In this document: positions 1 through 64,000 of the stretch, in pieces
Numbering within the stretch: position 1 is the stretch's first letter
How the letters are laid out: every line of letters starts with the position of its first letter
Assembly: GCF_900109615.1 (NCBI RefSeq)
Contig: NZ_FOIX01000003.1
Location: 496,001-560,000, forward strand
Source: Kaistella antarctica
Lineage (GTDB): Bacteria > Bacteroidota > Bacteroidia > Flavobacteriales > Weeksellaceae
DNA length: 64,000 nucleotides
Direction: 5' to 3'
Made by a program: the position numbers and the translations under genes
Notes under the pieces: generated by a model
Told to the model about the DNA's origin: nothing
The model's database searches: none
Seen by the model: the letters and a program-made list of their open reading frames with translations, nothing else

Positions 1-59
1 TTGCTGAAATTTTGAATCCAGCCAGCGATTTTGTTGAAGAAGTGAAACAAACGTGGTAA
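1..59 (+). CDS. C-terminal end of an unidentified protein (partial)
   Basis: An open frame enters from the left edge and ends at a TAA at 57-59, giving about 18 residues that finish in FVEEVKQTW. It is followed four bases later by a strong hairpin, which fits a true gene end. The tail faintly resembles the C-terminus of betaine/quaternary-amine-type ABC transporter ATPases (ILxNPAxxFV), but this is only a guess from a very short fragment. Confidence 0.5.
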   Translation, partial: AEILNPASDFVEEVKQTW

Positions 60-62
60 AAA

Positions 63-93
63 AAACCTTCAAGTTTTAAAATCTTGAAGGTTT
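63..93. terminator. Bidirectional terminator hairpin
   Basis: Perfect 11-bp inverted repeat AAACCTTCAAG / CTTGAAGGTTT around a 9-nt loop. On the minus strand it is followed by a run of eight T residues, so it should end the acyl-CoA dehydrogenase transcript. On the plus strand it sits just after the stop of the partial gene at the window edge. Confidence 0.8.
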
Positions 94-101
94 AAATTTT
101 C

Positions 102-1283
102 TTATCCGAAAGCATTAATTCCTGTAATATCCATGCCGGTAATCAGCAAATGAATATCATGCGTTCCTTCATAAGTAATGACTGATTCGAGATTTGCAGC
201 GTGTCGCATCATCGGGAATTCTCCCATAATGCCCATGCCTCCAAGAATTTGTCTGGATTCTCTGGCAATTTCAATCGCCATCTTGACGTTGTTTCGTTTC
301 GCCATTGAAATCTGAGCTGGAGTTGCTTTATGATCATTTTTTAAATTTCCTAACTGAAGACATAGCAATTGTGCTTTGGTGATTTCCGTTAAAAATTCGG
401 CTAATTTTTTCTGTTGTAATTGAAATGAAGCGATCGGTTTTCCGAACTGTGATCTTTCCTTTGCGTATTGAACCGCGGTACAATAACAATCGATCGCAGC
501 TCCAATTACGCCCCATGAAATTCCATAGCGCGCAGAATTTAAACAAGATAACGGACCTTTCAATCCAGTCACTTTTGGCAATAGATTTTCTTTCGGAACT
601 TTCACGTTATCAAAAACTAATTCACCAGTTTTAGAGGCACGAAGTGACCATTTATTATGAGTTGTTGGAGTGGTAAAACCATCGAAAGCTCTTTCAACAA
701 TTAAACCTTGAACTTTTCCCTCTTCGTTTTTCCCCCATACTACGGCGATGTCGCAAACCGGAGCATTCGTAATCCACATTTTTGCGCCATTCAATAAATA
801 ATGATCGCCTTTGTCGACGAAATAAGTTTCCATAGAGCTAGGATCAGAACCATGATTAGGCTCAGTTAACCCAAAAGCTCCGATTATATTACCACTTGCT
901 AATTGAGGAAGGAATTTCTTCTTTTGCTCTTCAGAACCATATTCATTAATTGGAAACATGACTAAAGAACTCTGTACAGACGCTGCGGAACGAACAGCGG
1001 AATCGCCTCTTTCTAGTTCCTGCATAATGATTCCGTAAGAAATTTGATCCAAGCCAGAACCGCCATATTCTTCAGAAATATAAGGACCGAGCGCGCCGAT
1101 TTTTCCTAGTTCTTTCATTAAGTCAGGGATATCAGTATGATTTTGAGCGGCTTCATCAATTTTCGGCATCACAAAACTCTCTACCCAATCACGAACAGAC
1201 TGGCGTATAAGTAAGTGTTCCTCAGTAAGTAAACTGTCAATTCCGAAATAATCTGGAATAGAGTTCAGTGGATAATATGACAT
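102..1283 (-). CDS. Acyl-CoA dehydrogenase, glutaryl-CoA dehydrogenase type
   Basis: A 393-residue FAD flavoprotein of the acyl-CoA dehydrogenase family, full length. The motif GLTEPNHGSDPSSMET and the C-terminal YEGTHDIHLLITG...ITGINAF match the glutaryl-CoA dehydrogenase subgroup, which oxidises and decarboxylates glutaryl-CoA to crotonyl-CoA in lysine and tryptophan breakdown. The probable catalytic base is Glu372 in the YEGTHDIH motif. The gene stands alone, with the next minus-strand gene upstream starting 621 bp away and a terminator just downstream. The subfamily assignment is by motif recognition. A general short-chain acyl-CoA dehydrogenase is the alternative, although the YEGTHDIH context favours glutaryl-CoA. 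Confidence 0.88.
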   Translation of the reverse strand: MSYYPLNSIPDYFGIDSLLTEEHLLIRQSVRDWVESFVMPKIDEAAQNHTDIPDLMKELGKIGALGPYISEEYGGSGLDQISYGIIMQELERGDSAVRSAASVQSSLVMFPINEYGSEEQKKKFLPQLASGNIIGAFGLTEPNHGSDPSSMETYFVDKGDHYLLNGAKMWITNAPVCDIAVVWGKNEEGKVQGLIVERAFDGFTTPTTHNKWSLRASKTGELVFDNVKVPKENLLPKVTGLKGPLSCLNSARYGISWGVIGAAIDCYCTAVQYAKERSQFGKPIASFQLQQKKLAEFLTEITKAQLLCLQLGNLKNDHKATPAQISMAKRNNVKMAIEIARESRQILGGMGIMGEFPMMRHAANLESVITYEGTHDIHLLITGMDITGINAFG

Positions 1284-1388
1284 ATTTTTTTGTTTGTTCT
1301 AATTTAGGATAATTAAAGATTTTAAGGAAATATTTAGTGAAATTTTATCTCTATCGCTGGTATTCAATTTTATTGATAAAGGACCGAC

Positions 1389-1904
1389 TTACTTTGTTTT
1401 GAATTTTTTTTCAAAATCAGTACAGTCAACTTGGGTTAAGATATGACCTTCGTATTTAAGTTTTGCCGAATTTTCGTACTTAGATTTGATTCCCTCAGTG
1501 GTGTGCTCACCAATTCCCTCGATGATATCTGAACCTTTTCTTAAGAAATAGATTTCACGCTCAGAAGTTGTTCCTTCCGCTTCAAAAGTATACATTAATT
1601 TCAAAGTATCCCCATTTTGACTTCCGACCAAATCTCCAACAGAACTGTCTTTTTCAAAATTTTTGTAGCGCATTTTTCCGATAATAGTTCCTAAGTTATC
1701 TTCTAACGACACAAAAACGGAATCTTTCCCAGTGGCCTGCATATAGCACGTTTGCAAAGAAGAAGATTCAATTGGCTCATTGGTTTCTGGTACCACTATC
1801 ATTGAATCTAAAGAATCATCGCTTGTTACCAAATCCGTTGTTTTTTTCTCACAGCTTATCATGGTCAGCGACATTACAAGTGCAGATAGAATAATCTTTT
1901 TCAT
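1389..1904 (-). CDS. Small predicted lipoprotein, function unknown
   Basis: A 171-residue protein beginning MKKIILSALVMSLTMISC, a short positive and hydrophobic leader ending in a cysteine at position 18 that fits a signal peptidase II lipobox. The next segment is rich in Asp, Ser and Thr, typical of a flexible tether. The rest is a small, probably beta-rich domain with a second cysteine (YMQATG) and a C-terminal CTDFEKKFKTK. It is likely anchored to a periplasm-facing membrane. I do not recognise a family. It lies between the acyl-CoA dehydrogenase and a plus-strand membrane-protein pair and shares no operon with them. Confidence 0.75.
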   Translation of the reverse strand: MKKIILSALVMSLTMISCEKKTTDLVTSDDSLDSMIVVPETNEPIESSSLQTCYMQATGKDSVFVSLEDNLGTIIGKMRYKNFEKDSSVGDLVGSQNGDTLKLMYTFEAEGTTSEREIYFLRKGSDIIEGIGEHTTEGIKSKYENSAKLKYEGHILTQVDCTDFEKKFKTK

Positions 1905-2045
1905 ATTTTATAAAGTTAAATTTTTGATCCTTAAAATTACGATAATTATTTTGGAAGTAATATATTATGTTAAATAAGAAAAGTACTTTAACGCAGTATT
2001 AAATCTAACTACAGAGAATTAATACATTTAATTTTGACGAATACC

Positions 2046-2053
2046 TATTTTTG
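2046..2053 (+). promoter_or_regulatory. Bacteroidota -7 promoter box (TATTTTTG)
   Basis: Matches TAnnTTTG and ends 17 bp before the ATG at 2071. No well-spaced -33 TTG is visible, so this is only a moderate candidate. Confidence 0.35.
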
Positions 2054-2070
2054 TGTAGTTTTAATAAATA

Positions 2071-2361
2071 ATGATTAAAAACAATCCATTTATAACAATT
2101 TTCCTACTTTTCTGCATTCAAGTGATGGTGTTTATTTATGTGGATTATCTTAATCTTTTTTCTGCTGGCGATGAAGATTTACTGATGGTGATTTCATTCT
2201 TCACCATACCCATCATCGCTATTATTTTGAAACTGTCCTTGGTCGGGGAGCCTTACAATAAGACTTTTAAATATTTCACCATCTTTCTCATTATAGCTTC
2301 TATCATTGGTTTTTCAGTCTTTTGGTTTTTAGGGGCCTTAGCAAAAGCCTATCAACATTAA
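2071..2361 (+). CDS. Small integral membrane protein, function unknown
   Basis: A 96-residue, very hydrophobic protein with three likely transmembrane helices at roughly residues 5-27, 35-55 and 66-90, linked by short charged loops (NLFSAGDEDLL, GEPYNKTFK). I recognise no family. It is followed after 6 bp by another membrane-anchored protein on the same strand, so the two are probably co-transcribed and may act together at the inner membrane. Confidence 0.65.
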   Translation: MIKNNPFITIFLLFCIQVMVFIYVDYLNLFSAGDEDLLMVISFFTIPIIAIILKLSLVGEPYNKTFKYFTIFLIIASIIGFSVFWFLGALAKAYQH

Positions 2362-2367
2362 ATCGAT

Positions 2368-3363
2368 ATGAAAAATAAAATTTTAAATATCGTCAACATT
2401 TTGCTGACGGGCATTTTAGCAATACTCATTATGCTTTATTTTATAACGAAAGTTAAGAATAAGGAAAATGAAAAAGTTTCATGGACTGCTGAAATTAGAA
2501 GTTTTTCTGAAAACGCAGCATCTAAGAATACTAACATTATTAAAGTAATCGATGGTATTTTTTATAATAATTTTAATCACTCGACCAGAACCATTGATTC
2601 AGACTCAAGGGATTTGACAAGTTCTGAAAGCCGGGAATCAATTTATTTTCCAACATATGAGGAACTATTACCAGATTCAATAAATTTGAAATATTTCTCT
2701 GTGGATGAAAGAAAATTCTATCATTTACAAACAAAAATTCCGTACGATCTGATCAGAAACGCGGAAAGCAAAGTTGCCAATCTTACCAAATTATCGCTTG
2801 AGATTTTACCAAAAGGAAAAATGGTTTTGAAAATAGATCAGGAAGATTTTCCTTCCATTAAAATTGCTTCTTACCAGGCAAAAGAAACAACAGGAGATCT
2901 GGAACAGTTGATTTATAAAGAAAGTCTGGGCGAAAAATACAAAGATTTTGAAGGACTTGATAGTATTAATGATTTTTCAGATTTGCTTCAAAACAAATAT
3001 CATTGGATTTTGACGACAGATTTAGAAGCCGGCGATCATTTAATGAACGCTAATGCTTATTCATTTGCTGAGCAACAAATTTATGATGTAGAAGAAGAAA
3101 ATTTAAATGTTAATGAAAACATCCCAAAAACATTTCACGTAAGATTTGGAAATACAGACAAATATGGCATTGATTATTATTTTGAGGCAAATGAAATTCT
3201 AGCTGCTTTCCGAAAATTAAATGAAAATAATGGAGCTGAGCCAATACTAATAACATTTAAAATATTTAAAAATAAACCTGCCGAATGTAAACTTTCCAGA
3301 AACGGGCAGATTATCTCCTTAAAAAATACTTTTCCTGAAAATCCCATCAAATATGCAGAGTAG
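2368..3363 (+). CDS. Membrane-anchored protein, function unknown
   Basis: A 331-residue protein with one N-terminal hydrophobic helix (about residues 7-26), then about 300 mostly hydrophilic residues. The anchor has no cleavage-site pattern, so this looks like a single-pass protein facing the periplasm. The soluble part has alternating beta-type segments and a DUF-like middle (PYDLIRNAESKVANLTKL). No catalytic motif stands out. The 6-bp gap to the preceding three-helix gene suggests a two-gene operon. I cannot assign a function. Confidence 0.7.
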   Translation: MKNKILNIVNILLTGILAILIMLYFITKVKNKENEKVSWTAEIRSFSENAASKNTNIIKVIDGIFYNNFNHSTRTIDSDSRDLTSSESRESIYFPTYEELLPDSINLKYFSVDERKFYHLQTKIPYDLIRNAESKVANLTKLSLEILPKGKMVLKIDQEDFPSIKIASYQAKETTGDLEQLIYKESLGEKYKDFEGLDSINDFSDLLQNKYHWILTTDLEAGDHLMNANAYSFAEQQIYDVEEENLNVNENIPKTFHVRFGNTDKYGIDYYFEANEILAAFRKLNENNGAEPILITFKIFKNKPAECKLSRNGQIISLKNTFPENPIKYAE

Positions 3364-3577
3364 AAAATTTAGGATTTTTTTATTCTAAAACCTAAACGTT
3401 GAGAATCGGCTGTACGAATTTAAATTGAATGAGGGTCGGAATACAGTATTGCAAAAATTAAGTGTTTACGATTGATTCCGTTAATCCACAAAATCACAAA
3501 AAGGCCTATAATTTATATTATGTTAAATTGGATTATGTTTTGTGATTCGAGGTAAGACTTTCCCTCTTGCGGCAAAA

Positions 3578-5380
3578 TTACTTTCTAATATACAGTTTTC
3601 GTTGTCTGCATTTCAAATCACCCTCGGTCATCCACGAATCAAACCACTTTTTATGGTTTTGAAGGTTATCCAGATATAAGTGATCTAAGTTGTTTAGTTT
3701 TGTATTTCTCCAATGGAAATGATCTACCAGTCTTAAGGCTTCGATTGCAAATGCAGTCACGATATGTTTGTCAAAAATTTCTAACAGATTATCTCCATTT
3801 TTTTGTTCAGGTCCAAAAGCCAAATTACTGCTGCCACAATACACTACCGGATTTTTCCCTTTGAAATTAACTACAATAAATTTGTGATGAATCGCATAAC
3901 CATCGATTCCGGGAACTGTTCCAAAAGGTTCGGGTAAATTATTTTCGATTCCGCGCGCGGCGACTCTTATTCCTTTTTTAGAATTTGGCTTATAAAGGAA
4001 GATGCCGAAATCACTATCGTTTTTGCCAATCGTATCGGTAATTCCGTAACTGAAAACGTTTTCATTGCTGATCTGCTTTCGCACAGAACTTAAAATGCTG
4101 CCTGCACTGCGATCATTCATAAGGGCAAATAGTAAATCTGTGGTATCGCTCTTTTCAATTTTCTCCCTGATTCTGGTGAAAATTCGCTCTGCATCTTCTT
4201 TTTTATGCGGTGCAAAAGTAACTGTCATTTTTGGCGAACTGGTACTTTTTAAAATCTCATGGTCTACAGCTGCCATTGCACTGCTCTTAAAATTTTTCAT
4301 TTTCTCAGCTCCAAAAGATTCATCAAAAATATCTGAATACAGTTTGGCAACTTTGCTATTTTTAAAAATGATTACATGATTGCTATTGACGTACAAACCA
4401 TTAGTGGAGAAATTCGCAGATCCTGTGAGTACTTTTTGTGCAACGCCATTTTTTAGCTGAATCATTACTTTACAGTGAGCCAAGGCGCTGAAGTGACCTC
4501 TTTTTAATTTTTGAGGATCACCGATTTTTAAATATTCTGTTTCAAAAACACTTTCCCAAGCGTCACTTTCGGAATGCCCTTTCGAATCATCTAAAATCAT
4601 CAACAGCCGATTCTCTTTAGCCAACTGCAGTAATTTTTTACAAATTTCAGGTTCATTTAAATCAAAAGCAAAAACCTTCAGACTTAATTTTTTATCCTGG
4701 ATCGTCTCGTCCAGAAATTCCAGGATTCTATTTCTCGCCTGCCATCCTAACCATTCATGTTGCTCTTCGAAGGTATAAGCAACTTGTTCATATTTTCTTT
4801 TCGTAGTACTCCACCTTTTAGCGGTGTCGGCAATCTGTTTATTATCGAATGTCAGGGAATCATTTTTTTTAGGTCTTACCGCATTATTTTTCCGGCTAAA
4901 TCGGGTCGCATACGCCACCGAAGAAACGAAACCTCTCGTAAATCCTACCGAAGCGCTTTTCTCTTCGAAAGGTTTGACAGGAATTTCAATTTCCACCGAT
5001 AAGTCAGGATCTAGCGGAAGTAGTTTTCCGTCCACAATGTGTCTTGGCGTAATGGTATAGACGTAATCTCCGAATACTGCCTGACGCGTACTGATATCTG
5101 TATTGGGAACGTGAACCCAATTAAATTTCTGTATCGGCGAATACAAAGTAGAATTTTTATCGTTTAAGGGAATTTGATTTTCACTTATAAAATCCGGATT
5201 AAAGGTTAATCTATTGTAAAGAAACTGTCCCACATCGTTCTTCTGTTTGCATCGAAAAAAAATAGTAAAACCAGCCAGGTTGCTAGCCAGTTTGTTCGTC
5301 ACGTCAAAAGCTAAAAGCGTGATTGCATCTCCTTTGTAAGCGCGAACACTCACGCCGTTTTTAGATTTAAAAATTTCCAT
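3578..5380 (-). CDS. Phospholipase D-like domain protein with altered HKD motifs
   Basis: A 600-residue protein with no signal peptide. It contains two PLD half-sites: HCK at 302-304 followed by LTGSANFS, and HHK at 498-500 followed by CGSSNLAFG. The His, Lys, GS and Asn positions of the family are kept. The Asp of the classical HxK(x)4D motif appears to be Leu in the first half and Asn in the second. PLD enzymes cut phosphodiester bonds through a His nucleophile, acting on lipids or nucleic acids. A cytoplasmic, unfused protein of this length is more likely a nuclease-like or uncharacterised PLD member than a lipase. It stands alone, convergent with the membrane-protein pair on its left. Confidence 0.8.
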   Translation of the reverse strand: MEIFKSKNGVSVRAYKGDAITLLAFDVTNKLASNLAGFTIFFRCKQKNDVGQFLYNRLTFNPDFISENQIPLNDKNSTLYSPIQKFNWVHVPNTDISTRQAVFGDYVYTITPRHIVDGKLLPLDPDLSVEIEIPVKPFEEKSASVGFTRGFVSSVAYATRFSRKNNAVRPKKNDSLTFDNKQIADTAKRWSTTKRKYEQVAYTFEEQHEWLGWQARNRILEFLDETIQDKKLSLKVFAFDLNEPEICKKLLQLAKENRLLMILDDSKGHSESDAWESVFETEYLKIGDPQKLKRGHFSALAHCKVMIQLKNGVAQKVLTGSANFSTNGLYVNSNHVIIFKNSKVAKLYSDIFDESFGAEKMKNFKSSAMAAVDHEILKSTSSPKMTVTFAPHKKEDAERIFTRIREKIEKSDTTDLLFALMNDRSAGSILSSVRKQISNENVFSYGITDTIGKNDSDFGIFLYKPNSKKGIRVAARGIENNLPEPFGTVPGIDGYAIHHKFIVVNFKGKNPVVYCGSSNLAFGPEQKNGDNLLEIFDKHIVTAFAIEALRLVDHFHWRNTKLNNLDHLYLDNLQNHKKWFDSWMTEGDLKCRQRKLYIRK

Positions 5381-5482
5381 GGGTAAAGGTTTTTAGGTTT
5401 CACCGATAAAATTAAAATTATTAGGTCGGAAATCAGCTGGTGTTTACACGGTATTTTAAAAATATTTCACTTTAATTTAAAT

Positions 5483-5510
5483 AAAAAAAAGCCTCCCAAT
5501 TTGGAAGACT
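5483..5510 (-). terminator. Terminator of the S9 peptidase gene
   Basis: Read on the minus strand this is AGTCTTCC, a 5-nt loop, GGGAGGCT and a run of T residues. The stem closes with G-U wobbles. It lies 11 bp past the stop codon at 5521. Confidence 0.7.
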
Positions 5511-5520
5511 CTTTTAAATA

Positions 5521-7926
5521 TTACTTGTTTTTTAAACATTTTTCTAAGAACTGATCTTGTTCCCATAACGTGTGCAAAATACTTTCTTTGGCTGCATAAC
5601 CATGAGATTCTTTTGGTAAAAGAACCATTCTCACTGGAGCTCCTAAATTTTTCAAAGCTTGGAAATATCTTTCCGTTTGCAAAGTAAATGTTCCCGGATT
5701 ATTATCTGCTTCACCATGAATTAATAACAATGGTGTTTTCATTTTATCAGCAGTCATAAATGGTGACATTGTGTTATAGATGTCCGGAACATCCCAATAA
5801 TTTCTTTGCTCACTCTGGAAACCAAATGGTGTCAATGTTCTGTTATAGGCGCCGCTTCTTGCAATTCCACACGCATAATCGTTGGAATGGGTCAATAGAT
5901 TCGCTGTCATAAACGCTCCATAAGAGTGTCCACCAACGGCAACTTTCGTTCTGTCGATGTATCCTAATTTATCGACTGCGTCGATAGCCGCTTTGCCATT
6001 GGCTACCAATTGCGTGATAAAAGTGTCATTGGGTTGTGCTTTTCCTTCACCGATAATCGGGAACGCAGCGTCATCTAAAACTGCATAACCTTTGGTCACC
6101 CAATAAATAAATGAACCATAGCTCGGGAACGTAAAATCATTTGGATTCTGGGTGTTTTGTCCCGCTGTATCTTTATTAACAAACTCTCTTGGATAAGCCC
6201 AAATTAGTAAAGGTAATTTTTCTTTATGATTTTTACGATCGTAATTTGCAGGTAAATATAATGTTCCGGTCAGTTCTACTCCATCGCTCCTCTTATAAGT
6301 AATGACTTCTTTGTATACATCTTTAATGCTTTCAAAAGGATTAGCAAAATTGGTTACCGCAGTTGCTTTTCCGTTTTTAATATTTCTTACAAAGTAGTTT
6401 GGATATTGACTTGGCGATTGTTCAACCACCAAAACCTGTCCAGTTTTCGCATCTAAGATATCGACGATACTTTCTTTAGAATTTTTTAATTTAGACGTGT
6501 AAAGTCTATTCTTTTTCATCGATCCTAAATCTAACTCGTCAATGAAAGGAAACTGTCCGTCTTTTGTAAAACCGGCACCTATAAGATGCGCTTTTCCGTT
6601 TTTAATGTCAATTACATTTCTTCCGTATTGATTTTTATTTTCGGCAAAATTCCCAGGATTGCTATACACATCCTGATAATTCCGATCATTAATAATTTTG
6701 GAAGAATTATCTTTTAAATTAATTAAATAGGATTTTGAATTTCTGGTGTCATACCAACTATCAGAAACAATCGCGACATTTCCATTGGACCAATCGATTC
6801 CGCTATATCTTTGTTGAGTCTTAAAGAATGATTTTGGTGCTGCATTAAATGGTGCCTCCCAAACAAACAATTCATCACGATAAGCCACTTTTTTTGCTTG
6901 ATCTCCTCCATCTAAAGCTTCGGCGTAAACCAAAGTTGCCGGCTGATCAGCTCTCCAACTCATGTTTCTTTTTCCCTCTCTCACCGATGAAAAACCTTTT
7001 GGCATAATTTCATTAAGTGGACTTTCGTTAACTGTTTTTACTAAATTTCCATTCTTGTCATAGACCATAGAATTCATTGGAAATCTATTTAAAGGAACAA
7101 TGTATGAATACGGTTTTTCAATTGTCGTTAACATCAAATAATTGCCGTCTGGCGAATAGTTCATTGAGGTGTAGATGGCATCACCCTTGAATTTTTGCTG
7201 ATCTCCATTAACGGAGATTTTGACCAATTCAGATTTTGCTAACGTTTCAAAGTTGGCTTCATCCTGTGGATTCTTAAGCAAATCCTGATAGGTTCTATTT
7301 TGAGAAACCTGGCCGTCTGAGTTAGAAACCGTTGGACCAGTTGGCAGATTTTGTTTCTCATCAATCAAAGCACTTCTGTTAGAAGGAATCTGTTTGATCA
7401 ATAAATTCTGAGAATCGGCCATCCAAACGTAAGGACTTCCTAAGTTGGCATTCAGTGGTTGATTTGAAATCTTTTTTGCGGTATTTGAACCAAGATCCAA
7501 GATCCATAATTCAACTGAATTTTTGGTTGTATTAGTAAAAGCCAGTTTCTTTTCGTCGGGAGAAAATCCAAGATAAGCGATTCTTGCATTTGCAGGTAAG
7601 CCTTTTACCTGAACTTCTGATTTATCTTTTAACTTACGGGTCTTTAAATTATTAACGTAAGTCATCGTACTCGCAATGTTGGTGACGGGATTTACTCGTA
7701 ATCCTGCCAATTTCATTTCATCTTGATTCAGATCATCTAATGATTTATAGGTATCTCGATAAGAGAAAATCATTTGCTCTCTTTTGCTGTCCATAATAAC
7801 CGAAGGCGCTCGTTCGAAATCTGCCAGCTGCATAATCTCAGAGGATGGTTTTTGGTACGTAATGCTTTCTTGAGCACTTGCAAAAACTACGAAAAGTAAT
7901 GCAATAGCAGTCAGTCTTTTTTTCAT
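5521..7926 (-). CDS. Exported S9D-type prolyl oligopeptidase family serine peptidase
   Basis: An 801-residue peptidase. A 19-residue signal peptide (MKKRLTAIALLFVVFASAQ) sends it to the periplasm or beyond. An N-terminal beta-propeller-like region (about 40-540) precedes a C-terminal alpha/beta-hydrolase domain. The nucleophile Ser668 sits in GGHSYGAFM, an acid is likely in HGEADNNPGT, and the His is in ESHGYAAKES. These motifs resemble the glutamyl endopeptidase (S9D) group, which cleaves small peptides, often after Glu. The ATG at 7926 is preferred. An in-frame TTG at 7971 falls inside the promoter's -33 element and would add residues before the signal peptide. It is a single gene with its own promoter and terminator. 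Confidence 0.88.
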   Translation of the reverse strand: MKKRLTAIALLFVVFASAQESITYQKPSSEIMQLADFERAPSVIMDSKREQMIFSYRDTYKSLDDLNQDEMKLAGLRVNPVTNIASTMTYVNNLKTRKLKDKSEVQVKGLPANARIAYLGFSPDEKKLAFTNTTKNSVELWILDLGSNTAKKISNQPLNANLGSPYVWMADSQNLLIKQIPSNRSALIDEKQNLPTGPTVSNSDGQVSQNRTYQDLLKNPQDEANFETLAKSELVKISVNGDQQKFKGDAIYTSMNYSPDGNYLMLTTIEKPYSYIVPLNRFPMNSMVYDKNGNLVKTVNESPLNEIMPKGFSSVREGKRNMSWRADQPATLVYAEALDGGDQAKKVAYRDELFVWEAPFNAAPKSFFKTQQRYSGIDWSNGNVAIVSDSWYDTRNSKSYLINLKDNSSKIINDRNYQDVYSNPGNFAENKNQYGRNVIDIKNGKAHLIGAGFTKDGQFPFIDELDLGSMKKNRLYTSKLKNSKESIVDILDAKTGQVLVVEQSPSQYPNYFVRNIKNGKATAVTNFANPFESIKDVYKEVITYKRSDGVELTGTLYLPANYDRKNHKEKLPLLIWAYPREFVNKDTAGQNTQNPNDFTFPSYGSFIYWVTKGYAVLDDAAFPIIGEGKAQPNDTFITQLVANGKAAIDAVDKLGYIDRTKVAVGGHSYGAFMTANLLTHSNDYACGIARSGAYNRTLTPFGFQSEQRNYWDVPDIYNTMSPFMTADKMKTPLLLIHGEADNNPGTFTLQTERYFQALKNLGAPVRMVLLPKESHGYAAKESILHTLWEQDQFLEKCLKNK

Positions 7927-7940
7927 GTATACTCTTTTTT

Positions 7941-7971
7941 CAAAAGTATCGAAAATTAATGTTTCTAGCAA
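7941..7971 (-). promoter_or_regulatory. Promoter of the S9 peptidase gene
   Basis: On the minus strand a -33 TTG (7971-7969), 20 bp, then the -7 box TACTTTTG (7948-7941). This fits the Bacteroidota housekeeping promoter and ends 14 bp before the chosen ATG. Confidence 0.65.
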
Positions 7972-7986
7972 GTAGGAAATTTAAAT

Positions 7987-8025
7987 AAAAAAACCACCAA
8001 AAACAGCTTGTGTAATTGATGGTTA
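7987..8025 (-). terminator. Possible terminator of the DoxX gene
   Basis: Minus strand: AACCATC, a long loop of about 20 nt, GGTGGTT and then T residues. The stem is 7 bp with one wobble. It sits 18 bp past the DoxX stop. The large loop makes it a weak call. Confidence 0.45.
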
Positions 8026-8042
8026 TTTTAAGTTGATTTTAT

Positions 8043-8474
8043 TTACCAGCGTGATTCTCTTCGTTTCGAAATCATACTGTCTATTGAAAAATTTCTGGGT
8101 CCAAAAGTAAATATCAAAGCAAAAATCGAAAGAAATAAAAGGCTACTCTCTTTCACACTAAATGGATCTCCATAATGAGCGCCGAAGGCTGCGATAAACA
8201 TCACCACCATTAGAACTAAGGCGGCCGCTCGGGTGAATAGGCCAATCATAATTAAAAAGGCACCAATCAATTCTAATAAAATCGCAAGTATCAAAGTGGC
8301 GCCTGCACCCATTCCTAAAAAATCATAGAACTTAATTTCACCACCCGCCATGTATTTTTCTAATTTCGGCAGGCCGTGTAGAATAATCATTGCGATACCG
8401 ACAAAAACTCGCACCAACAACATAATTATATTGTTAACTGTAGGATTGTCTTTGGTTGAAGAAAAGTAATTCAT
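8043..8474 (-). CDS. DoxX family membrane protein
   Basis: A 143-residue protein with four hydrophobic helices (about 18-38, 55-80, 85-105 and 112-130). It has the DoxX-type pattern of an N-terminal helix with RVFVGIAMIILHGLPKLEKY followed by LLELIGAFLIMIGLFTRAAAL. DoxX proteins are small inner-membrane proteins linked in some bacteria to thiosulfate oxidation or redox stress, but most members have no proven function. It is transcribed in the same direction as era, 65 bp downstream of it, so read-through from era is possible. Confidence 0.82.
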   Translation of the reverse strand: MNYFSSTKDNPTVNNIIMLLVRVFVGIAMIILHGLPKLEKYMAGGEIKFYDFLGMGAGATLILAILLELIGAFLIMIGLFTRAAALVLMVVMFIAAFGAHYGDPFSVKESSLLFLSIFALIFTFGPRNFSIDSMISKRRESRW

Positions 8475-8539
8475 TTAAATAAATAGATTAGGGAATTAAC
8501 AAAAACCTCTAAAATACAAAATTTTCATCTTAGCATCGA

Positions 8540-9418
8540 TCAATAACCGAAATTTTTTAAATCCCGATCATTCTTACGCCAATCTTTTTTAACTTTAACA
8601 AAAAGTTTTATATGTATTTTCTTCGAAAAGAATTTTTCTAAATCAATTCTTGCTTCCGTTCCTACTTTTTTAATGGCGTCACCTTTATGACCAATGATAA
8701 TCCCTTTCTGCGTATCGCGTTCAACATAAATCACGGAATCAATGAAGAGCATGCCATCAGTTTCTTTAAATTGCTCGGTCACCACTTCTACCGAATATGG
8801 AATTTCCTTATCATAATTTAAAAGGATTTTTTCGCGAATCGTCTCATTGACGAAGAAGCGTTCTGGTTTATCCGTATATTGATCTTTGTCGTAATATGGC
8901 GGATTTATAGGTAGCATTGATTTTAATTTGGGTAAAATCACTTCGGTATTAAATCCAGTTAGGGCGGAAATCGGAAGAATCTCTGCTTTTGGAATTTGTT
9001 CGTGCCAGAATTCCATCATTTTTTCCAAATCAGCCTGGTTAGAAGCATCAATTTTATTAATCAAAATCAGAACAGGAACTGGAATCTTATTTAATTTCTC
9101 AACTAAAAACTCACTGTGCTCTGCGCGATCGGTGATATCAATAATGAAAAGAAAAACGTCGGCATCTTGCAAAGAATCCTTAACAAAATCCATCATTCTT
9201 TCCTGAAGACCATATTTTGGATCCAGCACGCCTGGCGTATCTGAAAAGACAATCTGTAAATCGTCTTCGTTATAAATCCCGAAAATACGATGCCTGGTAG
9301 TTTGCGCTTTTTGGGTAACAATCGCGAGCTTCTCGCCCATCAGTTGATTAAGAAGTGTTGATTTACCTGCGTTGGGTTTTCCAACTATATTTACGAAGCC
9401 TGCTTTATGATCGCTCAA
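8540..9418 (-). CDS. era: GTPase Era
   Basis: A 292-residue Era GTPase of normal length. The G domain has G1 GKPNAGKST, G3 DTPGV and G4 NKID. The C-terminal KH RNA-binding domain carries IIGHKGDAIKKVG and the FVKVKKDWR ending typical of Era. Era binds the 3' end of 16S rRNA and assists assembly of the 30S subunit at the inner membrane face. The gene is divergent from the Ku gene, with 154 bp between them. Identification is secure. Confidence 0.97.
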   Translation of the reverse strand: MSDHKAGFVNIVGKPNAGKSTLLNQLMGEKLAIVTQKAQTTRHRIFGIYNEDDLQIVFSDTPGVLDPKYGLQERMMDFVKDSLQDADVFLFIIDITDRAEHSEFLVEKLNKIPVPVLILINKIDASNQADLEKMMEFWHEQIPKAEILPISALTGFNTEVILPKLKSMLPINPPYYDKDQYTDKPERFFVNETIREKILLNYDKEIPYSVEVVTEQFKETDGMLFIDSVIYVERDTQKGIIIGHKGDAIKKVGTEARIDLEKFFSKKIHIKLFVKVKKDWRKNDRDLKNFGY

Positions 9419-9572
9419 TGTATTTTAATTTTAAAGTAAGGGCAAAGTTAAGGAATTTTCGTGGGTGTTGTTTTGATTGTGTAATTTAAAATGACGCAGT
9501 TCCACAACTAAATATCTGATTTTTTTTAAAGGCATAATTATTTCATTATTGATAAACCTTAAATAATAAATT

Positions 9573-10361
9573 ATGAAGTCAATTTGGAACGGAGCGATAG
9601 GATTTGGATTGGTTAATATTCCCGTAAAAATGTATTCTGCCGTCGAGGATAGCAAACTCGATTTAGATATGCTGGATAAAAGTGATTTTTCCAATATTAA
9701 ATTCAAAAGAGTTAATGAGAAATCAGGCAAAGAAGTGAAATGGGAAAACATCGTTAAAGGATATTTAATGGATGACAAATATGTTATTTTAGATGCTGAT
9801 GATTATGCCGCCGCAAGTCCCGAAAAAACCAAAGTCTTTTCTATCGAACACTTTGTAAAAGAAGCCGAAATTGATTCCGTTTATTTTGAAGTTCCCTACT
9901 TTTTGGAACCTCAGAAAAATGCTGAGAATGCTTACAACTTATTATTAAAAGCGCTGCAGAAAACAAAAATGGCTGGTATTGGTACGTTTGTGATGCGAGA
10001 TAAAGAAATATTCGGAATGATCCGACCGTATGACGATCATGTTCTAATTGTTAACCGTTTGCGGTTTGCTAAGCAGATTCGGGTTTATGATGATTTAAAG
10101 ATTCCGACCAAGAAAACGCCCAAACCTGGTGAAATGAAAATGGCTGTTTCCTTAATTGAGCAGACTTCAGAAAAATTTGATCCGAGCACTTTCACAGATA
10201 CGTATTCTGCCGATTTATTGAAGATTATTAAAAGAAAGGCAAAAGGCAAAAAGGTAAAAAAGGTAGAAGATACCAAAGAGGACAGCGGAAAGGTTGTTGA
10301 TTTGATGGCTCAATTAAAAGCCAGTTTAGAAGGTTCCAAAAAAACTAAAAAAGTTTCCTAA
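9573..10361 (+). CDS. ku: DNA end-binding protein Ku (NHEJ)
   Basis: A 262-residue bacterial Ku. The opening MKSIWNGAIGFGLVNIPVKMY is the family hallmark, followed by the Ku core beta-barrel to about residue 215 and a lysine-rich tail (RKAKGKKVKKVE) of the type that contacts DNA. It binds double-strand ends as a homodimer and recruits LigD. The next gene, ligD, starts 2 bp after the stop, so the two form a dedicated end-joining operon. No convincing promoter box was found in the 154 bp before it. Confidence 0.96.
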   Translation: MKSIWNGAIGFGLVNIPVKMYSAVEDSKLDLDMLDKSDFSNIKFKRVNEKSGKEVKWENIVKGYLMDDKYVILDADDYAAASPEKTKVFSIEHFVKEAEIDSVYFEVPYFLEPQKNAENAYNLLLKALQKTKMAGIGTFVMRDKEIFGMIRPYDDHVLIVNRLRFAKQIRVYDDLKIPTKKTPKPGEMKMAVSLIEQTSEKFDPSTFTDTYSADLLKIIKRKAKGKKVKKVEDTKEDSGKVVDLMAQLKASLEGSKKTKKVS

Positions 10362-10363
10362 TC

Positions 10364-12898
10364 ATGCCTTTAGAAGAGTATAACAAAAAACGAAAGTTTG
10401 AGGAAACCCCTGAGCCAGAAGGTGAACTGCAAAAAAATGACGGCAAATTAAAATTTGTGATTCAGCGTCATTCTGCTTCTCGACTGCATTATGATTTCAG
10501 ATTAGAAATGGATGGAGTTTTGAAAAGTTGGGCGGTTCCGAAAGGTCCTTCGCTTAATCCTAAAGATAAGCGTTTGGCAATGATGACGGAAGATCATCCG
10601 TATTCTTATAAAGATTTTGAAGGAACGATTCCAGAAGGAAATTACGGCGGTGGCGAAGTTGAAATTTGGGATTCCGGAACGTACGAACCTTTGGAAAAAG
10701 TAGAAGGTAAATCGAATGATTTAGTGATGAGACATGAGCTTCACAAAGAATCGCTCAAGTTTATTCTTCATGGCAAAAAGTTAAAAGGTGAATTTGCTTT
10801 AGTTAAAATTAAAAATCCAAAAGACGGAAATGCCTGGTTGCTCATCAAACATAAAGATCAATTTGCCCTAGATGAATACGATTCCGAAGAACATGTTCCT
10901 AAAAAATCTAAAGTAACAGTTCGAGAGGAGAATCGTCCCAGTAAAAAAAAAGTAAAATCTCCAGTTAAAGAATCTCAAACGTTTCGAAACTACGCGCCAG
11001 CGCTTAGTGGCGAGAAAAAATTGAAAGATTATATCAAACCGATGTTGGCTCAAAGCAGTGAAAAACCTTTTGATAATGAAGAATGGATTTTTGAAATTAA
11101 ATGGGATGGTTACCGCGCCATCGCTGATTTGCGAGAAGAAGACATTCAACTTTACTCTCGAAATGGACTCTCCTACTTCGATAAATTTTCGAAAATTGTT
11201 GATGCCCTCGACGATCAAAATCACCAGATGGTTTTGGATGGTGAAATCGTCGCTTACGACAGCAATGGAAAACCCGACTTTCAATCTTTGCAAAAAATAG
11301 GCGAAAACCCAAATTTGGCGATGACTTATCAAGTCTTTGATTTGCTTTGGCTGAACGGACATTCGACTGAAAATTTAACTTTACTTCAACGCAAAGAATT
11401 ATTGAAGGAAGCTTTGGTCGAAAATGATGTGGCAAAATATTGCGAACATATTCCAGAAAAAGGGATTGATTTTTTTGATCAGATTAAAAAAATGGAATTA
11501 GAAGGAATGATTGCAAAAAAGGCTGACAGCATTTATTCTGAAGGCGTTCGATCGTCGGATTGGTTGAAAATTAAATTTCAAAATACAGAAGATGTTTTGA
11601 TTTGTGGTTTTACCGAACCAAACGGAGGTCGAAAAAATTTCGGTGCGATTATTTTAGGAACTTTTATCGACGGTCACCTGGAATTTTGCGGACATGCTGG
11701 AACTGGGTTTTCTGATAAAACATTAGAGTCTTTGTATGAACAATTCAAGCCTTTAATTGTCAAAAATTCTCCGTTTGACAAAGTCCCAAAAACCAATGGA
11801 TCTGCAACCTGGATGAAGCCAGAGTTGGTTTGTGAAATTAAATATACCGAAAAAACGAAAGATGGAATTTTCCGTCATCCTGTTTTTATGGGACTTCGCA
11901 CTGATAAAGAAAAAGAAGATTTATTGGAAGAAGAAAGTGAAAAAATTGATGATAATTCTTCTTTGAAAAATCGGAAAGAAGAACCTTTGAAAACTAAAAC
12001 CAAAACCGTAAATAAAACGGTTAAACTCACCAATCAAGATAAAATATATTTTCCTGAAAGCGGGATTACCAAAGGTGAAGTTGTCCAATATTATCAATCA
12101 GTGGCTAAATATATTCTGCCACATTTAAAAAAACGTCCGCAATCTTTAAATCGTTTTCCTAATGGAATTGATGGTTTAAGTTTTTATCATAAAGATGCTG
12201 GAAGCGATGCTCCAGATTGGATTGAGAAAGTATCCGTTTTTTCTGAATCTAATGAAAAAGATATCGAATATCTAATCTGCAATACCGCTGATGATTTGGC
12301 TTACCTCAACAATTTAGGTTGTATCGATTTGAATCCCTGGAATTCTACAGTAAAAGATTTGACGAAACCGACTTGGTTAGCTTTAGATTTAGATCCATCG
12401 GATAAAAACACTTTCGATGACGTGATAGAAACTGCGTTGTGTGTAAAAGATATTTTGGATCAAACAAAAATTAAAGGTTTTTGCAAAACTTCTGGAAGTT
12501 CTGGAGTTCATATTTTTATTCCGATGGGAGAAGATTATGAGGTGGAACAAGTGAAGAATTTTGCCCATCTTCTAATGCAGAAAGTCCAGCAGAAATTACC
12601 TGAATTAACCACTTTGGAACGAAGTTTAAAAAAACGCGATAAAGCAAAAATTTATCTAGATTATCTGCAAAACCGTACAGGACAGACTTTAGCAAGTGTT
12701 TATAGTATCCGCCCGAAACCTTTAGCACCAGTCTCAATGCCAATTTTATGGGAGGAACTGCAAGCTGGTTTGAAGCCGACTGACTTCAATATTCATAATG
12801 CTTTGGAACGAATTAAAAAGAATGGAGATTTATTTAAACCAGTCTTAGGAAAAGGAATCGATATGTTGAAAGCCCTGGAAAATCTATCGAAGGATTAA
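10364..12898 (+). CDS. ligD: Multifunctional NHEJ DNA ligase LigD
   Basis: An 844-residue LigD with the domain order phosphoesterase, ligase, polymerase. Residues 1-160 are the 3'-phosphoesterase (RHSASRLHYDFRLE, EGNYGGGEVEIWD). Residues about 220-520 are the ATP-dependent ligase with catalytic Lys246 in EIKWDGYR. Residues about 555-840 are the primase-like polymerase, with the metal motif LALDLDPSD. It trims, fills and seals broken DNA ends held by Ku. The domain order differs from mycobacterial LigD (Pol-PE-Lig) and matches the PE-Lig-Pol order of other bacteria. A Lys/Glu-rich linker (about 520-550) separates ligase and polymerase. The stop overlaps the convergent SGNH hydrolase stop by 4 bp. 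Confidence 0.96.
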   Translation: MPLEEYNKKRKFEETPEPEGELQKNDGKLKFVIQRHSASRLHYDFRLEMDGVLKSWAVPKGPSLNPKDKRLAMMTEDHPYSYKDFEGTIPEGNYGGGEVEIWDSGTYEPLEKVEGKSNDLVMRHELHKESLKFILHGKKLKGEFALVKIKNPKDGNAWLLIKHKDQFALDEYDSEEHVPKKSKVTVREENRPSKKKVKSPVKESQTFRNYAPALSGEKKLKDYIKPMLAQSSEKPFDNEEWIFEIKWDGYRAIADLREEDIQLYSRNGLSYFDKFSKIVDALDDQNHQMVLDGEIVAYDSNGKPDFQSLQKIGENPNLAMTYQVFDLLWLNGHSTENLTLLQRKELLKEALVENDVAKYCEHIPEKGIDFFDQIKKMELEGMIAKKADSIYSEGVRSSDWLKIKFQNTEDVLICGFTEPNGGRKNFGAIILGTFIDGHLEFCGHAGTGFSDKTLESLYEQFKPLIVKNSPFDKVPKTNGSATWMKPELVCEIKYTEKTKDGIFRHPVFMGLRTDKEKEDLLEEESEKIDDNSSLKNRKEEPLKTKTKTVNKTVKLTNQDKIYFPESGITKGEVVQYYQSVAKYILPHLKKRPQSLNRFPNGIDGLSFYHKDAGSDAPDWIEKVSVFSESNEKDIEYLICNTADDLAYLNNLGCIDLNPWNSTVKDLTKPTWLALDLDPSDKNTFDDVIETALCVKDILDQTKIKGFCKTSGSSGVHIFIPMGEDYEVEQVKNFAHLLMQKVQQKLPELTTLERSLKKRDKAKIYLDYLQNRTGQTLASVYSIRPKPLAPVSMPILWEELQAGLKPTDFNIHNALERIKKNGDLFKPVLGKGIDMLKALENLSKD

Positions 12899-13668
12899 GA
12901 AAATTTTAATTTGGAGTCTAATAAAAATTCTACACTTTCCTTAGCCCATATCTTATAAGTAAGCTCTGACGGATGAACGCCATCACTGAAAAAATCTGCA
13001 ATCGTTTGATCGTCATTTAATTGTTTCAACCATTCTTTAATATTAACTTTGTTAGTCGGAAAATAGATGTTTTTATTTTTTGAAGTTTGGATGTAAAGAT
13101 ATTGTGCAAGAAGATCTTTATGATTTCCTAAAACAAATTGCATCTCTTTTGTAAGCGCGGGAAACGCTTCGATTGTCGGCAACTGCGCAAACGAGATTGG
13201 AGTTTCTGGAAATTTCTTTCTTAAAGAGTCGATTAATACTTGAATGTTTTCCAGCCATTTTTTTGGCTGCGTGAATTCAAAAGAATCATTTGCACCAATT
13301 CCAATCACCAATAAATCACATTCATTTTCTACAATTTTAGGAATTATTGTTTGATGAACTTTTTCTACGTTATAACCCGTTTTTGCATAAACTTTCCAGT
13401 CGACATTGAAGTGAAATGCAGCACTTAATTCTCTAGAAAAATATCCAGCAAAACTGTTTTTATGAAAATCGGATCCAACTCCGCCAAAGGAACTCTCCCC
13501 AATAAATAGGACTTTTAAAGTTTTATCAAAATTGCTACGAAAAAAACCTTCGGGATCTTTTGCTTCAGGTAAAAACTGAATCTCTTTTTTAATTCTCTTT
13601 CCCTGAAAATAAATAATCGGCAACAAAGGAATCGACTTTACAAGATGGATGAAATATTTCTTTTTCAT
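12895..13668 (-). CDS. SGNH/GDSL-type hydrolase
   Basis: A 257-residue esterase-fold protein. Block I is GESSFGG (Ser59 as nucleophile, with Glu where many members have Asp), block III is GIGANDSF, and block V is DGVHPSE with the catalytic Asp-His pair. The N-terminus (LVKSIPLLPIIYFQG) is moderately hydrophobic and could be a membrane anchor. Members remove acyl or acetyl groups from lipids, sugars or thioesters; the substrate is unknown. It is the last gene of a map-methyltransferase-hydrolase operon, 13 bp after the methyltransferase. Confidence 0.85.
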   Translation of the reverse strand: MKKKYFIHLVKSIPLLPIIYFQGKRIKKEIQFLPEAKDPEGFFRSNFDKTLKVLFIGESSFGGVGSDFHKNSFAGYFSRELSAAFHFNVDWKVYAKTGYNVEKVHQTIIPKIVENECDLLVIGIGANDSFEFTQPKKWLENIQVLIDSLRKKFPETPISFAQLPTIEAFPALTKEMQFVLGNHKDLLAQYLYIQTSKNKNIYFPTNKVNIKEWLKQLNDDQTIADFFSDGVHPSELTYKIWAKESVEFLLDSKLKFS

Positions 13669-13681
13669 TCAGATGATACTT

Positions 13682-14449
13682 TTATTTCTTGGCAACGACT
13701 GGTAGAATTTCATTTTCCATCAAGCCAAAACGAGCAATCTCCTCTTTGCTGAATTTCTTTGAATAAAAATTAATATCGACTACAAATCCAGCTTTTTTTA
13801 ACCGATCGAAATAATCCATTCCGTACCAGCGAACGTGATCGTATTGCCCGAAATGTTTTTGTCTTTCTTTAGGATCCTTGATAGAAAAATCTTCAAAAGA
13901 TTTCTCTAAAGAATTCTTCATTGGAACTTGAAAGATTCCCCAACCATCTTTTCTCATAACCCGATATAATTCGCTCATCGCCTTTTGATCGTCCTCGATG
14001 TGTTCTAAAACATGATTGCAAAAGACAACATCAAAACTTTCATTTTCAAAAGGCAAATCTAGAATGTCTGCTTTTACATCGACAATCGGTGAATATAAAT
14101 CTGCAGAAGTATAATCCAGATTCTTCATTTTTTTGAATCTACGCAGAAATTCCTGCTCTGGCGCGATATGAAGAACTCTATAATTTTTGGTAAAAAAGTC
14201 GGTTTCATTTTGAAGAAACAGCCACATTTGACGATGGCGCTCCAAACTTAAAGTTCCTGGAGAAAGTGCATTCTCGCGTTGTTTTCCATAACCATAGGGA
14301 AGAAATTTTCGATAGGATTTTCCATCAATAGGATCGGAAAATTTAGTTCCTTTAAAAAATAGATAAATGATAGGTCTTAGAAATATGCTTAAATTGATAA
14401 GCAAAGGTCTTGGTATTTTGTTTAAAAGAAATTTGGTAATTTTTTTCAT
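13682..14449 (-). CDS. Class I SAM-dependent methyltransferase
   Basis: A 255-residue methyltransferase. The SAM-binding region runs from VLHIAPEQEF (motif I, with an Ala/Pro in place of the usual glycines) through DVKADILDLPFENESFDVVFCNHVLEHI. The last part is typical of the Methyltransf_11 type. The N-terminal 40 residues are basic and hydrophobic (KFLLNKIPRPLLINLSIFLRPIIYLF), suggesting membrane association. The substrate is unknown. Its ATG overlaps the map stop codon by one base (TAATG on the minus strand), so translation is probably coupled to map. A basic N-terminal helix also occurs in the downstream hydrolase, and both may act at the membrane. Confidence 0.85.
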   Translation of the reverse strand: MKKITKFLLNKIPRPLLINLSIFLRPIIYLFFKGTKFSDPIDGKSYRKFLPYGYGKQRENALSPGTLSLERHRQMWLFLQNETDFFTKNYRVLHIAPEQEFLRRFKKMKNLDYTSADLYSPIVDVKADILDLPFENESFDVVFCNHVLEHIEDDQKAMSELYRVMRKDGWGIFQVPMKNSLEKSFEDFSIKDPKERQKHFGQYDHVRWYGMDYFDRLKKAGFVVDINFYSKKFSKEEIARFGLMENEILPVVAKK

Positions 14450-15258
14450 TAAAAATCCAAAGTAAATGGTTTTTCTTCGTCACTGACAATTCCCAGCGCT
14501 TCGTAGATATACTTAAAAGTTGAAAGTAAAACCGGTTTTCCAGCAATGATACAAACATCATGTTCAAAGTGTGCTGATGGTGACATATCAAGGGAAGTCA
14601 CTGTCCAGCCATCATCGTGAAATTTCACTTTTTCAGTCCCTAAATTCACCATCGGTTCGATTGCCAAAGCGATTCCATCTTTTAAAACCTTACCACTTCC
14701 TTTTTTACCATAATTGGGAACTTGTGGATCTTCATGCATTTTCCGACCTAAACCGTGACCGACCAATTCACGAACAACTCCGTAGCCGTGAGCTTCGCAA
14801 TAGGTTTGAATGGCATTTGAGATATCTCCTACTCTCTTTCCGCGAACACATTGCTCGATTCCTTTATAAAGAGATTCTTTGGTGATTTTTAATAATTTTT
14901 TAACTTCTGGTGTAACTTCACCAACTTCAAATGAATACGCGTGATCGCCATAAAATCCATTCATAAAAACGCCACAATCGACTGATAAAATATCACCTTC
15001 TACCAAAGGTTTATCATTCGGAATTCCGTGAACTACTTCAGCATTTGGAGAAATGCAAAGGTTTTTTGGAAAGCCATACATTCCTAAAAAAGCAGGTTCA
15101 CCGCCATGATCGCGAATAAACTGTCCACCTAAATTGTCAAGGTGTAAAGTAGTTACGCCGGGTTTTATTTCCCTGGCCAACATGCCCAAAGTCTTCGAAA
15201 CCAATTGTGCGCTTTCTCGCATTAAGCGAAGTTCTTCTATTGTTTTTAATTGTATCAA
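14449..15258 (-). CDS. map: Type I methionine aminopeptidase
   Basis: A 269-residue MetAP-I that removes the initiator Met from nascent proteins. The metal ligands are visible: the two Asp residues in SVDCGVFMNGFYGDHAYSF, the His in GHGLGRKMHEDP, the Glu in AIEPMVN and the Glu in FEHDV. The family start MIQLKTIEELRLMRESAQ matches only if initiation is at a TTG codon (15258-15256). The next Met is at residue 13, inside the conserved region. It heads an operon with the methyltransferase and SGNH hydrolase. Confidence 0.95.
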   Translation of the reverse strand: MIQLKTIEELRLMRESAQLVSKTLGMLAREIKPGVTTLHLDNLGGQFIRDHGGEPAFLGMYGFPKNLCISPNAEVVHGIPNDKPLVEGDILSVDCGVFMNGFYGDHAYSFEVGEVTPEVKKLLKITKESLYKGIEQCVRGKRVGDISNAIQTYCEAHGYGVVRELVGHGLGRKMHEDPQVPNYGKKGSGKVLKDGIALAIEPMVNLGTEKVKFHDDGWTVTSLDMSPSAHFEHDVCIIAGKPVLLSTFKYIYEALGIVSDEEKPFTLDF

Positions 15259-15313
15259 TGTAGTAAAGAGTCTTAAGAGTTAGAGGAAAGATTTAAAAAT
15301 TGCGGATAAATTG

Positions 15314-15745
15314 TTACCAGAATAATCCTTTCTTTTTATCTTTTTTCATTTTAGAATAAGCCAAAACCTCCTTTCCTTCAACGCGAAATTCTATTCGATC
15401 ATTGATGATATTATAAATTTCTCCCCAACCTGGGAATCCGCCAAGGTTTCGGTCATCAATAAAGAGATCAGCATCAATTTTTCGAGACGCGTTTTCATTA
15501 TCGAAAACTTCTCCTTCAAAACTAGAATTCACCGCATAAAACTCAACGCCATTTTTTTTACAAAACTCTACTGCTTCATCCAAAGTTTTTCCATGTCGGT
15601 ACGTCCACAAAATTAATCTGTAGCCTTCTGCCTGCAGTTTTTTAAGGGTTTCAAAAGCAAAAGTTTTTGTTTTTCCAATTCCAGGATATCCATCATCAAC
15701 GATAGTTCCGTCAAAATCAATAGCAAGTTTTTTACTGTTCTTCAT
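15314..15745 (-). CDS. HAD-superfamily phosphatase, BT0820 type
   Basis: A 143-residue single-domain HAD protein. Motif I is AIDFDGTIVDD, motif II is LILWTYRHG and the acidic motif IV is DLFIDDRNLGGF. It resembles the small Bacteroidota HAD phosphatases typified by BT0820. The physiological substrate is unknown. It lies between map and the desaturase on the same strand but has its own promoter box and is separated by more than 140 bp from the desaturase, so it is probably a single-gene unit. Confidence 0.85.
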   Translation of the reverse strand: MKNSKKLAIDFDGTIVDDGYPGIGKTKTFAFETLKKLQAEGYRLILWTYRHGKTLDEAVEFCKKNGVEFYAVNSSFEGEVFDNENASRKIDADLFIDDRNLGGFPGWGEIYNIINDRIEFRVEGKEVLAYSKMKKDKKKGLFW

Positions 15746-15767
15746 TATTTCTAAAATTTCAATGGTG

Positions 15768-15775
15768 CAAAGATA
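15768..15775 (-). promoter_or_regulatory. -7 promoter box (TATCTTTG) of the HAD gene
   Basis: Exact TAnnTTTG match on the minus strand, ending 22 bp before the ATG at 15745. No clear -33 TTG. Confidence 0.5.
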
Positions 15776-15889
15776 ATAAATTTAGGTCGTTATTAGTGTT
15801 TAGCGACGATTAGTACTCTTCCGTTAAGATAAAAAAATGCCAAATAAGACATTGGCTTAGTTGGCATTTATATATGAAGATTTGGTTGT

Positions 15890-16867
15890 CTAAGATTTAA
15901 TCCATTTGAACTGGTATTCCTGATCTGGAGTTGAAATTCTGTCGGTAACTCTTTGCAATCTGCCAGGAAGTTTCATTAAATATTCCTGCGCTTTTTCTGC
16001 ACTTTCATTGAGTCCCGTAATGTGTTCAATTTTCCAGTCTTCTAATAGTTCACTCAAAATATTAATGTAATCCTGTCCGGTGTAAACCATCGCTCTTTGT
16101 GCTGCATCGGAGAAATGTCCCCAAAGCTCGCCTGCTTTCTGGCCAGATTCGCGCATTAAATGAGCAGGCATTACAATTTTTTTACGCATCATATCTTCGA
16201 AAGCAAGCATCATTTCTGAAGGATCAAGTTCGAAAATTTTGGTCACGAAATGTTTGTATGCTTTGGCATGTCGCGCTTCATCAGCAGCGATTACTCCGCA
16301 CATTCTGGAAAGTTTGGTGTTTCCACTTTGTTTCGCCAAAGAACCTACTCTTCGGTGTGAAATATTGGTTGCAGTCTCCTGAAAACTTGTATAAACAAAA
16401 TTACGATACGGGTCCATGGTCGTTCCAATATCTAAACCATCCTGTATAAGATAATGCGTTGTAATTTCAACTTCACGCATATTTACGCGACCGCATAAAT
16501 ATAAATATTTATTGAGCAAATCACCGTGGCGATTTTCTTCGGCTGTCCAGTTTCTAACCCATTGTGACCAACCAGATCTTTCTTCCTGATTTACGCCATC
16601 AATTCCCATAATCCAAGATTCATAACTTGGCAAAGCTTCCTCTGTAATGCAATCTCCAATCAAGGTTACAAATAAATCATAACCCATTTCCTGAGCGTAG
16701 GTTTGAAGCTCTTCTACATCGTGATGAAAGCTATCTGAAGAAGGATCAGGTAAAAAATCTGTGGGTTGCCATATTTTTTCTGCGGGCGTCAGATAGGAGT
16801 CGATATACTCGTTGACATTTTTGCCAAGAGTTCTCATCACTTCTATTCTTATTAATTTATTATACAT
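15890..16867 (-). CDS. Acyl-[acyl-carrier-protein] desaturase
   Basis: A 325-residue soluble di-iron desaturase. It carries the two iron-binding Glu-x-x-His motifs, EENRH and DEARH, in the helix-bundle ferritin-like fold. It introduces a cis double bond into acyl chains carried on ACP, using O2 and reduced ferredoxin, to make unsaturated fatty acids for membrane fluidity. Two starts are possible, at residue 1 and at Met11 (MRTLGKNVNEY). The first leaves a 22-nt gap after a good -7 box. The gene stands alone and ends shortly after its conserved C-terminal region (YQFKWIKS). Confidence 0.93.
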   Translation of the reverse strand: MYNKLIRIEVMRTLGKNVNEYIDSYLTPAEKIWQPTDFLPDPSSDSFHHDVEELQTYAQEMGYDLFVTLIGDCITEEALPSYESWIMGIDGVNQEERSGWSQWVRNWTAEENRHGDLLNKYLYLCGRVNMREVEITTHYLIQDGLDIGTTMDPYRNFVYTSFQETATNISHRRVGSLAKQSGNTKLSRMCGVIAADEARHAKAYKHFVTKIFELDPSEMMLAFEDMMRKKIVMPAHLMRESGQKAGELWGHFSDAAQRAMVYTGQDYINILSELLEDWKIEHITGLNESAEKAQEYLMKLPGRLQRVTDRISTPDQEYQFKWIKS

Positions 16868-16889
16868 TTTTACTCTTTTATATTGTAGA

Positions 16890-16897
16890 CAAAGATA
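16890..16897 (-). promoter_or_regulatory. -7 promoter box (TATCTTTG) of the desaturase gene
   Basis: Exact TAnnTTTG match on the minus strand, ending 22 bp before the first ATG of the desaturase. No perfect -33 TTG is at the usual spacing. Confidence 0.5.
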
Positions 16898-17141
16898 ATT
16901 TATTTATCTTATTTATAGCATAATTGCTTTGTTGAATTGAACTAGTAGTGCTAACCAAAATTCTGCCGTTTTAAGCAAAAATCATAAAAAAAACTATTAA
17001 ATCAAAGTTATTCTATTATTAATTTAGAAAATTAGTAAAATATAAATTAGGGAACCAAATTTTATCAGATTATATTTTGACTGTCTGATGTTATACTCTA
17101 ATCTCGTTTTTTTTAAAAATAAATGTCAATTACATTACATG

Positions 17142-17170
17142 AAAAAAGCGGCAACCCTCGTTACCGCTTT
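17142..17170 (-). terminator. Terminator of gpmI
   Basis: On the minus strand AAAGCGGTAAC, a 4-nt loop, GTTGCCGCTTT and a T run. The stem is 11 bp with one G-U wobble. It lies 26 bp past the gpmI stop. Confidence 0.85.
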
Positions 17171-17196
17171 GAATATTGAAATTAATAAATAAAAAA

Positions 17197-18726
17197 TTAG
17201 CTCACTAAAATTTCACCTGTCATTATTTCCGGGATTTCAATGCCCATTACTTTTAGAATTGACGGAGCAATATCTCCTAATTTTCCTGGTTTTAAATTCC
17301 ATTTTCTATCTTTATCCATTACAATTAAAGGAACGAGGTTAGTGGAATGTTGGGTGTTTGGACTGCCATCTGGGTTTTTCATTACATCAGAATTTCCATG
17401 ATCTGCTAAGATGAAAACGGTATAACCATGTTCAAAAGCTGCGGTTGCAACTTTAGAAATACATTCATCAACAACTTCTGCGGCCTTCACTGCTGCAGAA
17501 AAAACGCCTGTATGACCAACCATATCGGTATTGGCAAAATTTAAACAAATAAAATCTGCAGCTTCATTTTCAATTTCGGGAAGTATTTTTTGAGTGATAT
17601 CGTAAGCAGACATTTCTGGCTTAAACTCATAAGTCGGCACTTCTTTCGGACTTGGACACAACAATCGGCTTTCGCCTACAAATTCCGCTTCACGTCCGCC
17701 TGAAAAGAAAAAGGTAACGTGCGGATATTTTTCTGTCTCAGCAACACGAATTTGATTCTTTCCATTTCGCTCTAAAACCTCGCCCATCGTTTCTTGCAGT
17801 ACCTCTTCATCAAAAACTACATGTATATTTTGAAACTTTTTATCATAATTTGTGATCGTTACATAATAAAGATTTAAAGGATGCATGCCGAAATCCGGAA
17901 ACGCTTGCTGAGAAAGAACCTCAGTGATTTCTCTTCCTCGATCTGTTCTAAAATTAAAACAAAATACAACATCATCATTCTCAATCTTTGCAACCGGTAA
18001 ACTATTGTCTTTAAGGCAAATAATCGGTTTTAAAAACTCATCGGTAATCTCGTCTTTGTAACTTTTTTCAATTATCTGTAGTACTTCACGAGTTTTTTCT
18101 CCGATCCCATTTACCATGGCATCATAAGCAATTTTCACCCGTTCCCATCTTTTGTCACGATCCATCGCGTAATATCTCCCGACAACTGTTGCTAACTGGC
18201 CGGTAGTTTTTTTCATATGATCTAAAAGGTCTTCAATAAAACCTTTGCCCGAGTGTGGATCGCAATCGCGACCATCTGTGAAAGCGTGTACGTAAACATT
18301 TTTATTTAGGCCAAATTCATGCGCGGCTGTGAGTAAACCTTTAAGATGATTGATGTGGGAATGAACTCCTCCATCTGAAACTAAACCGATAAAATGTATA
18401 TTTTTATTGTTAAGAAAAGCGTATTCGAACGCCTTTGTAATGGCATTTTCTTTGCCTAAAGTGGCATTTTCAACAGCCATATTTAATTTTACCAAATTTT
18501 GGTAAACTACCCTTCCAGCACCTAAATTCATATGTCCAACTTCAGAATTACCCATTTGACCGAAAGGTAATCCCACTGCGATACCACTTGCTTCTAAAGT
18601 GGTGTGTGGAAAATTCTCGTAGCAAGAATCAATAAAAGGTGTGTTGGCTTGGGCAATTGCAGAAACACTAGGATCGAGTCCGATTCCCCATCCGTCGAGT
18701 ATTGCTAAAATAGCTTTTTTTGACAT
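17197..18726 (-). CDS. gpmI: 2,3-bisphosphoglycerate-independent phosphoglycerate mutase
   Basis: A 509-residue iPGM of normal length that interconverts 3- and 2-phosphoglycerate in glycolysis and gluconeogenesis, using two Mn2+ ions. The N-terminal metal motif AILDGWG, the phospho-serine motif MGNSEVGHMNLG, the DGRDCDPHSG substrate loop and the C-terminal ADHGNSD metal motif are all intact. I chose the ATG at 18726 (MSKKAILAI). The in-frame TTG at 18753 overlaps the -7 box and so is unlikely to be in the mRNA. Confidence 0.96.
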   Translation of the reverse strand: MSKKAILAILDGWGIGLDPSVSAIAQANTPFIDSCYENFPHTTLEASGIAVGLPFGQMGNSEVGHMNLGAGRVVYQNLVKLNMAVENATLGKENAITKAFEYAFLNNKNIHFIGLVSDGGVHSHINHLKGLLTAAHEFGLNKNVYVHAFTDGRDCDPHSGKGFIEDLLDHMKKTTGQLATVVGRYYAMDRDKRWERVKIAYDAMVNGIGEKTREVLQIIEKSYKDEITDEFLKPIICLKDNSLPVAKIENDDVVFCFNFRTDRGREITEVLSQQAFPDFGMHPLNLYYVTITNYDKKFQNIHVVFDEEVLQETMGEVLERNGKNQIRVAETEKYPHVTFFFSGGREAEFVGESRLLCPSPKEVPTYEFKPEMSAYDITQKILPEIENEAADFICLNFANTDMVGHTGVFSAAVKAAEVVDECISKVATAAFEHGYTVFILADHGNSDVMKNPDGSPNTQHSTNLVPLIVMDKDRKWNLKPGKLGDIAPSILKVMGIEIPEIMTGEILVS

Positions 18727-18750
18727 TTCTATTTTGTTTTTGGTTGAATA

Positions 18751-18758
18751 CAAATTTA
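18751..18758 (-). promoter_or_regulatory. -7 promoter box (TAAATTTG) of gpmI
   Basis: Exact TAnnTTTG match on the minus strand, 24 bp before the chosen gpmI ATG. It excludes the upstream TTG as a start. Confidence 0.5.
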
Positions 18759-18815
18759 GTGATTAAACAATTGTTTAGCGATTAATTGCGAATAAAATTA
18801 GAAAAGGTCATCACT

Positions 18816-19337
18816 TTAAATAAGTAATTTTTGAAAAGCTTTTCTGGCAGAGCCACGAAAATAAACTTCCCCACAATAGGCATAGCTCAGTTTATCTAAA
18901 ATTTTTAGCATCGGAATGTTATCAAAATTAGTATCTACTTTGATACTATGAATTTTTCTTGAGATTACTATTTTTTCAATTTCTTGAAAGATTATAGTTG
19001 CAATTCCTTTTCCTATATATTTATTTGAAACAGCCACGCGATGAACAACCATATACTTTTGATTTGATAGCCATTGTCCCTCGATTATTTCATAAGCAGG
19101 TTCAATCTCGTCAATGATTGCAGCATAACCTATAATTTCATTCTCTGCTTCCAACACAAAACCAAAATTATTTTCAATATCATTTTTAATGCTTTCGGGA
19201 TTAGGATATCCATCTTGCCATTGATTGCTAAAATCGAGTTTCCTCCTTTCGATAGCCTGTTGCAGAATTTTCCAAATATTTTCTTGATCATTTAAAGTGG
19301 CTTGTCTAAGTGAAAATTTTCCGTCTACTTTTGACAT
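18816..19337 (-). CDS. GNAT family N-acetyltransferase
   Basis: A 173-residue GNAT-fold protein. The region VHRVAVSNKYIGKGIATIIFQEIEKI is the acetyl-CoA-binding motif A (pattern R/Q-x-x-G-x-G/A, here YIGKGIA). The N-terminal LRQATLNDQENIWKILQQAI is a typical family opening. The acceptor substrate cannot be predicted. It lies upstream of gpmI on the same strand, 89 bp away, with separate promoter boxes for both. Confidence 0.85.
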   Translation of the reverse strand: MSKVDGKFSLRQATLNDQENIWKILQQAIERRKLDFSNQWQDGYPNPESIKNDIENNFGFVLEAENEIIGYAAIIDEIEPAYEIIEGQWLSNQKYMVVHRVAVSNKYIGKGIATIIFQEIEKIVISRKIHSIKVDTNFDNIPMLKILDKLSYAYCGEVYFRGSARKAFQKLLI

Positions 19338-19356
19338 TGAATTTATTTTTATTACA

Positions 19357-19364
19357 CAAATTTA
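19357..19364 (-). promoter_or_regulatory. -7 promoter box (TAAATTTG) of the GNAT gene
   Basis: Exact TAnnTTTG match on the minus strand, 19 bp before the ATG at 19337. No clear -33 TTG. Confidence 0.42.
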
Positions 19365-19443
19365 ATAAAGATTTGCTTTACATTGAAAATAGCAGGACTT
19401 AGGAAAAGTTTGTAATTTTTTGTAGTTTTAAAAAAAAAGTCAA

Positions 19444-20139
19444 ATGAAAAAGAAACTAGTTGTTTTCTCGGGCGCTGGCATTTCTGCAGAAAGCGGGGTG
19501 AAAACCTTTCGCGATTCGGATGGTTTATGGGAAAATCATCGCGTGGAAGATGTGGCGAGTCCAGAAGGTTTTGAGAAAAACCCAAAGATGGTATTGGATT
19601 TTTATAACGCAAGAAGACGGCAGCTTAATGAAATCGAACCCAATAAAGCACACTTAATTTTAGCAGAACTGGAAAAGTATTTTGATGTTCAGATTATCAC
19701 CCAAAATGTTGACGATTTACATGAGCGTGCGGGATCAACAAAGATAATTCATCTTCATGGTGAACTAAAAAAAGCAAGACCTGTAGATTCTGAGAATGCA
19801 ATTGTAGATTGGGAACAAGATTTAAATTTAGGCGATCTTAATTTGGAAGGTATTCAATTACGTCCGCATATTGTCTGGTTTGGCGAAATGGTGCCAGAGA
19901 TGGATAAAGCTATGGAAATATGTTCTCAGGCCAATATATTTTTAGTGATTGGAACATCCATGAGTGTTTATCCCGCAGCAGGTCTGATTAGTTATATCCC
20001 TGAGAATTGTGAAGTATTTGTCATCGATCCAAATTTACCAAATAGCTACACGCAAGGCGAAAATTATTTTAAAACGTCAGCTACAGAGGGAATGGAGTTA
20101 TTTAAAAATACTATTTTGGGGAGGATTGATGGAAAGTAG
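19444..20139 (+). CDS. cobB: Sir2-family NAD-dependent protein deacylase (class III-like)
   Basis: A 231-residue sirtuin that removes acyl groups from lysine using NAD+. Visible motifs are GAGISAESGV (NAD binding), TQNVDDLHERAGS and HLHGEL, with catalytic His105. Tyr54 and Arg57 in FYNARRR match the Tyr-x-x-Arg pair that marks sirtuins preferring succinyl or malonyl lysine (SIRT5/CobB type). The four zinc-binding cysteines that normally follow the HGEL region are absent: the only Cys after the catalytic His in this region is at 160. The gene is divergent from the GNAT gene and convergent with the two-component operon. The symbol is by family only. Confidence 0.9.
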   Translation: MKKKLVVFSGAGISAESGVKTFRDSDGLWENHRVEDVASPEGFEKNPKMVLDFYNARRRQLNEIEPNKAHLILAELEKYFDVQIITQNVDDLHERAGSTKIIHLHGELKKARPVDSENAIVDWEQDLNLGDLNLEGIQLRPHIVWFGEMVPEMDKAMEICSQANIFLVIGTSMSVYPAAGLISYIPENCEVFVIDPNLPNSYTQGENYFKTSATEGMELFKNTILGRIDGK

Positions 20140-20210
20140 ATTAAGCAGTTTAGATTATATCGATATTTTATAAATATTTTACTTGATACAATTGACTTTT
20201 AAAAAAAACA

Positions 20211-20235
20211 AAAAACCGATTAAAATCGGCTTTTT
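20211..20235. terminator. Bidirectional terminator between sirtuin and response-regulator genes
   Basis: CCGAT, a 4-nt loop, ATCGG, with A-rich and T-rich flanks giving a T run on both strands. It lies between convergent stops at 20139 and 20322. Confidence 0.75.
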
Positions 20236-20321
20236 GTTTTTCTTTTCACAATTTGTGTTTTCATTTGTGAGACAAAAGTATTATTTAAATCAATAGAATA
20301 AAAGGGTGAAATCACCCTAAT

Positions 20322-20966
20322 TTAACACATATCATGTTTAATAGCAAAAAGCACAATTCCTACTCGGGTTTTCACATTGAGCTTTGCAAAAACAGAATCT
20401 CTGTAGCCATCGATGGTTCTGGGACTTACACACATTTGTTCGGCGATTTCCTTGTAAGTTAATTCGGAACATCCTAACTTTATAAATTCTATTTCACGCT
20501 CTTTTAATAGATTGTTGAGTTCTCGCACGGCCTTTTGTTCAATTTTAATTTTCAGTAGACTTTGGGAAACCAAATCGGTATAGAAAACTCCCTTCTCATG
20601 AACGATATTGATGGCATCAAAAAGGATATCTGGCGACATATCTTTTAGCAAATAACCTTTAGCGCCTGCTTTCAGCATACTGATGATGGTGCTTTCATTA
20701 TCCTCCATTGTCAGAGCGATTACTTTTAATTCAGGATATTTCGCAGACAATTCTGCGGTTGTTTCGATGCCATTTTTTCGCGGCATATTGATGTCCATCA
20801 AAACTACTTCTGGACGAACTTTCCGAGAATCTAATTGTTTCAAGAAATCCTCGCCGCTAGCGCAGTTCATTACCACTTCAAATTTTGGATTAAATGAAAT
20901 CATATTTTCTATTGCTTTAGAGACCAATTTATGATCATCTACAATTGCAATTTTAATTCTTTCCAT
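20322..20966 (-). CDS. NarL/LuxR-type response regulator
   Basis: A 214-residue regulator. The receiver domain (1-120) has the acidic pocket IVDDH and phosphoacceptor Asp58 in VVLMDINMPRKNG. The C-terminal LuxR-type helix-turn-helix (about 150-210) has YKEIAEQMCVSPRTIDGYRDS. It is the output partner of the histidine kinase 5 bp upstream, with which it forms a two-component pair. It would bind DNA as a phosphorylated dimer. Target genes are unknown. Confidence 0.93.
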   Translation of the reverse strand: MERIKIAIVDDHKLVSKAIENMISFNPKFEVVMNCASGEDFLKQLDSRKVRPEVVLMDINMPRKNGIETTAELSAKYPELKVIALTMEDNESTIISMLKAGAKGYLLKDMSPDILFDAINIVHEKGVFYTDLVSQSLLKIKIEQKAVRELNNLLKEREIEFIKLGCSELTYKEIAEQMCVSPRTIDGYRDSVFAKLNVKTRVGIVLFAIKHDMC

Positions 20967-20971
20967 CCTGG

Positions 20972-21742
20972 CTATTTTTTATAAGTAATGGTAATCTCGG
21001 TGCCAAGATTTTCGGCTGATTTAATCTTAAAATCTGCATTAATAATCTTTGCCCTATTTTTTATATTTGCTAACCCACTTCCGTCATTTCTATGTTTTGC
21101 ATTAAATCCAATTCCATAATCGTTAATATTAATTTGAATAAAGTTTAAATGATCTTCAACTTTAATCAAGATTCTATTGGATCTTGCATGTTTAATCACA
21201 TTATTGATACACTCTTGTACTATTCGAAAAAGTATCAGGGCATGGTCCGCATTAATTTCTATATGATGATTGTTTATCTTGTACTCCACCTCCATCAAAT
21301 GCAATCTTTCAATTCTAAAAATTTCGCGCTCCAAAGATTCAACAAATCCAAAATGCCGCACTTGTTTGCTGATAAATAACTTCGACAAGTTTCTGATATC
21401 CTGAATACATTCCCCAATCAACATGTTAATTTCGTGGGCTATATTGGTTTTGTCTTTTTCATCAGCCATTGCTATTTTGCTGGTCATCAATCTTGCGACG
21501 GAAAGTTTCTGACCCAGATCGTCATGCAGTTCTTGCCCGATATAGTCTAAGGTTTGTTCTTTTATTTCCACCTGAGAGATCGCTAATTCTTGTTCGAATA
21601 ACGCTTCTTTTTTTTGTTGAGATAAAAGAAGTTCTGATTTTTTCTTAATGAAGATGCCATAAACTAGAACCATCATTAAAATAACTATTAAAATGATGAA
21701 CGTAGTAATAGTCAGCAGAAAATCAGTTTCCGTAAGATTCAT
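20972..21742 (-). CDS. Sensor histidine kinase, HisKA_3 (NarX/LiaS) type
   Basis: A 256-residue kinase with a single N-terminal membrane helix (about 9-31), a short coiled-coil linker (about 35-65), the HisKA_3 dimerisation helix with phospho-His73 in ELHDDLGQKL, and an ATPase domain (N box VQECINNVIKHA, G1 box DYGIGF). It has almost no extracellular part, so it cannot sense a ligand on its own. It probably takes its signal from the six- or seven-helix membrane protein encoded just upstream, whose stop overlaps its start by 4 bp. Confidence 0.92.
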   Translation of the reverse strand: MNLTETDFLLTITTFIILIVILMMVLVYGIFIKKKSELLLSQQKKEALFEQELAISQVEIKEQTLDYIGQELHDDLGQKLSVARLMTSKIAMADEKDKTNIAHEINMLIGECIQDIRNLSKLFISKQVRHFGFVESLEREIFRIERLHLMEVEYKINNHHIEINADHALILFRIVQECINNVIKHARSNRILIKVEDHLNFIQININDYGIGFNAKHRNDGSGLANIKNRAKIINADFKIKSAENLGTEITITYKK

Positions 21743-22404
21743 TTATTCGAATTAATATTTTTCGCGTAAAATATCCCTGTTATGAGAATAGAATATCCGA
21801 TAAGATTAACAACAAATAAAATTATGAAAAATATATTGATATTCATCGTTTCTGAAGCAGTATTACTAATAATCAGTAAAGGAGTCACTCCTAAGTACGT
21901 AGACATCAAGCCAATACACGCCCAAAACGGATAATATAATTTAATGTTTAGAATTTTGTCAGAATTGAAAGTTTCATTAAGAACTAAATAAATATTGCAC
22001 ATTAAAATAACTACTTCTATGACGTAAAATTTGATAGAAAATTGAGTGAAAAAAGTTTCAGAAAAGATTGCAAATGAAAGGAAGCTCGCCAAAAAAACCA
22101 GAATCAAGATCAAGTTTATTGCTCTAAAAACTTTTGTTTGTAAAATCTTGCGAAAGTAACAGAAGAAAAGTAGAAAAACAAACAAGTTCATTCCTATGGT
22201 GTACACGGGTGTACTGTTAAATTTGGGATTGTTCAAAATTGTAAAAAATAGAAAGGTATCAATGATTACCACAATACAGCTTGAAATAATCAAATAAATA
22301 ATTCCCTTTCCTAATTTCTTCCTTTTAAAGAGTAGCAGTAGAAAAAATGCTATCACTAATAAAAGTTGGATGATGCTCACCACACTTCTGTTCCATTCAA
22401 GCAT
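21739..22404 (-). CDS. Polytopic membrane protein, likely sensor partner of the two-component system
   Basis: A 221-residue protein with six to seven hydrophobic helices spread over its whole length (about 8-25, 34-56, 66-88, 94-118, 124-144, 158-180 and 188-215), and no recognisable enzymatic motif. The 4-bp ATGA overlap with the histidine kinase gene indicates strong translational coupling. That suggests it senses something in the membrane and passes it to the kinase, which has little input region of its own. This role is inference from position. I do not recognise the family. Confidence 0.75.
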   Translation of the reverse strand: MLEWNRSVVSIIQLLLVIAFFLLLLFKRKKLGKGIIYLIISSCIVVIIDTFLFFTILNNPKFNSTPVYTIGMNLFVFLLFFCYFRKILQTKVFRAINLILILVFLASFLSFAIFSETFFTQFSIKFYVIEVVILMCNIYLVLNETFNSDKILNIKLYYPFWACIGLMSTYLGVTPLLIISNTASETMNINIFFIILFVVNLIGYSILITGIFYAKNINSNK

Positions 22405-22415
22405 TTTATCTATTT

Positions 22416-22823
22416 TTAGTAAGGTGGACGAATTTGGCCATAATTCATTTGAGGAAGATCTTCTAAATCATTGGTTCGGCTTACACTTTCGATTTGTTCA
22501 GCTGAATCCATGTTTTCTGCGGAGAAAAAGATCGTTTGATAGCCACTGCAGATAGGATCTAATCGAGGATCAAAATTATTATCAGGGTATTTTCCCAACG
22601 TTACTCTGATGCCTTTTTTATTTACTCCTCTCTTTCCCATTTCTTCCCGAATCAAATTAATATAGTCTTGCAATACTTCTAAATCGTAAGAAAAATGTCT
22701 AGCGTCAGGTTTATTGGCGGGTCGTTTGGAATTTATTGCGCCGTAATTGGTTTTTTCATATTCGCTGGCTAACAGGTCACTTTCCTTTTTTGTAATTAAA
22801 TGTTTTTCTAAATTACTCATCAT
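22416..22823 (-). CDS. Conserved-looking cytoplasmic protein, function unknown
   Basis: A 135-residue soluble protein with no signal peptide or membrane helix. It starts MMSNLEKHLITKKES and has a central helical region (LEVLQDYINLIREEMGKRG), a beta-like segment (KGIRVTLGKYP) and a Pro-rich C-terminal tail (NYGQIRPPY). It lies 11 bp upstream of the polytopic membrane protein, so it is probably the first gene of a four-gene signalling operon. I recognise no family. Met1 and Met2 are equally good starts. Confidence 0.65.
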   Translation of the reverse strand: MMSNLEKHLITKKESDLLASEYEKTNYGAINSKRPANKPDARHFSYDLEVLQDYINLIREEMGKRGVNKKGIRVTLGKYPDNNFDPRLDPICSGYQTIFFSAENMDSAEQIESVSRTNDLEDLPQMNYGQIRPPY

Positions 22824-22842
22824 GTTGTATTTTTAGTTTAAA

Positions 22843-22850
22843 CAAATCTA
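22843..22850 (-). promoter_or_regulatory. -7 promoter box (TAGATTTG) of the four-gene signalling operon
   Basis: Exact TAnnTTTG match on the minus strand, 19 bp before the ATG at 22823. No clear -33 TTG. Confidence 0.45.
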
Positions 22851-23010
22851 AAAATTAATTGTAAATAAATATACGTGAATACACCCAAATCAAAATTTAT
22901 TTCTGAAGATGACTGCATCTAGCTAAATATTATTGTAAATAAAAGAATAATTCCTTAAATTACAAATTCGAAATTTTTCTAACTATCTCTCATATAAAAC
23001 TATATTTAGC

Positions 23011-23679
23011 ATGCAAGAATTTTCTAATATTGCAGAGAATTATCAACTAATTAATTCCAGTTTACCTTCTAATGTTCAACTTGTTACAGTTTCTAAAACT
23101 CATCCTGTAGAAAGCATTAAAAAAGTTTATGATTTAGGGCAACGCGTTTTTGGAGAAAATAGGGTGCAAGAACTGATCGAGAAACATCCAAAATTACCGT
23201 CGGATATTCAGTGGCATTTAATCGGTCATTTACAAACCAATAAACTAAAATATATCGCACCGTTTATCGATACCATTCAAAGTGTTGATTCCGAAAAAAT
23301 ATTACTAGAAATTGATAGGCAGGCTAAAAATAACGAGCGAAATATTAAGGTACTACTTCAGGTTAAAATAGCTGAAGAAGATACCAAATATGGCTTGGAA
23401 ATCAATGAGACAAAGGAATTATATTTAGAATATTTGAATGGTAAATTTCCAAATGTCAGCATTGTAGGCTTAATGGGAATGGCAACATTTACCGACAATA
23501 AGCAACAGGTTACGAAAGAGTTTAACGTCTTAAAGCAACTTTTCGGCCAGCTTTCTCAAAAACAAAAGCTAGAAACTTTATCTTTAGGAATGAGCGGCGA
23601 TTATGAAATCGCAATTGAATGTGGTGCCAACTCGGTTCGAATTGGATCTGCTATTTTTGGTGCGCGAGATTCCCAATAA
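23011..23679 (+). CDS. YggS-family pyridoxal-phosphate-binding protein
   Basis: A 222-residue single-domain TIM-barrel PLP protein of the YggS/PROSC family, which helps keep PLP homeostasis. The PLP lysine is in VTVSKTHPVESI, and the family motifs FGENRVQE, WHLIGHLQTNK and LSLGMSGDYEIAIECGAN are all present, as is the ending VRIGSAIFGAR. It is 78 bp upstream of the sigma-54-type regulator gene and read in the same direction. Confidence 0.95.
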   Translation: MQEFSNIAENYQLINSSLPSNVQLVTVSKTHPVESIKKVYDLGQRVFGENRVQELIEKHPKLPSDIQWHLIGHLQTNKLKYIAPFIDTIQSVDSEKILLEIDRQAKNNERNIKVLLQVKIAEEDTKYGLEINETKELYLEYLNGKFPNVSIVGLMGMATFTDNKQQVTKEFNVLKQLFGQLSQKQKLETLSLGMSGDYEIAIECGANSVRIGSAIFGARDSQ

Positions 23680-23757
23680 AAACCTTTTAGGTACGATTAT
23701 TGCTACATAGTTTGCCAAATTCACACGAATTTTTTATTAAATCCATAAATTTTTATA

Positions 23758-24942
23758 ATGCAAAAAATCTTAATTGTTGAAGATGAAAAAGCCATTTCTG
23801 GCGTCTTACAAAGTATACTTTCTGAAGAATTGCCTGAATACGAATTCATTATTGCTGAAGATGGTTTAGAAGGCTTCAAACAAATTGAAAAAGAAGATTT
23901 CGCTTTGGTGGTTTCCGATATTAAAATGCCTAAAGTTTCTGGTACAGAATTATTGAGGCAAGCGCTCCAAATAAAGCCAGACACTACTTTTGTGATGATT
24001 TCTGGTCATGCTGATATCGACACCGCTGTTGACTGTTTAAAAGTTGGCGCTTATGATTTTATATCGAAGCCTATTGATATTAACAGATTAATTACAAGTG
24101 TTAAAAATGCTTTAGATAAAAGAAATCTACAGAAATCTAACATGCATTTAAAAAATGAAAACACGACTTTAAAGAAGAAAGTCAATAAGAAATATCAAAT
24201 GATTGGCGAGTCGCCTGCCTTGAAAAAGATTCAGGATATGATTGAAAAAGTAGCCGCTTCAGATGCAAGAGTCCTCATTACAGGACCCAACGGCGCCGGA
24301 AAAGAGTTGGTTGCGCACGCCATTCATGCTCAAAGTGATCGCAGCAAAGGACCGATGATCGAAGTGAATTGCGCGGCAATTCCGTCGGAATTAATTGAAT
24401 CAGAATTGTTTGGACACGTTAAAGGAAGTTTTACTGGAGCAATAAAAGATAAGCAAGGAAAATTTGAGCTTGCCAATAACGGAACCATCTTTTTGGATGA
24501 AATTGGTGACATGTCTTTGATTGCTCAAGCCAAAGTTCTTCGCGCGCTTCAGGAAAGTAAAGTTTCACCCGTGGGAAGCGACAAAGAAATAAAAGTTGAC
24601 GTTAGAGTTGTTGCTGCAACCAATAAGAATATGCAGGACGAAATTAAAGCTGGTAAATTCAGAGAAGATCTTTACCACCGACTTTCTGTCATTGAAATTT
24701 ACGTTCCTTCTTTGGATGAAAGAAAAGATGACATTAAACTTTTGGTCAAACATTTTGCTAAAATTATTTCTGATGAGCATGGGACCGCTTTAAAAAGCTT
24801 CGATGATAAAGCGATTAAAGCTTTAGAAAATTTCAGCTGGACCGGTAATATTCGAGAACTTAGAAATGTTGTAGAGCGATTAATTATTCTAGGATCTGCT
24901 ACGATTAGTGCCGAAGATGTTGCAAGTTTCGTAAGAAAATAA
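23758..24942 (+). CDS. NtrC-type response regulator without a DNA-binding domain
   Basis: A 394-residue protein. An N-terminal receiver domain (phosphoacceptor Asp54 in VVSDIKMPKV) is followed by a linker helix and a sigma-54-interacting AAA+ domain. Walker A is GPNGAGKE (176-183), the sigma-54 contact loop reads GSFTGA (223-228) instead of the canonical GAFTGA, and Walker B is IFLDEIGDM. The protein ends at NIRELRNVVERLIILG...ASFVRK, about where the Fis-type helix-turn-helix would begin, so no DNA-binding domain is present. Such regulators can act from solution on RpoN holoenzyme. No adjacent kinase was seen. Confidence 0.9.
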   Translation: MQKILIVEDEKAISGVLQSILSEELPEYEFIIAEDGLEGFKQIEKEDFALVVSDIKMPKVSGTELLRQALQIKPDTTFVMISGHADIDTAVDCLKVGAYDFISKPIDINRLITSVKNALDKRNLQKSNMHLKNENTTLKKKVNKKYQMIGESPALKKIQDMIEKVAASDARVLITGPNGAGKELVAHAIHAQSDRSKGPMIEVNCAAIPSELIESELFGHVKGSFTGAIKDKQGKFELANNGTIFLDEIGDMSLIAQAKVLRALQESKVSPVGSDKEIKVDVRVVAATNKNMQDEIKAGKFREDLYHRLSVIEIYVPSLDERKDDIKLLVKHFAKIISDEHGTALKSFDDKAIKALENFSWTGNIRELRNVVERLIILGSATISAEDVASFVRK

Positions 24943-24981
24943 TTAAGATTTACACAAATTGTATTTCGTTATTAAAAGATT

Positions 24982-25012
24982 AAAGCCAGATAAAATTTAT
25001 TTGGCTTTTTTT
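24982..25012 (+). terminator. Terminator of the NtrC-type regulator gene
   Basis: AAAGCCAGATAAA pairs with TTTATTTGGCTTT (12 of 13 bp) and is followed by T residues. It lies 39 bp after the stop. Confidence 0.8.
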
Positions 25013-25123
25013 AATGGCGTTTTTAAAGCGTTAGTTTTTTGGCATACTACATGATACTATTCCAGCATCTAGAAATAAACTGCAACAGATTATTTCAAAT
25101 TCATAAACATTAAAAATAATATT

Positions 25124-25657
25124 ATGGCAAAGAAAGCAACACCAAAAGGAAAAATCGCACCGAAAAAAGATGCGGCAGATGAATTGAAAGATTTCATGAT
25201 TGATGGATTAAAAGATTTATACTGGGCAGAAAAAGCCTTAGTGAAAAATTTACCAAAAATGGCTAAGAATGCTACTTCCCCTCATTTGGCAAGAGCGGTT
25301 AATGATCACTTAGCAGACACAAAAAATCAGGTGGTTAGGTTAGAAGATGCCTTCAAGGCTTTGGGAATAAAGGCAGAAGCAGTAAAATGTGAAGCAATGG
25401 CTGGCCTGCTCAAAGAAGCCAAAGAAATTATGGAGGAAACGCAGCCGGGAGCAGTAAGAGATGCCGGAATTATTGCCGCGGCGCAAAAAGTAGAGCATTA
25501 CGAAATCGCTTCCTACGGCACCATGGCAACTTACGCGAAGTTACTTGGAGAGAAAGCAGTTTTAAAATTATTGCTGGAAACTTTGAGAGAAGAAAAAACC
25601 TGCGATAAAGACTTAACCAAGTTGGCTAAAACTGAAATCAACATTAAAGCTAAATAA
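25124..25657 (+). CDS. Ferritin-like DUF892 (YciE/YciF) family protein
   Basis: A 177-residue, Lys/Ala-rich helical protein. After a basic N-terminus (about 1-20) it has the DUF892 opening LKDFMIDGLKDLYWAEKAL and a four-helix ferritin-like bundle, with LEDAFKALGIKAEAVKCEAMAGLLKEA and the later YGTMATYAKLLGE. Family members are associated with osmotic, stationary-phase and general stress in other bacteria, but a catalytic activity is not established. It is a single gene between two terminators. Confidence 0.85.
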   Translation: MAKKATPKGKIAPKKDAADELKDFMIDGLKDLYWAEKALVKNLPKMAKNATSPHLARAVNDHLADTKNQVVRLEDAFKALGIKAEAVKCEAMAGLLKEAKEIMEETQPGAVRDAGIIAAAQKVEHYEIASYGTMATYAKLLGEKAVLKLLLETLREEKTCDKDLTKLAKTEINIKAK

Positions 25658-25662
25658 AAATT

Positions 25663-25690
25663 ATAGCGGTCTATTGATCGCTATTTTTTT
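25663..25690 (+). terminator. Terminator of the DUF892 gene
   Basis: ATAGCGgTC and GAtCGCTAT flank a 4-nt loop, followed by TTTTTTT. It starts 6 bp after the stop. Confidence 0.8.
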
Positions 25691-25722
25691 ATATACTAAT
25701 CAGAATTAAAAATGCAAGACTT

Positions 25723-26322
25723 ATGAAAAATCAAATTCCTCCACAAATAAAAGGTGCTGAAAGTATAGCAATCTCGAAGATAGATTTAGAAACGGAACAG
25801 CAGGCAATTAATCATTTTGAGCTAGTAAAAAAACGTTTTTTAGATGTTAATTCCTGGGAGTTTTTTGCGGGGAAAGAGAAAGCTGAATTTACCTTGCACG
25901 GTTCAACTGGTATATTATCGCTGGAGAAACCCCAAGTCGGAAACTACATCAGCATCAAGATTCCGTTACTTCATAATCCAGCTGAAGATGGTTTAGATTG
26001 GGTTCAGGTGGAAGTTTACGAAGAAGAAATAAAAGACCATTCTGAAGAAATTTATATGAGGCTTCGACCGACTTCTAATCCAACTCTTCCCTCTGACAAG
26101 ATCACGCACTTTTTAGATTCCGATGCAACGTCTAACTTTATAATAAGAAGAGAGAACAAAACAATCTCTGCAGAAGTTTATGCTCGAAATGAAATTCCTA
26201 ATACGAAAGACAAAACAGTTCTAGAGAAAATCCGTAATAAAACCGTGGCGTTAGGCGGAATGTTGCTTGGCAGTAAAATTCAGTGGGAAGGTTTAACTAA
26301 TGGATTAATAAAAGGTGAATAA
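25723..26322 (+). CDS. Hypothetical protein upstream of a DUF72 gene
   Basis: A 199-residue soluble protein without a signal or membrane segment. It appears to mix helical parts (ETEQQAINHFELVKKRFLDV) and beta-rich parts (GSTGILSLEKPQVGNYISIKIPLL). The middle (GLDWVQVEVYEEEIKDHSEEIYMRLRP) has no motif I recognise. Its stop codon lies 6 bp inside the start of the DUF72 gene, an 8-bp overlap, so the two are translationally coupled and probably act in the same process. The function is unknown. Confidence 0.7.
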   Translation: MKNQIPPQIKGAESIAISKIDLETEQQAINHFELVKKRFLDVNSWEFFAGKEKAEFTLHGSTGILSLEKPQVGNYISIKIPLLHNPAEDGLDWVQVEVYEEEIKDHSEEIYMRLRPTSNPTLPSDKITHFLDSDATSNFIIRRENKTISAEVYARNEIPNTKDKTVLEKIRNKTVALGGMLLGSKIQWEGLTNGLIKGE

Positions 26323-27037
26323 GCAACCATTCATAGGATGCTCGGGATTTGCGGTAGGTTTCTGGAAAGGGCTATTCTATCCAGAAAATTTACCGTCAAA
26401 GGACTATTTAAATTTCTATTCGAAACATCTTAATGCTGTCGAAATTAACAGTACTTTTTACAGAAGACCCAGACCTTCAACAATTCTTAAATGGGTTGAG
26501 GAAACGGAAGCTAATTTCAAATTTTTTATTAAAATTCCCAAAACCATTACGCATCTAAAGAAGTTGGATGATACAAAGAACGAGACGACAGAATTTTGTC
26601 AATATCTGGCCGAAAATCTTGGGACAAAATTAGCTGGTTTCCTTTTTCAACTTCCTCCATCCTTTCACTACACTGTTGAGAATTTAGCTAAAATAATCGC
26701 CACAGTAGATAAGAACTATTTGAATGTCGTAGAATTTCGCCATCAATCCTGGTGGAATATTGAAGTGCAAAATTCTTTGAATGAAAATAATATTGTCTTC
26801 GCTGGGGTTTCTATTCCGAAAGATATTCCTACTGATTTTATCATCAACAATGATGATTTCGCTTATTACAGGCTTCATGGTAATCCTGAAATGTTTAAAT
26901 CTGAATACGCTGAAACGGAACTTAAAAAGTTAGCGGCTGAAATTTTGAAATTTAAAGGAACCTCTTTTATCTTTTTTAATAACACCTACGGAACTGCTGC
27001 AATTAAAAATGCGCTTTATTTAAATATGATTATTTAA
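26315..27037 (+). CDS. DUF72 domain protein (GTG start)
   Basis: A 240-residue DUF72/YecE-like TIM-barrel protein. The opening GCSGFAVGFWKGLFYPENLP, HLNAVEINSTFYRRP, FFIKIPKTITHLK and VEFRHQSWW are hallmark segments of the family, whose biochemical role is unknown. The GTG start at 26315 overlaps the preceding gene by 8 bp. No ATG lies near the conserved N-terminus, so GTG is the likely true start. Confidence 0.88.
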   Translation: MNKQPFIGCSGFAVGFWKGLFYPENLPSKDYLNFYSKHLNAVEINSTFYRRPRPSTILKWVEETEANFKFFIKIPKTITHLKKLDDTKNETTEFCQYLAENLGTKLAGFLFQLPPSFHYTVENLAKIIATVDKNYLNVVEFRHQSWWNIEVQNSLNENNIVFAGVSIPKDIPTDFIINNDDFAYYRLHGNPEMFKSEYAETELKKLAAEILKFKGTSFIFFNNTYGTAAIKNALYLNMII

Positions 27038-27120
27038 ATCGCAGCTAACCAAATCGACGCTGACTCTTAGCATTATCGGAAACAAAAATCTTTAAATAAA
27101 TTTATGTAAAAAGTTTGCAG

Positions 27121-27128
27121 TAAATTTG
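27121..27128 (+). promoter_or_regulatory. -7 promoter box (TAAATTTG) of the MATE gene
   Basis: Exact TAnnTTTG match ending 15 bp before the ATG at 27144. A TTG at 27126 that could be read as an earlier start lies inside this box. Confidence 0.4.
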
Positions 27129-27143
27129 CTGCTAATTTTTTTT

Positions 27144-28517
27144 ATGAAAATAGCCTTCTTAGATAAACAATACACCAATCCATTTTTAAAATTAGCTTTG
27201 CCCGTAATGCTCACGCAGGTGGGACAAGTTTCTGTAAATTTATTTGACAATATAATTGTGGGAAAATTGCTAGGTGCACAAGCTTTAGCTTCAGTGTCGC
27301 TGGGTAATTCAGTCTTCTTCTCTATTTTTGTTTTTGCTTTAGGTTTTTCATTGGCGATTCCGCCTTTGGTTTCCGAAGCTCATTCTCGAAATGATCACAA
27401 TACGATCAATTCGGTTTTCCGCCATGGATTTATTATTAATATGTCGATTGGTTTACTACTGATGATTCTACTATTATTGGCGCTACCACTACTCTATCAT
27501 ATGGATCAGCCGCCAGAAGTTATTCCAGATACGATTGGGTTTTTGTCGATTATGACTTTAAGTATTGTCCCTTTTATGGCCTTTCAAACTTTGCGCGAAT
27601 TTAGTGAGGGATTATCCTTTACGATCGGCGTTACAAAGGCGACGATCATTGCCAATGTGATTAATATTGTTTTGAATTATGTCTTTATTAAAGGAATGTT
27701 TGGCTTTCCAGAAATGGGAGTTCGCGGCTCTGCTTTAGCAAGTTTAATTGCACGAATATTCATGGTCGTTTTCTTATATTATATTTTAGTGAAACAGCCT
27801 GGAACTAGAAGATACATCAAGCATTTCTCTTTAAAAGTTGTTGGATTTTCAAAGGAGATGTTTTCCAGAATGATTAAAATTGGGTTCCCAACTTCCCTAC
27901 AAATGTTTTTCGAAGTGACGGCTTTTGCGGGAGCAGCTTTTATTTGTGGATTAGTTTCTGCAAATGACATCGCTTCTCACCAGATTGCTTTGTCAATGGC
28001 TTCCTTCACCTTTAATCTAAGTATTGGGTTTAGCGTGGCATCAACCGTTATGATTGGTCGTAGAGCAGGTGAACGGGATTTTGTCGGTTTGAAAAAAGTT
28101 GGAATCAACAATATAAAAATCGTCTTTATCTTCATGCTGTTCTGCGGATTATTCTTTATTGTAGGTCGAAATATTTTACCGACTTTCTTTACTCAAAAAG
28201 AAGATGTAGAGGTTATTTTACTGGCTTCAAAATTATTGATTATCGCGGCATTATTTCAGTTATCAGACGGTGTACAAGTTGTTGCTCTAGGAATATTGCG
28301 TGGAATTCAAGACGTGAAAGTTCCTTCTCTTATTACTTTTGTAGCGTATTGGATTATCACCATTCCGTTAGGATATTTCTTAACCGTAACCATGAAAATG
28401 GGTGCTTACGGAATGTGGATTGCCCTCGGTTTAGGACTTACAATTTCCGCCATTCTTTTAGTCATTAGATTCTTTAAACTTTCTCAGAGAAAAATAGACG
28501 CTGTTCCATTTTATTAA
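27144..28517 (+). CDS. MATE-family multidrug/toxin efflux transporter
   Basis: A 457-residue integral membrane exporter of the NorM/DinF type. About twelve hydrophobic helices are arranged as two homologous halves. The first half has ALPVMLTQVGQVSVNLFDN and the second has GFPTSLQMFFEVTAFAGAA, a typical MATE repeat. These proteins export cationic drugs or metabolites using a Na+ or H+ gradient. The true start is the ATG at 27144 (MKIAFLDKQYTNPF); upstream in-frame codons lie within the promoter. The substrate cannot be predicted. Confidence 0.92.
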   Translation: MKIAFLDKQYTNPFLKLALPVMLTQVGQVSVNLFDNIIVGKLLGAQALASVSLGNSVFFSIFVFALGFSLAIPPLVSEAHSRNDHNTINSVFRHGFIINMSIGLLLMILLLLALPLLYHMDQPPEVIPDTIGFLSIMTLSIVPFMAFQTLREFSEGLSFTIGVTKATIIANVINIVLNYVFIKGMFGFPEMGVRGSALASLIARIFMVVFLYYILVKQPGTRRYIKHFSLKVVGFSKEMFSRMIKIGFPTSLQMFFEVTAFAGAAFICGLVSANDIASHQIALSMASFTFNLSIGFSVASTVMIGRRAGERDFVGLKKVGINNIKIVFIFMLFCGLFFIVGRNILPTFFTQKEDVEVILLASKLLIIAALFQLSDGVQVVALGILRGIQDVKVPSLITFVAYWIITIPLGYFLTVTMKMGAYGMWIALGLGLTISAILLVIRFFKLSQRKIDAVPFY

Positions 28518-28520
28518 TAT

Positions 28521-28555
28521 AATCCCTGAAGAATACTAATCTTCAGGGATTTTTG
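28521..28555 (+). terminator. Terminator of the MATE gene
   Basis: AATCCCTGAAGA and TCTTCAGGGATT form a 12-bp perfect stem followed by TTTT. A near-identical hairpin occurs 315 bp further on. Confidence 0.88.
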
Positions 28556-28835
28556 TTTAAAGCTTATAGCTATTCTTATTTTAAAAATTTAGCGAGAAAT
28601 ATTGGATATCTTGTTGACTATTGATATTGACTTATCGTTAGCACGAGCAGGAAATTAAAATAAGGACCAATCATATAGCGAACTAATTACTGCACGACCT
28701 GATTGGAAATCCTTTTTTTCTAGGGCGAGTGAGGTGGCTTAAAATTATTGGAAGTTTAGGGTTTCGTAATAAAAGTCGAGATTGAAAAGTTAATTTTACA
28801 ATTAGTACTTAACAGCAGTTGAACTAACAACATAA
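28556..28835. other. 280-bp stretch between twin terminators, no intact gene
   Basis: No complete gene is visible. A short plus-strand frame (about 28661-28741) encodes a protein-like piece with ARPDWKSFFSRASEVA before a stop, but it has no start codon and is bounded by stops upstream. It could be a remnant or chance. Confidence 0.45.
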
Positions 28836-28870
28836 AAAATCCCTGAAGAAAATTAATCTTCAGGGATTTC
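28835..28870 (-). terminator. Terminator of the RND efflux operon
   Basis: On the minus strand AAATCCCTGAAGA, a short loop, TCTTCAGGGATTT and T residues. It lies 15 bp after the RND permease stop and nearly duplicates the hairpin at 28521. Confidence 0.88.
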
Positions 28871-28885
28871 TATTTTAAATTAAAT

Positions 28886-31800
28886 TTATTCTGATTGCAA
28901 ATTTTGTAAATGACTGTCATCAGGATAAAGGTTGCGAAGTCTTTCGATTTCTGCAGCTTCCTCCTCTGCATCATGCAAATGCTTTTTCAAGTACTTTCTT
29001 CGGTTGTTGATTTTTCGTTTCGAGATAATGTAGAACATCACTGGAACCATAATCAAAGTTAAGAAAGTTGCAAACGAAAGTCCGAAAATAATCGTCCAAG
29101 CTAAAGGTCCCCAGAACGCCACGTTATCTCCGCCTAAAGAGAAATGCGGATTCAAAGTAGTTAGAAAGGACGCGATGTCAAAATTTAATCCGATGGCTAA
29201 AGGAATCAATCCTAAAATCGCTGTCGTTGCCGTCAACAATACCGGACGTAATCTTTCCTTCCCAGATTGCACGATTATTTCTTTCACTTCTTCCAATTCT
29301 AAGTCATCATGAGTTTCCACTCCTTTTTCGAAGACTTTCTCATCGAGCTTCAGCACAAAGAAATCCATTAAGACAATTCCGTTCTTCACCACAACTCCCG
29401 CCAGGGAAATAATTCCCATCATCGTCATTAAGATTACGAAGTCCATTCCGAATATCGATAGTCCTAGGAATACTCCAGAGAAACTTAAGAGAATCGTCAT
29501 CATAATAATTAAAGTTTTCGACAGTGAGTTAAACTGGAAGACGATAATTGAAGTTACGAGCGACATCGCTAAGAACAGCGCAAACAAAAGAAAATTCAGG
29601 TTTTTACCTTGCTCTTCTTGTTCACCGCCGAAGGTATAAGATATGCCAGCTGGTGTTTGATAATTCTTCAATGAAGACCGAATTTTCTGCACAATTTCAT
29701 TAGAGTTGGCATTTTTCAGAACTCCCGAATAAACCATAATGGTACGGCTGTTATCCTTTCTTTTAATTTTGTTAAAAGTGTTATCTTCTTTCATCGTTGC
29801 GAAAGTTGACATCGGAACTTGCACCGTTCCATTTGGACCTTGCAGCGTAATCGGTTGGTTGAATAAGATACTCGTATTTCTACGTTGATCCTGCTGCAAC
29901 CTTACCGAAATATCGTAATCTTCTTTCACATCCTTGAACGTTGAAATATCCTGACCAAACAAAGCTCTACGCAAAGTTATTCCCGTGTAAGCCGTAGAAA
30001 CCCCTAAGTTCCCAGCAGTTTCCCGGTCGATATCGATAATCAATTCAGGGCTGTCTTTATTAATGTCGGCCTGTAATTTTTCTATTCCAGCTATATTTTG
30101 ACCATTTACGTAGGTGATCATTTTATGAGCTTCATCAAGCAAATCATCGTAGTTGTCACCTTTCAATTCAATAGAAATCGGATATCCAACTGGCGGACCG
30201 TTGGCGTCTTTTTCTACGGTATAAGTAAATCCAGGAATATCTGGAATCGCCATTCTAATGTCTTCCATCACATCTGCGGTATTGATTCCGCGTCGGTTTG
30301 CGAACTCAACATAAGTAACGGTAATCTTAGATTTAAAGGGCGTATCAGCTTGTGAACCGGCATCAACTTGTGGATTGGTTGCGCCTTTTCCAACTGATGT
30401 TACCATTGATTCTACTAAGAAATTGGACCCATCAGACTCTTTATATTTTTTTAGAACTTGTAAAATTTGGCCTTCTACTCTTTTGGTGGCAATATTGGTT
30501 TTTCCGATATCAGTTCCCTGTGGATATTCCATGTAAACAATGGTCTGTCGAGGAATATTTTCTGGAAAGAATAAAACTTTGGAACGACCAATTCCCATCA
30601 TCGCCCCGTAAAGAACGAATGAGAAAACCAGAATTCCAATTACTCCCAAGAAGGCATTTCTCGGCTTTTTACCCTCCAATAAGTTGCTGATAAATTTTTG
30701 ATATTTCTCTGCCAAATTGGGGAAGAAGGTATGTTGAAAATGTTCAATACGGTCGTGGAAGAATCCTTTATACAACCAAATGGCAATAATGGCCAAGATG
30801 GAAAAAGTAACAACTCCCAAGAAATATTTTACGCCCGTAGCTATTCTCAAAATTCCAAAAACGACAATAAGAACTCCGAAAATAATGGTGTATTTCTTCG
30901 CCGTATTTTTAGAGATATTTTTATTTTCCAGCGTCATGGCACCAGCTGTCATCGAAGCATTAATAATTAAGGCGACGAAAAGCGAGGCCATCAAGGTTAC
31001 GGAAATGGTGATTGGGAAATACTTCATGAATTCACCCATAATCCCCGGCCACAAAAGCATCGGAAGGAACGCAAAAACAGTAGTTAAAGTGGAAGTAATA
31101 ACTGGAAAGGCAATTTCACCAATACCATATTTTGAGGCTAATCGCCTTGGCAAACCTTTTTCCATATTGGCGTAGACGTTATCGACGACTACAATTCCAT
31201 CATCCACCAGCATCCCGAGACCCATTACCATTGCAAAAAGAACCATGGTGTTCAAAGTAATTCCCGCCATTTGAAGCACTGCAAAAGCAATCAACATCGA
31301 TAATGGAATTGCCGTTCCAACGAATAAGGCGTTTTTCATTCCCATAGAGAAACTTAAAACCGCCATTACCAATAGGATTCCGATCAGAATGTGATTGGCT
31401 AATTCATTAACCTGATGTTCTACTTCTGATGATTGATCAGAAGTTAAAGTCACTTCTAAATCTTTTGGTAAATATGATTTTTGAGCATTTTTTATTTTAA
31501 CTTTCGCCTGATCAATTGCCGAAATCATATTGGTTCCCGCCCTTTTTTTCAGGTTGATCATCACTACATCTTTACCCGATTCACGCGCATAAGTAGTGAT
31601 TTCTTTTTCCTGAAAATTTACGCTGGCAATATCCCGAATTTTTACGCCCGGTTTTACCATGAAATTATTCAAATCTGAAGGAGACGAAATTTGTCCTTTA
31701 ATACGAACATTTTCCCGGTTTCCTTCCGTCACTAAATTACCACCAGAAATGGTGATATTTTCATTTTTAATGGCACCGATAACTTGGTCGAAACTTACGC

Positions 31801-32434
31801 CCGCTGCATTCATTTTGAATAAATCCAAAGCGACTTCCACCTCATTGTCATCAACTCCCAGAATCACCGCTTCTTTCACTTCTGGCACATCTTCCAAATC
31901 ATCTTTTAAATCTTCGGCGTATTGTTTTAAAGTGAATTTCGGATAATTCCCTTTTAAGTTAATGTTCAGAATCGGCAGTTCTTCCGAAATATTCAAGTCG
32001 AAAACGCTGGGTTCTACTTTGGAGCCAGAATCTAAACTTGGCCAATCCTGATCGCCTTTGGCTTCATCAACTTTATCTTTAATCCGCTGTTTTGCTTCTG
32101 CGACTTTTAATTTCGCATCAAACTCAACTACGATCAAACAGTAATCCTGAAAGGAGTTGGAGGTGACTTTGGTAACGCCCGAGACATTTTTAAATTTATC
32201 TTCAAGTTCCTTGGTAATTACCTTTTCAACATCTTCCGCAGAGTTTCCAGGATAGACAGAGGAAATGTATATATTGTTTTGAACCACCTCCGGGAAATTT
32301 TCTCGGGGCATCGAAAAGAAAGAGAAAATCCCAAGAAGTACGATAATAAAAGTCAGTACGTAAACTGTCGTTCTATTATCAACCGCCCAACTCGAGAAGA
32401 AAGATTCTTTCTGGTGGTGTTTATTTTCGTTCAT
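28886..32434 (-). CDS. RND efflux transporter permease (AcrB/MexB-like)
   Basis: An 1182-residue inner-membrane proton-driven pump, longer than the usual 1020-1050. It shows typical RND features: N-terminal TM1 (TTVYVLTFIIVLLGIFSFFSMPRENFPEV), the porter-domain beta-strands and the charged helix GLGMLVDDGIVVVDNVYANME with two Asp for proton relay. Between TM6 and the second half there is an extra stretch with two more likely helices (around residues 515-560, IIFGVLIVVFGILRIATG and GVVTFSILAIIAIWLYKGF). It also has an acidic C-terminal tail. It is the last gene of the TetR-TolC-adaptor-permease operon. Confidence 0.94.
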   Translation of the reverse strand: MNENKHHQKESFFSSWAVDNRTTVYVLTFIIVLLGIFSFFSMPRENFPEVVQNNIYISSVYPGNSAEDVEKVITKELEDKFKNVSGVTKVTSNSFQDYCLIVVEFDAKLKVAEAKQRIKDKVDEAKGDQDWPSLDSGSKVEPSVFDLNISEELPILNINLKGNYPKFTLKQYAEDLKDDLEDVPEVKEAVILGVDDNEVEVALDLFKMNAAGVSFDQVIGAIKNENITISGGNLVTEGNRENVRIKGQISSPSDLNNFMVKPGVKIRDIASVNFQEKEITTYARESGKDVVMINLKKRAGTNMISAIDQAKVKIKNAQKSYLPKDLEVTLTSDQSSEVEHQVNELANHILIGILLVMAVLSFSMGMKNALFVGTAIPLSMLIAFAVLQMAGITLNTMVLFAMVMGLGMLVDDGIVVVDNVYANMEKGLPRRLASKYGIGEIAFPVITSTLTTVFAFLPMLLWPGIMGEFMKYFPITISVTLMASLFVALIINASMTAGAMTLENKNISKNTAKKYTIIFGVLIVVFGILRIATGVKYFLGVVTFSILAIIAIWLYKGFFHDRIEHFQHTFFPNLAEKYQKFISNLLEGKKPRNAFLGVIGILVFSFVLYGAMMGIGRSKVLFFPENIPRQTIVYMEYPQGTDIGKTNIATKRVEGQILQVLKKYKESDGSNFLVESMVTSVGKGATNPQVDAGSQADTPFKSKITVTYVEFANRRGINTADVMEDIRMAIPDIPGFTYTVEKDANGPPVGYPISIELKGDNYDDLLDEAHKMITYVNGQNIAGIEKLQADINKDSPELIIDIDRETAGNLGVSTAYTGITLRRALFGQDISTFKDVKEDYDISVRLQQDQRRNTSILFNQPITLQGPNGTVQVPMSTFATMKEDNTFNKIKRKDNSRTIMVYSGVLKNANSNEIVQKIRSSLKNYQTPAGISYTFGGEQEEQGKNLNFLLFALFLAMSLVTSIIVFQFNSLSKTLIIMMTILLSFSGVFLGLSIFGMDFVILMTMMGIISLAGVVVKNGIVLMDFFVLKLDEKVFEKGVETHDDLELEEVKEIIVQSGKERLRPVLLTATTAILGLIPLAIGLNFDIASFLTTLNPHFSLGGDNVAFWGPLAWTIIFGLSFATFLTLIMVPVMFYIISKRKINNRRKYLKKHLHDAEEEAAEIERLRNLYPDDSHLQNLQSE

Positions 32435-32470
32435 ATTTTTTAATTAAAATCGAATTAATTTAAATTCTTT

Positions 32471-33724
32471 TTAGTTCGCTAATTTCACTTTCTGACCGTC
32501 ACTCAAGTTTTTAGATCCATCAGTAATGATGATATCTCCTGCTTTTAAGCCAGTTGTAATTTCAACCACATTTTCAGATTTCTCGCCTGGATTTACAAAT
32601 ACCTTTCTGGCGACGGCATCTTTTCCTTTGATGTTCGTGGCGACAAAAACATAAGATCGTTTTGAAGCATCTTCGAAAATATATTGCTGCGCAACTTGTA
32701 TTGCATTAGGATTGACGTAATCTTCAATTTTCACCTGCGCTAATAAATTGGGTTTGATAACGCCTCCACTATTAGAAATTGGAATTTCAATTTTAAAGGT
32801 TCTGTTGGTTGGATTGATGTAATTCCCAACCAATCTCACGCTCGAACTAATAGTTTGATTTAAAGTTGGTAAGAAAACTTTCACCGAAGTTCCTTGTCTC
32901 ACTTTTGCTAGATAGGTCTCTGGAACATCAGCTTCAACCCGCATCATTCCTAGAGAAATTAATTTTACAATATCAGTTCCCGGCGAAACAACTTGTCCGT
33001 TCTGGGTGATAACTTCATCAACCACGCCACTGAAAGGAGCTACGATGGCTGTTTTCGCTAAGTTGGCTTTCACCGCATCGGCAGCTCTTTGCAAGCCAGA
33101 AACCTGACTGTTCATCGCAGAAACTGATTTTAAAGCCGCATCATAATTTGCTTTCGCTTGCAGCAATTGAAACTCTGACCCAATCTTTTGTTTCCACAGC
33201 GCGGCTTGCTTTTCGTAAGCGATTTTCGCCAAGTTGGTGTTAGACAGCGCACCCGCAACTTGGGCTTTCATGGCAGCAACTCCGTTTTGAGCCTGCAGAT
33301 ATTGGTCGCGTAAACCACCATCTGCTACTCTACCAATCACTTGTCCTCGGCTTACATTTTGTCCTTTCTTTACAAATAAGGATAATGTTCCAGAGAATTG
33401 CGGTTGAACTTTTACATCTTGATCAGTCGTTACATTTCCTTGAATTTCTACGTTGTGAACAAAATTAGAAATCTCTAATTCTTTGGTAGAAACTACGCCA
33501 CTTGCGTCTGGCACAACTCCCATCGAAACTAAATTTTCGTCGATGTTCAGCATCACCTGATTAAGACTGTCGATTTTAAATTTCTGTCTTTCTTTATACG
33601 CTTCGATTCCTTTGATATCTTTATTCTTGATCAGAATTTCAAGTTTTTCGCTTTGTACGTTATTTTCTTTCTTGCAAGCTGCAAGTCCGGTTAAAATAAC
33701 AATTGGTATTAATATTTTTTTCAT
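32471..33724 (-). CDS. RND efflux periplasmic adaptor (membrane fusion protein)
   Basis: A 417-residue lipoprotein (MKKILIPIVILTGLAAC lipobox). A flexible coiled helix (25-65) precedes a beta-barrel/lipoyl-type core (VQPQFSGTLSLFVKKGQNVSRGQVIGRVADG), an alpha-hairpin with QAGN-type heptads, and AIVAPFSGVVDEVITQNGQVVSPG. It links the inner-membrane pump to the outer-membrane channel. It is encoded between tolC-like (28 bp away) and permease (36 bp) genes on one transcript. The lipid anchor would hold it to the inner membrane. Confidence 0.94.
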   Translation of the reverse strand: MKKILIPIVILTGLAACKKENNVQSEKLEILIKNKDIKGIEAYKERQKFKIDSLNQVMLNIDENLVSMGVVPDASGVVSTKELEISNFVHNVEIQGNVTTDQDVKVQPQFSGTLSLFVKKGQNVSRGQVIGRVADGGLRDQYLQAQNGVAAMKAQVAGALSNTNLAKIAYEKQAALWKQKIGSEFQLLQAKANYDAALKSVSAMNSQVSGLQRAADAVKANLAKTAIVAPFSGVVDEVITQNGQVVSPGTDIVKLISLGMMRVEADVPETYLAKVRQGTSVKVFLPTLNQTISSSVRLVGNYINPTNRTFKIEIPISNSGGVIKPNLLAQVKIEDYVNPNAIQVAQQYIFEDASKRSYVFVATNIKGKDAVARKVFVNPGEKSENVVEITTGLKAGDIIITDGSKNLSDGQKVKLAN

Positions 33725-33752
33725 TGAATTGATTTTGTCGTTATCGTTTTTA

Positions 33753-35081
33753 TTAAAGTTTTCCTAAAGCTTCGTCGAGTTTTGTTTTCGCTTGAATTAA
33801 CTCAATGGCTGCCTGATAATATTTTGCTTGGGAATCGTACAATTGGGTTTCACTTTGCTGAAGATCGAAACTCGTACCCATTCCTTCATTAAATTTGATT
33901 CTCTGTTTGTTGTAAATACTAGAGGAAAGCGCGATTAACTCCTCTGCATTTTTGTAAGAATTATAAGCGTTGTTATAATCAATTGTAGCTGCGAAGGCTT
34001 TGTTGCTGATATTTCGCTTGGTATCTTCAACATCAAGTTTTGCTTTTTCCAGATTTAACTTGGCCTGTTGCGTTCTCCAATGTCTCTGCAAACCACTAAA
34101 AATTGGAATATCTAATTGCACTGCAATCACAGATGTGTTAAACCATTGCTGAGAAGATTTCAAAAAACTGAACTGGTCGCTGTACGCATTATAGTTTGAG
34201 GCAAGTGCCGCTGCAAGTGTCGGCAATGCTTTCGATTTTTCCAGCTTAAGCATAAGTTCGGAGATCGTTTTTGCGTTTTCTGCTAAGCGGGAATCAATAT
34301 GATTTTCGGTGTTGATGTTTCCATCTAAATCAACTAAAGTTTCATTCTTTTTTAACAGTTCATCTAAAGTGGAAGTCAGCCTTATTTTTTCGTCTAGAGG
34401 ATAGCCCATTAAATATTTAAGCGCCATCACTACTTTTTCTCGGCTTCTATTCAGATTTTGCTGAGCCGCTAAAAGACTTTTGTAACTGTATTCTAACTGC
34501 TCTACATTTTGAAATTCAATCAATCCAACTTTGTAAGTTTCTTTGGTATCGAACAAGGATTTCTCAACTACTCTTCTGTTTTCTTCTAAAGTATTGATGT
34601 TTTCATCGGTCACTAAGACCGCCGAATATGCCATCATAATTCCTTCCTTTATAGAGATTTCTGTTTTCTCTTCTACTAAAGCTGCAGTTTCTTTGTAGGT
34701 TTTAGAAGATTGTAATCCTACGATATAAGAACCATTAAATAAAAGTTGACTTAAGGTTAATCCGCCCGTCATGCTTTGTTTCTGACCAAATTTCACTGGA
34801 ATGTAAGTTCCTGGTTCACCACCTGAAAATTCTGCTGGAAGTAGCTGCACGGGAATGTTAAGAAAATAATTATATTTTGCCTGACCATCCAGCTGCGGCA
34901 AACCAATTCCGATGGTTTCTTTTACTTTTTGATCCGCAATGGTGCGGTCTATTTTTGCTTTCCTAACATTCACATTATGATCAATTGCATATTGCAAAGA
35001 CTCCTCCAGCGAGAAACTCTGTTGTGCAAAAGTCAAAGTTGAAAATGCGGTGAGTGCGAAGAATTGAAATACTTTCTTCAT
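33753..35081 (-). CDS. TolC-family outer-membrane efflux protein
   Basis: A 442-residue channel with a signal peptide (MKKVFQFFALTAFSTLTFA). The two OEP repeats are visible, with long alternating helices and the conserved pattern around QSFSLEESLQYAIDHN. It forms a trimeric outer-membrane duct for the adaptor and RND pump encoded just downstream. Its start lies one base after the tetR stop codon at 35083, so it is translationally close to the regulator. Confidence 0.93.
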   Translation of the reverse strand: MKKVFQFFALTAFSTLTFAQQSFSLEESLQYAIDHNVNVRKAKIDRTIADQKVKETIGIGLPQLDGQAKYNYFLNIPVQLLPAEFSGGEPGTYIPVKFGQKQSMTGGLTLSQLLFNGSYIVGLQSSKTYKETAALVEEKTEISIKEGIMMAYSAVLVTDENINTLEENRRVVEKSLFDTKETYKVGLIEFQNVEQLEYSYKSLLAAQQNLNRSREKVVMALKYLMGYPLDEKIRLTSTLDELLKKNETLVDLDGNINTENHIDSRLAENAKTISELMLKLEKSKALPTLAAALASNYNAYSDQFSFLKSSQQWFNTSVIAVQLDIPIFSGLQRHWRTQQAKLNLEKAKLDVEDTKRNISNKAFAATIDYNNAYNSYKNAEELIALSSSIYNKQRIKFNEGMGTSFDLQQSETQLYDSQAKYYQAAIELIQAKTKLDEALGKL

Positions 35082-35082
35082 A

Positions 35083-35682
35083 TTAATAATTTAAATTTTT
35101 TAAAATTTCTTTTCCTTTTTCATTCGTAATGGCATTCATGTACATGCTCATGACCTCATGTTTGTAGTATACTCTATCAATAGTATTTAGATCCATATAA
35201 AGAGGATTTTCCATTGACATAATTAACTGGAAGAACAATTTTGCATAAACTTCTGCATCAAAATTGTCGCGATAATAACCCTGCTCTCTTCCTTTCAAAA
35301 TATTATGAACCAGCACTTCTGAAAATTTATCAGAAAACTCAATCATGTGTTTATTGAAAATGGTCGGATAATATTTGATCAATTGTTTGATGAGCATCGA
35401 ATTGTTAGAATCTGCTACTTTGTCGATTTCTTCATCGCGGCAAAACATTCTTTCAATCGCGTTTTCGATGGTTTGATCTAAGTATTTTAATCTTGTAATA
35501 ATTGATTCAAGTTTAAATTGCAAAACTTCTTCAATCAACTCTTCCTTATTCTTATACTTTACGTAAAGCGTCTTTTTCGAGATTCCGAACGCTTTCGCAA
35601 TATCATCCATCGTTAAAGTTTTCGCGCCGTTTTCAATGAACAGCTGCGAAACCTTTGTTATAAAATTGGTGTTATCTTCCAT
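35083..35682 (-). CDS. TetR/AcrR-family transcriptional regulator of the efflux operon
   Basis: A 199-residue regulator. The N-terminal helix-turn-helix reads TMDDIAKAFGISKKTLYVKYKNK, followed by a helical ligand-binding and dimerisation domain. I chose the ATG at 35682 (MEDNTNFITKV): an earlier in-frame ATG at 35721 lies inside the promoter and operator. It is the first gene of the efflux operon, so repression would be autoregulatory. It would be released by a pump substrate, as for AcrR. The target is inferred from position and the operator. Confidence 0.93.
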   Translation of the reverse strand: MEDNTNFITKVSQLFIENGAKTLTMDDIAKAFGISKKTLYVKYKNKEELIEEVLQFKLESIITRLKYLDQTIENAIERMFCRDEEIDKVADSNNSMLIKQLIKYYPTIFNKHMIEFSDKFSEVLVHNILKGREQGYYRDNFDAEVYAKLFFQLIMSMENPLYMDLNTIDRVYYKHEVMSMYMNAITNEKGKEILKNLNY

Positions 35683-35692
35683 AATTAGCGTG

Positions 35693-35723
35693 CAAATATA
35701 CGAAAGAAAACTAGTAAACAAAA
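35693..35723 (-). promoter_or_regulatory. Promoter of the tetR-tolC-adaptor-permease operon
   Basis: On the minus strand -33 TTTTG (35723-35719), 18 bp, then the -7 box TATATTTG (35700-35693). It ends 10 bp before the regulator ATG. Confidence 0.7.
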
Positions 35724-35738
35724 TTAGTTTCCTAGTTT
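35708..35738. promoter_or_regulatory. Palindromic TetR-type operator
   Basis: AAACTAGTAAAC (35708-35719) and GTTTCCTAGTTT (35727-35738) form an inverted repeat with 12-bp arms, one mismatch and a 7-bp spacer. It covers the -33 element and part of the spacer of the efflux-operon promoter, as expected for a TetR repressor binding as a dimer. Confidence 0.7.
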
Positions 35739-35770
35739 ATTTTTAGGATAATTATGGATGTTATTTAAAA

Positions 35771-35799
35771 AACGAGAAAGCAGCTCGTGGGAGCTGCTT
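35771..35799 (-). terminator. Terminator of dnaE
   Basis: AAGCAGCTC, a 4-nt loop, GAGCTGCTT, followed on the minus strand by TCTCGTTTTTT. It is 38 bp past the dnaE stop. The stem is 9 bp and perfect. Confidence 0.8.
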
Positions 35800-35836
35800 C
35801 TATTTTTGTATTAGTTAAGATTGTTATTTGAGAAGA

Positions 35837-38800
35837 TTAATTTAGAAATATTTGATACTTCTGAGTTTCATTAAAGACCTCCAGCAAATCGCCATTCACC
35901 TGAATCATAGTTTGCATACTCATCAATTCGAGTTGGCTTTCATCTTCTGGATTTTTAATGAAAAAATTGAGCTTTTGCTCACCCTTATGTTCATCAAATT
36001 GATTTCGGAAAAACTCTAAATCAGATTTTCTTAAATCATTAATGTCAACAACAATGGTCATTTTTTTAGCGAATTTTTCAAAGGCTTCTTTAAGATCAAT
36101 TACATCGGAAACGTTGACGAAAACCCGTCCGTCCTTAGCTTGCGAGAATTTAATTTTAAAAATCACAAATCTCTGAACATCAATTCTATCGCGCAATTTC
36201 ATATAATCGCGATCACCCAGACGGAAAGAATAACTTCCGCTGTAATCTTCGAGGAGCAAAAAGGCAACCTTTTCTCCGCTATTCATTCCATCTTTCACGG
36301 TGTATTCAGTCACTAATCCAGCAACCATATATTCTGGCGAATTGTTTTTCAACGCTTGCTTTTCCTTCCAGCTTAATTTATCATTATTAAATAAATCAGT
36401 TTGTTGATTGGCAAACACCGCATTTTTAAAATTTTCAATTTCATCGAGATTTAGAAAATTAAAAGTTCCGCGTGGCTCCACAATTTTCGTTGGTTCTTCA
36501 ATCAAAGCATCGTCTTCACCTTCTAAAATCTCCGGCGGAAGATCGACCAAATCATCATCTGAATCGTCAATTTCTGAAACTTCAATCGGCAGAATAACTT
36601 TCTCAAGTTCTAAAGTTTCTTGTTTTTTACCTTCCAAAATTTCCTTTTTACTCAAAGCACCTTGTATAAACTGAAACTGATATTTGTACTCATCTAAAGG
36701 ATGCGCCGAAAGATAAAAACCAATGATTTCCTTTTCCTTATTGAGTTTGTGCATGTTTTGCCACTCTGGTGCCGGATTGATTTTGGGCTGTTCTATTTGT
36801 ACTTCATCTGCAAAATCTGCAAACAATGAATTTTCAATTTCATTTTTACTGTCCTGAAAACTATGTCCGTAACGCAATAACCTTTCTACATTGGTTTTTC
36901 CAGTAGTATCAATGTCAAAATATTGAGCCCGATGATAGCGGTCTACCTCGTCAAAAGCTCCAGCAATCACCAAACTTTCAGCCACCCTTTTGTTCATTTG
37001 TGAAGATGGAATTTTTTCAAAGAAATCGTAAATGTTCTTATACCGTTCGTCCTTTCTGGCAGCAACAATTGCTTCACTCGGACCTTCACCAATTCCTTTT
37101 ATAGCACCCAACCCAAAACGAACTTGTCCTTTTTCATTCACCGCAAATGCATATTGTGATTCATTCACATCGGGACCTAAAACATCGACACCAATACCTT
37201 TACAATCTTCCATGAAGAGAGTGATTTGCTTGGTGTTGTTAATGTTATTGGACATGACACTCGCCATATATTCCGCTGGATAATTGGCTTTTAAATAGGC
37301 AGTTTGATAAGCAATTAAGGCATAACATGTGGAGTGAGATTTATTAAAGGCATATTCTGCAAAGGCTTCCCAGTCTTTCCAGATTTTATTCAATTTGGTT
37401 TCGTCAAGGTTATTTATTTTCCCACCTTCAATAAATTTTGGATACATTTTATCCAAAACATCACGTTGTTTTTTACCCATTGCTTTACGCAAAGTATCCG
37501 CTTCCCCTTTTGTAAAGTTGGCCAGTTTTTGAGAAAGCAACATCACCTGTTCCTGATACACTGTAATTCCGTAGGTTTCCCCTAAAAACTCTTCGGTCTC
37601 TTCTAAATCATAAATAGTTTCTTCTACCCCATTTTTACGAGCGATAAAAAGAGGAATATATTTAATCGGTCCCGGTCGGTACAAAGCATTCATGGCAATC
37701 AAATCGGCAAATTCTGTTGGTTTCAGTTCACGCATATATTTTTGCATTCCTGGACTTTCATACTGGAAAATCCCGACCGTTCTACCCTCTTTAAATAATT
37801 GATAAGTTTTAGCATCATCCAGCGGAATGGTGTCTGGATCGATGTCAACGCCGTGTTTTTCTTTAATGAGTTTAATGGCGTGTTTGATGATTGTTAAAGT
37901 CCGCAAACCTAAAAAGTCCATCTTCAACAAACCTGCATTTTCCGCCACCGAGTTATCAAATTGCGACACCAAAATATCAGCGTCTTTTGAAGCAATCGTG
38001 ATCGGAACTAAATTCGAAATATCTTCTGGCGTGATGATTACTCCGCACGCATGAATTCCGGTATTTCGAATACAACCTTCCATTTTTTGAGCAGCGGATA
38101 GAACTTCATAACGTTCGTCTTTTGGATTGGCCAGAATATCTTTCATTTCCTGCGCTAAGGCTTTATCTTCAGGAGATAATTTATCAAACTTAGCAAACGC
38201 TTTCGCAATATTCATTCCTGGTACAGCCGGAATTAATTTTGCAATATTATTAGTCTCAAAGATTGAAAGATCTAAAACTCTTCCCGCATCTTTAATGGCA
38301 GATTTTCCACCTAAAACAGAATAGGTGATAATTTGTGCAACGTTGGCTTTTCCATATTTTTCAACTACCCATTTGATGATTTTATCACGACCTTCATCAT
38401 CAAAATCAATATCGATATCAGGCATCGAAACCCTTTCTGGATTTAGGAAACGCTCAAATAGCAAATCATATTTAATGGGATCAACATTGGTAATTCCGGT
38501 ACAGTAAGCAACTGCAGAGCCTGCAGCGGAACCACGACCTGGGCCAACCCAAACGCCCATGTTTCGGGCTTCATTGCAGAAATCCTGCACAATCAAAAAG
38601 TAACCTGGATATCCAGTTTTGGCAATTACTTCTAATTCGAAATCAAGTCGTTCTCTAATTTCATCCGTAATTTCACCGTATCTTTTTTCAGCACCTTCGT
38701 AAGTTAAATGTCTCAAGTAAGAATTCTCGCCACGTTTACCGCCATCTAATTTATCTTCCTCATTCAAGAATTCATTAGGAATACCAAACTCAGGCAACAA

Positions 38801-40492
38801 GACATCATGCTTTAAAGTATAGGGTTCGAACTTGGCCACAAATTCATCATACGCTTCAAAAGCATCTGGAAATTCACGGAAAGTTTGTTTAAGTTCTTCT
38901 GTGTTTTTGATGTAATATTCATGTGATGGTAAACCACGTCTCTTTCCAAATCCCTTTCCCACTGGCGATGATAATTTCTCACCATCTTTAATACAGTATA
39001 AAATATCCTGAATATGTGCTTCTGATTTTTCGGTATAAAAGGTTTCGTTTTGGGCTAAAATTTTGACTTCATATTTTTCGGCGAAAGTCAATAAAACATC
39101 ATTCAAATAATGCTCTTCTTCGATTTCATGATTTTGAAGTTGGACATAAAAATCATTATCGAAAGTTGTTTTCCACCATTGAAAAACATCTTCTCCTTTT
39201 TGCTCTCCAAATTCCAGAATAGCATTAGGAATATTACCATTTGTTCCAGCGCTTACAGCGATTAAATCTTCTTTATATTCCGCAATCATCTTTTTAGAAA
39301 TCCGGGGAACTCCAAAATAAAATCCATTTACGTAACCTAAACTAGAGAGTTTTGCCAGATTTTTATAGCCATTATAATTTTTCGCCAACAGCACCATATT
39401 CGTTCTGCGGTCGGGATCGTCTTTGGTAAATTGCTTTTGATCTGGTCGATCTGAAATGTAAAATTCACAACCGATGATTGGAATTAACTCTTCTTTTCGA
39501 GGTTCTGATTCTGTAAATTCAGTTCCCTCGTCTTCCGCTTTCTGTTTTTTTTCTAAATATTCCTGATAGGTTTTTTTAATGTTCCCGTTGGTTTTCTCCA
39601 CTTCAGAAACGAATTTAAACGCACCCATCATATTTCCTAAATCCACGATTCCAACCGCAGGGAAATTATTATCCAGCGCTCTTTTAATCAACTCATGAAT
39701 ATGCGAAGATGCTTGAAGCGAGGAGTAAATACTGTGATTGTGAAAATTAAAATAACTTCCGATCTCAATTTCGTCGGTATTATTAAAAGATGTTTTCTTT
39801 TTCTTTTTAGAGTCAGCAACTTGTCGTCTAATTATAATCGGAAAAGGTGAAATCGAACCAGGATGATGATTAATATAATGTTGTAATTCCGCGCTCGTTA
39901 ATTTGAGCGTTTCAGAAGGAATAATACCAATCCTCATCATCTCGAAGAAAACTTGCGCCGTTGCATTGACGTCGGCTGCAGCATTATGCGCTTCATCAAA
40001 CTTCTCGTCGTATAACTTTTCGTACAGTTCCGTCAGTTTGGGAGATTTATACCTGCCACTTTTTCCTCCACCTAATTTACAGAAATCCGTACCCAATTTC
40101 ATGGTATCTGCAGACGGAATACTCTGCAAATTATTCTCAACTTCTTTGCGGAAAAACTCAGCGCCGACGATATTATAATCGAAAACAATATTGTGTCCAA
40201 CAACGACTTCTGCTTTCTGTAGTGCTTCTTTAAATTCTAATAAAACCTCGTTCAAATCACGACCTTCTTCAGTCGCCATTTTAGTAGAAATTCCGTGAAT
40301 TCTTTGGGACGAAAAGGGAATGTCATATCCTTCTGGTTTGATGATATAGTCCTGATTTTCAAGCAAATTACCTTCCCTGTCGTGCAGTTGCCAGGCAATC
40401 TGCACCATTCGGGGCCAATTGTCTGAATCAGTGATTGGAGCGTTGAAGTTTTTGGGTAAACCTGTGGTTTCAGTATCGAAGATTAGGAACAT
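35837..40492 (-). CDS. dnaE: DNA polymerase III alpha subunit with fused N-terminal exonuclease
   Basis: A 1551-residue replicative polymerase. Residues 1-190 form a DEDDh 3'-5' exonuclease (Asp6 and Glu8 in DTETTG, Asp105 in FDYN, His169 and Asp174 in HNAAADVNAT). A PHP domain follows (HNHS at 251-254). The polymerase core carries PDIDIDFDD, the two-metal Asp motif, and the C-terminal part holds HhH and OB folds. The fusion places proofreading on the same chain, so a separate DnaQ-like subunit may be unnecessary for this polymerase. It stands alone between terminator and a long promoter region. Confidence 0.95.
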   Translation of the reverse strand: MFLIFDTETTGLPKNFNAPITDSDNWPRMVQIAWQLHDREGNLLENQDYIIKPEGYDIPFSSQRIHGISTKMATEEGRDLNEVLLEFKEALQKAEVVVGHNIVFDYNIVGAEFFRKEVENNLQSIPSADTMKLGTDFCKLGGGKSGRYKSPKLTELYEKLYDEKFDEAHNAAADVNATAQVFFEMMRIGIIPSETLKLTSAELQHYINHHPGSISPFPIIIRRQVADSKKKKKTSFNNTDEIEIGSYFNFHNHSIYSSLQASSHIHELIKRALDNNFPAVGIVDLGNMMGAFKFVSEVEKTNGNIKKTYQEYLEKKQKAEDEGTEFTESEPRKEELIPIIGCEFYISDRPDQKQFTKDDPDRRTNMVLLAKNYNGYKNLAKLSSLGYVNGFYFGVPRISKKMIAEYKEDLIAVSAGTNGNIPNAILEFGEQKGEDVFQWWKTTFDNDFYVQLQNHEIEEEHYLNDVLLTFAEKYEVKILAQNETFYTEKSEAHIQDILYCIKDGEKLSSPVGKGFGKRRGLPSHEYYIKNTEELKQTFREFPDAFEAYDEFVAKFEPYTLKHDVLLPEFGIPNEFLNEEDKLDGGKRGENSYLRHLTYEGAEKRYGEITDEIRERLDFELEVIAKTGYPGYFLIVQDFCNEARNMGVWVGPGRGSAAGSAVAYCTGITNVDPIKYDLLFERFLNPERVSMPDIDIDFDDEGRDKIIKWVVEKYGKANVAQIITYSVLGGKSAIKDAGRVLDLSIFETNNIAKLIPAVPGMNIAKAFAKFDKLSPEDKALAQEMKDILANPKDERYEVLSAAQKMEGCIRNTGIHACGVIITPEDISNLVPITIASKDADILVSQFDNSVAENAGLLKMDFLGLRTLTIIKHAIKLIKEKHGVDIDPDTIPLDDAKTYQLFKEGRTVGIFQYESPGMQKYMRELKPTEFADLIAMNALYRPGPIKYIPLFIARKNGVEETIYDLEETEEFLGETYGITVYQEQVMLLSQKLANFTKGEADTLRKAMGKKQRDVLDKMYPKFIEGGKINNLDETKLNKIWKDWEAFAEYAFNKSHSTCYALIAYQTAYLKANYPAEYMASVMSNNINNTKQITLFMEDCKGIGVDVLGPDVNESQYAFAVNEKGQVRFGLGAIKGIGEGPSEAIVAARKDERYKNIYDFFEKIPSSQMNKRVAESLVIAGAFDEVDRYHRAQYFDIDTTGKTNVERLLRYGHSFQDSKNEIENSLFADFADEVQIEQPKINPAPEWQNMHKLNKEKEIIGFYLSAHPLDEYKYQFQFIQGALSKKEILEGKKQETLELEKVILPIEVSEIDDSDDDLVDLPPEILEGEDDALIEEPTKIVEPRGTFNFLNLDEIENFKNAVFANQQTDLFNNDKLSWKEKQALKNNSPEYMVAGLVTEYTVKDGMNSGEKVAFLLLEDYSGSYSFRLGDRDYMKLRDRIDVQRFVIFKIKFSQAKDGRVFVNVSDVIDLKEAFEKFAKKMTIVVDINDLRKSDLEFFRNQFDEHKGEQKLNFFIKNPEDESQLELMSMQTMIQVNGDLLEVFNETQKYQIFLN

Positions 40493-40685
40493 TTAAAAAG
40501 AATTTTGGTAAAATTAGCATTAAATTTCTTTTAAAAAAAGTTGCAAAAACGGAACTATTTTTAGTCGCACTGAATAAAGATAAACTGTCTAATCCGGTAA
40601 TTCAAGAAGAAAACTTTAAAGCAAATTTTTAATAAAAGATTAATATACCATAATCTTAATCATTTCTATCTTCCACAAAAATTTT

Positions 40686-40693
40686 TATCTTTG
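40686..40693 (+). promoter_or_regulatory. -7 promoter box (TATCTTTG) of the E1 gene
   Basis: Exact TAnnTTTG match ending 6 bp before the ATG at 40700. Transcription should start at or near the ATG, giving a nearly leaderless mRNA. An in-frame TTG at 40691 lies within the box. Confidence 0.55.
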
Positions 40694-40699
40694 TTAACT

Positions 40700-42772
40700 A
40701 TGGAAATTATTAAAAAAGAAATTGTTTCTCAAGAGATATTGCTGAAGGCATTTGGTCACATGATGATTGCCAAAGCTACCGCAGATGTTTACGAAGAAAA
40801 CCGAAATATTTGCAAATACGTCCACTCTACTTCCCGCGGTCATGAGGCGATTCAACTCGCCACCGCTTATCAGTTAACCAAAGAAGATTGGGTTTCTCCT
40901 TATTACCGAGATGAAAGTTTGTTGTTAGGAATTGGTTTCGAACCCTATCAATTAATGCTGCAATTATTGGCAAAATCAGACGATCCTTTTTCTGGTGGAC
41001 GATCTTATTATTCCCATCCATCAAGTTTAGCAGAAGATTTTCCAAAAATAATTCATCAAAGTTCCGCCACCGGAATGCAGGCTATTCCAACTACAGGAGT
41101 TGCGCAAGGAATTAAATATATTCAAGAATTTAAGTTAAAAGAATACGAAAAAAATCCAGTTGTCATTTGCAGTTTCGGCGATAATTCCGTTACAGAAGGT
41201 GAAGTTTCCGAAGCTTTTCAGTTTGCCGCTCTTCATCAATTGCCAATTATATTTTTAGTTCAAGATAATGAATGGGGAATTTCGGTAACCAAAGAAGAAG
41301 CCAGAACTTCTGATGCCTATGATTTTGCCGCCGGATTTGTCGGATTGAATAGAATGAAAGTTGATGGAACGGACTTCGAAGCCAGTTTCGAAGCTATGAA
41401 AAAGGCAGTTGATTTTGTACGTGCTGAAAGAAAACCAATGCTGGTTTGTGCAAGTACAGTTCTAATTGGTCATCACACTTCTGGAGTTCGACGAGAATTC
41501 TATCGTGATGAGGACGATTTAGAAAAACACCGCGCCAAAGATCCAGGCGTCTTACTCAGAAAGCGATTGCTTGAAGAAGGCACCGACGAAGAACTTTTAA
41601 AACAAATAGAAAAGAAAGCCAGATTAAAAGTCGAACAAGATTTTCAAAAAGCCATCGCTGCCGAAGATCCTAAACCTGAAACCGTTGAAGACCACGTTTT
41701 CGCTCCCACTCCAATTACAGAAGAAGTTGGCGAAAGAGAGCCAGAAGGACAAGAAAAAATTGTGATGGTTGATGCAGCTATTCACGCGATTCAGGAAATT
41801 ATGTGGAAACATCCGGAAGCTTTGCTGTACGGACAAGATGTGGGCGAAAGAATTGGTGGTGTTTTCAGAGAAACCGTGACTTTAGGAAAAAAGTTCGGTA
41901 ATAAAAGAGTTTTTAATACTCCAATTCAAGAGGCATACATTATTGGGTCTACCGTTGGAATGAGTGCGGTTGGTTTAAAACCAATAGTTGAAGTTCAGTT
42001 CGCCGATTATATTTATCCGGGAATTAATCAGCTGATAACGGAGGTTTCAAAATCTTGCTACTTGAGCAACGGCAAATTTCCAGTAAGCAATATCATCCGC
42101 GTTCCGATTGGCGCTTATGGCGGCGGCGGACCGTATCACAGCGGAAGTGTCGAAAGTATTCTGGCAAATATTAAAGGAATTAAAGTTGCCTATCCAAGCA
42201 ACGCAGCCGATTTCAAAGGATTATTAAAAGCAGCTTATTACGATCCAAATCCTGTCGTGATGTTGGAGCATAAAGGGTTATACTGGAGCAAAGTTCCTGG
42301 AACAGAAGATGCAAAAACAGTCGAACCGGCCGAAGATTATATCTTACCATTTGGCAAAGCAAACATCCTCTTAAAAGCAGACGAAGCGGAAACCGAAAAA
42401 GGCCGAACAATGCTCATCGTCACTTACGGAATGGGAGTTTACTGGGCGAAAGAAGCGGTGAAAAATTTCGAAGGAAGAGTTGAAATTGTCGATTTAAGAA
42501 CTATTATTCCACTTGATGAAAAACTAGTTTTTGAACGAGCAAAACTTCACGGAAAATGTTTGGTGCTGACAGAAGAACAAATTCAAAACTCCTTCGCAGA
42601 AGCTTTTGCACACCGTATTTCGAACGAATGTTTCCGGTATTTAGACGCGCCAGTTGAAGCCATGGGTTCACTCAACCTACCCGCAGTTCCGATCAATTTA
42701 GTTTTAGAAAAAGAAATGCTTCCAAATGCCGAAAAATTGACCCAGAAAATAGAAGAAATGTTAAGTCAATAA
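40700..42772 (+). CDS. Fused alpha/beta E1 of a 2-oxoacid dehydrogenase complex
   Basis: A 690-residue thiamine-diphosphate enzyme with E1-alpha (about 1-330) and E1-beta (about 350-690) in one chain. The alpha part has the TPP motif SFGDNSVTEGEVSEAFQFAA followed by DNEWGIS. The beta part has GQDVGERIGGVFRETVTL, IVEVQFADYIYPGINQ and YGMGVYWAKEA. These match the branched-chain 2-oxoacid dehydrogenase E1 group, which decarboxylates Val, Leu and Ile keto acids and feeds branched-chain fatty-acid synthesis, though 2-oxoacid specificity cannot be read from sequence. The ATG at 40700 is the start. E2 and E3 are not in this window. Confidence 0.92.
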   Translation: MEIIKKEIVSQEILLKAFGHMMIAKATADVYEENRNICKYVHSTSRGHEAIQLATAYQLTKEDWVSPYYRDESLLLGIGFEPYQLMLQLLAKSDDPFSGGRSYYSHPSSLAEDFPKIIHQSSATGMQAIPTTGVAQGIKYIQEFKLKEYEKNPVVICSFGDNSVTEGEVSEAFQFAALHQLPIIFLVQDNEWGISVTKEEARTSDAYDFAAGFVGLNRMKVDGTDFEASFEAMKKAVDFVRAERKPMLVCASTVLIGHHTSGVRREFYRDEDDLEKHRAKDPGVLLRKRLLEEGTDEELLKQIEKKARLKVEQDFQKAIAAEDPKPETVEDHVFAPTPITEEVGEREPEGQEKIVMVDAAIHAIQEIMWKHPEALLYGQDVGERIGGVFRETVTLGKKFGNKRVFNTPIQEAYIIGSTVGMSAVGLKPIVEVQFADYIYPGINQLITEVSKSCYLSNGKFPVSNIIRVPIGAYGGGGPYHSGSVESILANIKGIKVAYPSNAADFKGLLKAAYYDPNPVVMLEHKGLYWSKVPGTEDAKTVEPAEDYILPFGKANILLKADEAETEKGRTMLIVTYGMGVYWAKEAVKNFEGRVEIVDLRTIIPLDEKLVFERAKLHGKCLVLTEEQIQNSFAEAFAHRISNECFRYLDAPVEAMGSLNLPAVPINLVLEKEMLPNAEKLTQKIEEMLSQ

Positions 42773-42800
42773 TTAAACTTTCCTTTTATAAATTTAAATG

Positions 42801-42836
42801 AAACTTAATGTTGTATCGTTCAACATTAAGTTTTTT
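42801..42836 (+). terminator. Terminator of the E1 gene
   Basis: AAACTTAATGTTG and CAACATTAAGTTT form a perfect 13-bp stem around a 7-nt loop and are followed by TTT. It is 29 bp past the stop. Confidence 0.88.
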
Positions 42837-42913
42837 GTTTTTACGGAAATATTTAAACTTTTCATTACACAAATCTTCAAGGTTTTTAATGAATTGTGGT
42901 TTCTGTTACATAA

Positions 42914-43972
42914 TTATCCCCACCAAAAAGCCGTTGCAATAATAATATACAATCCAATTAAAGCAACTCCTTCCAACCAAATACTTTCGCCATCAAAAAC
43001 GATGAATGCACTTACCATCACTGAAAGTGCCAAAGCTGCTAATAAAAGTGGACTCAACACGAAAGATAAAATTGCACCTCCCAAAAAGAATGAAAGTAAA
43101 ATAAGTAAAGGATAAATAACCAGCGCAATCTGTAGCGAAGAATTCATAATCACACTAACTGCATAATCTGCTTTATTTTTTAAGGCCAACTGAATTCCAA
43201 CCAAATTCTCAATAGCATTCCCAGCAATCGCAACTACGATCAAACCTGCAAAAACATCATTAATTCCTAAAGAATCCATGGCAGGTTTCAGCGCTTCAAC
43301 AAACCAGTCCGACACAAATGCAGCACCAACTCCTGAGGCTGCCAAAACAATCAGCGTGATTGGCAGAGTCCAAGTCGCTTCCTCCGCCTCACCATTTTTG
43401 TCCGGCGTAATTGATTTATCTCCTTTAATTGAAAAACTTAAATAAGCTCCGAAAACAATCAGCAGCACGACCGCTACAATCACGTCCAAGCTATTCAAAT
43501 GACTTTCTGCCGGCGTATGTAAATAATAAGTCAAGGTCGGAACAGCCATGGCTGCGACTGCTAAAATCATCAACACTGCATTCATTTTCGGTGGTTCAGA
43601 ATGAAAATACTGCCGTCCGTTTTTTAAACCTCCAAACAAAATAGCCATTCCAAAAACCAAGACCGAATTTCCTAAAATCGATCCTACCAATGCTGCTTTA
43701 ACTACCGTATCCAATCCCGCTCGTAAGGCAAAAATACAGACGAAAAGTTCTGGTAAATTTCCCAAAGCAGATTGCAAAACTCCCGTCGCTGCCGGTCCCA
43801 TCCTGCTTCCTAACTGTTCCGTGGCTTTGCCAACAATCATTGCGACGAGCACCAATGCGACCGCAGCAAGTGAAAATAATAAAACGGAATTGAAACCTAA
43901 ATGGGTCGCAAATCCTGTTCCACCTGCCACTAAAATTGCAGCTCCGATTAGGAAAATATCTTTCTTCTTCAT
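42914..43972 (-). CDS. CAX-type calcium/cation:proton antiporter
   Basis: A 352-residue membrane transporter of the CaCA superfamily, CAX/ChaA branch, with about ten to eleven helices. The two cation-binding repeats are visible: SALGNLPELFVCIFALRAG and IAGNAIENLVGIQLALKNK with VSVIMNSSLQIALVIYP. It exports Ca2+ (or another cation) in exchange for H+ across the inner membrane. The ATG at 43972 (MKKKDIFLIG) gives the normal N-terminus. Upstream in-frame codons lie in a structured intergenic element and are not coding. Confidence 0.9.
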   Translation of the reverse strand: MKKKDIFLIGAAILVAGGTGFATHLGFNSVLLFSLAAVALVLVAMIVGKATEQLGSRMGPAATGVLQSALGNLPELFVCIFALRAGLDTVVKAALVGSILGNSVLVFGMAILFGGLKNGRQYFHSEPPKMNAVLMILAVAAMAVPTLTYYLHTPAESHLNSLDVIVAVVLLIVFGAYLSFSIKGDKSITPDKNGEAEEATWTLPITLIVLAASGVGAAFVSDWFVEALKPAMDSLGINDVFAGLIVVAIAGNAIENLVGIQLALKNKADYAVSVIMNSSLQIALVIYPLLILLSFFLGGAILSFVLSPLLLAALALSVMVSAFIVFDGESIWLEGVALIGLYIIIATAFWWG

Positions 43973-44054
43973 CTTGAAATTTTTGTTGAATAAATATAAA
44001 TAAAAAAATTTATTGAACATGTTTTTGGGCGCACATTTGACTACGTCGAATCTT

Positions 44055-44147
44055 CGATTTCCGGCTATCCATTGCAATCTTTTTTTTGCCTTGGCTAAAT
44101 CCTTCCAAAAAAAAAAGGATTTCCATTGCTATCCGGGGCGCAGGCAG
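44055..44147. repeat. Structured intergenic element, possible dispersed repeat
   Basis: Two related half-elements, CCGGCTATCCATTGCAATC and GGATTTCCATTGCTATCCGG, flank a T8 and an A10 tract, so the middle can fold into AATC-T7/A7-GGATT hairpins. GGGCGC (44027) and GGGGCGC (44135) lie on either side. Similar 'CTATCC' motifs seem to recur in Flavobacteria intergenic DNA, but this is from memory and needs a search. Confidence 0.5.
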
Positions 44148-44211
44148 TTATAAAAACATATTCATTTCAATATTGTACCTATTTTTATCACTCAAAGAGA
44201 TGTTTTGCTAA

Positions 44212-46281
<2,070 letters not shown>

Positions 46282-46304
46282 ATAAATGTAATCCCAAACA
46301 CAAT

Positions 46305-47723
46305 ATGATCAACATCAATTTAAGTAATCAAGAGATAAAATCAGTTTCTCAAAAGTTTTCTTTTTTCTCCGAAAAACAGTGGGAAAGTAAAAAGGATAAT
46401 TTTAAAGATCAATTAAAGAGTTTATTCTCCGCGAAAAAGGACGAAACGTTTATCCTTTTGGAAGATGAGGCTGTTCATTATTTAATAGGACTTGGAGCCG
46501 ATCCGAAGAATTTTGAAATTCAGGCGACCGCTGAAAAATTTACGTACGATTATAGAAAAAAAATAAAATCAGAAAAGACTTCCATCAATACTGAAAATTT
46601 TAATAATGATCAGATTGAAAATTTAGTAAAAGGTTTATATGTTGGAACTTATGAATATCCATTTAAAGCGAAACATGCAGTCTTCCATTCTGATTTTCAG
46701 CTGATCTTAAATGAAGTTTCAGAGGAAGATTTAAAAAATATAGAACTTAAAACATTAGCGATTTGTGAAGGACAATTTGCTTGTATGGAATGGTTAAATA
46801 AACCGCAAAATTTTAAAAGAGTTCCGCATATCTCTGAATTTCTGAATCAAATTGCAGAAAAATATAGTTTAAAACAAACCGTTTTCGATCGTAGAAAATC
46901 GGAGGAATTAGGATTGGGTGCTTTCCTTTCTGTTAATCAGGGAAGTTCGCAAGAAGCAGCGTTTACTATTTTAGAATATCAATCTGGAGTTGCTAATGCA
47001 AAAACAGTCGGCTTGGTTGGTAAATGTGTTCTTTTTGATACTGGTGGAATTTCGATTAAAGGTTCAGAAAATCTGCATTACATGAAATCTGATATGGGCG
47101 GAGCTACGGCCGTTATCGGAACTTTAATTGCTGTGGCCACTTTAAAACTGCCTGTGAATTTGATTGTTATTTTACCAATTACGGATAATGCAGTTTCTAA
47201 TACTGCTTATATTCCGAGCGATGTAATTAGGGCTTACAACGGTAAAACAATCGAGGTTTTAGATACCGATGCCGAAGGAAGAATGACGCTCGCCGACGGA
47301 CTTTCCTATCTCGCGAAAAACTATAAAACCGATGCTTTAATCGATTTGGCAACGCTGACTGGCAGTTCTGTTAGAATGTTTGGTTCTACTTGTAGCGCTT
47401 ACTTTTCTAACAATGAAGCATTGAAAAAATTACTGGAAAAATCTGGAGATGAAACGAATCAGCGGTTATGGAATCTTCCTCTTTGGGATATTTGGAAAGA
47501 CGACTTCAAATCGGACGTTGCCGATTTCAAAAATATATCATCAAAACCTTTTGGAGATTGTATTGTCGCCGGCAAATTTTTAGAACAGTTTATTGAAGGG
47601 CATTCGAATTGGGCGCATCTTGATATCGCTGGTGTTGCTTTCGGAAACGTACAATATATGAAAGAAAAGGGCGCAACGGGATACGGCGTTCAATTATTGG
47701 TCGATTTCCTGCAAAAGTTTTAA
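46305..47723 (+). CDS. Leucyl aminopeptidase (M17)
   Basis: A 472-residue M17 aminopeptidase of the PepA/LAP group. The N-terminal regulatory domain (about 1-155) is less conserved. The catalytic domain has the metal site VLFDTGGISIKGS, DMGGATAV and the signature VLDTDAEGRMTLADGL. It removes N-terminal residues from peptides using two metal ions. It follows ligA by 23 bp and precedes the amidoligase cluster by 143 bp, so it could trim the cluster's product or simply be a housekeeping peptidase. The latter is the safer reading. Confidence 0.93.
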   Translation: MININLSNQEIKSVSQKFSFFSEKQWESKKDNFKDQLKSLFSAKKDETFILLEDEAVHYLIGLGADPKNFEIQATAEKFTYDYRKKIKSEKTSINTENFNNDQIENLVKGLYVGTYEYPFKAKHAVFHSDFQLILNEVSEEDLKNIELKTLAICEGQFACMEWLNKPQNFKRVPHISEFLNQIAEKYSLKQTVFDRRKSEELGLGAFLSVNQGSSQEAAFTILEYQSGVANAKTVGLVGKCVLFDTGGISIKGSENLHYMKSDMGGATAVIGTLIAVATLKLPVNLIVILPITDNAVSNTAYIPSDVIRAYNGKTIEVLDTDAEGRMTLADGLSYLAKNYKTDALIDLATLTGSSVRMFGSTCSAYFSNNEALKKLLEKSGDETNQRLWNLPLWDIWKDDFKSDVADFKNISSKPFGDCIVAGKFLEQFIEGHSNWAHLDIAGVAFGNVQYMKEKGATGYGVQLLVDFLQKF

Positions 47724-47866
47724 CTAAAATTAGCATATTTAAAATTTTCTCTGTATAATTGAAATAGAATTTTCAAATATTGAACATACTTCGATAATTG
47801 ATATTAAATACTTAAGGTAAAAGTGTTTCAATTTTTGATAATTCAATAATTATTAAATTCTATTAC

Positions 47867-49078
47867 ATGAAGGAGAAAACAATTGTTTGTATTTCCTGCT
47901 ATTATAAAGGATATGATTTTATCGACGAGATGAAAAAGCTCGGCAATAGAGTTATCCTAATTGTTTCCGAGAGTACGAAAGAAAAAAACTGGCCATGGCA
48001 TGCGATAGACGAAGTATATTATATGCCAGAAGTGGAACCATCTGTTTGGAATTTAGACCATTTAGTACAGGGTTTTTCTTATTTATTAAAAGGAACAAAA
48101 ATAGATAGAGTCATCGCCTTAGATGACTACGACGTAGAAAAAGCAGCTTTGCTTCGCGAGTCTTTTCGCATTCCAGGAATGGGTCAAACTACGCAGCGTT
48201 ACTTTCGCGATAAATTGGCCATGAGGCAAATGGCGAAAGATTCATATATTGATATTCCTCAATTCTCTTCCATTTTTAATGATGAAACAGTTAATGAATT
48301 TGTAGATAAAATTGCACCACCTTGGGTTTTAAAACCACGGTCTGAAGCTTCTGCAACAGGAATTGTTAAAATTAAAACAAAAGAAGAGTTATGGATCGCC
48401 ATCGAGAATCTGGGAGATAAAAGATTTCATTTTCTTTTAGAAAGTTTTAAACCTGGCGATGTTTTTCACGTCGACAGTTTGGTTTACGACAGCGAAATCT
48501 GCTTCGTTTCGGCTTCGCAATATTTGTCACCACCGATGGAAGTTTCGCACGACGGCGGGATTTTCAGATCAAAAACATTAGGAAAAAAATCACCAGAATT
48601 TATTGCTTTAGAAGAAGCAAATAAAAAAGTTTTAAAAAGCTTTGGTCTGAAACATGGCGCAACTCATACCGAATTTATCCGTGGGAAAGAAGATGGAAAA
48701 TGGTATTTCTTAGAAACTTCTTCAAGAGTTGGTGGCGCACATATTCCAGATTTGGTTGAAGCTTCCACGGGAATTAATCTGTGGCGCGAATGGGCAAGAA
48801 TAGAAAACGCCTGGTTAAATGATACACCTTATCAATTAACAAAACCAACTGATCTTTATGGCGGACTGATCATCTGCTTATCTCGAGATAAAAATCCAGA
48901 CTGTAAAGAATTTGAAGCACCAGAAGTATACAAATTTCTACCAATGGATTACCACGTAGGTTTGGTTTATCAATCAGATAAATCAGAGAGGATTAAGGAA
49001 CTTTTGGATGATGCAGCAATGAAAATTAATGACCATCACCTTAGTATTATGCCGCCGAAATCAAAACCAACTTCCTAA
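47867..49078 (+). CDS. ATP-grasp enzyme 1 of the amidoligase cluster
   Basis: A 403-residue carboxylate-amine or carboxylate-thiol ligase of the ATP-grasp superfamily. A Rossmann-like N-terminal part (IVCISCYYKGYDFIDEMKKLG) precedes the ATP-binding region (VLKPRSEASATGI) and the metal motif HTEFI...YFLETSSRVGGAH. It should activate a carboxylate as an acyl phosphate and join it to an amine. The substrates are unknown. It is the first gene of a six-gene same-strand group with an esterase 28 bp downstream. A D-Ala-D-Ala-ligase or carnosine-synthase-like function is possible. A biotin-carboxylase function is less likely, since the length and motifs differ. Confidence 0.88.
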   Translation: MKEKTIVCISCYYKGYDFIDEMKKLGNRVILIVSESTKEKNWPWHAIDEVYYMPEVEPSVWNLDHLVQGFSYLLKGTKIDRVIALDDYDVEKAALLRESFRIPGMGQTTQRYFRDKLAMRQMAKDSYIDIPQFSSIFNDETVNEFVDKIAPPWVLKPRSEASATGIVKIKTKEELWIAIENLGDKRFHFLLESFKPGDVFHVDSLVYDSEICFVSASQYLSPPMEVSHDGGIFRSKTLGKKSPEFIALEEANKKVLKSFGLKHGATHTEFIRGKEDGKWYFLETSSRVGGAHIPDLVEASTGINLWREWARIENAWLNDTPYQLTKPTDLYGGLIICLSRDKNPDCKEFEAPEVYKFLPMDYHVGLVYQSDKSERIKELLDDAAMKINDHHLSIMPPKSKPTS

Positions 49079-49106
49079 ATTTTCTTTTAATAAATCTAAA
49101 ACCATT

Positions 49107-49820
49107 ATGCCAAGAATTGAGCACACTGATTATTACTCGCATATCTTAGGAATGAGTTTGAGAGTTGAAGTTACGGGACATTTCGGCCATCCGATCATTA
49201 TGTTCCCAACATCAAATGGGCAATACACTCAAAATCATGATTTTAAATTGAATGAAAGTATTAATCATTTCATCGATCAGGGAAAAGTAAAATTGTATAA
49301 TATTGAAACTATAGATAAGTTCAGTTTCTATGACAAGAATATTTCTGCGGCAGAACGAATCAGAAATTACGAGCTGTATATGCAGTTTTTAATTCAGGAG
49401 TTTGTGCCCTACATTCAACAAATGCATTCTGTGCATCGCGTGGCGGTTGCAGGAGCAAGTTTTGGTGGATATCATGCGGCTAATTTTGCGTTTCGTTTTC
49501 CAAATGTGGTCTCTCATATGTTTTGTCTTTCTGGTGCATTTTCAATCCGGAATTTTATGGAGGGTTTTAGCAATGATTTGGTTTATTACAACTGCCCACG
49601 GGAATTTGTTAAAAATGACGAAAGCTTTAAATACCATCATATGCACATTGTCTTAAGCACTTCTGACCAGGATATTTGTTTAGAGCAGACGCGTGAAATG
49701 GCGGGCATTTTAGCTTCGAAAGGAATCGATCATTGGTATGATGAGCAAAAATGGATTAACCATGACTGGCCACTTTGGCGAATGGTTTTCCCCACTTTTA
49801 TCGGCAGATTTTTCTCTTAG
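49107..49820 (+). CDS. Alpha/beta-hydrolase esterase of the amidoligase cluster
   Basis: A 237-residue cytoplasmic alpha/beta hydrolase of the esterase D-like type. The nucleophile elbow is AGASFGGYHAANFAF. A conserved Asp-His region follows near the C-terminus (STSDQDICLEQ, INHDWPLW). The ATG at 49107 (MPRIEHTDYY) is the start; an earlier in-frame ATG lies inside the previous gene. It sits 28 bp after ATP-grasp 1. In this setting it may hydrolyse an ester or thioester intermediate or cleave a finished amide. The substrate is unknown. Confidence 0.88.
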   Translation: MPRIEHTDYYSHILGMSLRVEVTGHFGHPIIMFPTSNGQYTQNHDFKLNESINHFIDQGKVKLYNIETIDKFSFYDKNISAAERIRNYELYMQFLIQEFVPYIQQMHSVHRVAVAGASFGGYHAANFAFRFPNVVSHMFCLSGAFSIRNFMEGFSNDLVYYNCPREFVKNDESFKYHHMHIVLSTSDQDICLEQTREMAGILASKGIDHWYDEQKWINHDWPLWRMVFPTFIGRFFS

Positions 49821-49876
49821 TTTTAAAGAAAAACATTTTAAAAAAAAACCACATTAATTAAAAAAAATAAAATATT

Positions 49877-50830
49877 ATGGCAAAGAAAGTAGGAATTTTA
49901 TTCGGTATGGAAGATACTTTTCCCTGGGCTTTTATTGATAAAGTAAATGAACTCGGTAAGGGAGAAATCATCGCCGAACCCGTAATGATCGATAAATTAG
50001 AGCAAGGTGAGGATTATGGATATGCTGTCATTATTGATCGAATTTCGCAAGATGTTCCTTTTTACCGAGCGTATTTAAAAAATGCGGCGCTCAATGGGAC
50101 TTATATTATGAACAATCCGTTTTGGTGGAGTGCCGATGAGAAATTCTTTAATAATGCATTAATGTCAAAACTAGGAATTCCCTTGCCGAAAACGGTTTTG
50201 TTACCCTCAAATGACCGACCTACCGACACCACTGAAACCTCTTTTCGAAACCTAAAATTTCCGCATGACTGGGATTATATCTTTAATTATATCGGCTTCC
50301 CGGCTTATATGAAACCTCACGATGGCGGCGGCTGGAAGAATGTTTACCGCGTAGAAGATGCTGAAGATATGTGGACGAAATTAGGCGAAACGGGACAATT
50401 GGTGATGATGCTTCAGGAAGAAATTTTCTTTGAAGATTATTATCGAGTCTATTGTTTAGGGAAAAAATACGTTCACATTATGCCTTACGAACCGAGAAAT
50501 GAGCACCATTTACGATATGCGACGACACACAAAACAGAAGGAAAAGCAAGAGAAAAACTTTTGAAAGTTATTCATGATTACACCATTGAAATGAATGAAG
50601 CTTTGGGTTACGATTTTAATACGGTAGAGTTTGCCGTGAAAGATGGAATTCCTTACGCCATTGATTTCTGTAATCCTGCGCCAGATGCCGATAGAAACTC
50701 GGTGGGTGAAGAAAATTTCGCCTGGATTGTTGAACATTCGGCTAAGCTAGCAATTGAAAAAGCGAAGGAATATGTTGCAGGTAAACCTAATATTTCGTGG
50801 GGAACATTTGTGAAAGATTCGATCAAATAA
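49877..50830 (+). CDS. ATP-grasp enzyme 2 (RimK-like) of the amidoligase cluster
   Basis: A 317-residue ATP-grasp protein. Visible are the ATP-binding lysine and glycine loop (AYMKPHDGGGWKNVY), a strand with MLQEEIFFEDYYRVY, and the metal motifs TVEFAVKD and AIDFCNPAPD. Its fold resembles the RimK/GshB type that joins amino acids to carboxylates. It has a YLKNAALNGTYIMNNPFWWSADEKFF segment typical of a lid. It is distinct from ATP-grasp 1 in sequence, so the two would carry out separate steps. It is cytoplasmic, with no signal peptide. Confidence 0.88.
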   Translation: MAKKVGILFGMEDTFPWAFIDKVNELGKGEIIAEPVMIDKLEQGEDYGYAVIIDRISQDVPFYRAYLKNAALNGTYIMNNPFWWSADEKFFNNALMSKLGIPLPKTVLLPSNDRPTDTTETSFRNLKFPHDWDYIFNYIGFPAYMKPHDGGGWKNVYRVEDAEDMWTKLGETGQLVMMLQEEIFFEDYYRVYCLGKKYVHIMPYEPRNEHHLRYATTHKTEGKAREKLLKVIHDYTIEMNEALGYDFNTVEFAVKDGIPYAIDFCNPAPDADRNSVGEENFAWIVEHSAKLAIEKAKEYVAGKPNISWGTFVKDSIK

Positions 50831-50907
50831 CTTTTTTAGTTCAGTTTAAAAGTAACAAAGATCAATTTTTAAACTGACCTATTTTAATCCTTAAAAACAC
50901 AAAAACG

Positions 50908-52014
50908 ATGCATAGATTTACCATTGGCGTTGAAGAAGAATATCAAATTATTGATGCAGAAAGTCGTGATTTGGTTTCACATGTTTCCAAAATAATTGAA
51001 GGTGGCCACGCAACTTTAAAGGAAAACTTAAAACATGAAATGCACGAATCTGTTATTGAAATGGAAACTGGTATTTGCCAAAACATATCTGGCGTCCGTG
51101 CTGAGTTAACTGATCTCCGTAAAAGGCTGATTAAGGTTGCTCACGAAAATAACCTGCGTGTTTCTGGCGGCGGAACCCATCCTTTTTCTCACTGGAAAAA
51201 CAATCCCATTACGAAAGATCAGCGGTACGATAAAATCGTGAGTGACTTGGGAGATGTTGCCCGCTCCAATTTAATTTTCGGATTGCACGTTCATATTGGG
51301 ATTCCAAACCGGGAAGAAGGAATTAGAATTCAAAATGTGATGCGTTATTTTTTGCCTCATATCTATGCGCTTTCCACCAACTCCCCTTTTTGGGTCGGAA
51401 GTAAAACTGGTTTTAAATCTTATCGACACGAAGTTTTTGCGAAATTCCCGAGAACCGGAATTCCGAGTTATTTTAATTCAGTCGCGGAGTTTGATGCCTA
51501 CATTGATTTGATGATTAAAACCGGAACCATTGATAATGCTAAGAAAATATGGTGGGATCTTCGCGTTCATCCATTCTACCCAACGATTGAATTTAGAATT
51601 TGCGATATGCCTTTGAGAACTGATGAAACGGTTTGTCTGGCAGCAATTATGCAATGTTTGGTCGCGAAGATTTATAAACTGCACGAACAAAATATGAGTT
51701 TCAGAAGTTACAGAAGACTTTTACTCAATGAAAATAAATGGCGTGCTTCTAAAGAAGGAATTGATGCTCATCTCATCGATTTTGGAAAAGAAACCAGCGT
51801 TCCTTTTGTGGCTTTATTGAAGGAATTACTTGAATTTATTGATGATGTAGTTGATGAATTAGATTGCAGAAAAGAAGTCGAATATGCCTGGGAAATTATG
51901 AAAAATGGTACTGGAGCAGACCGTCAGTTAAAGGTTTACGAAGAAACAGGAGACCTGAAAGCAGTTGTAGATTACATGATTGCAGAAACTGAATTTGGAA
52001 TTACGTACGAATAA
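50908..52014 (+). CDS. GCS2-type carboxylate-amine ligase (YbdK family)
   Basis: A 368-residue ligase of the glutamine-synthetase-like fold. The GCS2 hallmark FTIGVEEEYQIID is at the N-terminus; FGLHVHIGIPN and TIEFRICDMPLRT are further family segments. These enzymes form gamma-glutamyl or related amide bonds from ATP; E. coli YbdK has weak glutamate-cysteine ligase activity in vitro. It lies 77 bp after ATP-grasp 2. With the three ATP-grasp enzymes it would build an amide chain, perhaps starting with a gamma-glutamyl step. Confidence 0.92.
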   Translation: MHRFTIGVEEEYQIIDAESRDLVSHVSKIIEGGHATLKENLKHEMHESVIEMETGICQNISGVRAELTDLRKRLIKVAHENNLRVSGGGTHPFSHWKNNPITKDQRYDKIVSDLGDVARSNLIFGLHVHIGIPNREEGIRIQNVMRYFLPHIYALSTNSPFWVGSKTGFKSYRHEVFAKFPRTGIPSYFNSVAEFDAYIDLMIKTGTIDNAKKIWWDLRVHPFYPTIEFRICDMPLRTDETVCLAAIMQCLVAKIYKLHEQNMSFRSYRRLLLNENKWRASKEGIDAHLIDFGKETSVPFVALLKELLEFIDDVVDELDCRKEVEYAWEIMKNGTGADRQLKVYEETGDLKAVVDYMIAETEFGITYE

Positions 52015-52051
52015 ATTTGAATTTATTAAATTTGCATCGTAATTAAAGAAA

Positions 52052-52882
52052 ATGAAAAAGTTAAAAATCGCCTTGCTTGATATGAACAATAATCATGTTA
52101 ATCAAGGGATGCGCAATATCAGAGAAATTTCACAACAGTTTAAGGAACATGCTGATGAAGATGTTTCGATTACTCTTTTTGATGTAAGATTTAAAGATGA
52201 AATCCCTGATATTCAGGATTTCGATATATTTATTTCTTCTGGCGGTCCCGGAAATCCGCACAAAGAAGGCTATGCTTGGGAACCAAAATATGCCGATTTT
52301 TTAGATAATCTTTTAGAACACAATAGAGTTTCGGACCAAAAAAAGTTTGCGTTTTTAGTGTGTCATTCTTTTCAGGTCGCGTGTATCCACTGGAATTTGG
52401 GAAACATTTGTAAAAGAAAATCGTATTCGTTTGGGGTGATGCCAATTCATAGAACTGCAGAAGGTAAAGAAGATTTCTTGTTGAAGAATCTACCAGAACC
52501 TTTCTATGCGGTTGATTCCAGAAGTTATCAATTTATCGAACCCAATTACGAAACCATCAATGAGATGGGAACGAAAGTCGTGGCTTTGGAGAAGGTTCGT
52601 CCACATATTCATTTGGAACGAGCCGTAATGGCCATTCGATTTTCACCTGAAATCTTTGGAACTCAGTTTCATCCAGAAGCAGATCCAAAAGGAATGTTAG
52701 AAAATTTAAAAATTGATAAGAATAGAACGGCGATGATTGAGAATTACGGCGTTGAGAAATATCTCGAAACTGTCGACCGAATGGACGATTCCGATAAAAT
52801 TGTCTTAACCCAAGCGCAAATTCTACCAAGATTTTTACAACACGCTTCACAAGAAATTATGAAAAGTTTAGTGATGGCTTAA
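52052..52882 (+). CDS. Class I glutamine amidotransferase of the amidoligase cluster
   Basis: A 276-residue protein with the full catalytic triad: Cys104 in FLVCHSFQ, His207 and Glu209 in TQFHPEAD. The oxyanion-type motif SSGGPGNP is in place. It belongs to the class I GATase fold and could release ammonia from glutamine for an amidating ligase or, as in gamma-glutamyl hydrolases, cut gamma-glutamyl bonds. A C-terminal extension (about 220-276) is not part of the usual domain. It is 37 bp after the GCS2 gene. No partner synthetase domain is fused. Confidence 0.88.
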   Translation: MKKLKIALLDMNNNHVNQGMRNIREISQQFKEHADEDVSITLFDVRFKDEIPDIQDFDIFISSGGPGNPHKEGYAWEPKYADFLDNLLEHNRVSDQKKFAFLVCHSFQVACIHWNLGNICKRKSYSFGVMPIHRTAEGKEDFLLKNLPEPFYAVDSRSYQFIEPNYETINEMGTKVVALEKVRPHIHLERAVMAIRFSPEIFGTQFHPEADPKGMLENLKIDKNRTAMIENYGVEKYLETVDRMDDSDKIVLTQAQILPRFLQHASQEIMKSLVMA

Positions 52883-52998
52883 GTCATTTTTATTAATGAT
52901 GCAGCCGGTATTCGCAAAAGCTTTAAAACTTTAAAAAAAATAAATTGATGACGTGGGAAATAAATTCCCCGCATTGATTTTTAAATAAAACGAATACC

Positions 52999-54183
52999 AT
53001 GATTCCAAAATATCGACAGCAATTTAATGCTGAATATACCACTGAAAAATATACCGCGCTTAAAGATGAACTTGCTAAACGAGCAGGAACAGAGGCACTT
53101 TTTCGAGTTTCAGAAAGTCCGATATTTTTAACGAGAGACTTTAAAGATAAATTAGATGATGCATGCAACAGCATTATTGACCAGATCAAAAAAATGTCGC
53201 CTGAGGAATTAGATCAAGCAGTTCCGGATAATTGTCGCGTGCCGAATGACCATCACAAACCTCACTTTTTAGCTATCGATTTTGGGATTTGCAAAAATCC
53301 AGAAACTGGAGAAATCGAACCTCAATTGATTGAATTACAAGCCTTCCCTACTCTTTATGCTTTTCAGGAGGAATACGAAGAAGTGGTTTCTGAGCTCTTT
53401 CCCTTTTTAAAAGATTTACGAACTTCACTTCCCAAACCCGAGTACATTCAGTATTTAAAGGAGGTTATTGTTGGCAATGAAAATCCTGAGAATGTAGTTT
53501 TAATGGAAATTTATCCAGAGAAACAAAAAACCAGTATTGACTTTGCTTTAACGGAAAAGTATTTAGGAATTAAAACGGTTTGTTTGACCAAAGTAAAAAA
53601 AGAAGGTAAAAAACTTTTTTATGAAAATGAGGGAAGACTAATTCCGATTCATCGAATTTATAACCGTGTGATTTTTGATGAACTAGATCACATCCTTAAT
53701 TTAAAAACCGAATTTGATTTCCGGGATGAAGTTGACGTTACGTGGGTGACGCATCCAAACTGGTTTTTCAAAGTTTCAAAATATATCTTGCCTAAATTAG
53801 AACATCAGTACGTGCCGAAAAGTTATTTTCTGTCAGAATTTCCTGCTTCAGAAAAGTTAGAAGATTTTGTTTTGAAACCTTTGTTTTCTTTTGCTGGAAG
53901 CGGCGTTAACCTCGATCCAGTTCAAGCAGACATCGATGTTATTTCAGATAAAGATAATTTCATCATGCAAAGAAAAGTCTTTTACGAACCTCTTTTTGAA
54001 GACGTCAATGGCGAGTTTTCTAAATCAGAAATCCGCATGCTTTACCTCTGGAAAGAAAATGAAGAGAACCCTTTATTGATGGACAACTTAGCTAGAATGA
54101 CTAAAGTTGCCATGGCTAATGTTGACTTTAATAAGAAAGACGCGATTTGGATTGGTAGTTCACTGGCATTTTTTGAAAAATAA
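52999..54183 (+). CDS. ATP-grasp-like enzyme 3, possibly circularly permuted
   Basis: A 394-residue protein. The metal-type segment IELQAFPTLYAFQ occurs early (about 110-125), while the ATP-binding lysine motif LKPLFSFAGSG (Lys293) occurs late. This reversed order is what circularly permuted ATP-grasp enzymes such as glutathionylspermidine synthase show. No amidase domain is attached; the class I GATase just upstream could fill the opposite role. It lies 116 bp after that gene and ends the cluster. The family assignment is by motif order and is uncertain. Confidence 0.75.
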   Translation: MIPKYRQQFNAEYTTEKYTALKDELAKRAGTEALFRVSESPIFLTRDFKDKLDDACNSIIDQIKKMSPEELDQAVPDNCRVPNDHHKPHFLAIDFGICKNPETGEIEPQLIELQAFPTLYAFQEEYEEVVSELFPFLKDLRTSLPKPEYIQYLKEVIVGNENPENVVLMEIYPEKQKTSIDFALTEKYLGIKTVCLTKVKKEGKKLFYENEGRLIPIHRIYNRVIFDELDHILNLKTEFDFRDEVDVTWVTHPNWFFKVSKYILPKLEHQYVPKSYFLSEFPASEKLEDFVLKPLFSFAGSGVNLDPVQADIDVISDKDNFIMQRKVFYEPLFEDVNGEFSKSEIRMLYLWKENEENPLLMDNLARMTKVAMANVDFNKKDAIWIGSSLAFFEK

Positions 54184-54242
54184 TCTTTCTTTTAATTGCT
54201 AAATATTATTAAAGTAAATTCATCTTTAATTAAAAATTAATT

Positions 54243-54250
54243 TAACTTTG
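54243..54250 (+). promoter_or_regulatory. -7 promoter box (TAACTTTG) of the small exported protein
   Basis: Exact TAnnTTTG match, 30 bp before the ATG at 54281. A TTG at 54248 is inside it. Confidence 0.45.
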
Positions 54251-54280
54251 ATTCTTCAACAACAAAAAAAACAAAGCAAA

Positions 54281-54496
54281 ATGAAAAAAGTTATTTCAGT
54301 TCTGGCCATCTCACTCTTCACTTTAGGGTTTGCCCAAGAAGCACCGAAAAAATCTTGCTGCGCCGGAAAGGACAAAAAAGATTGCAAGATGGCTGATAAA
54401 AAATCAGAGAAAGTTTGCACAATGAAAGATCACAAAGATTGCAAAGGCGCCTGTACTGCTTCCGAAAAGAAATCAGAGACGAAGAAAACCGCTTAG
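54281..54496 (+). CDS. Small exported Cys/Lys-rich protein, possible metal binder
   Basis: A 71-residue protein with a signal peptide (MKKVISVLAISLFTLGFAQ) and a mature part of about 52 residues rich in Lys, with six cysteines (SCC, DCK, VCT, DCK, ACT). KDCK and KDHKDCK repeats suggest a metal- or redox-active periplasmic protein. I do not recognise a family. The ATG at 54281 places the signal peptide correctly. It follows the amidoligase cluster after 97 bp but has its own promoter box and a terminator that also separates it from holB. Confidence 0.72.
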   Translation: MKKVISVLAISLFTLGFAQEAPKKSCCAGKDKKDCKMADKKSEKVCTMKDHKDCKGACTASEKKSETKKTA

Positions 54497-54502
54497 AAAT
54501 AC

Positions 54503-54527
54503 AACCACCGATTGGTGGTTTTTTTAT
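54503..54527 (+). terminator. Terminator after the small Cys/Lys-rich gene
   Basis: AACCACC, 4-nt loop, GGTGGTT, then T7, all within the 3' end of the convergent holB. The stop of the small gene is 6 bp before it. Confidence 0.82.
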
Positions 54528-55642
54528 ATCTTTTTATGAATATAGCGCGAAAGCTTGATTCCTAAATCAGTCCAGATTATTTTGGTATTTCCGTTGCGTT
54601 CTAAATGATAATCTGCGGTTGAAATCTCTTCTAGAATGGCTTCGATATTGGCACCGTGAATAAACTTAGAAAAACTATCCCATTTAAAACCGCCCGACTC
54701 TATCTTTCTGTAGACCAAACTTTCATTACCATAATTTTGCAGCAAAGCCAGCCGAAACATTTCTGCACAATACTCTAGAAAGTTCATTTGTTTTTCACGA
54801 TTCCAGGTTGCTATTTTTCTGCCCCAAAGAACAATGTTCTTCAGAAATTCAGGTTTCTTCTTCACTTGAAAAGCGTTTCGAACCCACATGACGAAATGTT
54901 CTTCAAATTCAGACTCTGTATTATCAGAGTGGGTTAATTTCTGAGCGGTATTAAAATTTCCCTGTGCTTGAAAAACAATTTCCCGTCTTCTGTCAGGGCT
55001 GATTTCGCGGTTCTTTTGTAGAACCTGATCAAGATCTTCTTCACTAATACTTGGAATTTCCACAATCTGTGTTCTGGAAAGAATCGTCGGAAGCATGAAA
55101 TCTGTATTAGATGCAGTGAGAATGATGTAGGTATTCTTTGGGGGTTCCTCTAAAAATTTTAAGAATTTATTTGCGGCATCTGTATTCATTTTATCGGCTT
55201 GCCAAACGATGAGAATTTTACTGCCTCCTTCAAAACTTTTTAAGGCGAACTTCTTATTGATCTCGTCAATTTCTTCGACGTAAATGCTGAGTTGCTTATT
55301 TTCTGATTCTAAAATCTCATTCCAATCTTCATTATTAGAATAGGGGTTTTTTAAAATCATCTCTCTAAACTCATCAAAAAACTGATCTGCCAATCCGCTC
55401 TTACTGGACTTGAATACAGGAAAACTAAAATGCAAATCAAGATGATTGAGATGATCAACTTTAGACGAAGATTGGTCATTTTCTTTTCTTAAAATTTCTT
55501 TAGCAAACGCCATCGCCAAGGGCAAAGTTCCAAACCCATCTTTGCCGACAAATAACTGCGCGTGGCTAACCCGATTGTTACTAATGCTATCTTTCAGAAG
55601 CTTTTTCAGATTTTCGTGACCTACAATTTGTTCCCAATTCAT
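54524..55642 (-). CDS. holB: DNA polymerase III delta-prime subunit
   Basis: A 372-residue clamp-loader subunit of the AAA+ family. Opening MNWEQIVGHENLKKLL, SHAQLFVGKDGFGTLPLAMAFA (degenerate P-loop without the usual GKT) and NKFLKFLEEPPKNTYIILTAS match delta-prime. The zinc-binding cysteines of some homologues are absent. It helps load the sliding clamp onto DNA. The -7 box lies only 4 bp before the ATG, suggesting a leaderless transcript. It is convergent with the small Cys/Lys-rich gene. Confidence 0.9.
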   Translation of the reverse strand: MNWEQIVGHENLKKLLKDSISNNRVSHAQLFVGKDGFGTLPLAMAFAKEILRKENDQSSSKVDHLNHLDLHFSFPVFKSSKSGLADQFFDEFREMILKNPYSNNEDWNEILESENKQLSIYVEEIDEINKKFALKSFEGGSKILIVWQADKMNTDAANKFLKFLEEPPKNTYIILTASNTDFMLPTILSRTQIVEIPSISEEDLDQVLQKNREISPDRRREIVFQAQGNFNTAQKLTHSDNTESEFEEHFVMWVRNAFQVKKKPEFLKNIVLWGRKIATWNREKQMNFLEYCAEMFRLALLQNYGNESLVYRKIESGGFKWDSFSKFIHGANIEAILEEISTADYHLERNGNTKIIWTDLGIKLSRYIHKKI

Positions 55643-55646
55643 GGTT

Positions 55647-55654
55647 CAAAGATA
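55647..55654 (-). promoter_or_regulatory. -7 promoter box (TATCTTTG) of holB
   Basis: Exact TAnnTTTG match on the minus strand ending only 4 bp before the holB ATG. This would give a leaderless or nearly leaderless mRNA. Confidence 0.48.
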
Positions 55655-55933
55655 AATATTTTTGTTGGATGATTTAAAAGGTAATCGTTAAGTTTAAAGG
55701 TTATATTTAACAACCTCAAAAGTGCTGACAATTTTCTTTATCTTGCAGGAATTATCAGTTTTCTTTAAGTTAAAAATTTAAAATCGCTGTCAAATAAAAA
55801 TCAGTCTGGAATAAGATTTTAACCAAAATAACAGAAATTTTTCCGTTTGATAAGGTTAACAAACTTTAACCAAACTTACTTTCACAATTCAGTAATATTT
55901 AAGATATTTGCGCATTATTTTTAAAAAGAGAGA

Positions 55934-57208
55934 ATGAAAAGAATTTTTGTATTACCATTGATTGCCGCAGGTTTTTTCCTGAACGCACAAACGATTGGTA
56001 ATTCTCCATATGCTGCCTTTGGAATCGGTGATGTTAAGTACGATAATACGACTGATATCAGTGCGATGGGTGGCATTTCTACCGCATATATTTGGGATTT
56101 CAACAACAACTTTAACTTTAGCAACCCAGCTGCTAACAAGAATTTAGAGTTAACCACTTTGAAAATTGAAGGAAGTAATGAGAATAACTTCTTTAAATCT
56201 AATAATGATAATTTGAGTGTGACGAAGCATTCATCGTATTTATCAAATGTTACGATTGCTTTCCCTATTTCCAATAAAGTTAAATTTGGGTTAGGTTATC
56301 AACCGTATAGTTCAAAAAAATACACTGTTTTAACTTCAGAAGTATTAGCAACTGGAACCAAGCAGGCAAGCCTTTATCGCGGTGAAGGAAGTTTGAGCAC
56401 GGTTCAAGCTGCTTTATCTTATCAGATTACGCCTGAGTTTGCTTTTGGTCTTCGATCTAACTTCTTCTTTGGTAATCTATATGATATCAACGAGGTTACC
56501 TTTTCAGGAGCTGAATTGATTAACGGTTACGAAACCAAGAATAAAGTGAAAACTTTCAACTTTACTTTAGGATCCGCTTACCAGAAAAAATTAGAGAACG
56601 ATAAAAAGTTCACTCTAGGAGCAACTTATACTTTCGGAAATACCGGTCAAATGGAAACCCGATATATTAACAGTACTTATTACTACTCCGCTGGAGAAAC
56701 CAAAAATAATGAAAGTATTATTGAGGAAAAATATAGCGAAGATAAAAACCTAATTCCGATGGAATTCTCTTTAGGAGCGGGTTATGGTAAAGACGCCAAG
56801 TGGTTTGTAGGAACTCAGGTTGATTATAAAAAAGGGGAAACGATTCAATTTTTAGGAAAGCCTTTTGTTAATGATAACTCGTACAAAATTGCTGCTGGAG
56901 GTTGGTATTTGCCAAACTACAACAACTTTAGAAATTATTTCTCTCGCGTAACTTATCGTTATGGAGCCTATTATGAAAAGGGAAATCTCGCTTTTAACGG
57001 AACGAATATTAACCAATTTGCAATTACAGGTGGAATGACCCTTCCTTTTGAAAATAAGAGTGCCAGCAGAATGAGTGGAATTGACTTGGGACTTGAACTG
57101 GGGAAAAGAGGAACGTTGGATAATAATCTTGTTCGTCAAAACTTTATTAACCTGAAAATAGGAATTAATTTTGCAGATAAGTGGTTTAATAAACGACTTT
57201 ATGATTAA
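55934..57208 (+). CDS. Predicted outer-membrane beta-barrel protein
   Basis: A 424-residue protein with a signal peptide (MKRIFVLPLIAAGFFLNAQ). The body has many alternating hydrophobic/polar beta-strands with aromatic ends (SAYQKKLENDKKFTLGATYTF), and the N-terminal region SPYAAFGIGDVKYDNTTDISAMGG resembles OmpP1/FadL-type or Flavobacteria 'membrane protein' channels encoded before lptC. It probably sits in the outer membrane. The transport substrate, if any, is unknown. It is followed by lptC after 3 bp, so the two are co-transcribed. Confidence 0.8.
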   Translation: MKRIFVLPLIAAGFFLNAQTIGNSPYAAFGIGDVKYDNTTDISAMGGISTAYIWDFNNNFNFSNPAANKNLELTTLKIEGSNENNFFKSNNDNLSVTKHSSYLSNVTIAFPISNKVKFGLGYQPYSSKKYTVLTSEVLATGTKQASLYRGEGSLSTVQAALSYQITPEFAFGLRSNFFFGNLYDINEVTFSGAELINGYETKNKVKTFNFTLGSAYQKKLENDKKFTLGATYTFGNTGQMETRYINSTYYYSAGETKNNESIIEEKYSEDKNLIPMEFSLGAGYGKDAKWFVGTQVDYKKGETIQFLGKPFVNDNSYKIAAGGWYLPNYNNFRNYFSRVTYRYGAYYEKGNLAFNGTNINQFAITGGMTLPFENKSASRMSGIDLGLELGKRGTLDNNLVRQNFINLKIGINFADKWFNKRLYD

Positions 57209-57211
57209 GAG

Positions 57212-57802
57212 ATGAATTTCATTAAAGAAATATTCTATAAAAATATAGCCGGCTTTTTAAGTTGTGCTATATTTTTTGCTTTAATATCCTGTGATGAAGA
57301 TTTGACTAAGATTAATAAAAACAGGAACACTAATTTTCCGTCGCAAATAATTAATAATGCCAATATCGTTCAGCGGGATTCGGGGCTGATAAAGTTGCGT
57401 GCTACGGCTCCACTGATTGAGAAATATGAATATGTAGATTCGCCGTATATCGTGGCCAGAAAGGGAATTAATATTCTTTTCTATGATAAAAAGAAACCAG
57501 ACGCGCCGGGAAAAATATCTGCGAAATATGCGAAGTTCAACGAGAAAAAGAAATTTTACGAAGCGAAAGGCAATGTAAAAATTATCAGTAATGAGAATCA
57601 GATGTTCGCGATGCAGTCGGTTTACTGGGATCAGGCAAAAAAAATAATGTATACCACCGACACTGTTTATGTGACTGATAAAGATGGCTCTACCTTGGTT
57701 GGCGCCAATGGAATGCGGGCTAAAGATGATTTCTCCGCTTATACCTTCTACAATAATTCGGGCGATATCAATGCGCAAAAAATTCCAGAAAAAGGAAGGT
57801 AA
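57212..57802 (+). CDS. lptC: LPS export protein LptC
   Basis: A 196-residue protein with one N-terminal hydrophobic helix ending in a cysteine (FFALISCDEDL), so possibly lipid-modified. The LptC periplasmic beta-jellyroll follows, with NFPSQIINNANIVQRDSGLIKLRATAP, GKISAKYAKFNEKKKFYEAKGNVKIIS and MYTTDTVYVTDKDG. LptC takes lipopolysaccharide from the LptBFG transporter and passes it to LptA. Its position after an outer-membrane-protein gene agrees with the usual Flavobacteria arrangement. Confidence 0.88.
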   Translation: MNFIKEIFYKNIAGFLSCAIFFALISCDEDLTKINKNRNTNFPSQIINNANIVQRDSGLIKLRATAPLIEKYEYVDSPYIVARKGINILFYDKKKPDAPGKISAKYAKFNEKKKFYEAKGNVKIISNENQMFAMQSVYWDQAKKIMYTTDTVYVTDKDGSTLVGANGMRAKDDFSAYTFYNNSGDINAQKIPEKGR

Positions 57803-57874
57803 GCTCGCTGCTTTGCATTCGTGCATCTCTTCACTTTCGAGCATAAATTCATATATTTAAAAAATTTTAAAACC

Positions 57875-58924
57875 ATGAAATTCCACGCTTTGGGTTTAAT
57901 GTCTGGCACCAGCCTCGACGGATTGGATATTTGTTATGCTTCTTTCCAAAAAGAGGTTTCTGGCACATGGAACTTTAAAATTTTAAATGCTGAAACTTTT
58001 CCTTATTCTGAAATTTGGGAAAATAAGTTAAGAAATGCTATTCATTTATCTGCAGAAGAAATCTTCGAACTCCATTCGGAATACGGATTTTATTTGGGTC
58101 AAAAAGTTCAAGAATTTATTAACCAAAACTCTTTAGAAAAGATCGATTTAATTGCTTCTCACGGACACACCATTTTTCATCAGCCAAAGAAAAAGTTTAC
58201 CGTTCAAATTGGAGATGGACGAGCGATTAGATTAGTCACCAATATTCCCGTAATTTATGATTTCCGCAGTCAGGATGTTTTAATGGGTGGAAAAGGCGCA
58301 CCATTAGTTCCTATCGGCGATGAGAAGTTATTCTCTGAATATGATGCGTGTTTAAATATTGGTGGATTTTCTAATATTTCTTTTAAAGAAAATGGAAAAA
58401 GAATCGCCTTTGATATTTGCCCCGTTAATATTGTCTTGAATCTTTTTGCCAATAAATTAGGAAAAGAATTTGATGAAAATGGTGATTTTGCACGAGCCGG
58501 AAAAGTTGACATTGAACTTTTAGAAGAATTAAATTCAATCAGTTATTATAAAGAAAACCCTCCGAAATCATTAGGAATGGAATGGGTTTCTGAACATATT
58601 ATACCAAAGTTAAAGGGTGAAAATCCTTTAGATATATTAGCAACATTTACAGAACATGCCGCGGTGCAAGTTGCAAAAGTCTTTAATGATCATGACCTAA
58701 AAAAAGTATTATTTACGGGCGGAGGAACGTATAATTCTTTTTTGGTTGAAATAATACAAAGTAAAACTAAAACTGAAATCATCATTCCAGAAAAGGAAAT
58801 CATTGACTTTAAAGAAGCGCTGATTTTTGCGTTGATGGGAGTTTTAAGAATGACCAATGAAAACAATGTTTTGTCTTCAGCCACGGGAAGTTCGCACGAT
58901 CACTGTTCCGGAATATTAGTTTAA
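57875..58924 (+). CDS. anmK: Anhydro-N-acetylmuramic acid kinase
   Basis: A 349-residue AnmK that phosphorylates and opens 1,6-anhydro-MurNAc from cell-wall recycling. The family start GLMSGTSLDGLDICYASF, the ATP-binding segment IASHGHTIFHQP and FTGGGTYNSFL are present. The ATG at 57875 (MKFHALGLMSG) is the start; an earlier in-frame ATG at 57821 would put 18 residues before the conserved opening. It is 72 bp after lptC and 18 bp before the GNAT-nitrilase gene. Confidence 0.93.
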   Translation: MKFHALGLMSGTSLDGLDICYASFQKEVSGTWNFKILNAETFPYSEIWENKLRNAIHLSAEEIFELHSEYGFYLGQKVQEFINQNSLEKIDLIASHGHTIFHQPKKKFTVQIGDGRAIRLVTNIPVIYDFRSQDVLMGGKGAPLVPIGDEKLFSEYDACLNIGGFSNISFKENGKRIAFDICPVNIVLNLFANKLGKEFDENGDFARAGKVDIELLEELNSISYYKENPPKSLGMEWVSEHIIPKLKGENPLDILATFTEHAAVQVAKVFNDHDLKKVLFTGGGTYNSFLVEIIQSKTKTEIIIPEKEIIDFKEALIFALMGVLRMTNENNVLSSATGSSHDHCSGILV

Positions 58925-58942
58925 AAAAATAAAAAAAGTTAG

Positions 58943-60472
58943 ATGCAAATAGATATTAGACCTTTAAAAATAGAGGATTACGAAGAGCTTAAAGAGACGA
59001 TGCAGAAAGCCTATCCGGCGATGTCGGAAAACATCTGGTCAAAAACAAGTATTAAAAAACTAATCAAAATATTCCCAGCTGGGCAAATTTGTATTACGGT
59101 TGATGACAAAATTGCGGCGGTTTGCTTGTCCCTAATTGTGCAGTATGAGTTGTATGGGGATGATCATACGTATAAAGAAATAACAGGAAACTATACTTTT
59201 AACACGCATTCTGATACGGGAACTGTTTTGTATGGAATTGAAATTTTTGTCGATCCAGAATTTAGAGAGTTGAGATTGGCCCGGAGGTTATACGATGCGA
59301 GGAAGGAATTATGCGAAAATCTTAACCTAAAATCGATTATCATCGGTGGTAGAATTCCGAATTATCACTTGCATAGCCATGAGCTTTCTCCCAGAAAATA
59401 TATTCAGCAAGTTCGCAAGAAAGAATTATATGATCCGGTTTTAAGTTTTCAGCTGGCCAATAATTTTCTACCAGTTCGGGTTTTAAAAAATTATTTACCC
59501 GAAGATTTGCATTCAGCTGAAAACGCCGTTTTACTGCAATGGAATAACATCTATTACAGTAAGAAACCCAATACCATGCAGGATTCTGTGATTCGACTAG
59601 GTTTGGTTCAATGGCAAATGCGCCATTTTAAAGATATCGACGCGTTCTACGAACAAGTTGAGTTTTTCATAAATGTAATGGCAGATTATAAATCAGATTT
59701 CATAATGTTCCCAGAGTTCTTCAACACGCCTCTACTCGCTCCTTTCAATGATCTGAATGAGAGAGACAGTATGTTTAAACTGGCTGAACTCACTGAAGAA
59801 ATTAAGAATAAACTTTCGCAATTGGCCATCGGTTACAACATCAATATTATTGGTGGAAGTATGCCTTTAGTTGAAAATGACGAGTTGTATAACGTCAGTT
59901 ATTTGCTTCACCGAGACGGGAAAATTGACGAACATCGCAAAGTTCACATCACGCCGAATGAGAAAAAATTCTACGGAATGAAAGGTGGTGACCAAATAAA
60001 AGTGATCGACACCGACTGTGGAAAAGTTGGTTTGGTGATTTGTTACGACGTAGAATTCCCTGAATTACCAAGGATTTTAGCCGATCAAGGGATGAAGATT
60101 TTATTTGTGCCTTATCTTACCGATACTCAAAATGCCTACATGCGCGTTCGGAATTGTGCCTCTGCGAGAGCCATTGAAAATGAATGCTATGTTGCCATTG
60201 CAGGTTGCGTCGGAAATTTACCAGGTGTTAATAACATGGATATTCAATACGGACAAGCGGCAGTTTTTACACCATCTGATTTCGCCTTTCCCTCCAATGC
60301 GATAAAAGGGGAAGCGACACCAAATACAGAGATGACTTTAATTGTTGATGTCGATTTGAATTTACTGAAAGAACTGCATCATTATGGTGCGGTGCGAACG
60401 ATGAGTGACCGCCGAAAGGATTTATATGATACGATTTCATATAATACCGAAACTGATTCGGACACAGAATAA
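58943..60472 (+). CDS. GNAT N-acetyltransferase fused to a nitrilase-family amidohydrolase
   Basis: A 509-residue bifunctional protein. Residues 1-165 form a GNAT fold (DPEFRELRLARRLYDAR as acetyl-CoA loop). Residues about 220-495 form a carbon-nitrogen hydrolase with the full Glu258-Lys333-Cys367 triad (FPEFFNTPLL, EHRKVHITPNE, VGLVICYDVEFPEL). Nitrilase-family enzymes hydrolyse amides or transfer acyl groups. The pair could acylate an amine and trim an amide in turn. It is 18 bp after anmK. The cellular substrate is not known. Confidence 0.88.
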   Translation: MQIDIRPLKIEDYEELKETMQKAYPAMSENIWSKTSIKKLIKIFPAGQICITVDDKIAAVCLSLIVQYELYGDDHTYKEITGNYTFNTHSDTGTVLYGIEIFVDPEFRELRLARRLYDARKELCENLNLKSIIIGGRIPNYHLHSHELSPRKYIQQVRKKELYDPVLSFQLANNFLPVRVLKNYLPEDLHSAENAVLLQWNNIYYSKKPNTMQDSVIRLGLVQWQMRHFKDIDAFYEQVEFFINVMADYKSDFIMFPEFFNTPLLAPFNDLNERDSMFKLAELTEEIKNKLSQLAIGYNINIIGGSMPLVENDELYNVSYLLHRDGKIDEHRKVHITPNEKKFYGMKGGDQIKVIDTDCGKVGLVICYDVEFPELPRILADQGMKILFVPYLTDTQNAYMRVRNCASARAIENECYVAIAGCVGNLPGVNNMDIQYGQAAVFTPSDFAFPSNAIKGEATPNTEMTLIVDVDLNLLKELHHYGAVRTMSDRRKDLYDTISYNTETDSDTE

Positions 60473-60478
60473 AAATAG

Positions 60479-60505
60479 ATCCCGAAACCATTTTAGTTTC
60501 GGGAT
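60479..60505 (+). terminator. Terminator of the anmK/GNAT-nitrilase unit
   Basis: ATCCCGAAAC and GTTTCGGGAT form a perfect 10-bp stem with a 7-nt loop, followed by TTTT. It lies 6 bp past the stop. Confidence 0.9.
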
Positions 60506-60565
60506 TTTTATGGGTATAAATATTAGAATTTACATTGAGAATATTTCGATGGGAAAATTAATTTG

Positions 60566-60573
60566 TACATTTG
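60566..60573 (+). promoter_or_regulatory. -7 promoter box (TACATTTG) of the toxin-antitoxin pair
   Basis: Exact TAnnTTTG match, 19 bp before the antitoxin ATG at 60593. An earlier in-frame TTG overlaps it. Confidence 0.45.
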
Positions 60574-60592
60574 TTTATATATTTTTACTACA

Positions 60593-60841
60593 ATGCGGAC
60601 ACAAAATATTTTCATTATAGAACCAAATTCTTCAGAGCAAGCCGATGCTTTAAAGGCTTTTATCAAAGCATTGAAAATGAAATTTGTGATTTCTGAAAGT
60701 AATGTATTGGAAATCGGAAATCCTTTCACTCTTTCTGAGGACCAAAAGCAAATTTTGGACAGTCAAGACAATATTCTTCCCGAAGATTGTGTAGATGCTT
60801 TTAATTCTCTAGAAGAATTAAAAAAAGAATATGGACTTTAG
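60593..60841 (+). CDS. Probable antitoxin of a type II toxin-antitoxin pair
   Basis: An 82-residue acidic protein (MRTQNIFIIEPNSSEQ) with a helical C-terminus (LPEDCVDAFNSLEELKKEYGL). The size, acidic character and 11-bp overlap with a downstream RelE/ParE-like gene are typical of antitoxins that neutralise the toxin and bind their own promoter. No helix-turn-helix or ribbon-helix-helix motif is obvious, so it could be another antitoxin type. The ATG at 60593 is the start. Confidence 0.7.
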   Translation: MRTQNIFIIEPNSSEQADALKAFIKALKMKFVISESNVLEIGNPFTLSEDQKQILDSQDNILPEDCVDAFNSLEELKKEYGL

Positions 60842-61124
60842 GGTTCAGATAACACTTGTTGCCAAAACCAATCAAAAACAAGCTGTGGCATACTATAAAG
60901 AGAAAGCTACTTTAAAAGTTGCGCAGAATTTTTTGAAAGATTACGAAAAGACACTTTATAAAATTAAACAAAATCCTTACTACCAAATTTACTATAAGAA
61001 TTTCCGAGGATTACCACTGAAAAAATTCCCGTACATCGTCTTTTATACTATTGACGAAAATTTAAAAGTAATTACTATTAAAGCCATTTTTCATACCTCT
61101 CAAAATCCAGGAAAATATCCATAA
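60831..61124 (+). CDS. RelE/ParE-superfamily toxin
   Basis: A 97-residue basic protein with the RelE/ParE fold. The C-terminal FRGLPLKKFPYIVFYTIDENLKVITIKAIFHTSQNP shows the usual ending, with the final beta-strand and aromatic and His residues of the mRNA- or gyrase-targeting toxins. ParE-type (gyrase) or RelE-type (ribosome-dependent mRNase) action cannot be told apart here. It overlaps the antitoxin gene by 11 bp. Confidence 0.83.
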   Translation: MDFRVQITLVAKTNQKQAVAYYKEKATLKVAQNFLKDYEKTLYKIKQNPYYQIYYKNFRGLPLKKFPYIVFYTIDENLKVITIKAIFHTSQNPGKYP

Positions 61125-61216
61125 AAAACAAAACCAAATGCAATTGCAGTGGGTTTGTAGTTTATATAGAACAGAATCAAATGAAAAACGATTTTTAAAT
61201 TTCTTCATCACAATAC

Positions 61217-63646
61217 TTAAAGTTTAAATTCCAACTTCACATTAAAGAATCTCCCCGTCAATCTCACCGGAACTGGATATTGATAACCCGTATTCACATC
61301 ATTCACCCATTGATTGGCAACAGTATTGATAATGTTGAACGCGTTGAAAATCTGTACTCCTAAAGTTAGTTCTTCAAAATTTCCCCAGAAACCACCGTTC
61401 ACTTTATTGTCTTTTTGATCGATGAATACTTTTGATAAACCAATGTCAACTCTTTTATAAGAAGGCAAAGATCTTTGGTATTTGTAAGGTGCTTCAAAAT
61501 CGGGTTTGCCAAATTCATCCAAGGAAATCGGTGTTCCCGACGGAAGTCCGTTGGCATAAACCAAAGTCAAATTGACTCTCATTGAAGGAAACTTAGGCAT
61601 ATAATCCTGGTAAAACATCGAGAATCTAAAACGGGGATCGGTCGGTCTTGGAATATCTCCGCGCCCATCAATATTTTCATAAACTCGCGAATAACTGGCA
61701 GAAATCCATGAGTCTACGCCTGGCACAAATTCTCCAAACAACCTCGTGTCAATTCCGTAAGCATAACCTTCAGAATTATTTTCACCAGAATATCTGATTC
61801 TTACATTGTCTAAATAATATGGAATCAAATGATCCATTTTCTTGTAATAGACTTCTGTGGTCAACTTGAAAGGGCGGTCAACCATTTTAAATTCGTAATC
61901 ATTCGCCAAGATAATTTGCATCGAACGTTGTGATTTAATATCTGGATTAAACTTCCCATCGACATCTTTAATCTCTTTATAGAAAGGCGCTTGGTAATAA
62001 ATTCCCCCAGAAACTTTGAATAACATATCCATATCCCAATTTGGTTTAATGGCAATTTGAGCACGTGGCGAAATAATGGTTTCATCATTAAAATCCCAAT
62101 GAGAAGCACGAACTCCAGCGTTGACGAACATTCTGTTTTCACCCCAATAAAACTTTTTAGAATATTGCGCATAGCCAGAAGTTCTAGTCGGCTGAATATG
62201 GTTTGCGCCAGAAATACTATATCTCAAACGAAGCTGAGATGGATCCAAAGTTCCAGGCTCTGCATAATTCCGAGGCGTGCTGTAACCCAATGAATCGACT
62301 AACTGCCATTCATTCGTAAAGTCTCTTAAATTTTCTTTTTCGAATTTTACTCCGACTTCAAAATCAGTGTTGACGTTAGGTGAAAATTTCGTCTTAAACT
62401 GAGCACCATACGTTTTTACCAATAAGTCATTTCGTGCATGATCAATTTGTCCACCCACATCATAAGAGGCAATCGGCTCGCCAGTAACTGGGTCAAAGCT
62501 TTGCAACATATAACCAGAGGCAATCGAATAATATTCACGCTCGCGATTTTGATAGGCAAAATTATCTAAAGTAAAAGCCCATTTTTTATTGGGTTTAAAG
62601 TTAATGGACGCCGTGCCCATCATATTTTTATACTTGTCATCTTCCTTTCCATTGTAGAAAACGCTCAGTTTTAAAGGAGATTGCAACGTTCCAAATTCAA
62701 CTTCCTTCACTTTAGGAATCATTTCGTAATCGTTTTTACTCCAATATCCGATGAAAGAAAATCCCCATTTATCATTTAATTTATAATTGATGTAGGTTTG
62801 GAAATCCATGTACTGCGGATTAAAGTCAGTGTCCTCTTTCAAAGTATTTAAAACCAAATTGGTGTTTCGATACCGTCCAGAAATCATTGCTGATAACTTT
62901 TTATCCTTGGACGCAAAACCTGTCGATAGTCTTCCACCAATTAAACTCGCTTCACCAGAAATTTCGAATTTCGTGGGTTGACGGTAGTAAATATTTAAAG
63001 ATGAAGACATCTTATCGCCATATTTCGCTTCAAATCCACCCGCCGAAAAATTAATAGACCGAACCATATCGGGATTGATAATACTCAATCCTTCTTGTAA
63101 AGAATTACGAATTAAAAACGGACGATAGATTTCAATATCATTAATGTAAATAAGGTTTTCATCATAGTTTCCACCTCTTACCATGTATTGCGAAGAAAGT
63201 TCGGCGTTGGAATTTACGGAGGGTAAAGTTTTCAAAAGTCCCTCTACACCACCAGAAAGTGAAGCAACTTGCTGTGCTTCTTTGGTAGAAATTTCCATTG
63301 AAGTTAAGTCGGTCACTTTTACTTTTCCTTTTTTCTGAAAAACAACTTCTTCAATTTCAGTTTCTCTTTCGGCTTTTACGAACAGAACATTTACATTTTG
63401 GAGTTTTGGAGTTATTTTAATGTTTTTATTAAAACCCCTAAAATTTCCTTTTTGTACAGAAAGAAGTTGCTCAGCATCCGCAATCGGAATCTTTACAAAA
63501 CCGGTATCGTCAGTCGTAAAATTTTGATTGTTGTAAGATACATTGGCTTCGGAAACCGGTTTGCCATCTTCATCCAACACTTTCAGATTAATTTGCGAAA
63601 ACGCAAAAACGGGCATCACCAAAAGGAGTAATAGAATTTTTTTCAA
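61217..63646 (-). CDS. TonB-dependent outer-membrane receptor
   Basis: An 809-residue receptor. A signal peptide (MKKILLLLLVMPVFAFSQ) is followed by a CarboxypepD-like domain (about 20-90), then the plug (ISTKEAQQVASLSGGVEGL) and the 22-strand barrel, ending in an aromatic, RLTGRFFNVKLEFKL. It takes up a large nutrient with energy from TonB. No SusD-like partner is nearby, so a sugar-uptake (SusC) role is less likely. An iron-siderophore or vitamin ligand is possible. It follows kdsA after 34 bp. Confidence 0.9.
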   Translation of the reverse strand: MKKILLLLLVMPVFAFSQINLKVLDEDGKPVSEANVSYNNQNFTTDDTGFVKIPIADAEQLLSVQKGNFRGFNKNIKITPKLQNVNVLFVKAERETEIEEVVFQKKGKVKVTDLTSMEISTKEAQQVASLSGGVEGLLKTLPSVNSNAELSSQYMVRGGNYDENLIYINDIEIYRPFLIRNSLQEGLSIINPDMVRSINFSAGGFEAKYGDKMSSSLNIYYRQPTKFEISGEASLIGGRLSTGFASKDKKLSAMISGRYRNTNLVLNTLKEDTDFNPQYMDFQTYINYKLNDKWGFSFIGYWSKNDYEMIPKVKEVEFGTLQSPLKLSVFYNGKEDDKYKNMMGTASINFKPNKKWAFTLDNFAYQNREREYYSIASGYMLQSFDPVTGEPIASYDVGGQIDHARNDLLVKTYGAQFKTKFSPNVNTDFEVGVKFEKENLRDFTNEWQLVDSLGYSTPRNYAEPGTLDPSQLRLRYSISGANHIQPTRTSGYAQYSKKFYWGENRMFVNAGVRASHWDFNDETIISPRAQIAIKPNWDMDMLFKVSGGIYYQAPFYKEIKDVDGKFNPDIKSQRSMQIILANDYEFKMVDRPFKLTTEVYYKKMDHLIPYYLDNVRIRYSGENNSEGYAYGIDTRLFGEFVPGVDSWISASYSRVYENIDGRGDIPRPTDPRFRFSMFYQDYMPKFPSMRVNLTLVYANGLPSGTPISLDEFGKPDFEAPYKYQRSLPSYKRVDIGLSKVFIDQKDNKVNGGFWGNFEELTLGVQIFNAFNIINTVANQWVNDVNTGYQYPVPVRLTGRFFNVKLEFKL

Positions 63647-63680
63647 GGTAAAAAATTTAGATTTTAAAGATAACGAAAAA

Positions 63681-64000
63681 TTAGAGAATTGCTTCTCGAA
63701 CGCGTGTTAATTTCTGCAGCAACTCTTCCAATTTATCTAAGCGCAGCATATTGGCTCCGTCGGATAGTGCACAACTCGGATCTGGATGAGTTTCGATGAA
63801 AAGCCCATCTGCACCAACAGCGATTCCAGCTTTTGCTATGGTTTCAATCAATTCCGGTCTTCCACCTGTAACACCAGAACTTTGATTCGGCTGTTGCAAA
63901 GAATGAGTGACATCTAAAATCACCGGAGCATAATTTCGCATCGTTGGGATTCCGCGGAAATCAACAACCAAATCGGTGTAGCCAAAAGAGTTTCCTCGTT
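63681..64000 (-). CDS. kdsA: 3-deoxy-8-phosphooctulonate synthase (C-terminal part)
   Basis: The gene enters from the right edge, so only the last about 106 residues are in view. The frame reads RGNSFGYTDLVVDFRG, then APVILDVTHSLQQPN, GIAVGADGLFIETHPDP and SDGANMLRLDKLEELL, matching KdsA closely. KdsA makes Kdo-8-phosphate from phosphoenolpyruvate and arabinose-5-phosphate for lipopolysaccharide. The TonB-dependent receptor gene lies 34 bp downstream on the same strand. Confidence 0.95.
   Translation of the reverse strand, partial: RGNSFGYTDLVVDFRGIPTMRNYAPVILDVTHSLQQPNQSSGVTGGRPELIETIAKAGIAVGADGLFIETHPDPSCALSDGANMLRLDKLEELLQKLTRVREAIL

Follow-up and report, generated by a model that had tools for sequence, protein, structure and literature searches.

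A seven-gene set with several amide ligases in Kaistella antarctica that may build and recycle a short pseudopeptide

The analysed window, a stretch of 64,000 nucleotides of the Kaistella antarctica contig NZ_FOIX01000003.1, carries a run of same-strand genes predicted to code for amide ligases and hydrolases. The locus raises the question of whether these genes act together and, if so, on what kind of compound. To our knowledge, no product is known for this gene set, and a literature search, with most subscription papers outside its reach, returned no paper on it. The comparisons described here make it fairly probable that seven genes form a single pathway, working without carrier proteins, for the assembly and recycling of a short pseudopeptide, the end of which is possibly amine-capped.

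Gene content of the locus

A preliminary description had listed six same-strand genes with short gaps. The coordinates of genes 1–6 on the + strand (47867–54183) were confirmed, with intergenic gaps of 28, 56, 77, 37, and 116 bases. The extent of six genes proved too short, leaving out the M17 aminopeptidase gene upstream, referred to here as gene 0 (Table 1).

Table 1. Features of the locus, in positions of the window
Feature	Assignment	Position	Strand	Basis
Gene 0	M17 leucyl-aminopeptidase-type peptidase	46305..47723	+	PF00883, DAEGR motif, co-presence with gene 6
Non-coding DNA	Conserved DNA 5' of gene 1	47724..47866	+	Alignment of gaps in relatives
Gene 1	ATP-grasp ligase, L-amino-acid-ligase type	47867..49078	+	PF13535, profile match to 4wd3
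Gene 2	Alpha/beta hydrolase, Esterase PF00756	49107..49820	+	PF00756
Gene 3	RimK-like ATP-grasp ligase	49877..50830	+	Fold comparison
Gene 4	GCS2 / YbdK-type carboxylate-amine ligase	50908..52014	+	PF04107, NF010039
Gene 5	Free-standing class I glutamine-amidotransferase-fold enzyme, probably a hydrolase	52052..52882	+	PF00117, triad, M29 swap
Gene 6	Probable circularly permuted ATP-grasp acid-amine ligase	52999..54183	+	Weak profile matches, motif order
Stem-loop and T run	Terminator-like, possible unit end	54503..54520	+	Pattern match only

Gene 0 matched PF00883 at E 1.3e-100 (337 bits against a cut-off of 25), and the DAEGR motif, which is the catalytic motif of M17 aminopeptidases, was present in all 17 relatives collected. 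A near ortholog of gene 0 occurred in exactly those 14 of the 36 genus genomes that hold a full-length gene 6; presence and absence of the two agreed in 36 of 36 genomes, and the aminopeptidase was therefore counted as the seventh member of the unit. The gene families proposed in the preliminary description were upheld by Pfam cut-offs for genes 1, 2, 4, and 5 and by fold for gene 3, while gene 6 gave weak matches and motif order only. Pfam analysis of the seven genes revealed no exporter or regulator family and, as had been described, no carrier-protein family.

Gene 1 exceeded the cut-off of ATP-grasp_4 (PF13535; 31.8 against 27 bits), and its profile matched the L-amino acid ligase 4wd3 at E 1.2e-27. 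Gene 2 matched PF00756 at E 7.5e-9, above the Pfam cut-off. Its best start was placed at 49107 and the longer ORF from 49029 was rejected, since the latter overlaps gene 1 and the relatives are about 237 residues long. Residues S118, D189, and H219 (numbering of the relative L080) were among the positions conserved at 95% or more in 38 relatives of gene 2, and we infer that they form the catalytic triad.

Gene 3 gave no match to Pfam at E 0.01. Its nearest folds were RimK and LysX/ArgX, so that it is RimK-like by fold, and its score against the RimK family model TIGR00768 (29.8 bits) fell below the cut-off of 143.4 bits. Such folds bring up protein or cofactor tagging, in which a RimK-like ligase would add residues that peptidases take off: RimK and LysX/ArgX act on protein or carrier substrates (the entry titles name RpsF and LysW complexes), and GCS2 is grouped with the Pup ligase PafA in one superfamily in PMC2588565. 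Against tagging, the unit contains no conserved small sense-strand ORF and gene 1 is closest to free-amino-acid ligases, which leaves this alternative distinctly unlikely.

Gene 4 is, judged by its sequence, a GCS2 / YbdK carboxylate-amine ligase. It matched PF04107 (GCS2) at E 4.8e-62 (210 against a cut-off of 21 bits) and the carboxylate-amine ligase model NF010039 with 534 against 371 bits. G7, E9, and E11 of its GhExE signature, given in PMC2588565 as the metal/ATP signature of GCS2-type ligases, were invariant in 21 of 21 sequences. Gene 4 also matched glutamate-cysteine ligase models, and a gene-4 homolog directly followed bshA in three of the 20 gene-4 loci fetched (L235, L236, and L238), as a thiol pathway of the gamma-glutamyl-cysteine type could have it. 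However, the only genomes in which this neighbourhood was seen (G169, G180, and G280) have a gene 4 that lies apart from gene 3. BshC was found in 291 of the 296 Bacteroidota genomes (285 over the cut-off) whether the set was present or absent, and because it is so widespread its presence is uninformative on a thiol link. These data do not point to the dedicated thiol that had been named earlier as one example of a product, and we consider such a pathway very unlikely.

Gene 5 passed the Pfam cut-off for GATase PF00117, which was found in all 23 aligned members, and the full Cys104/His207/Glu209 triad noted in the preliminary description was invariant in 23 of 23 sequences. Its scores against named amidotransferase families were below cut-off, the best being NF005743 with 48.3 against 264 bits. 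In four genomes that lack gene 5, its place between genes 4 and 6 is taken by an M29-type peptidase, an assignment confirmed by Pfam in both of the two genomes scanned. This replacement favours a hydrolase role, and gene 5 more likely codes for a hydrolase than for an ammonia donor; of the two roles first proposed, the supply of ammonia thus appears the less likely.

Features of MetA acyltransferases were also observed in gene 5. HTS PF04204 (MetA family) matched weakly in seven of the 23 members and was absent for the protein of the window, the MetA_acetyl model was matched in seven of 23, and the gene 5 profile matched the MetA structure 2vdj at E 0.0048. These features count against the pathway reading proposed here.

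With its full triad and free-standing GATase fold, gene 5 would also fit amine uptake or detoxification. In the PuuA/PuuD route of putrescine use, the amine is glutamylated and the glutamyl group is later removed; here, the GCS2-type ligase would glutamylate an amine, gene 5 would deglutamylate it later, and the peptidases would break the product down. We regard this route as unlikely, for no oxidase, dehydrogenase, aminotransferase, or transporter family was found among the seven genes, three further ligases would be superfluous, and 13 of the 104 gene-3 genomes do without GCS2 but retain other members.

Pfam searches with gene 6 were negative, at E 0.01 for the protein of the window and at 0.1 for four relatives. 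Its sole PDB profile match at E ≤ 1 was a weak one to YgiC (7uk8, E 0.024), and hhalign produced a colinear match with a CP_ATPgrasp_2-like family (E 5e-4, probability 31). From these weak profile matches and the motif order only, gene 6 is a probable circularly permuted ATP-grasp acid-amine ligase. In 12 of 12 gene-3 loci fetched from genomes that lack gene 6, gene 3 is followed by a different permuted ATP-grasp ligase.

Distribution and conservation in Bacteroidota

Genes 1, 3, 4, 5, and 6 were counted in 296 Bacteroidota genomes, gene 1 at E ≤ 1e-60 only. Gene 3, the most constant member of the set, was present in 104 genomes, followed by gene 4 (94), gene 6 (92), gene 5 (70), and gene 1 (66). 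Genes 3 and 4 occurred together in 91 genomes and genes 3 and 6 in 89, while 66 of 66 gene-1 genomes and 69 of 70 gene-5 genomes held gene 3. Gene 4 was missing from 13 of the 104 gene-3 genomes, in which the other members remain, and gene 5 from 35. Of the four ligation steps envisaged earlier, the presence of several amide ligases is upheld, but the GCS2 step is not universal. Genomes with weak matches were dropped from these counts for gene 3 (G066, G144, G217, and G343), for gene 4 (nine genomes: G063, G288, and seven of family f51), and for gene 5 (G191 and G245); G311 was kept for gene 4 though it scored like the dropped f51 genomes. Retaining all gene-4 matches raised the gene-4 count to 103, with 12 of these genomes lacking a strong gene 3.

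Within-family shuffles reproduced the observed overlap in 0 of 2000 trials for each of the 10 gene pairs. The presence lists for the overlap and shuffle tests were compiled by hand from search results, and families f31 and f37 (99 genomes with no strong cluster gene) were left out of the shuffles, which correct for family only. The corresponding Fisher values overstate the association, as the genomes are related. Part of the co-presence is shared ancestry, which the Fisher values ignore, and it could be argued that unrelated amide ligases have been kept together by chance or shared inheritance. This explanation is largely contradicted by the shuffles, by the same-position swaps at genes 5 and 6, and by the co-presence of the M17 gene with gene 6 in the genus genomes; unlinked genes of the set are also still co-present, and chance or inheritance is most improbable as the whole account.

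A search of genome contigs gave at least 590 matches, the best 80 of which were all from Bacteroidota. The order 2-3-4-5-6 was retained in 67 of these 80 loci, which, as the best 80, lean to near kin; order is thus kept in other Bacteroidota, the check that the preliminary description had proposed. A group of 60 loci (L040–L099) was chosen by hand from the matches in the genus genomes and in the 296 genomes and covers part of those matches. Carriers span Kaistella and Chryseobacterium to Dyadobacter and Algoriphagus. The genes of the set are far apart or on different contigs in some lineages, yet are co-present there. Scattering in relatives had been named beforehand as grounds for rejecting a common pathway, and it was seen in several families; since the scattered genes still co-occur, it speaks in favour of a single pathway. 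Gene families, co-presence, and order together support the earlier view of one functional set with several amide ligases.

Full-length gene 6 was found in 14 of the 36 genus genomes. One of the others (G030) retains LigA together with gene 5 and fragments of gene 6, indicating loss in place, and in another (G008) LigA is adjoined by a stretch of 30 residues that weakly matches gene 6. The plasmid search gave no match for genes 3 and 6. Across Bacteroidota, the set appears to be retained or lost largely as a unit.

A link to cyanophycin was considered and rejected. In 11 of the 80 loci (the best 80 of at least 590), cphA followed gene 6 at a distance of up to about 6 kb downstream, and cyanophycinase and isoaspartyl peptidase genes were also present in nine of these 11. 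However, cphA was over the cut-off in 36 of 36 genus genomes against 14 for the set, and because it occurs in all of them its proximity reflects shared gene order only.

DNA flanking the unit

The gap before gene 1 measured 143–150 bases in 12 genus genomes and had a mean pairwise identity of 71%, compared to 19–39% in the other five gaps and 46–55% at third codon positions of genes 1, 3, and 6. The alignment of the gap (27 of 28 distinct gaps, with L162 excluded and gaps outside 130–180 bases excluded earlier) revealed 25 invariant positions across 27 sequences. The element was not kept in five more distant loci (L153, L154, L155, L158, and L159) with gaps of 22–122 bases. It is probably a promoter plus leader. 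Promoter-like hexamers (TTAGCA, 18 bases, TATAAT) could be located at 47730–47759, although the region showed no excess of such hexamers (26, compared with 35.8 in shuffles), and a Bacteroidota promoter pattern was not found near the unit. RNAalifold gave no consensus pairs for the gap, Rfam gave no match, and no second copy of the element occurred in the genome at 0–1 mismatches. A regulon sharing the pattern was rejected, as relaxed genome matches numbered 40 against 39 for the reversed-pattern control.

On the downstream side, the terminator-like stem-loop at 54503..54520 can be read in both directions, and holB lies on the opposite strand. Terminator-like patterns were not in excess in the region (10 matches against a shuffle mean of 9.0).

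ATP-grasp ligases can also modify a ribosomal peptide, as in graspetides. No sense-strand ORF of 20–120 codons of the precursor type recurred in relatives, either in the gaps or just downstream. The sole recurring small ORF is antisense (47739–47846, 35 codons, with matches in 22 loci) and lies inside the conserved element, and its recurrence is read as a by-product of the conservation of the DNA. GCS2 and gene 1 are also foreign to that logic, and a graspetide is scarcely credible here.

A possible pathway and its relation to known systems

Being kept or lost largely together, the seven genes are probably responsible for the synthesis and recycling of a single small peptide-like compound. The one-pathway reading is supported by four amide-ligase types in one unit, by co-presence that exceeds the shuffles and holds for unlinked genes, and by same-position swaps, joint loss, conserved upstream DNA, and the lack of a precursor ORF. 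In this pathway, the gene 1 product would join two amino acids, the RimK-like gene 3 product would add a residue to a carboxylate, and gene 4, where present, would form a gamma-glutamyl amide. Gene 6, or its permuted ATP-grasp substitute, would cap a carboxylate with an amine, as reported for YgiC and spermidine, while the three hydrolytic enzymes (genes 0, 2, and 5) would trim, deprotect, or recycle the compound. The set may yield several products or have a smaller core, since 13 of the 104 gene-3 genomes lack gene 4 and 35 lack gene 5. The weakness of the YgiC match of gene 6 and the lack of exporter and regulator families among the seven genes likewise weigh against the one-pathway reading.

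If this pathway reading is true, the pathway is represented by its gene 3 in 104 of the 296 Bacteroidota species sampled, and biocatalysis would gain its four stand-alone amide ligases as new material. A bolder and rather unlikely extension is that about one third of Bacteroidota species share a soluble, carrier-free peptide, often containing gamma-glutamyl and capped by gene 6 with a polyamine or similar amine, with dedicated peptidases for its turnover; such a peptide would play a role like that of glutathionylspermidine but would not belong to any known thiol pathway. With co-presence so strict and with members being swapped, the pathway question lends itself to direct testing.

Comparative genomics by Iyer et al. 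in 2009 reportedly predicted amidoligase neighbourhoods, with ATP-grasp and GS-like ligases and peptidases in operons, and the present set would show the same grouping of ligases and peptidases. Gene 1 resembles the L-amino-acid ligases (4wd3, BL00235, and BacD) by profile, but unlike them is coupled to an M17 aminopeptidase gene. Gene 3 shares the fold of RimK, LysX, and ArgX, yet scores below the RimK family cut-off, and by eye no S6 or LysW gene lies in the unit. Gene 4 scores above the cut-offs set by Pfam and NCBIfam for the GCS2 / YbdK ligases and keeps their GhExE signature but, unlike known members, adjoins three other ligases and three hydrolases. Among permuted ATP-grasp enzymes such as YgiC/YjfC and glutathionylspermidine synthetase, YgiC is the sole, weakly matched solved structure for gene 6, which unlike them matches no Pfam family and is replaced in other lineages by a CP_ATPgrasp_2-like protein. 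In PMC12568646, YgiC and YjfC are termed peptidylpolyamine synthetases, a paper is cited whose title names their peptide-spermidine ligase activity, and YgiC/YjfC appear among the structural relatives of the E-64 ATP-grasp enzyme. The E-64 and dapdiamide pathways differ from this set in using one ATP-grasp enzyme and one adenylating amide bond synthetase, and the set contains no warhead-forming oxygenase; as carrier-free routes to pseudotripeptides, they likewise employ serial stand-alone amide ligases that join an acid, an amino acid, and an amine (PMC12568646).

Composition of the seven-gene unit

The preliminary description had placed six neighbouring genes of amide-ligase and hydrolase type on one strand, and all six ORFs could be verified at their coordinates on the + strand. 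The cluster is upheld here and enlarged by an M17 aminopeptidase gene (gene 0), so that seven genes form one unit.

Coordinates of the features in the window
Feature	Position	Remark
M17 peptidase (gene 0)	46305–47723	Seventh gene; counterpart of the approximately 472-residue protein encoded upstream of gene 1 in relatives
Conserved non-coding DNA	47724–47866	M17-gene 1 gap of 143 bases
Six-ORF cluster (genes 1–6)	47867–54183	+ strand
Small ORF	54248–54496	3' of gene 6; signal-peptide-like, cysteine- and lysine-rich protein

Pfam analysis identified gene 1 as an ATP-grasp_4 protein, gene 2 as a PF00756 alpha/beta hydrolase, gene 4 as a GCS2 ligase, and gene 5 as a GATase-fold protein, while genes 3 and 6 returned no Pfam match. 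Using NCBIfam, gene 4 scored above the cut-off for the carboxylate-amine ligase family PRK13515, and a RimK match of gene 3 fell below threshold. Gene 6 displayed a permuted ATP-grasp motif order with a weak profile match to that type, and it also matched the acid-amine ligase YgiC weakly. Gaps from gene 1 through gene 6 were 28, 56, 77, 37, and 116 bases, the start of gene 2 being best placed at 49107 because the longer ORF from 49029 runs into gene 1. The unit probably holds four amide ligases together with matching hydrolases.

Among 36 genomes of the genus, an M17 near ortholog (at least 70% identity) was present in 14, exactly those 14 with a full-length gene 6. The remaining 22 had neither, four of them carrying distant M17 paralogs and two gene 6 remnants. 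Where gene 1 stands apart from genes 2–6 (20 loci), M17 was found directly 5' of it in six, and all six (L240, L241, L242, L246, L247, and L249) carried a homologous second esterase gene upstream of the M17-gene 1 pair. The esterase of L246, the sole one scanned, belongs to PF00756; two further homologs are located elsewhere in the window genome. The small ORF had, beyond the window genome, a relative (74%) in only L094 among the fetched loci.

Conserved DNA upstream of gene 1

The M17-gene 1 gap measured 143–150 bases in 12 genus genomes with a mean pairwise identity of 71%, compared to 19–39% in the other five gaps and 46–55% at third codon positions of genes 1, 3, and 6. An alignment of 27 Kaistella- and Chryseobacterium-type sequences had 25 invariant positions. 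The element was missing from five more distant loci (L153, L154, L155, L158, and L159), in which the gap spanned 22–122 bases. Promoter-like hexamers occur in the gap, such matches not being enriched in the region. A search of the gap for a consensus RNA structure found none, the Rfam search gave no match, and no convincing second copy was found in the genome. In these genera the gap resembles a dedicated promoter or operator region serving genes 1–6 alone, and is probably a regulated promoter.

Gene order, co-presence, and loss

Comparison of gene order in other Bacteroidota, as proposed in the preliminary description, revealed 2-3-4-5-6 in 67 of 80 named, gene 3-centred loci (best 80 of at least 590 matches) and all seven genes in 22 of the same 80; in the all-seven test, six of the 80 had an opposite-strand member and one a different order. 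Among 60 loci picked around gene 6, 2-3-4-5-6 was collinear on one strand in 25, and all seven were retained in order in 16. Loci not scored as 2-3-4-5-6 missed at least one gene match, and some contigs were short. Gene 3 carriers among the matches listed included Kaistella, Chryseobacterium, Elizabethkingia, Epilithonimonas, Maribacter, Dyadobacter, Runella, Algoriphagus, and Polaribacter.

Across 296 Bacteroidota genomes, gene 3 was present in 108 (104 strong matches), gene 4 in 103 (94 strong), gene 6 in 92, and gene 5 in 72 (70 strong); gene 1, counted at E ≤ 1e-60, was present in 66. Genes 3 and 6 shared 89 genomes, 3 and 4 shared 91, 4 and 6 shared 87, and all three shared 84; gene 3 was present in 66/66 gene-1 and 69/70 gene-5 genomes. 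Because related genomes are not independent, presence was shuffled within families, 18 of which were mixed for gene 3, and the observed overlap was reached in 0/2000 shuffles for each of the 10 gene pairs. Scattering, named beforehand as evidence against a cluster, does occur in several families with genes far apart; nonetheless, co-occurrence persists there despite the wide separation. The genes of the unit are largely retained and lost together, and the unit is probably old in Bacteroidota.

LigA, the gene preceding the unit, is kept in two genus genomes (91% identity to the window copy in L094, 83% in L095). Gene 5 and fragments of gene 6 adjoin LigA in G030, whereas in G008 nothing more than a weak match of 30 residues to the gene 6 end lies beside it. 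Since LigA is kept with such remnants, the patchiness within the genus is at least partly loss.

Lineage-specific replacements and neighbouring genes

Genes 3 and 5 occurred without gene 6 in 15 genomes, and the gene 3 locus was fetched for 12. All 12 encoded a homologous protein downstream of gene 3 (451–483 residues long in the nine loci where an ORF was called), located between genes 3 and 5 in 11; the contig of L119 lacked gene 5. The protein of L110, the sole one scanned, was above the CP_ATPgrasp_2 cut-off, and no homolog of this protein appeared in any other locus fetched up to that comparison. Position and family match together indicate that these genomes carry a predicted permuted ATP-grasp ligase in place of gene 6. 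As separate observations, an amidohydrolase-like gene (approximately 490 residues) precedes a lone gene 6 in families f38 and f41 (L074, L078, L096, L097, L098, and L099), and a gene resembling tryptophanyl-tRNA synthetase precedes gene 6 in family f42 (L047 and L054), both judged by eye.

Four genomes without gene 5 (G312, G150, G328, and G112) carried an M29-type peptidase gene between genes 4 and 6; the two scanned were both above the Pfam M29 cut-off. Because this peptidase occupies the gene 5 position, gene 5 is most simply read as an enzyme that would cut a bond, either in an intermediate or in the product itself. Gene 5 may instead be an acyl transfer enzyme because of its MetA-type matches and names: 7/23 gene 5 proteins gave a weak MetA family match, 7/23 also matched NCBIfam MetA_acetyl, the profile search brought up one MetA structure, and some relatives are named homoserine O-succinyltransferase in databases. 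Gene 4 was absent from 13/104 gene-3 genomes, and thus the predicted gamma-glutamyl step is not universal. The lineage-specific swaps offer hints at the predicted chemistry of the unit.

With respect to known systems, no recurring sense-strand ribosomal precursor was encoded in the gaps or just 3' of the unit. A cyanophycin synthetase gene lies downstream of gene 6 in 11 of the 80 named loci (best 80 of at least 590 matches; e.g., L143, L144, and L158), nine of which also contain cyanophycinase and isoaspartyl peptidase genes; this link was set aside, the nearby genes reflecting shared gene order and their presence not being tied to the set. A thiol link was likewise set aside, bacillithiol genes being too general to tie to the set. 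In three loci (L235, L236, and L238), however, a gene 4 homolog comes immediately after the bacillithiol-synthesis gene bshA, apart from the rest of the set, and relatives of one of these genomes carry the name Balneolales.
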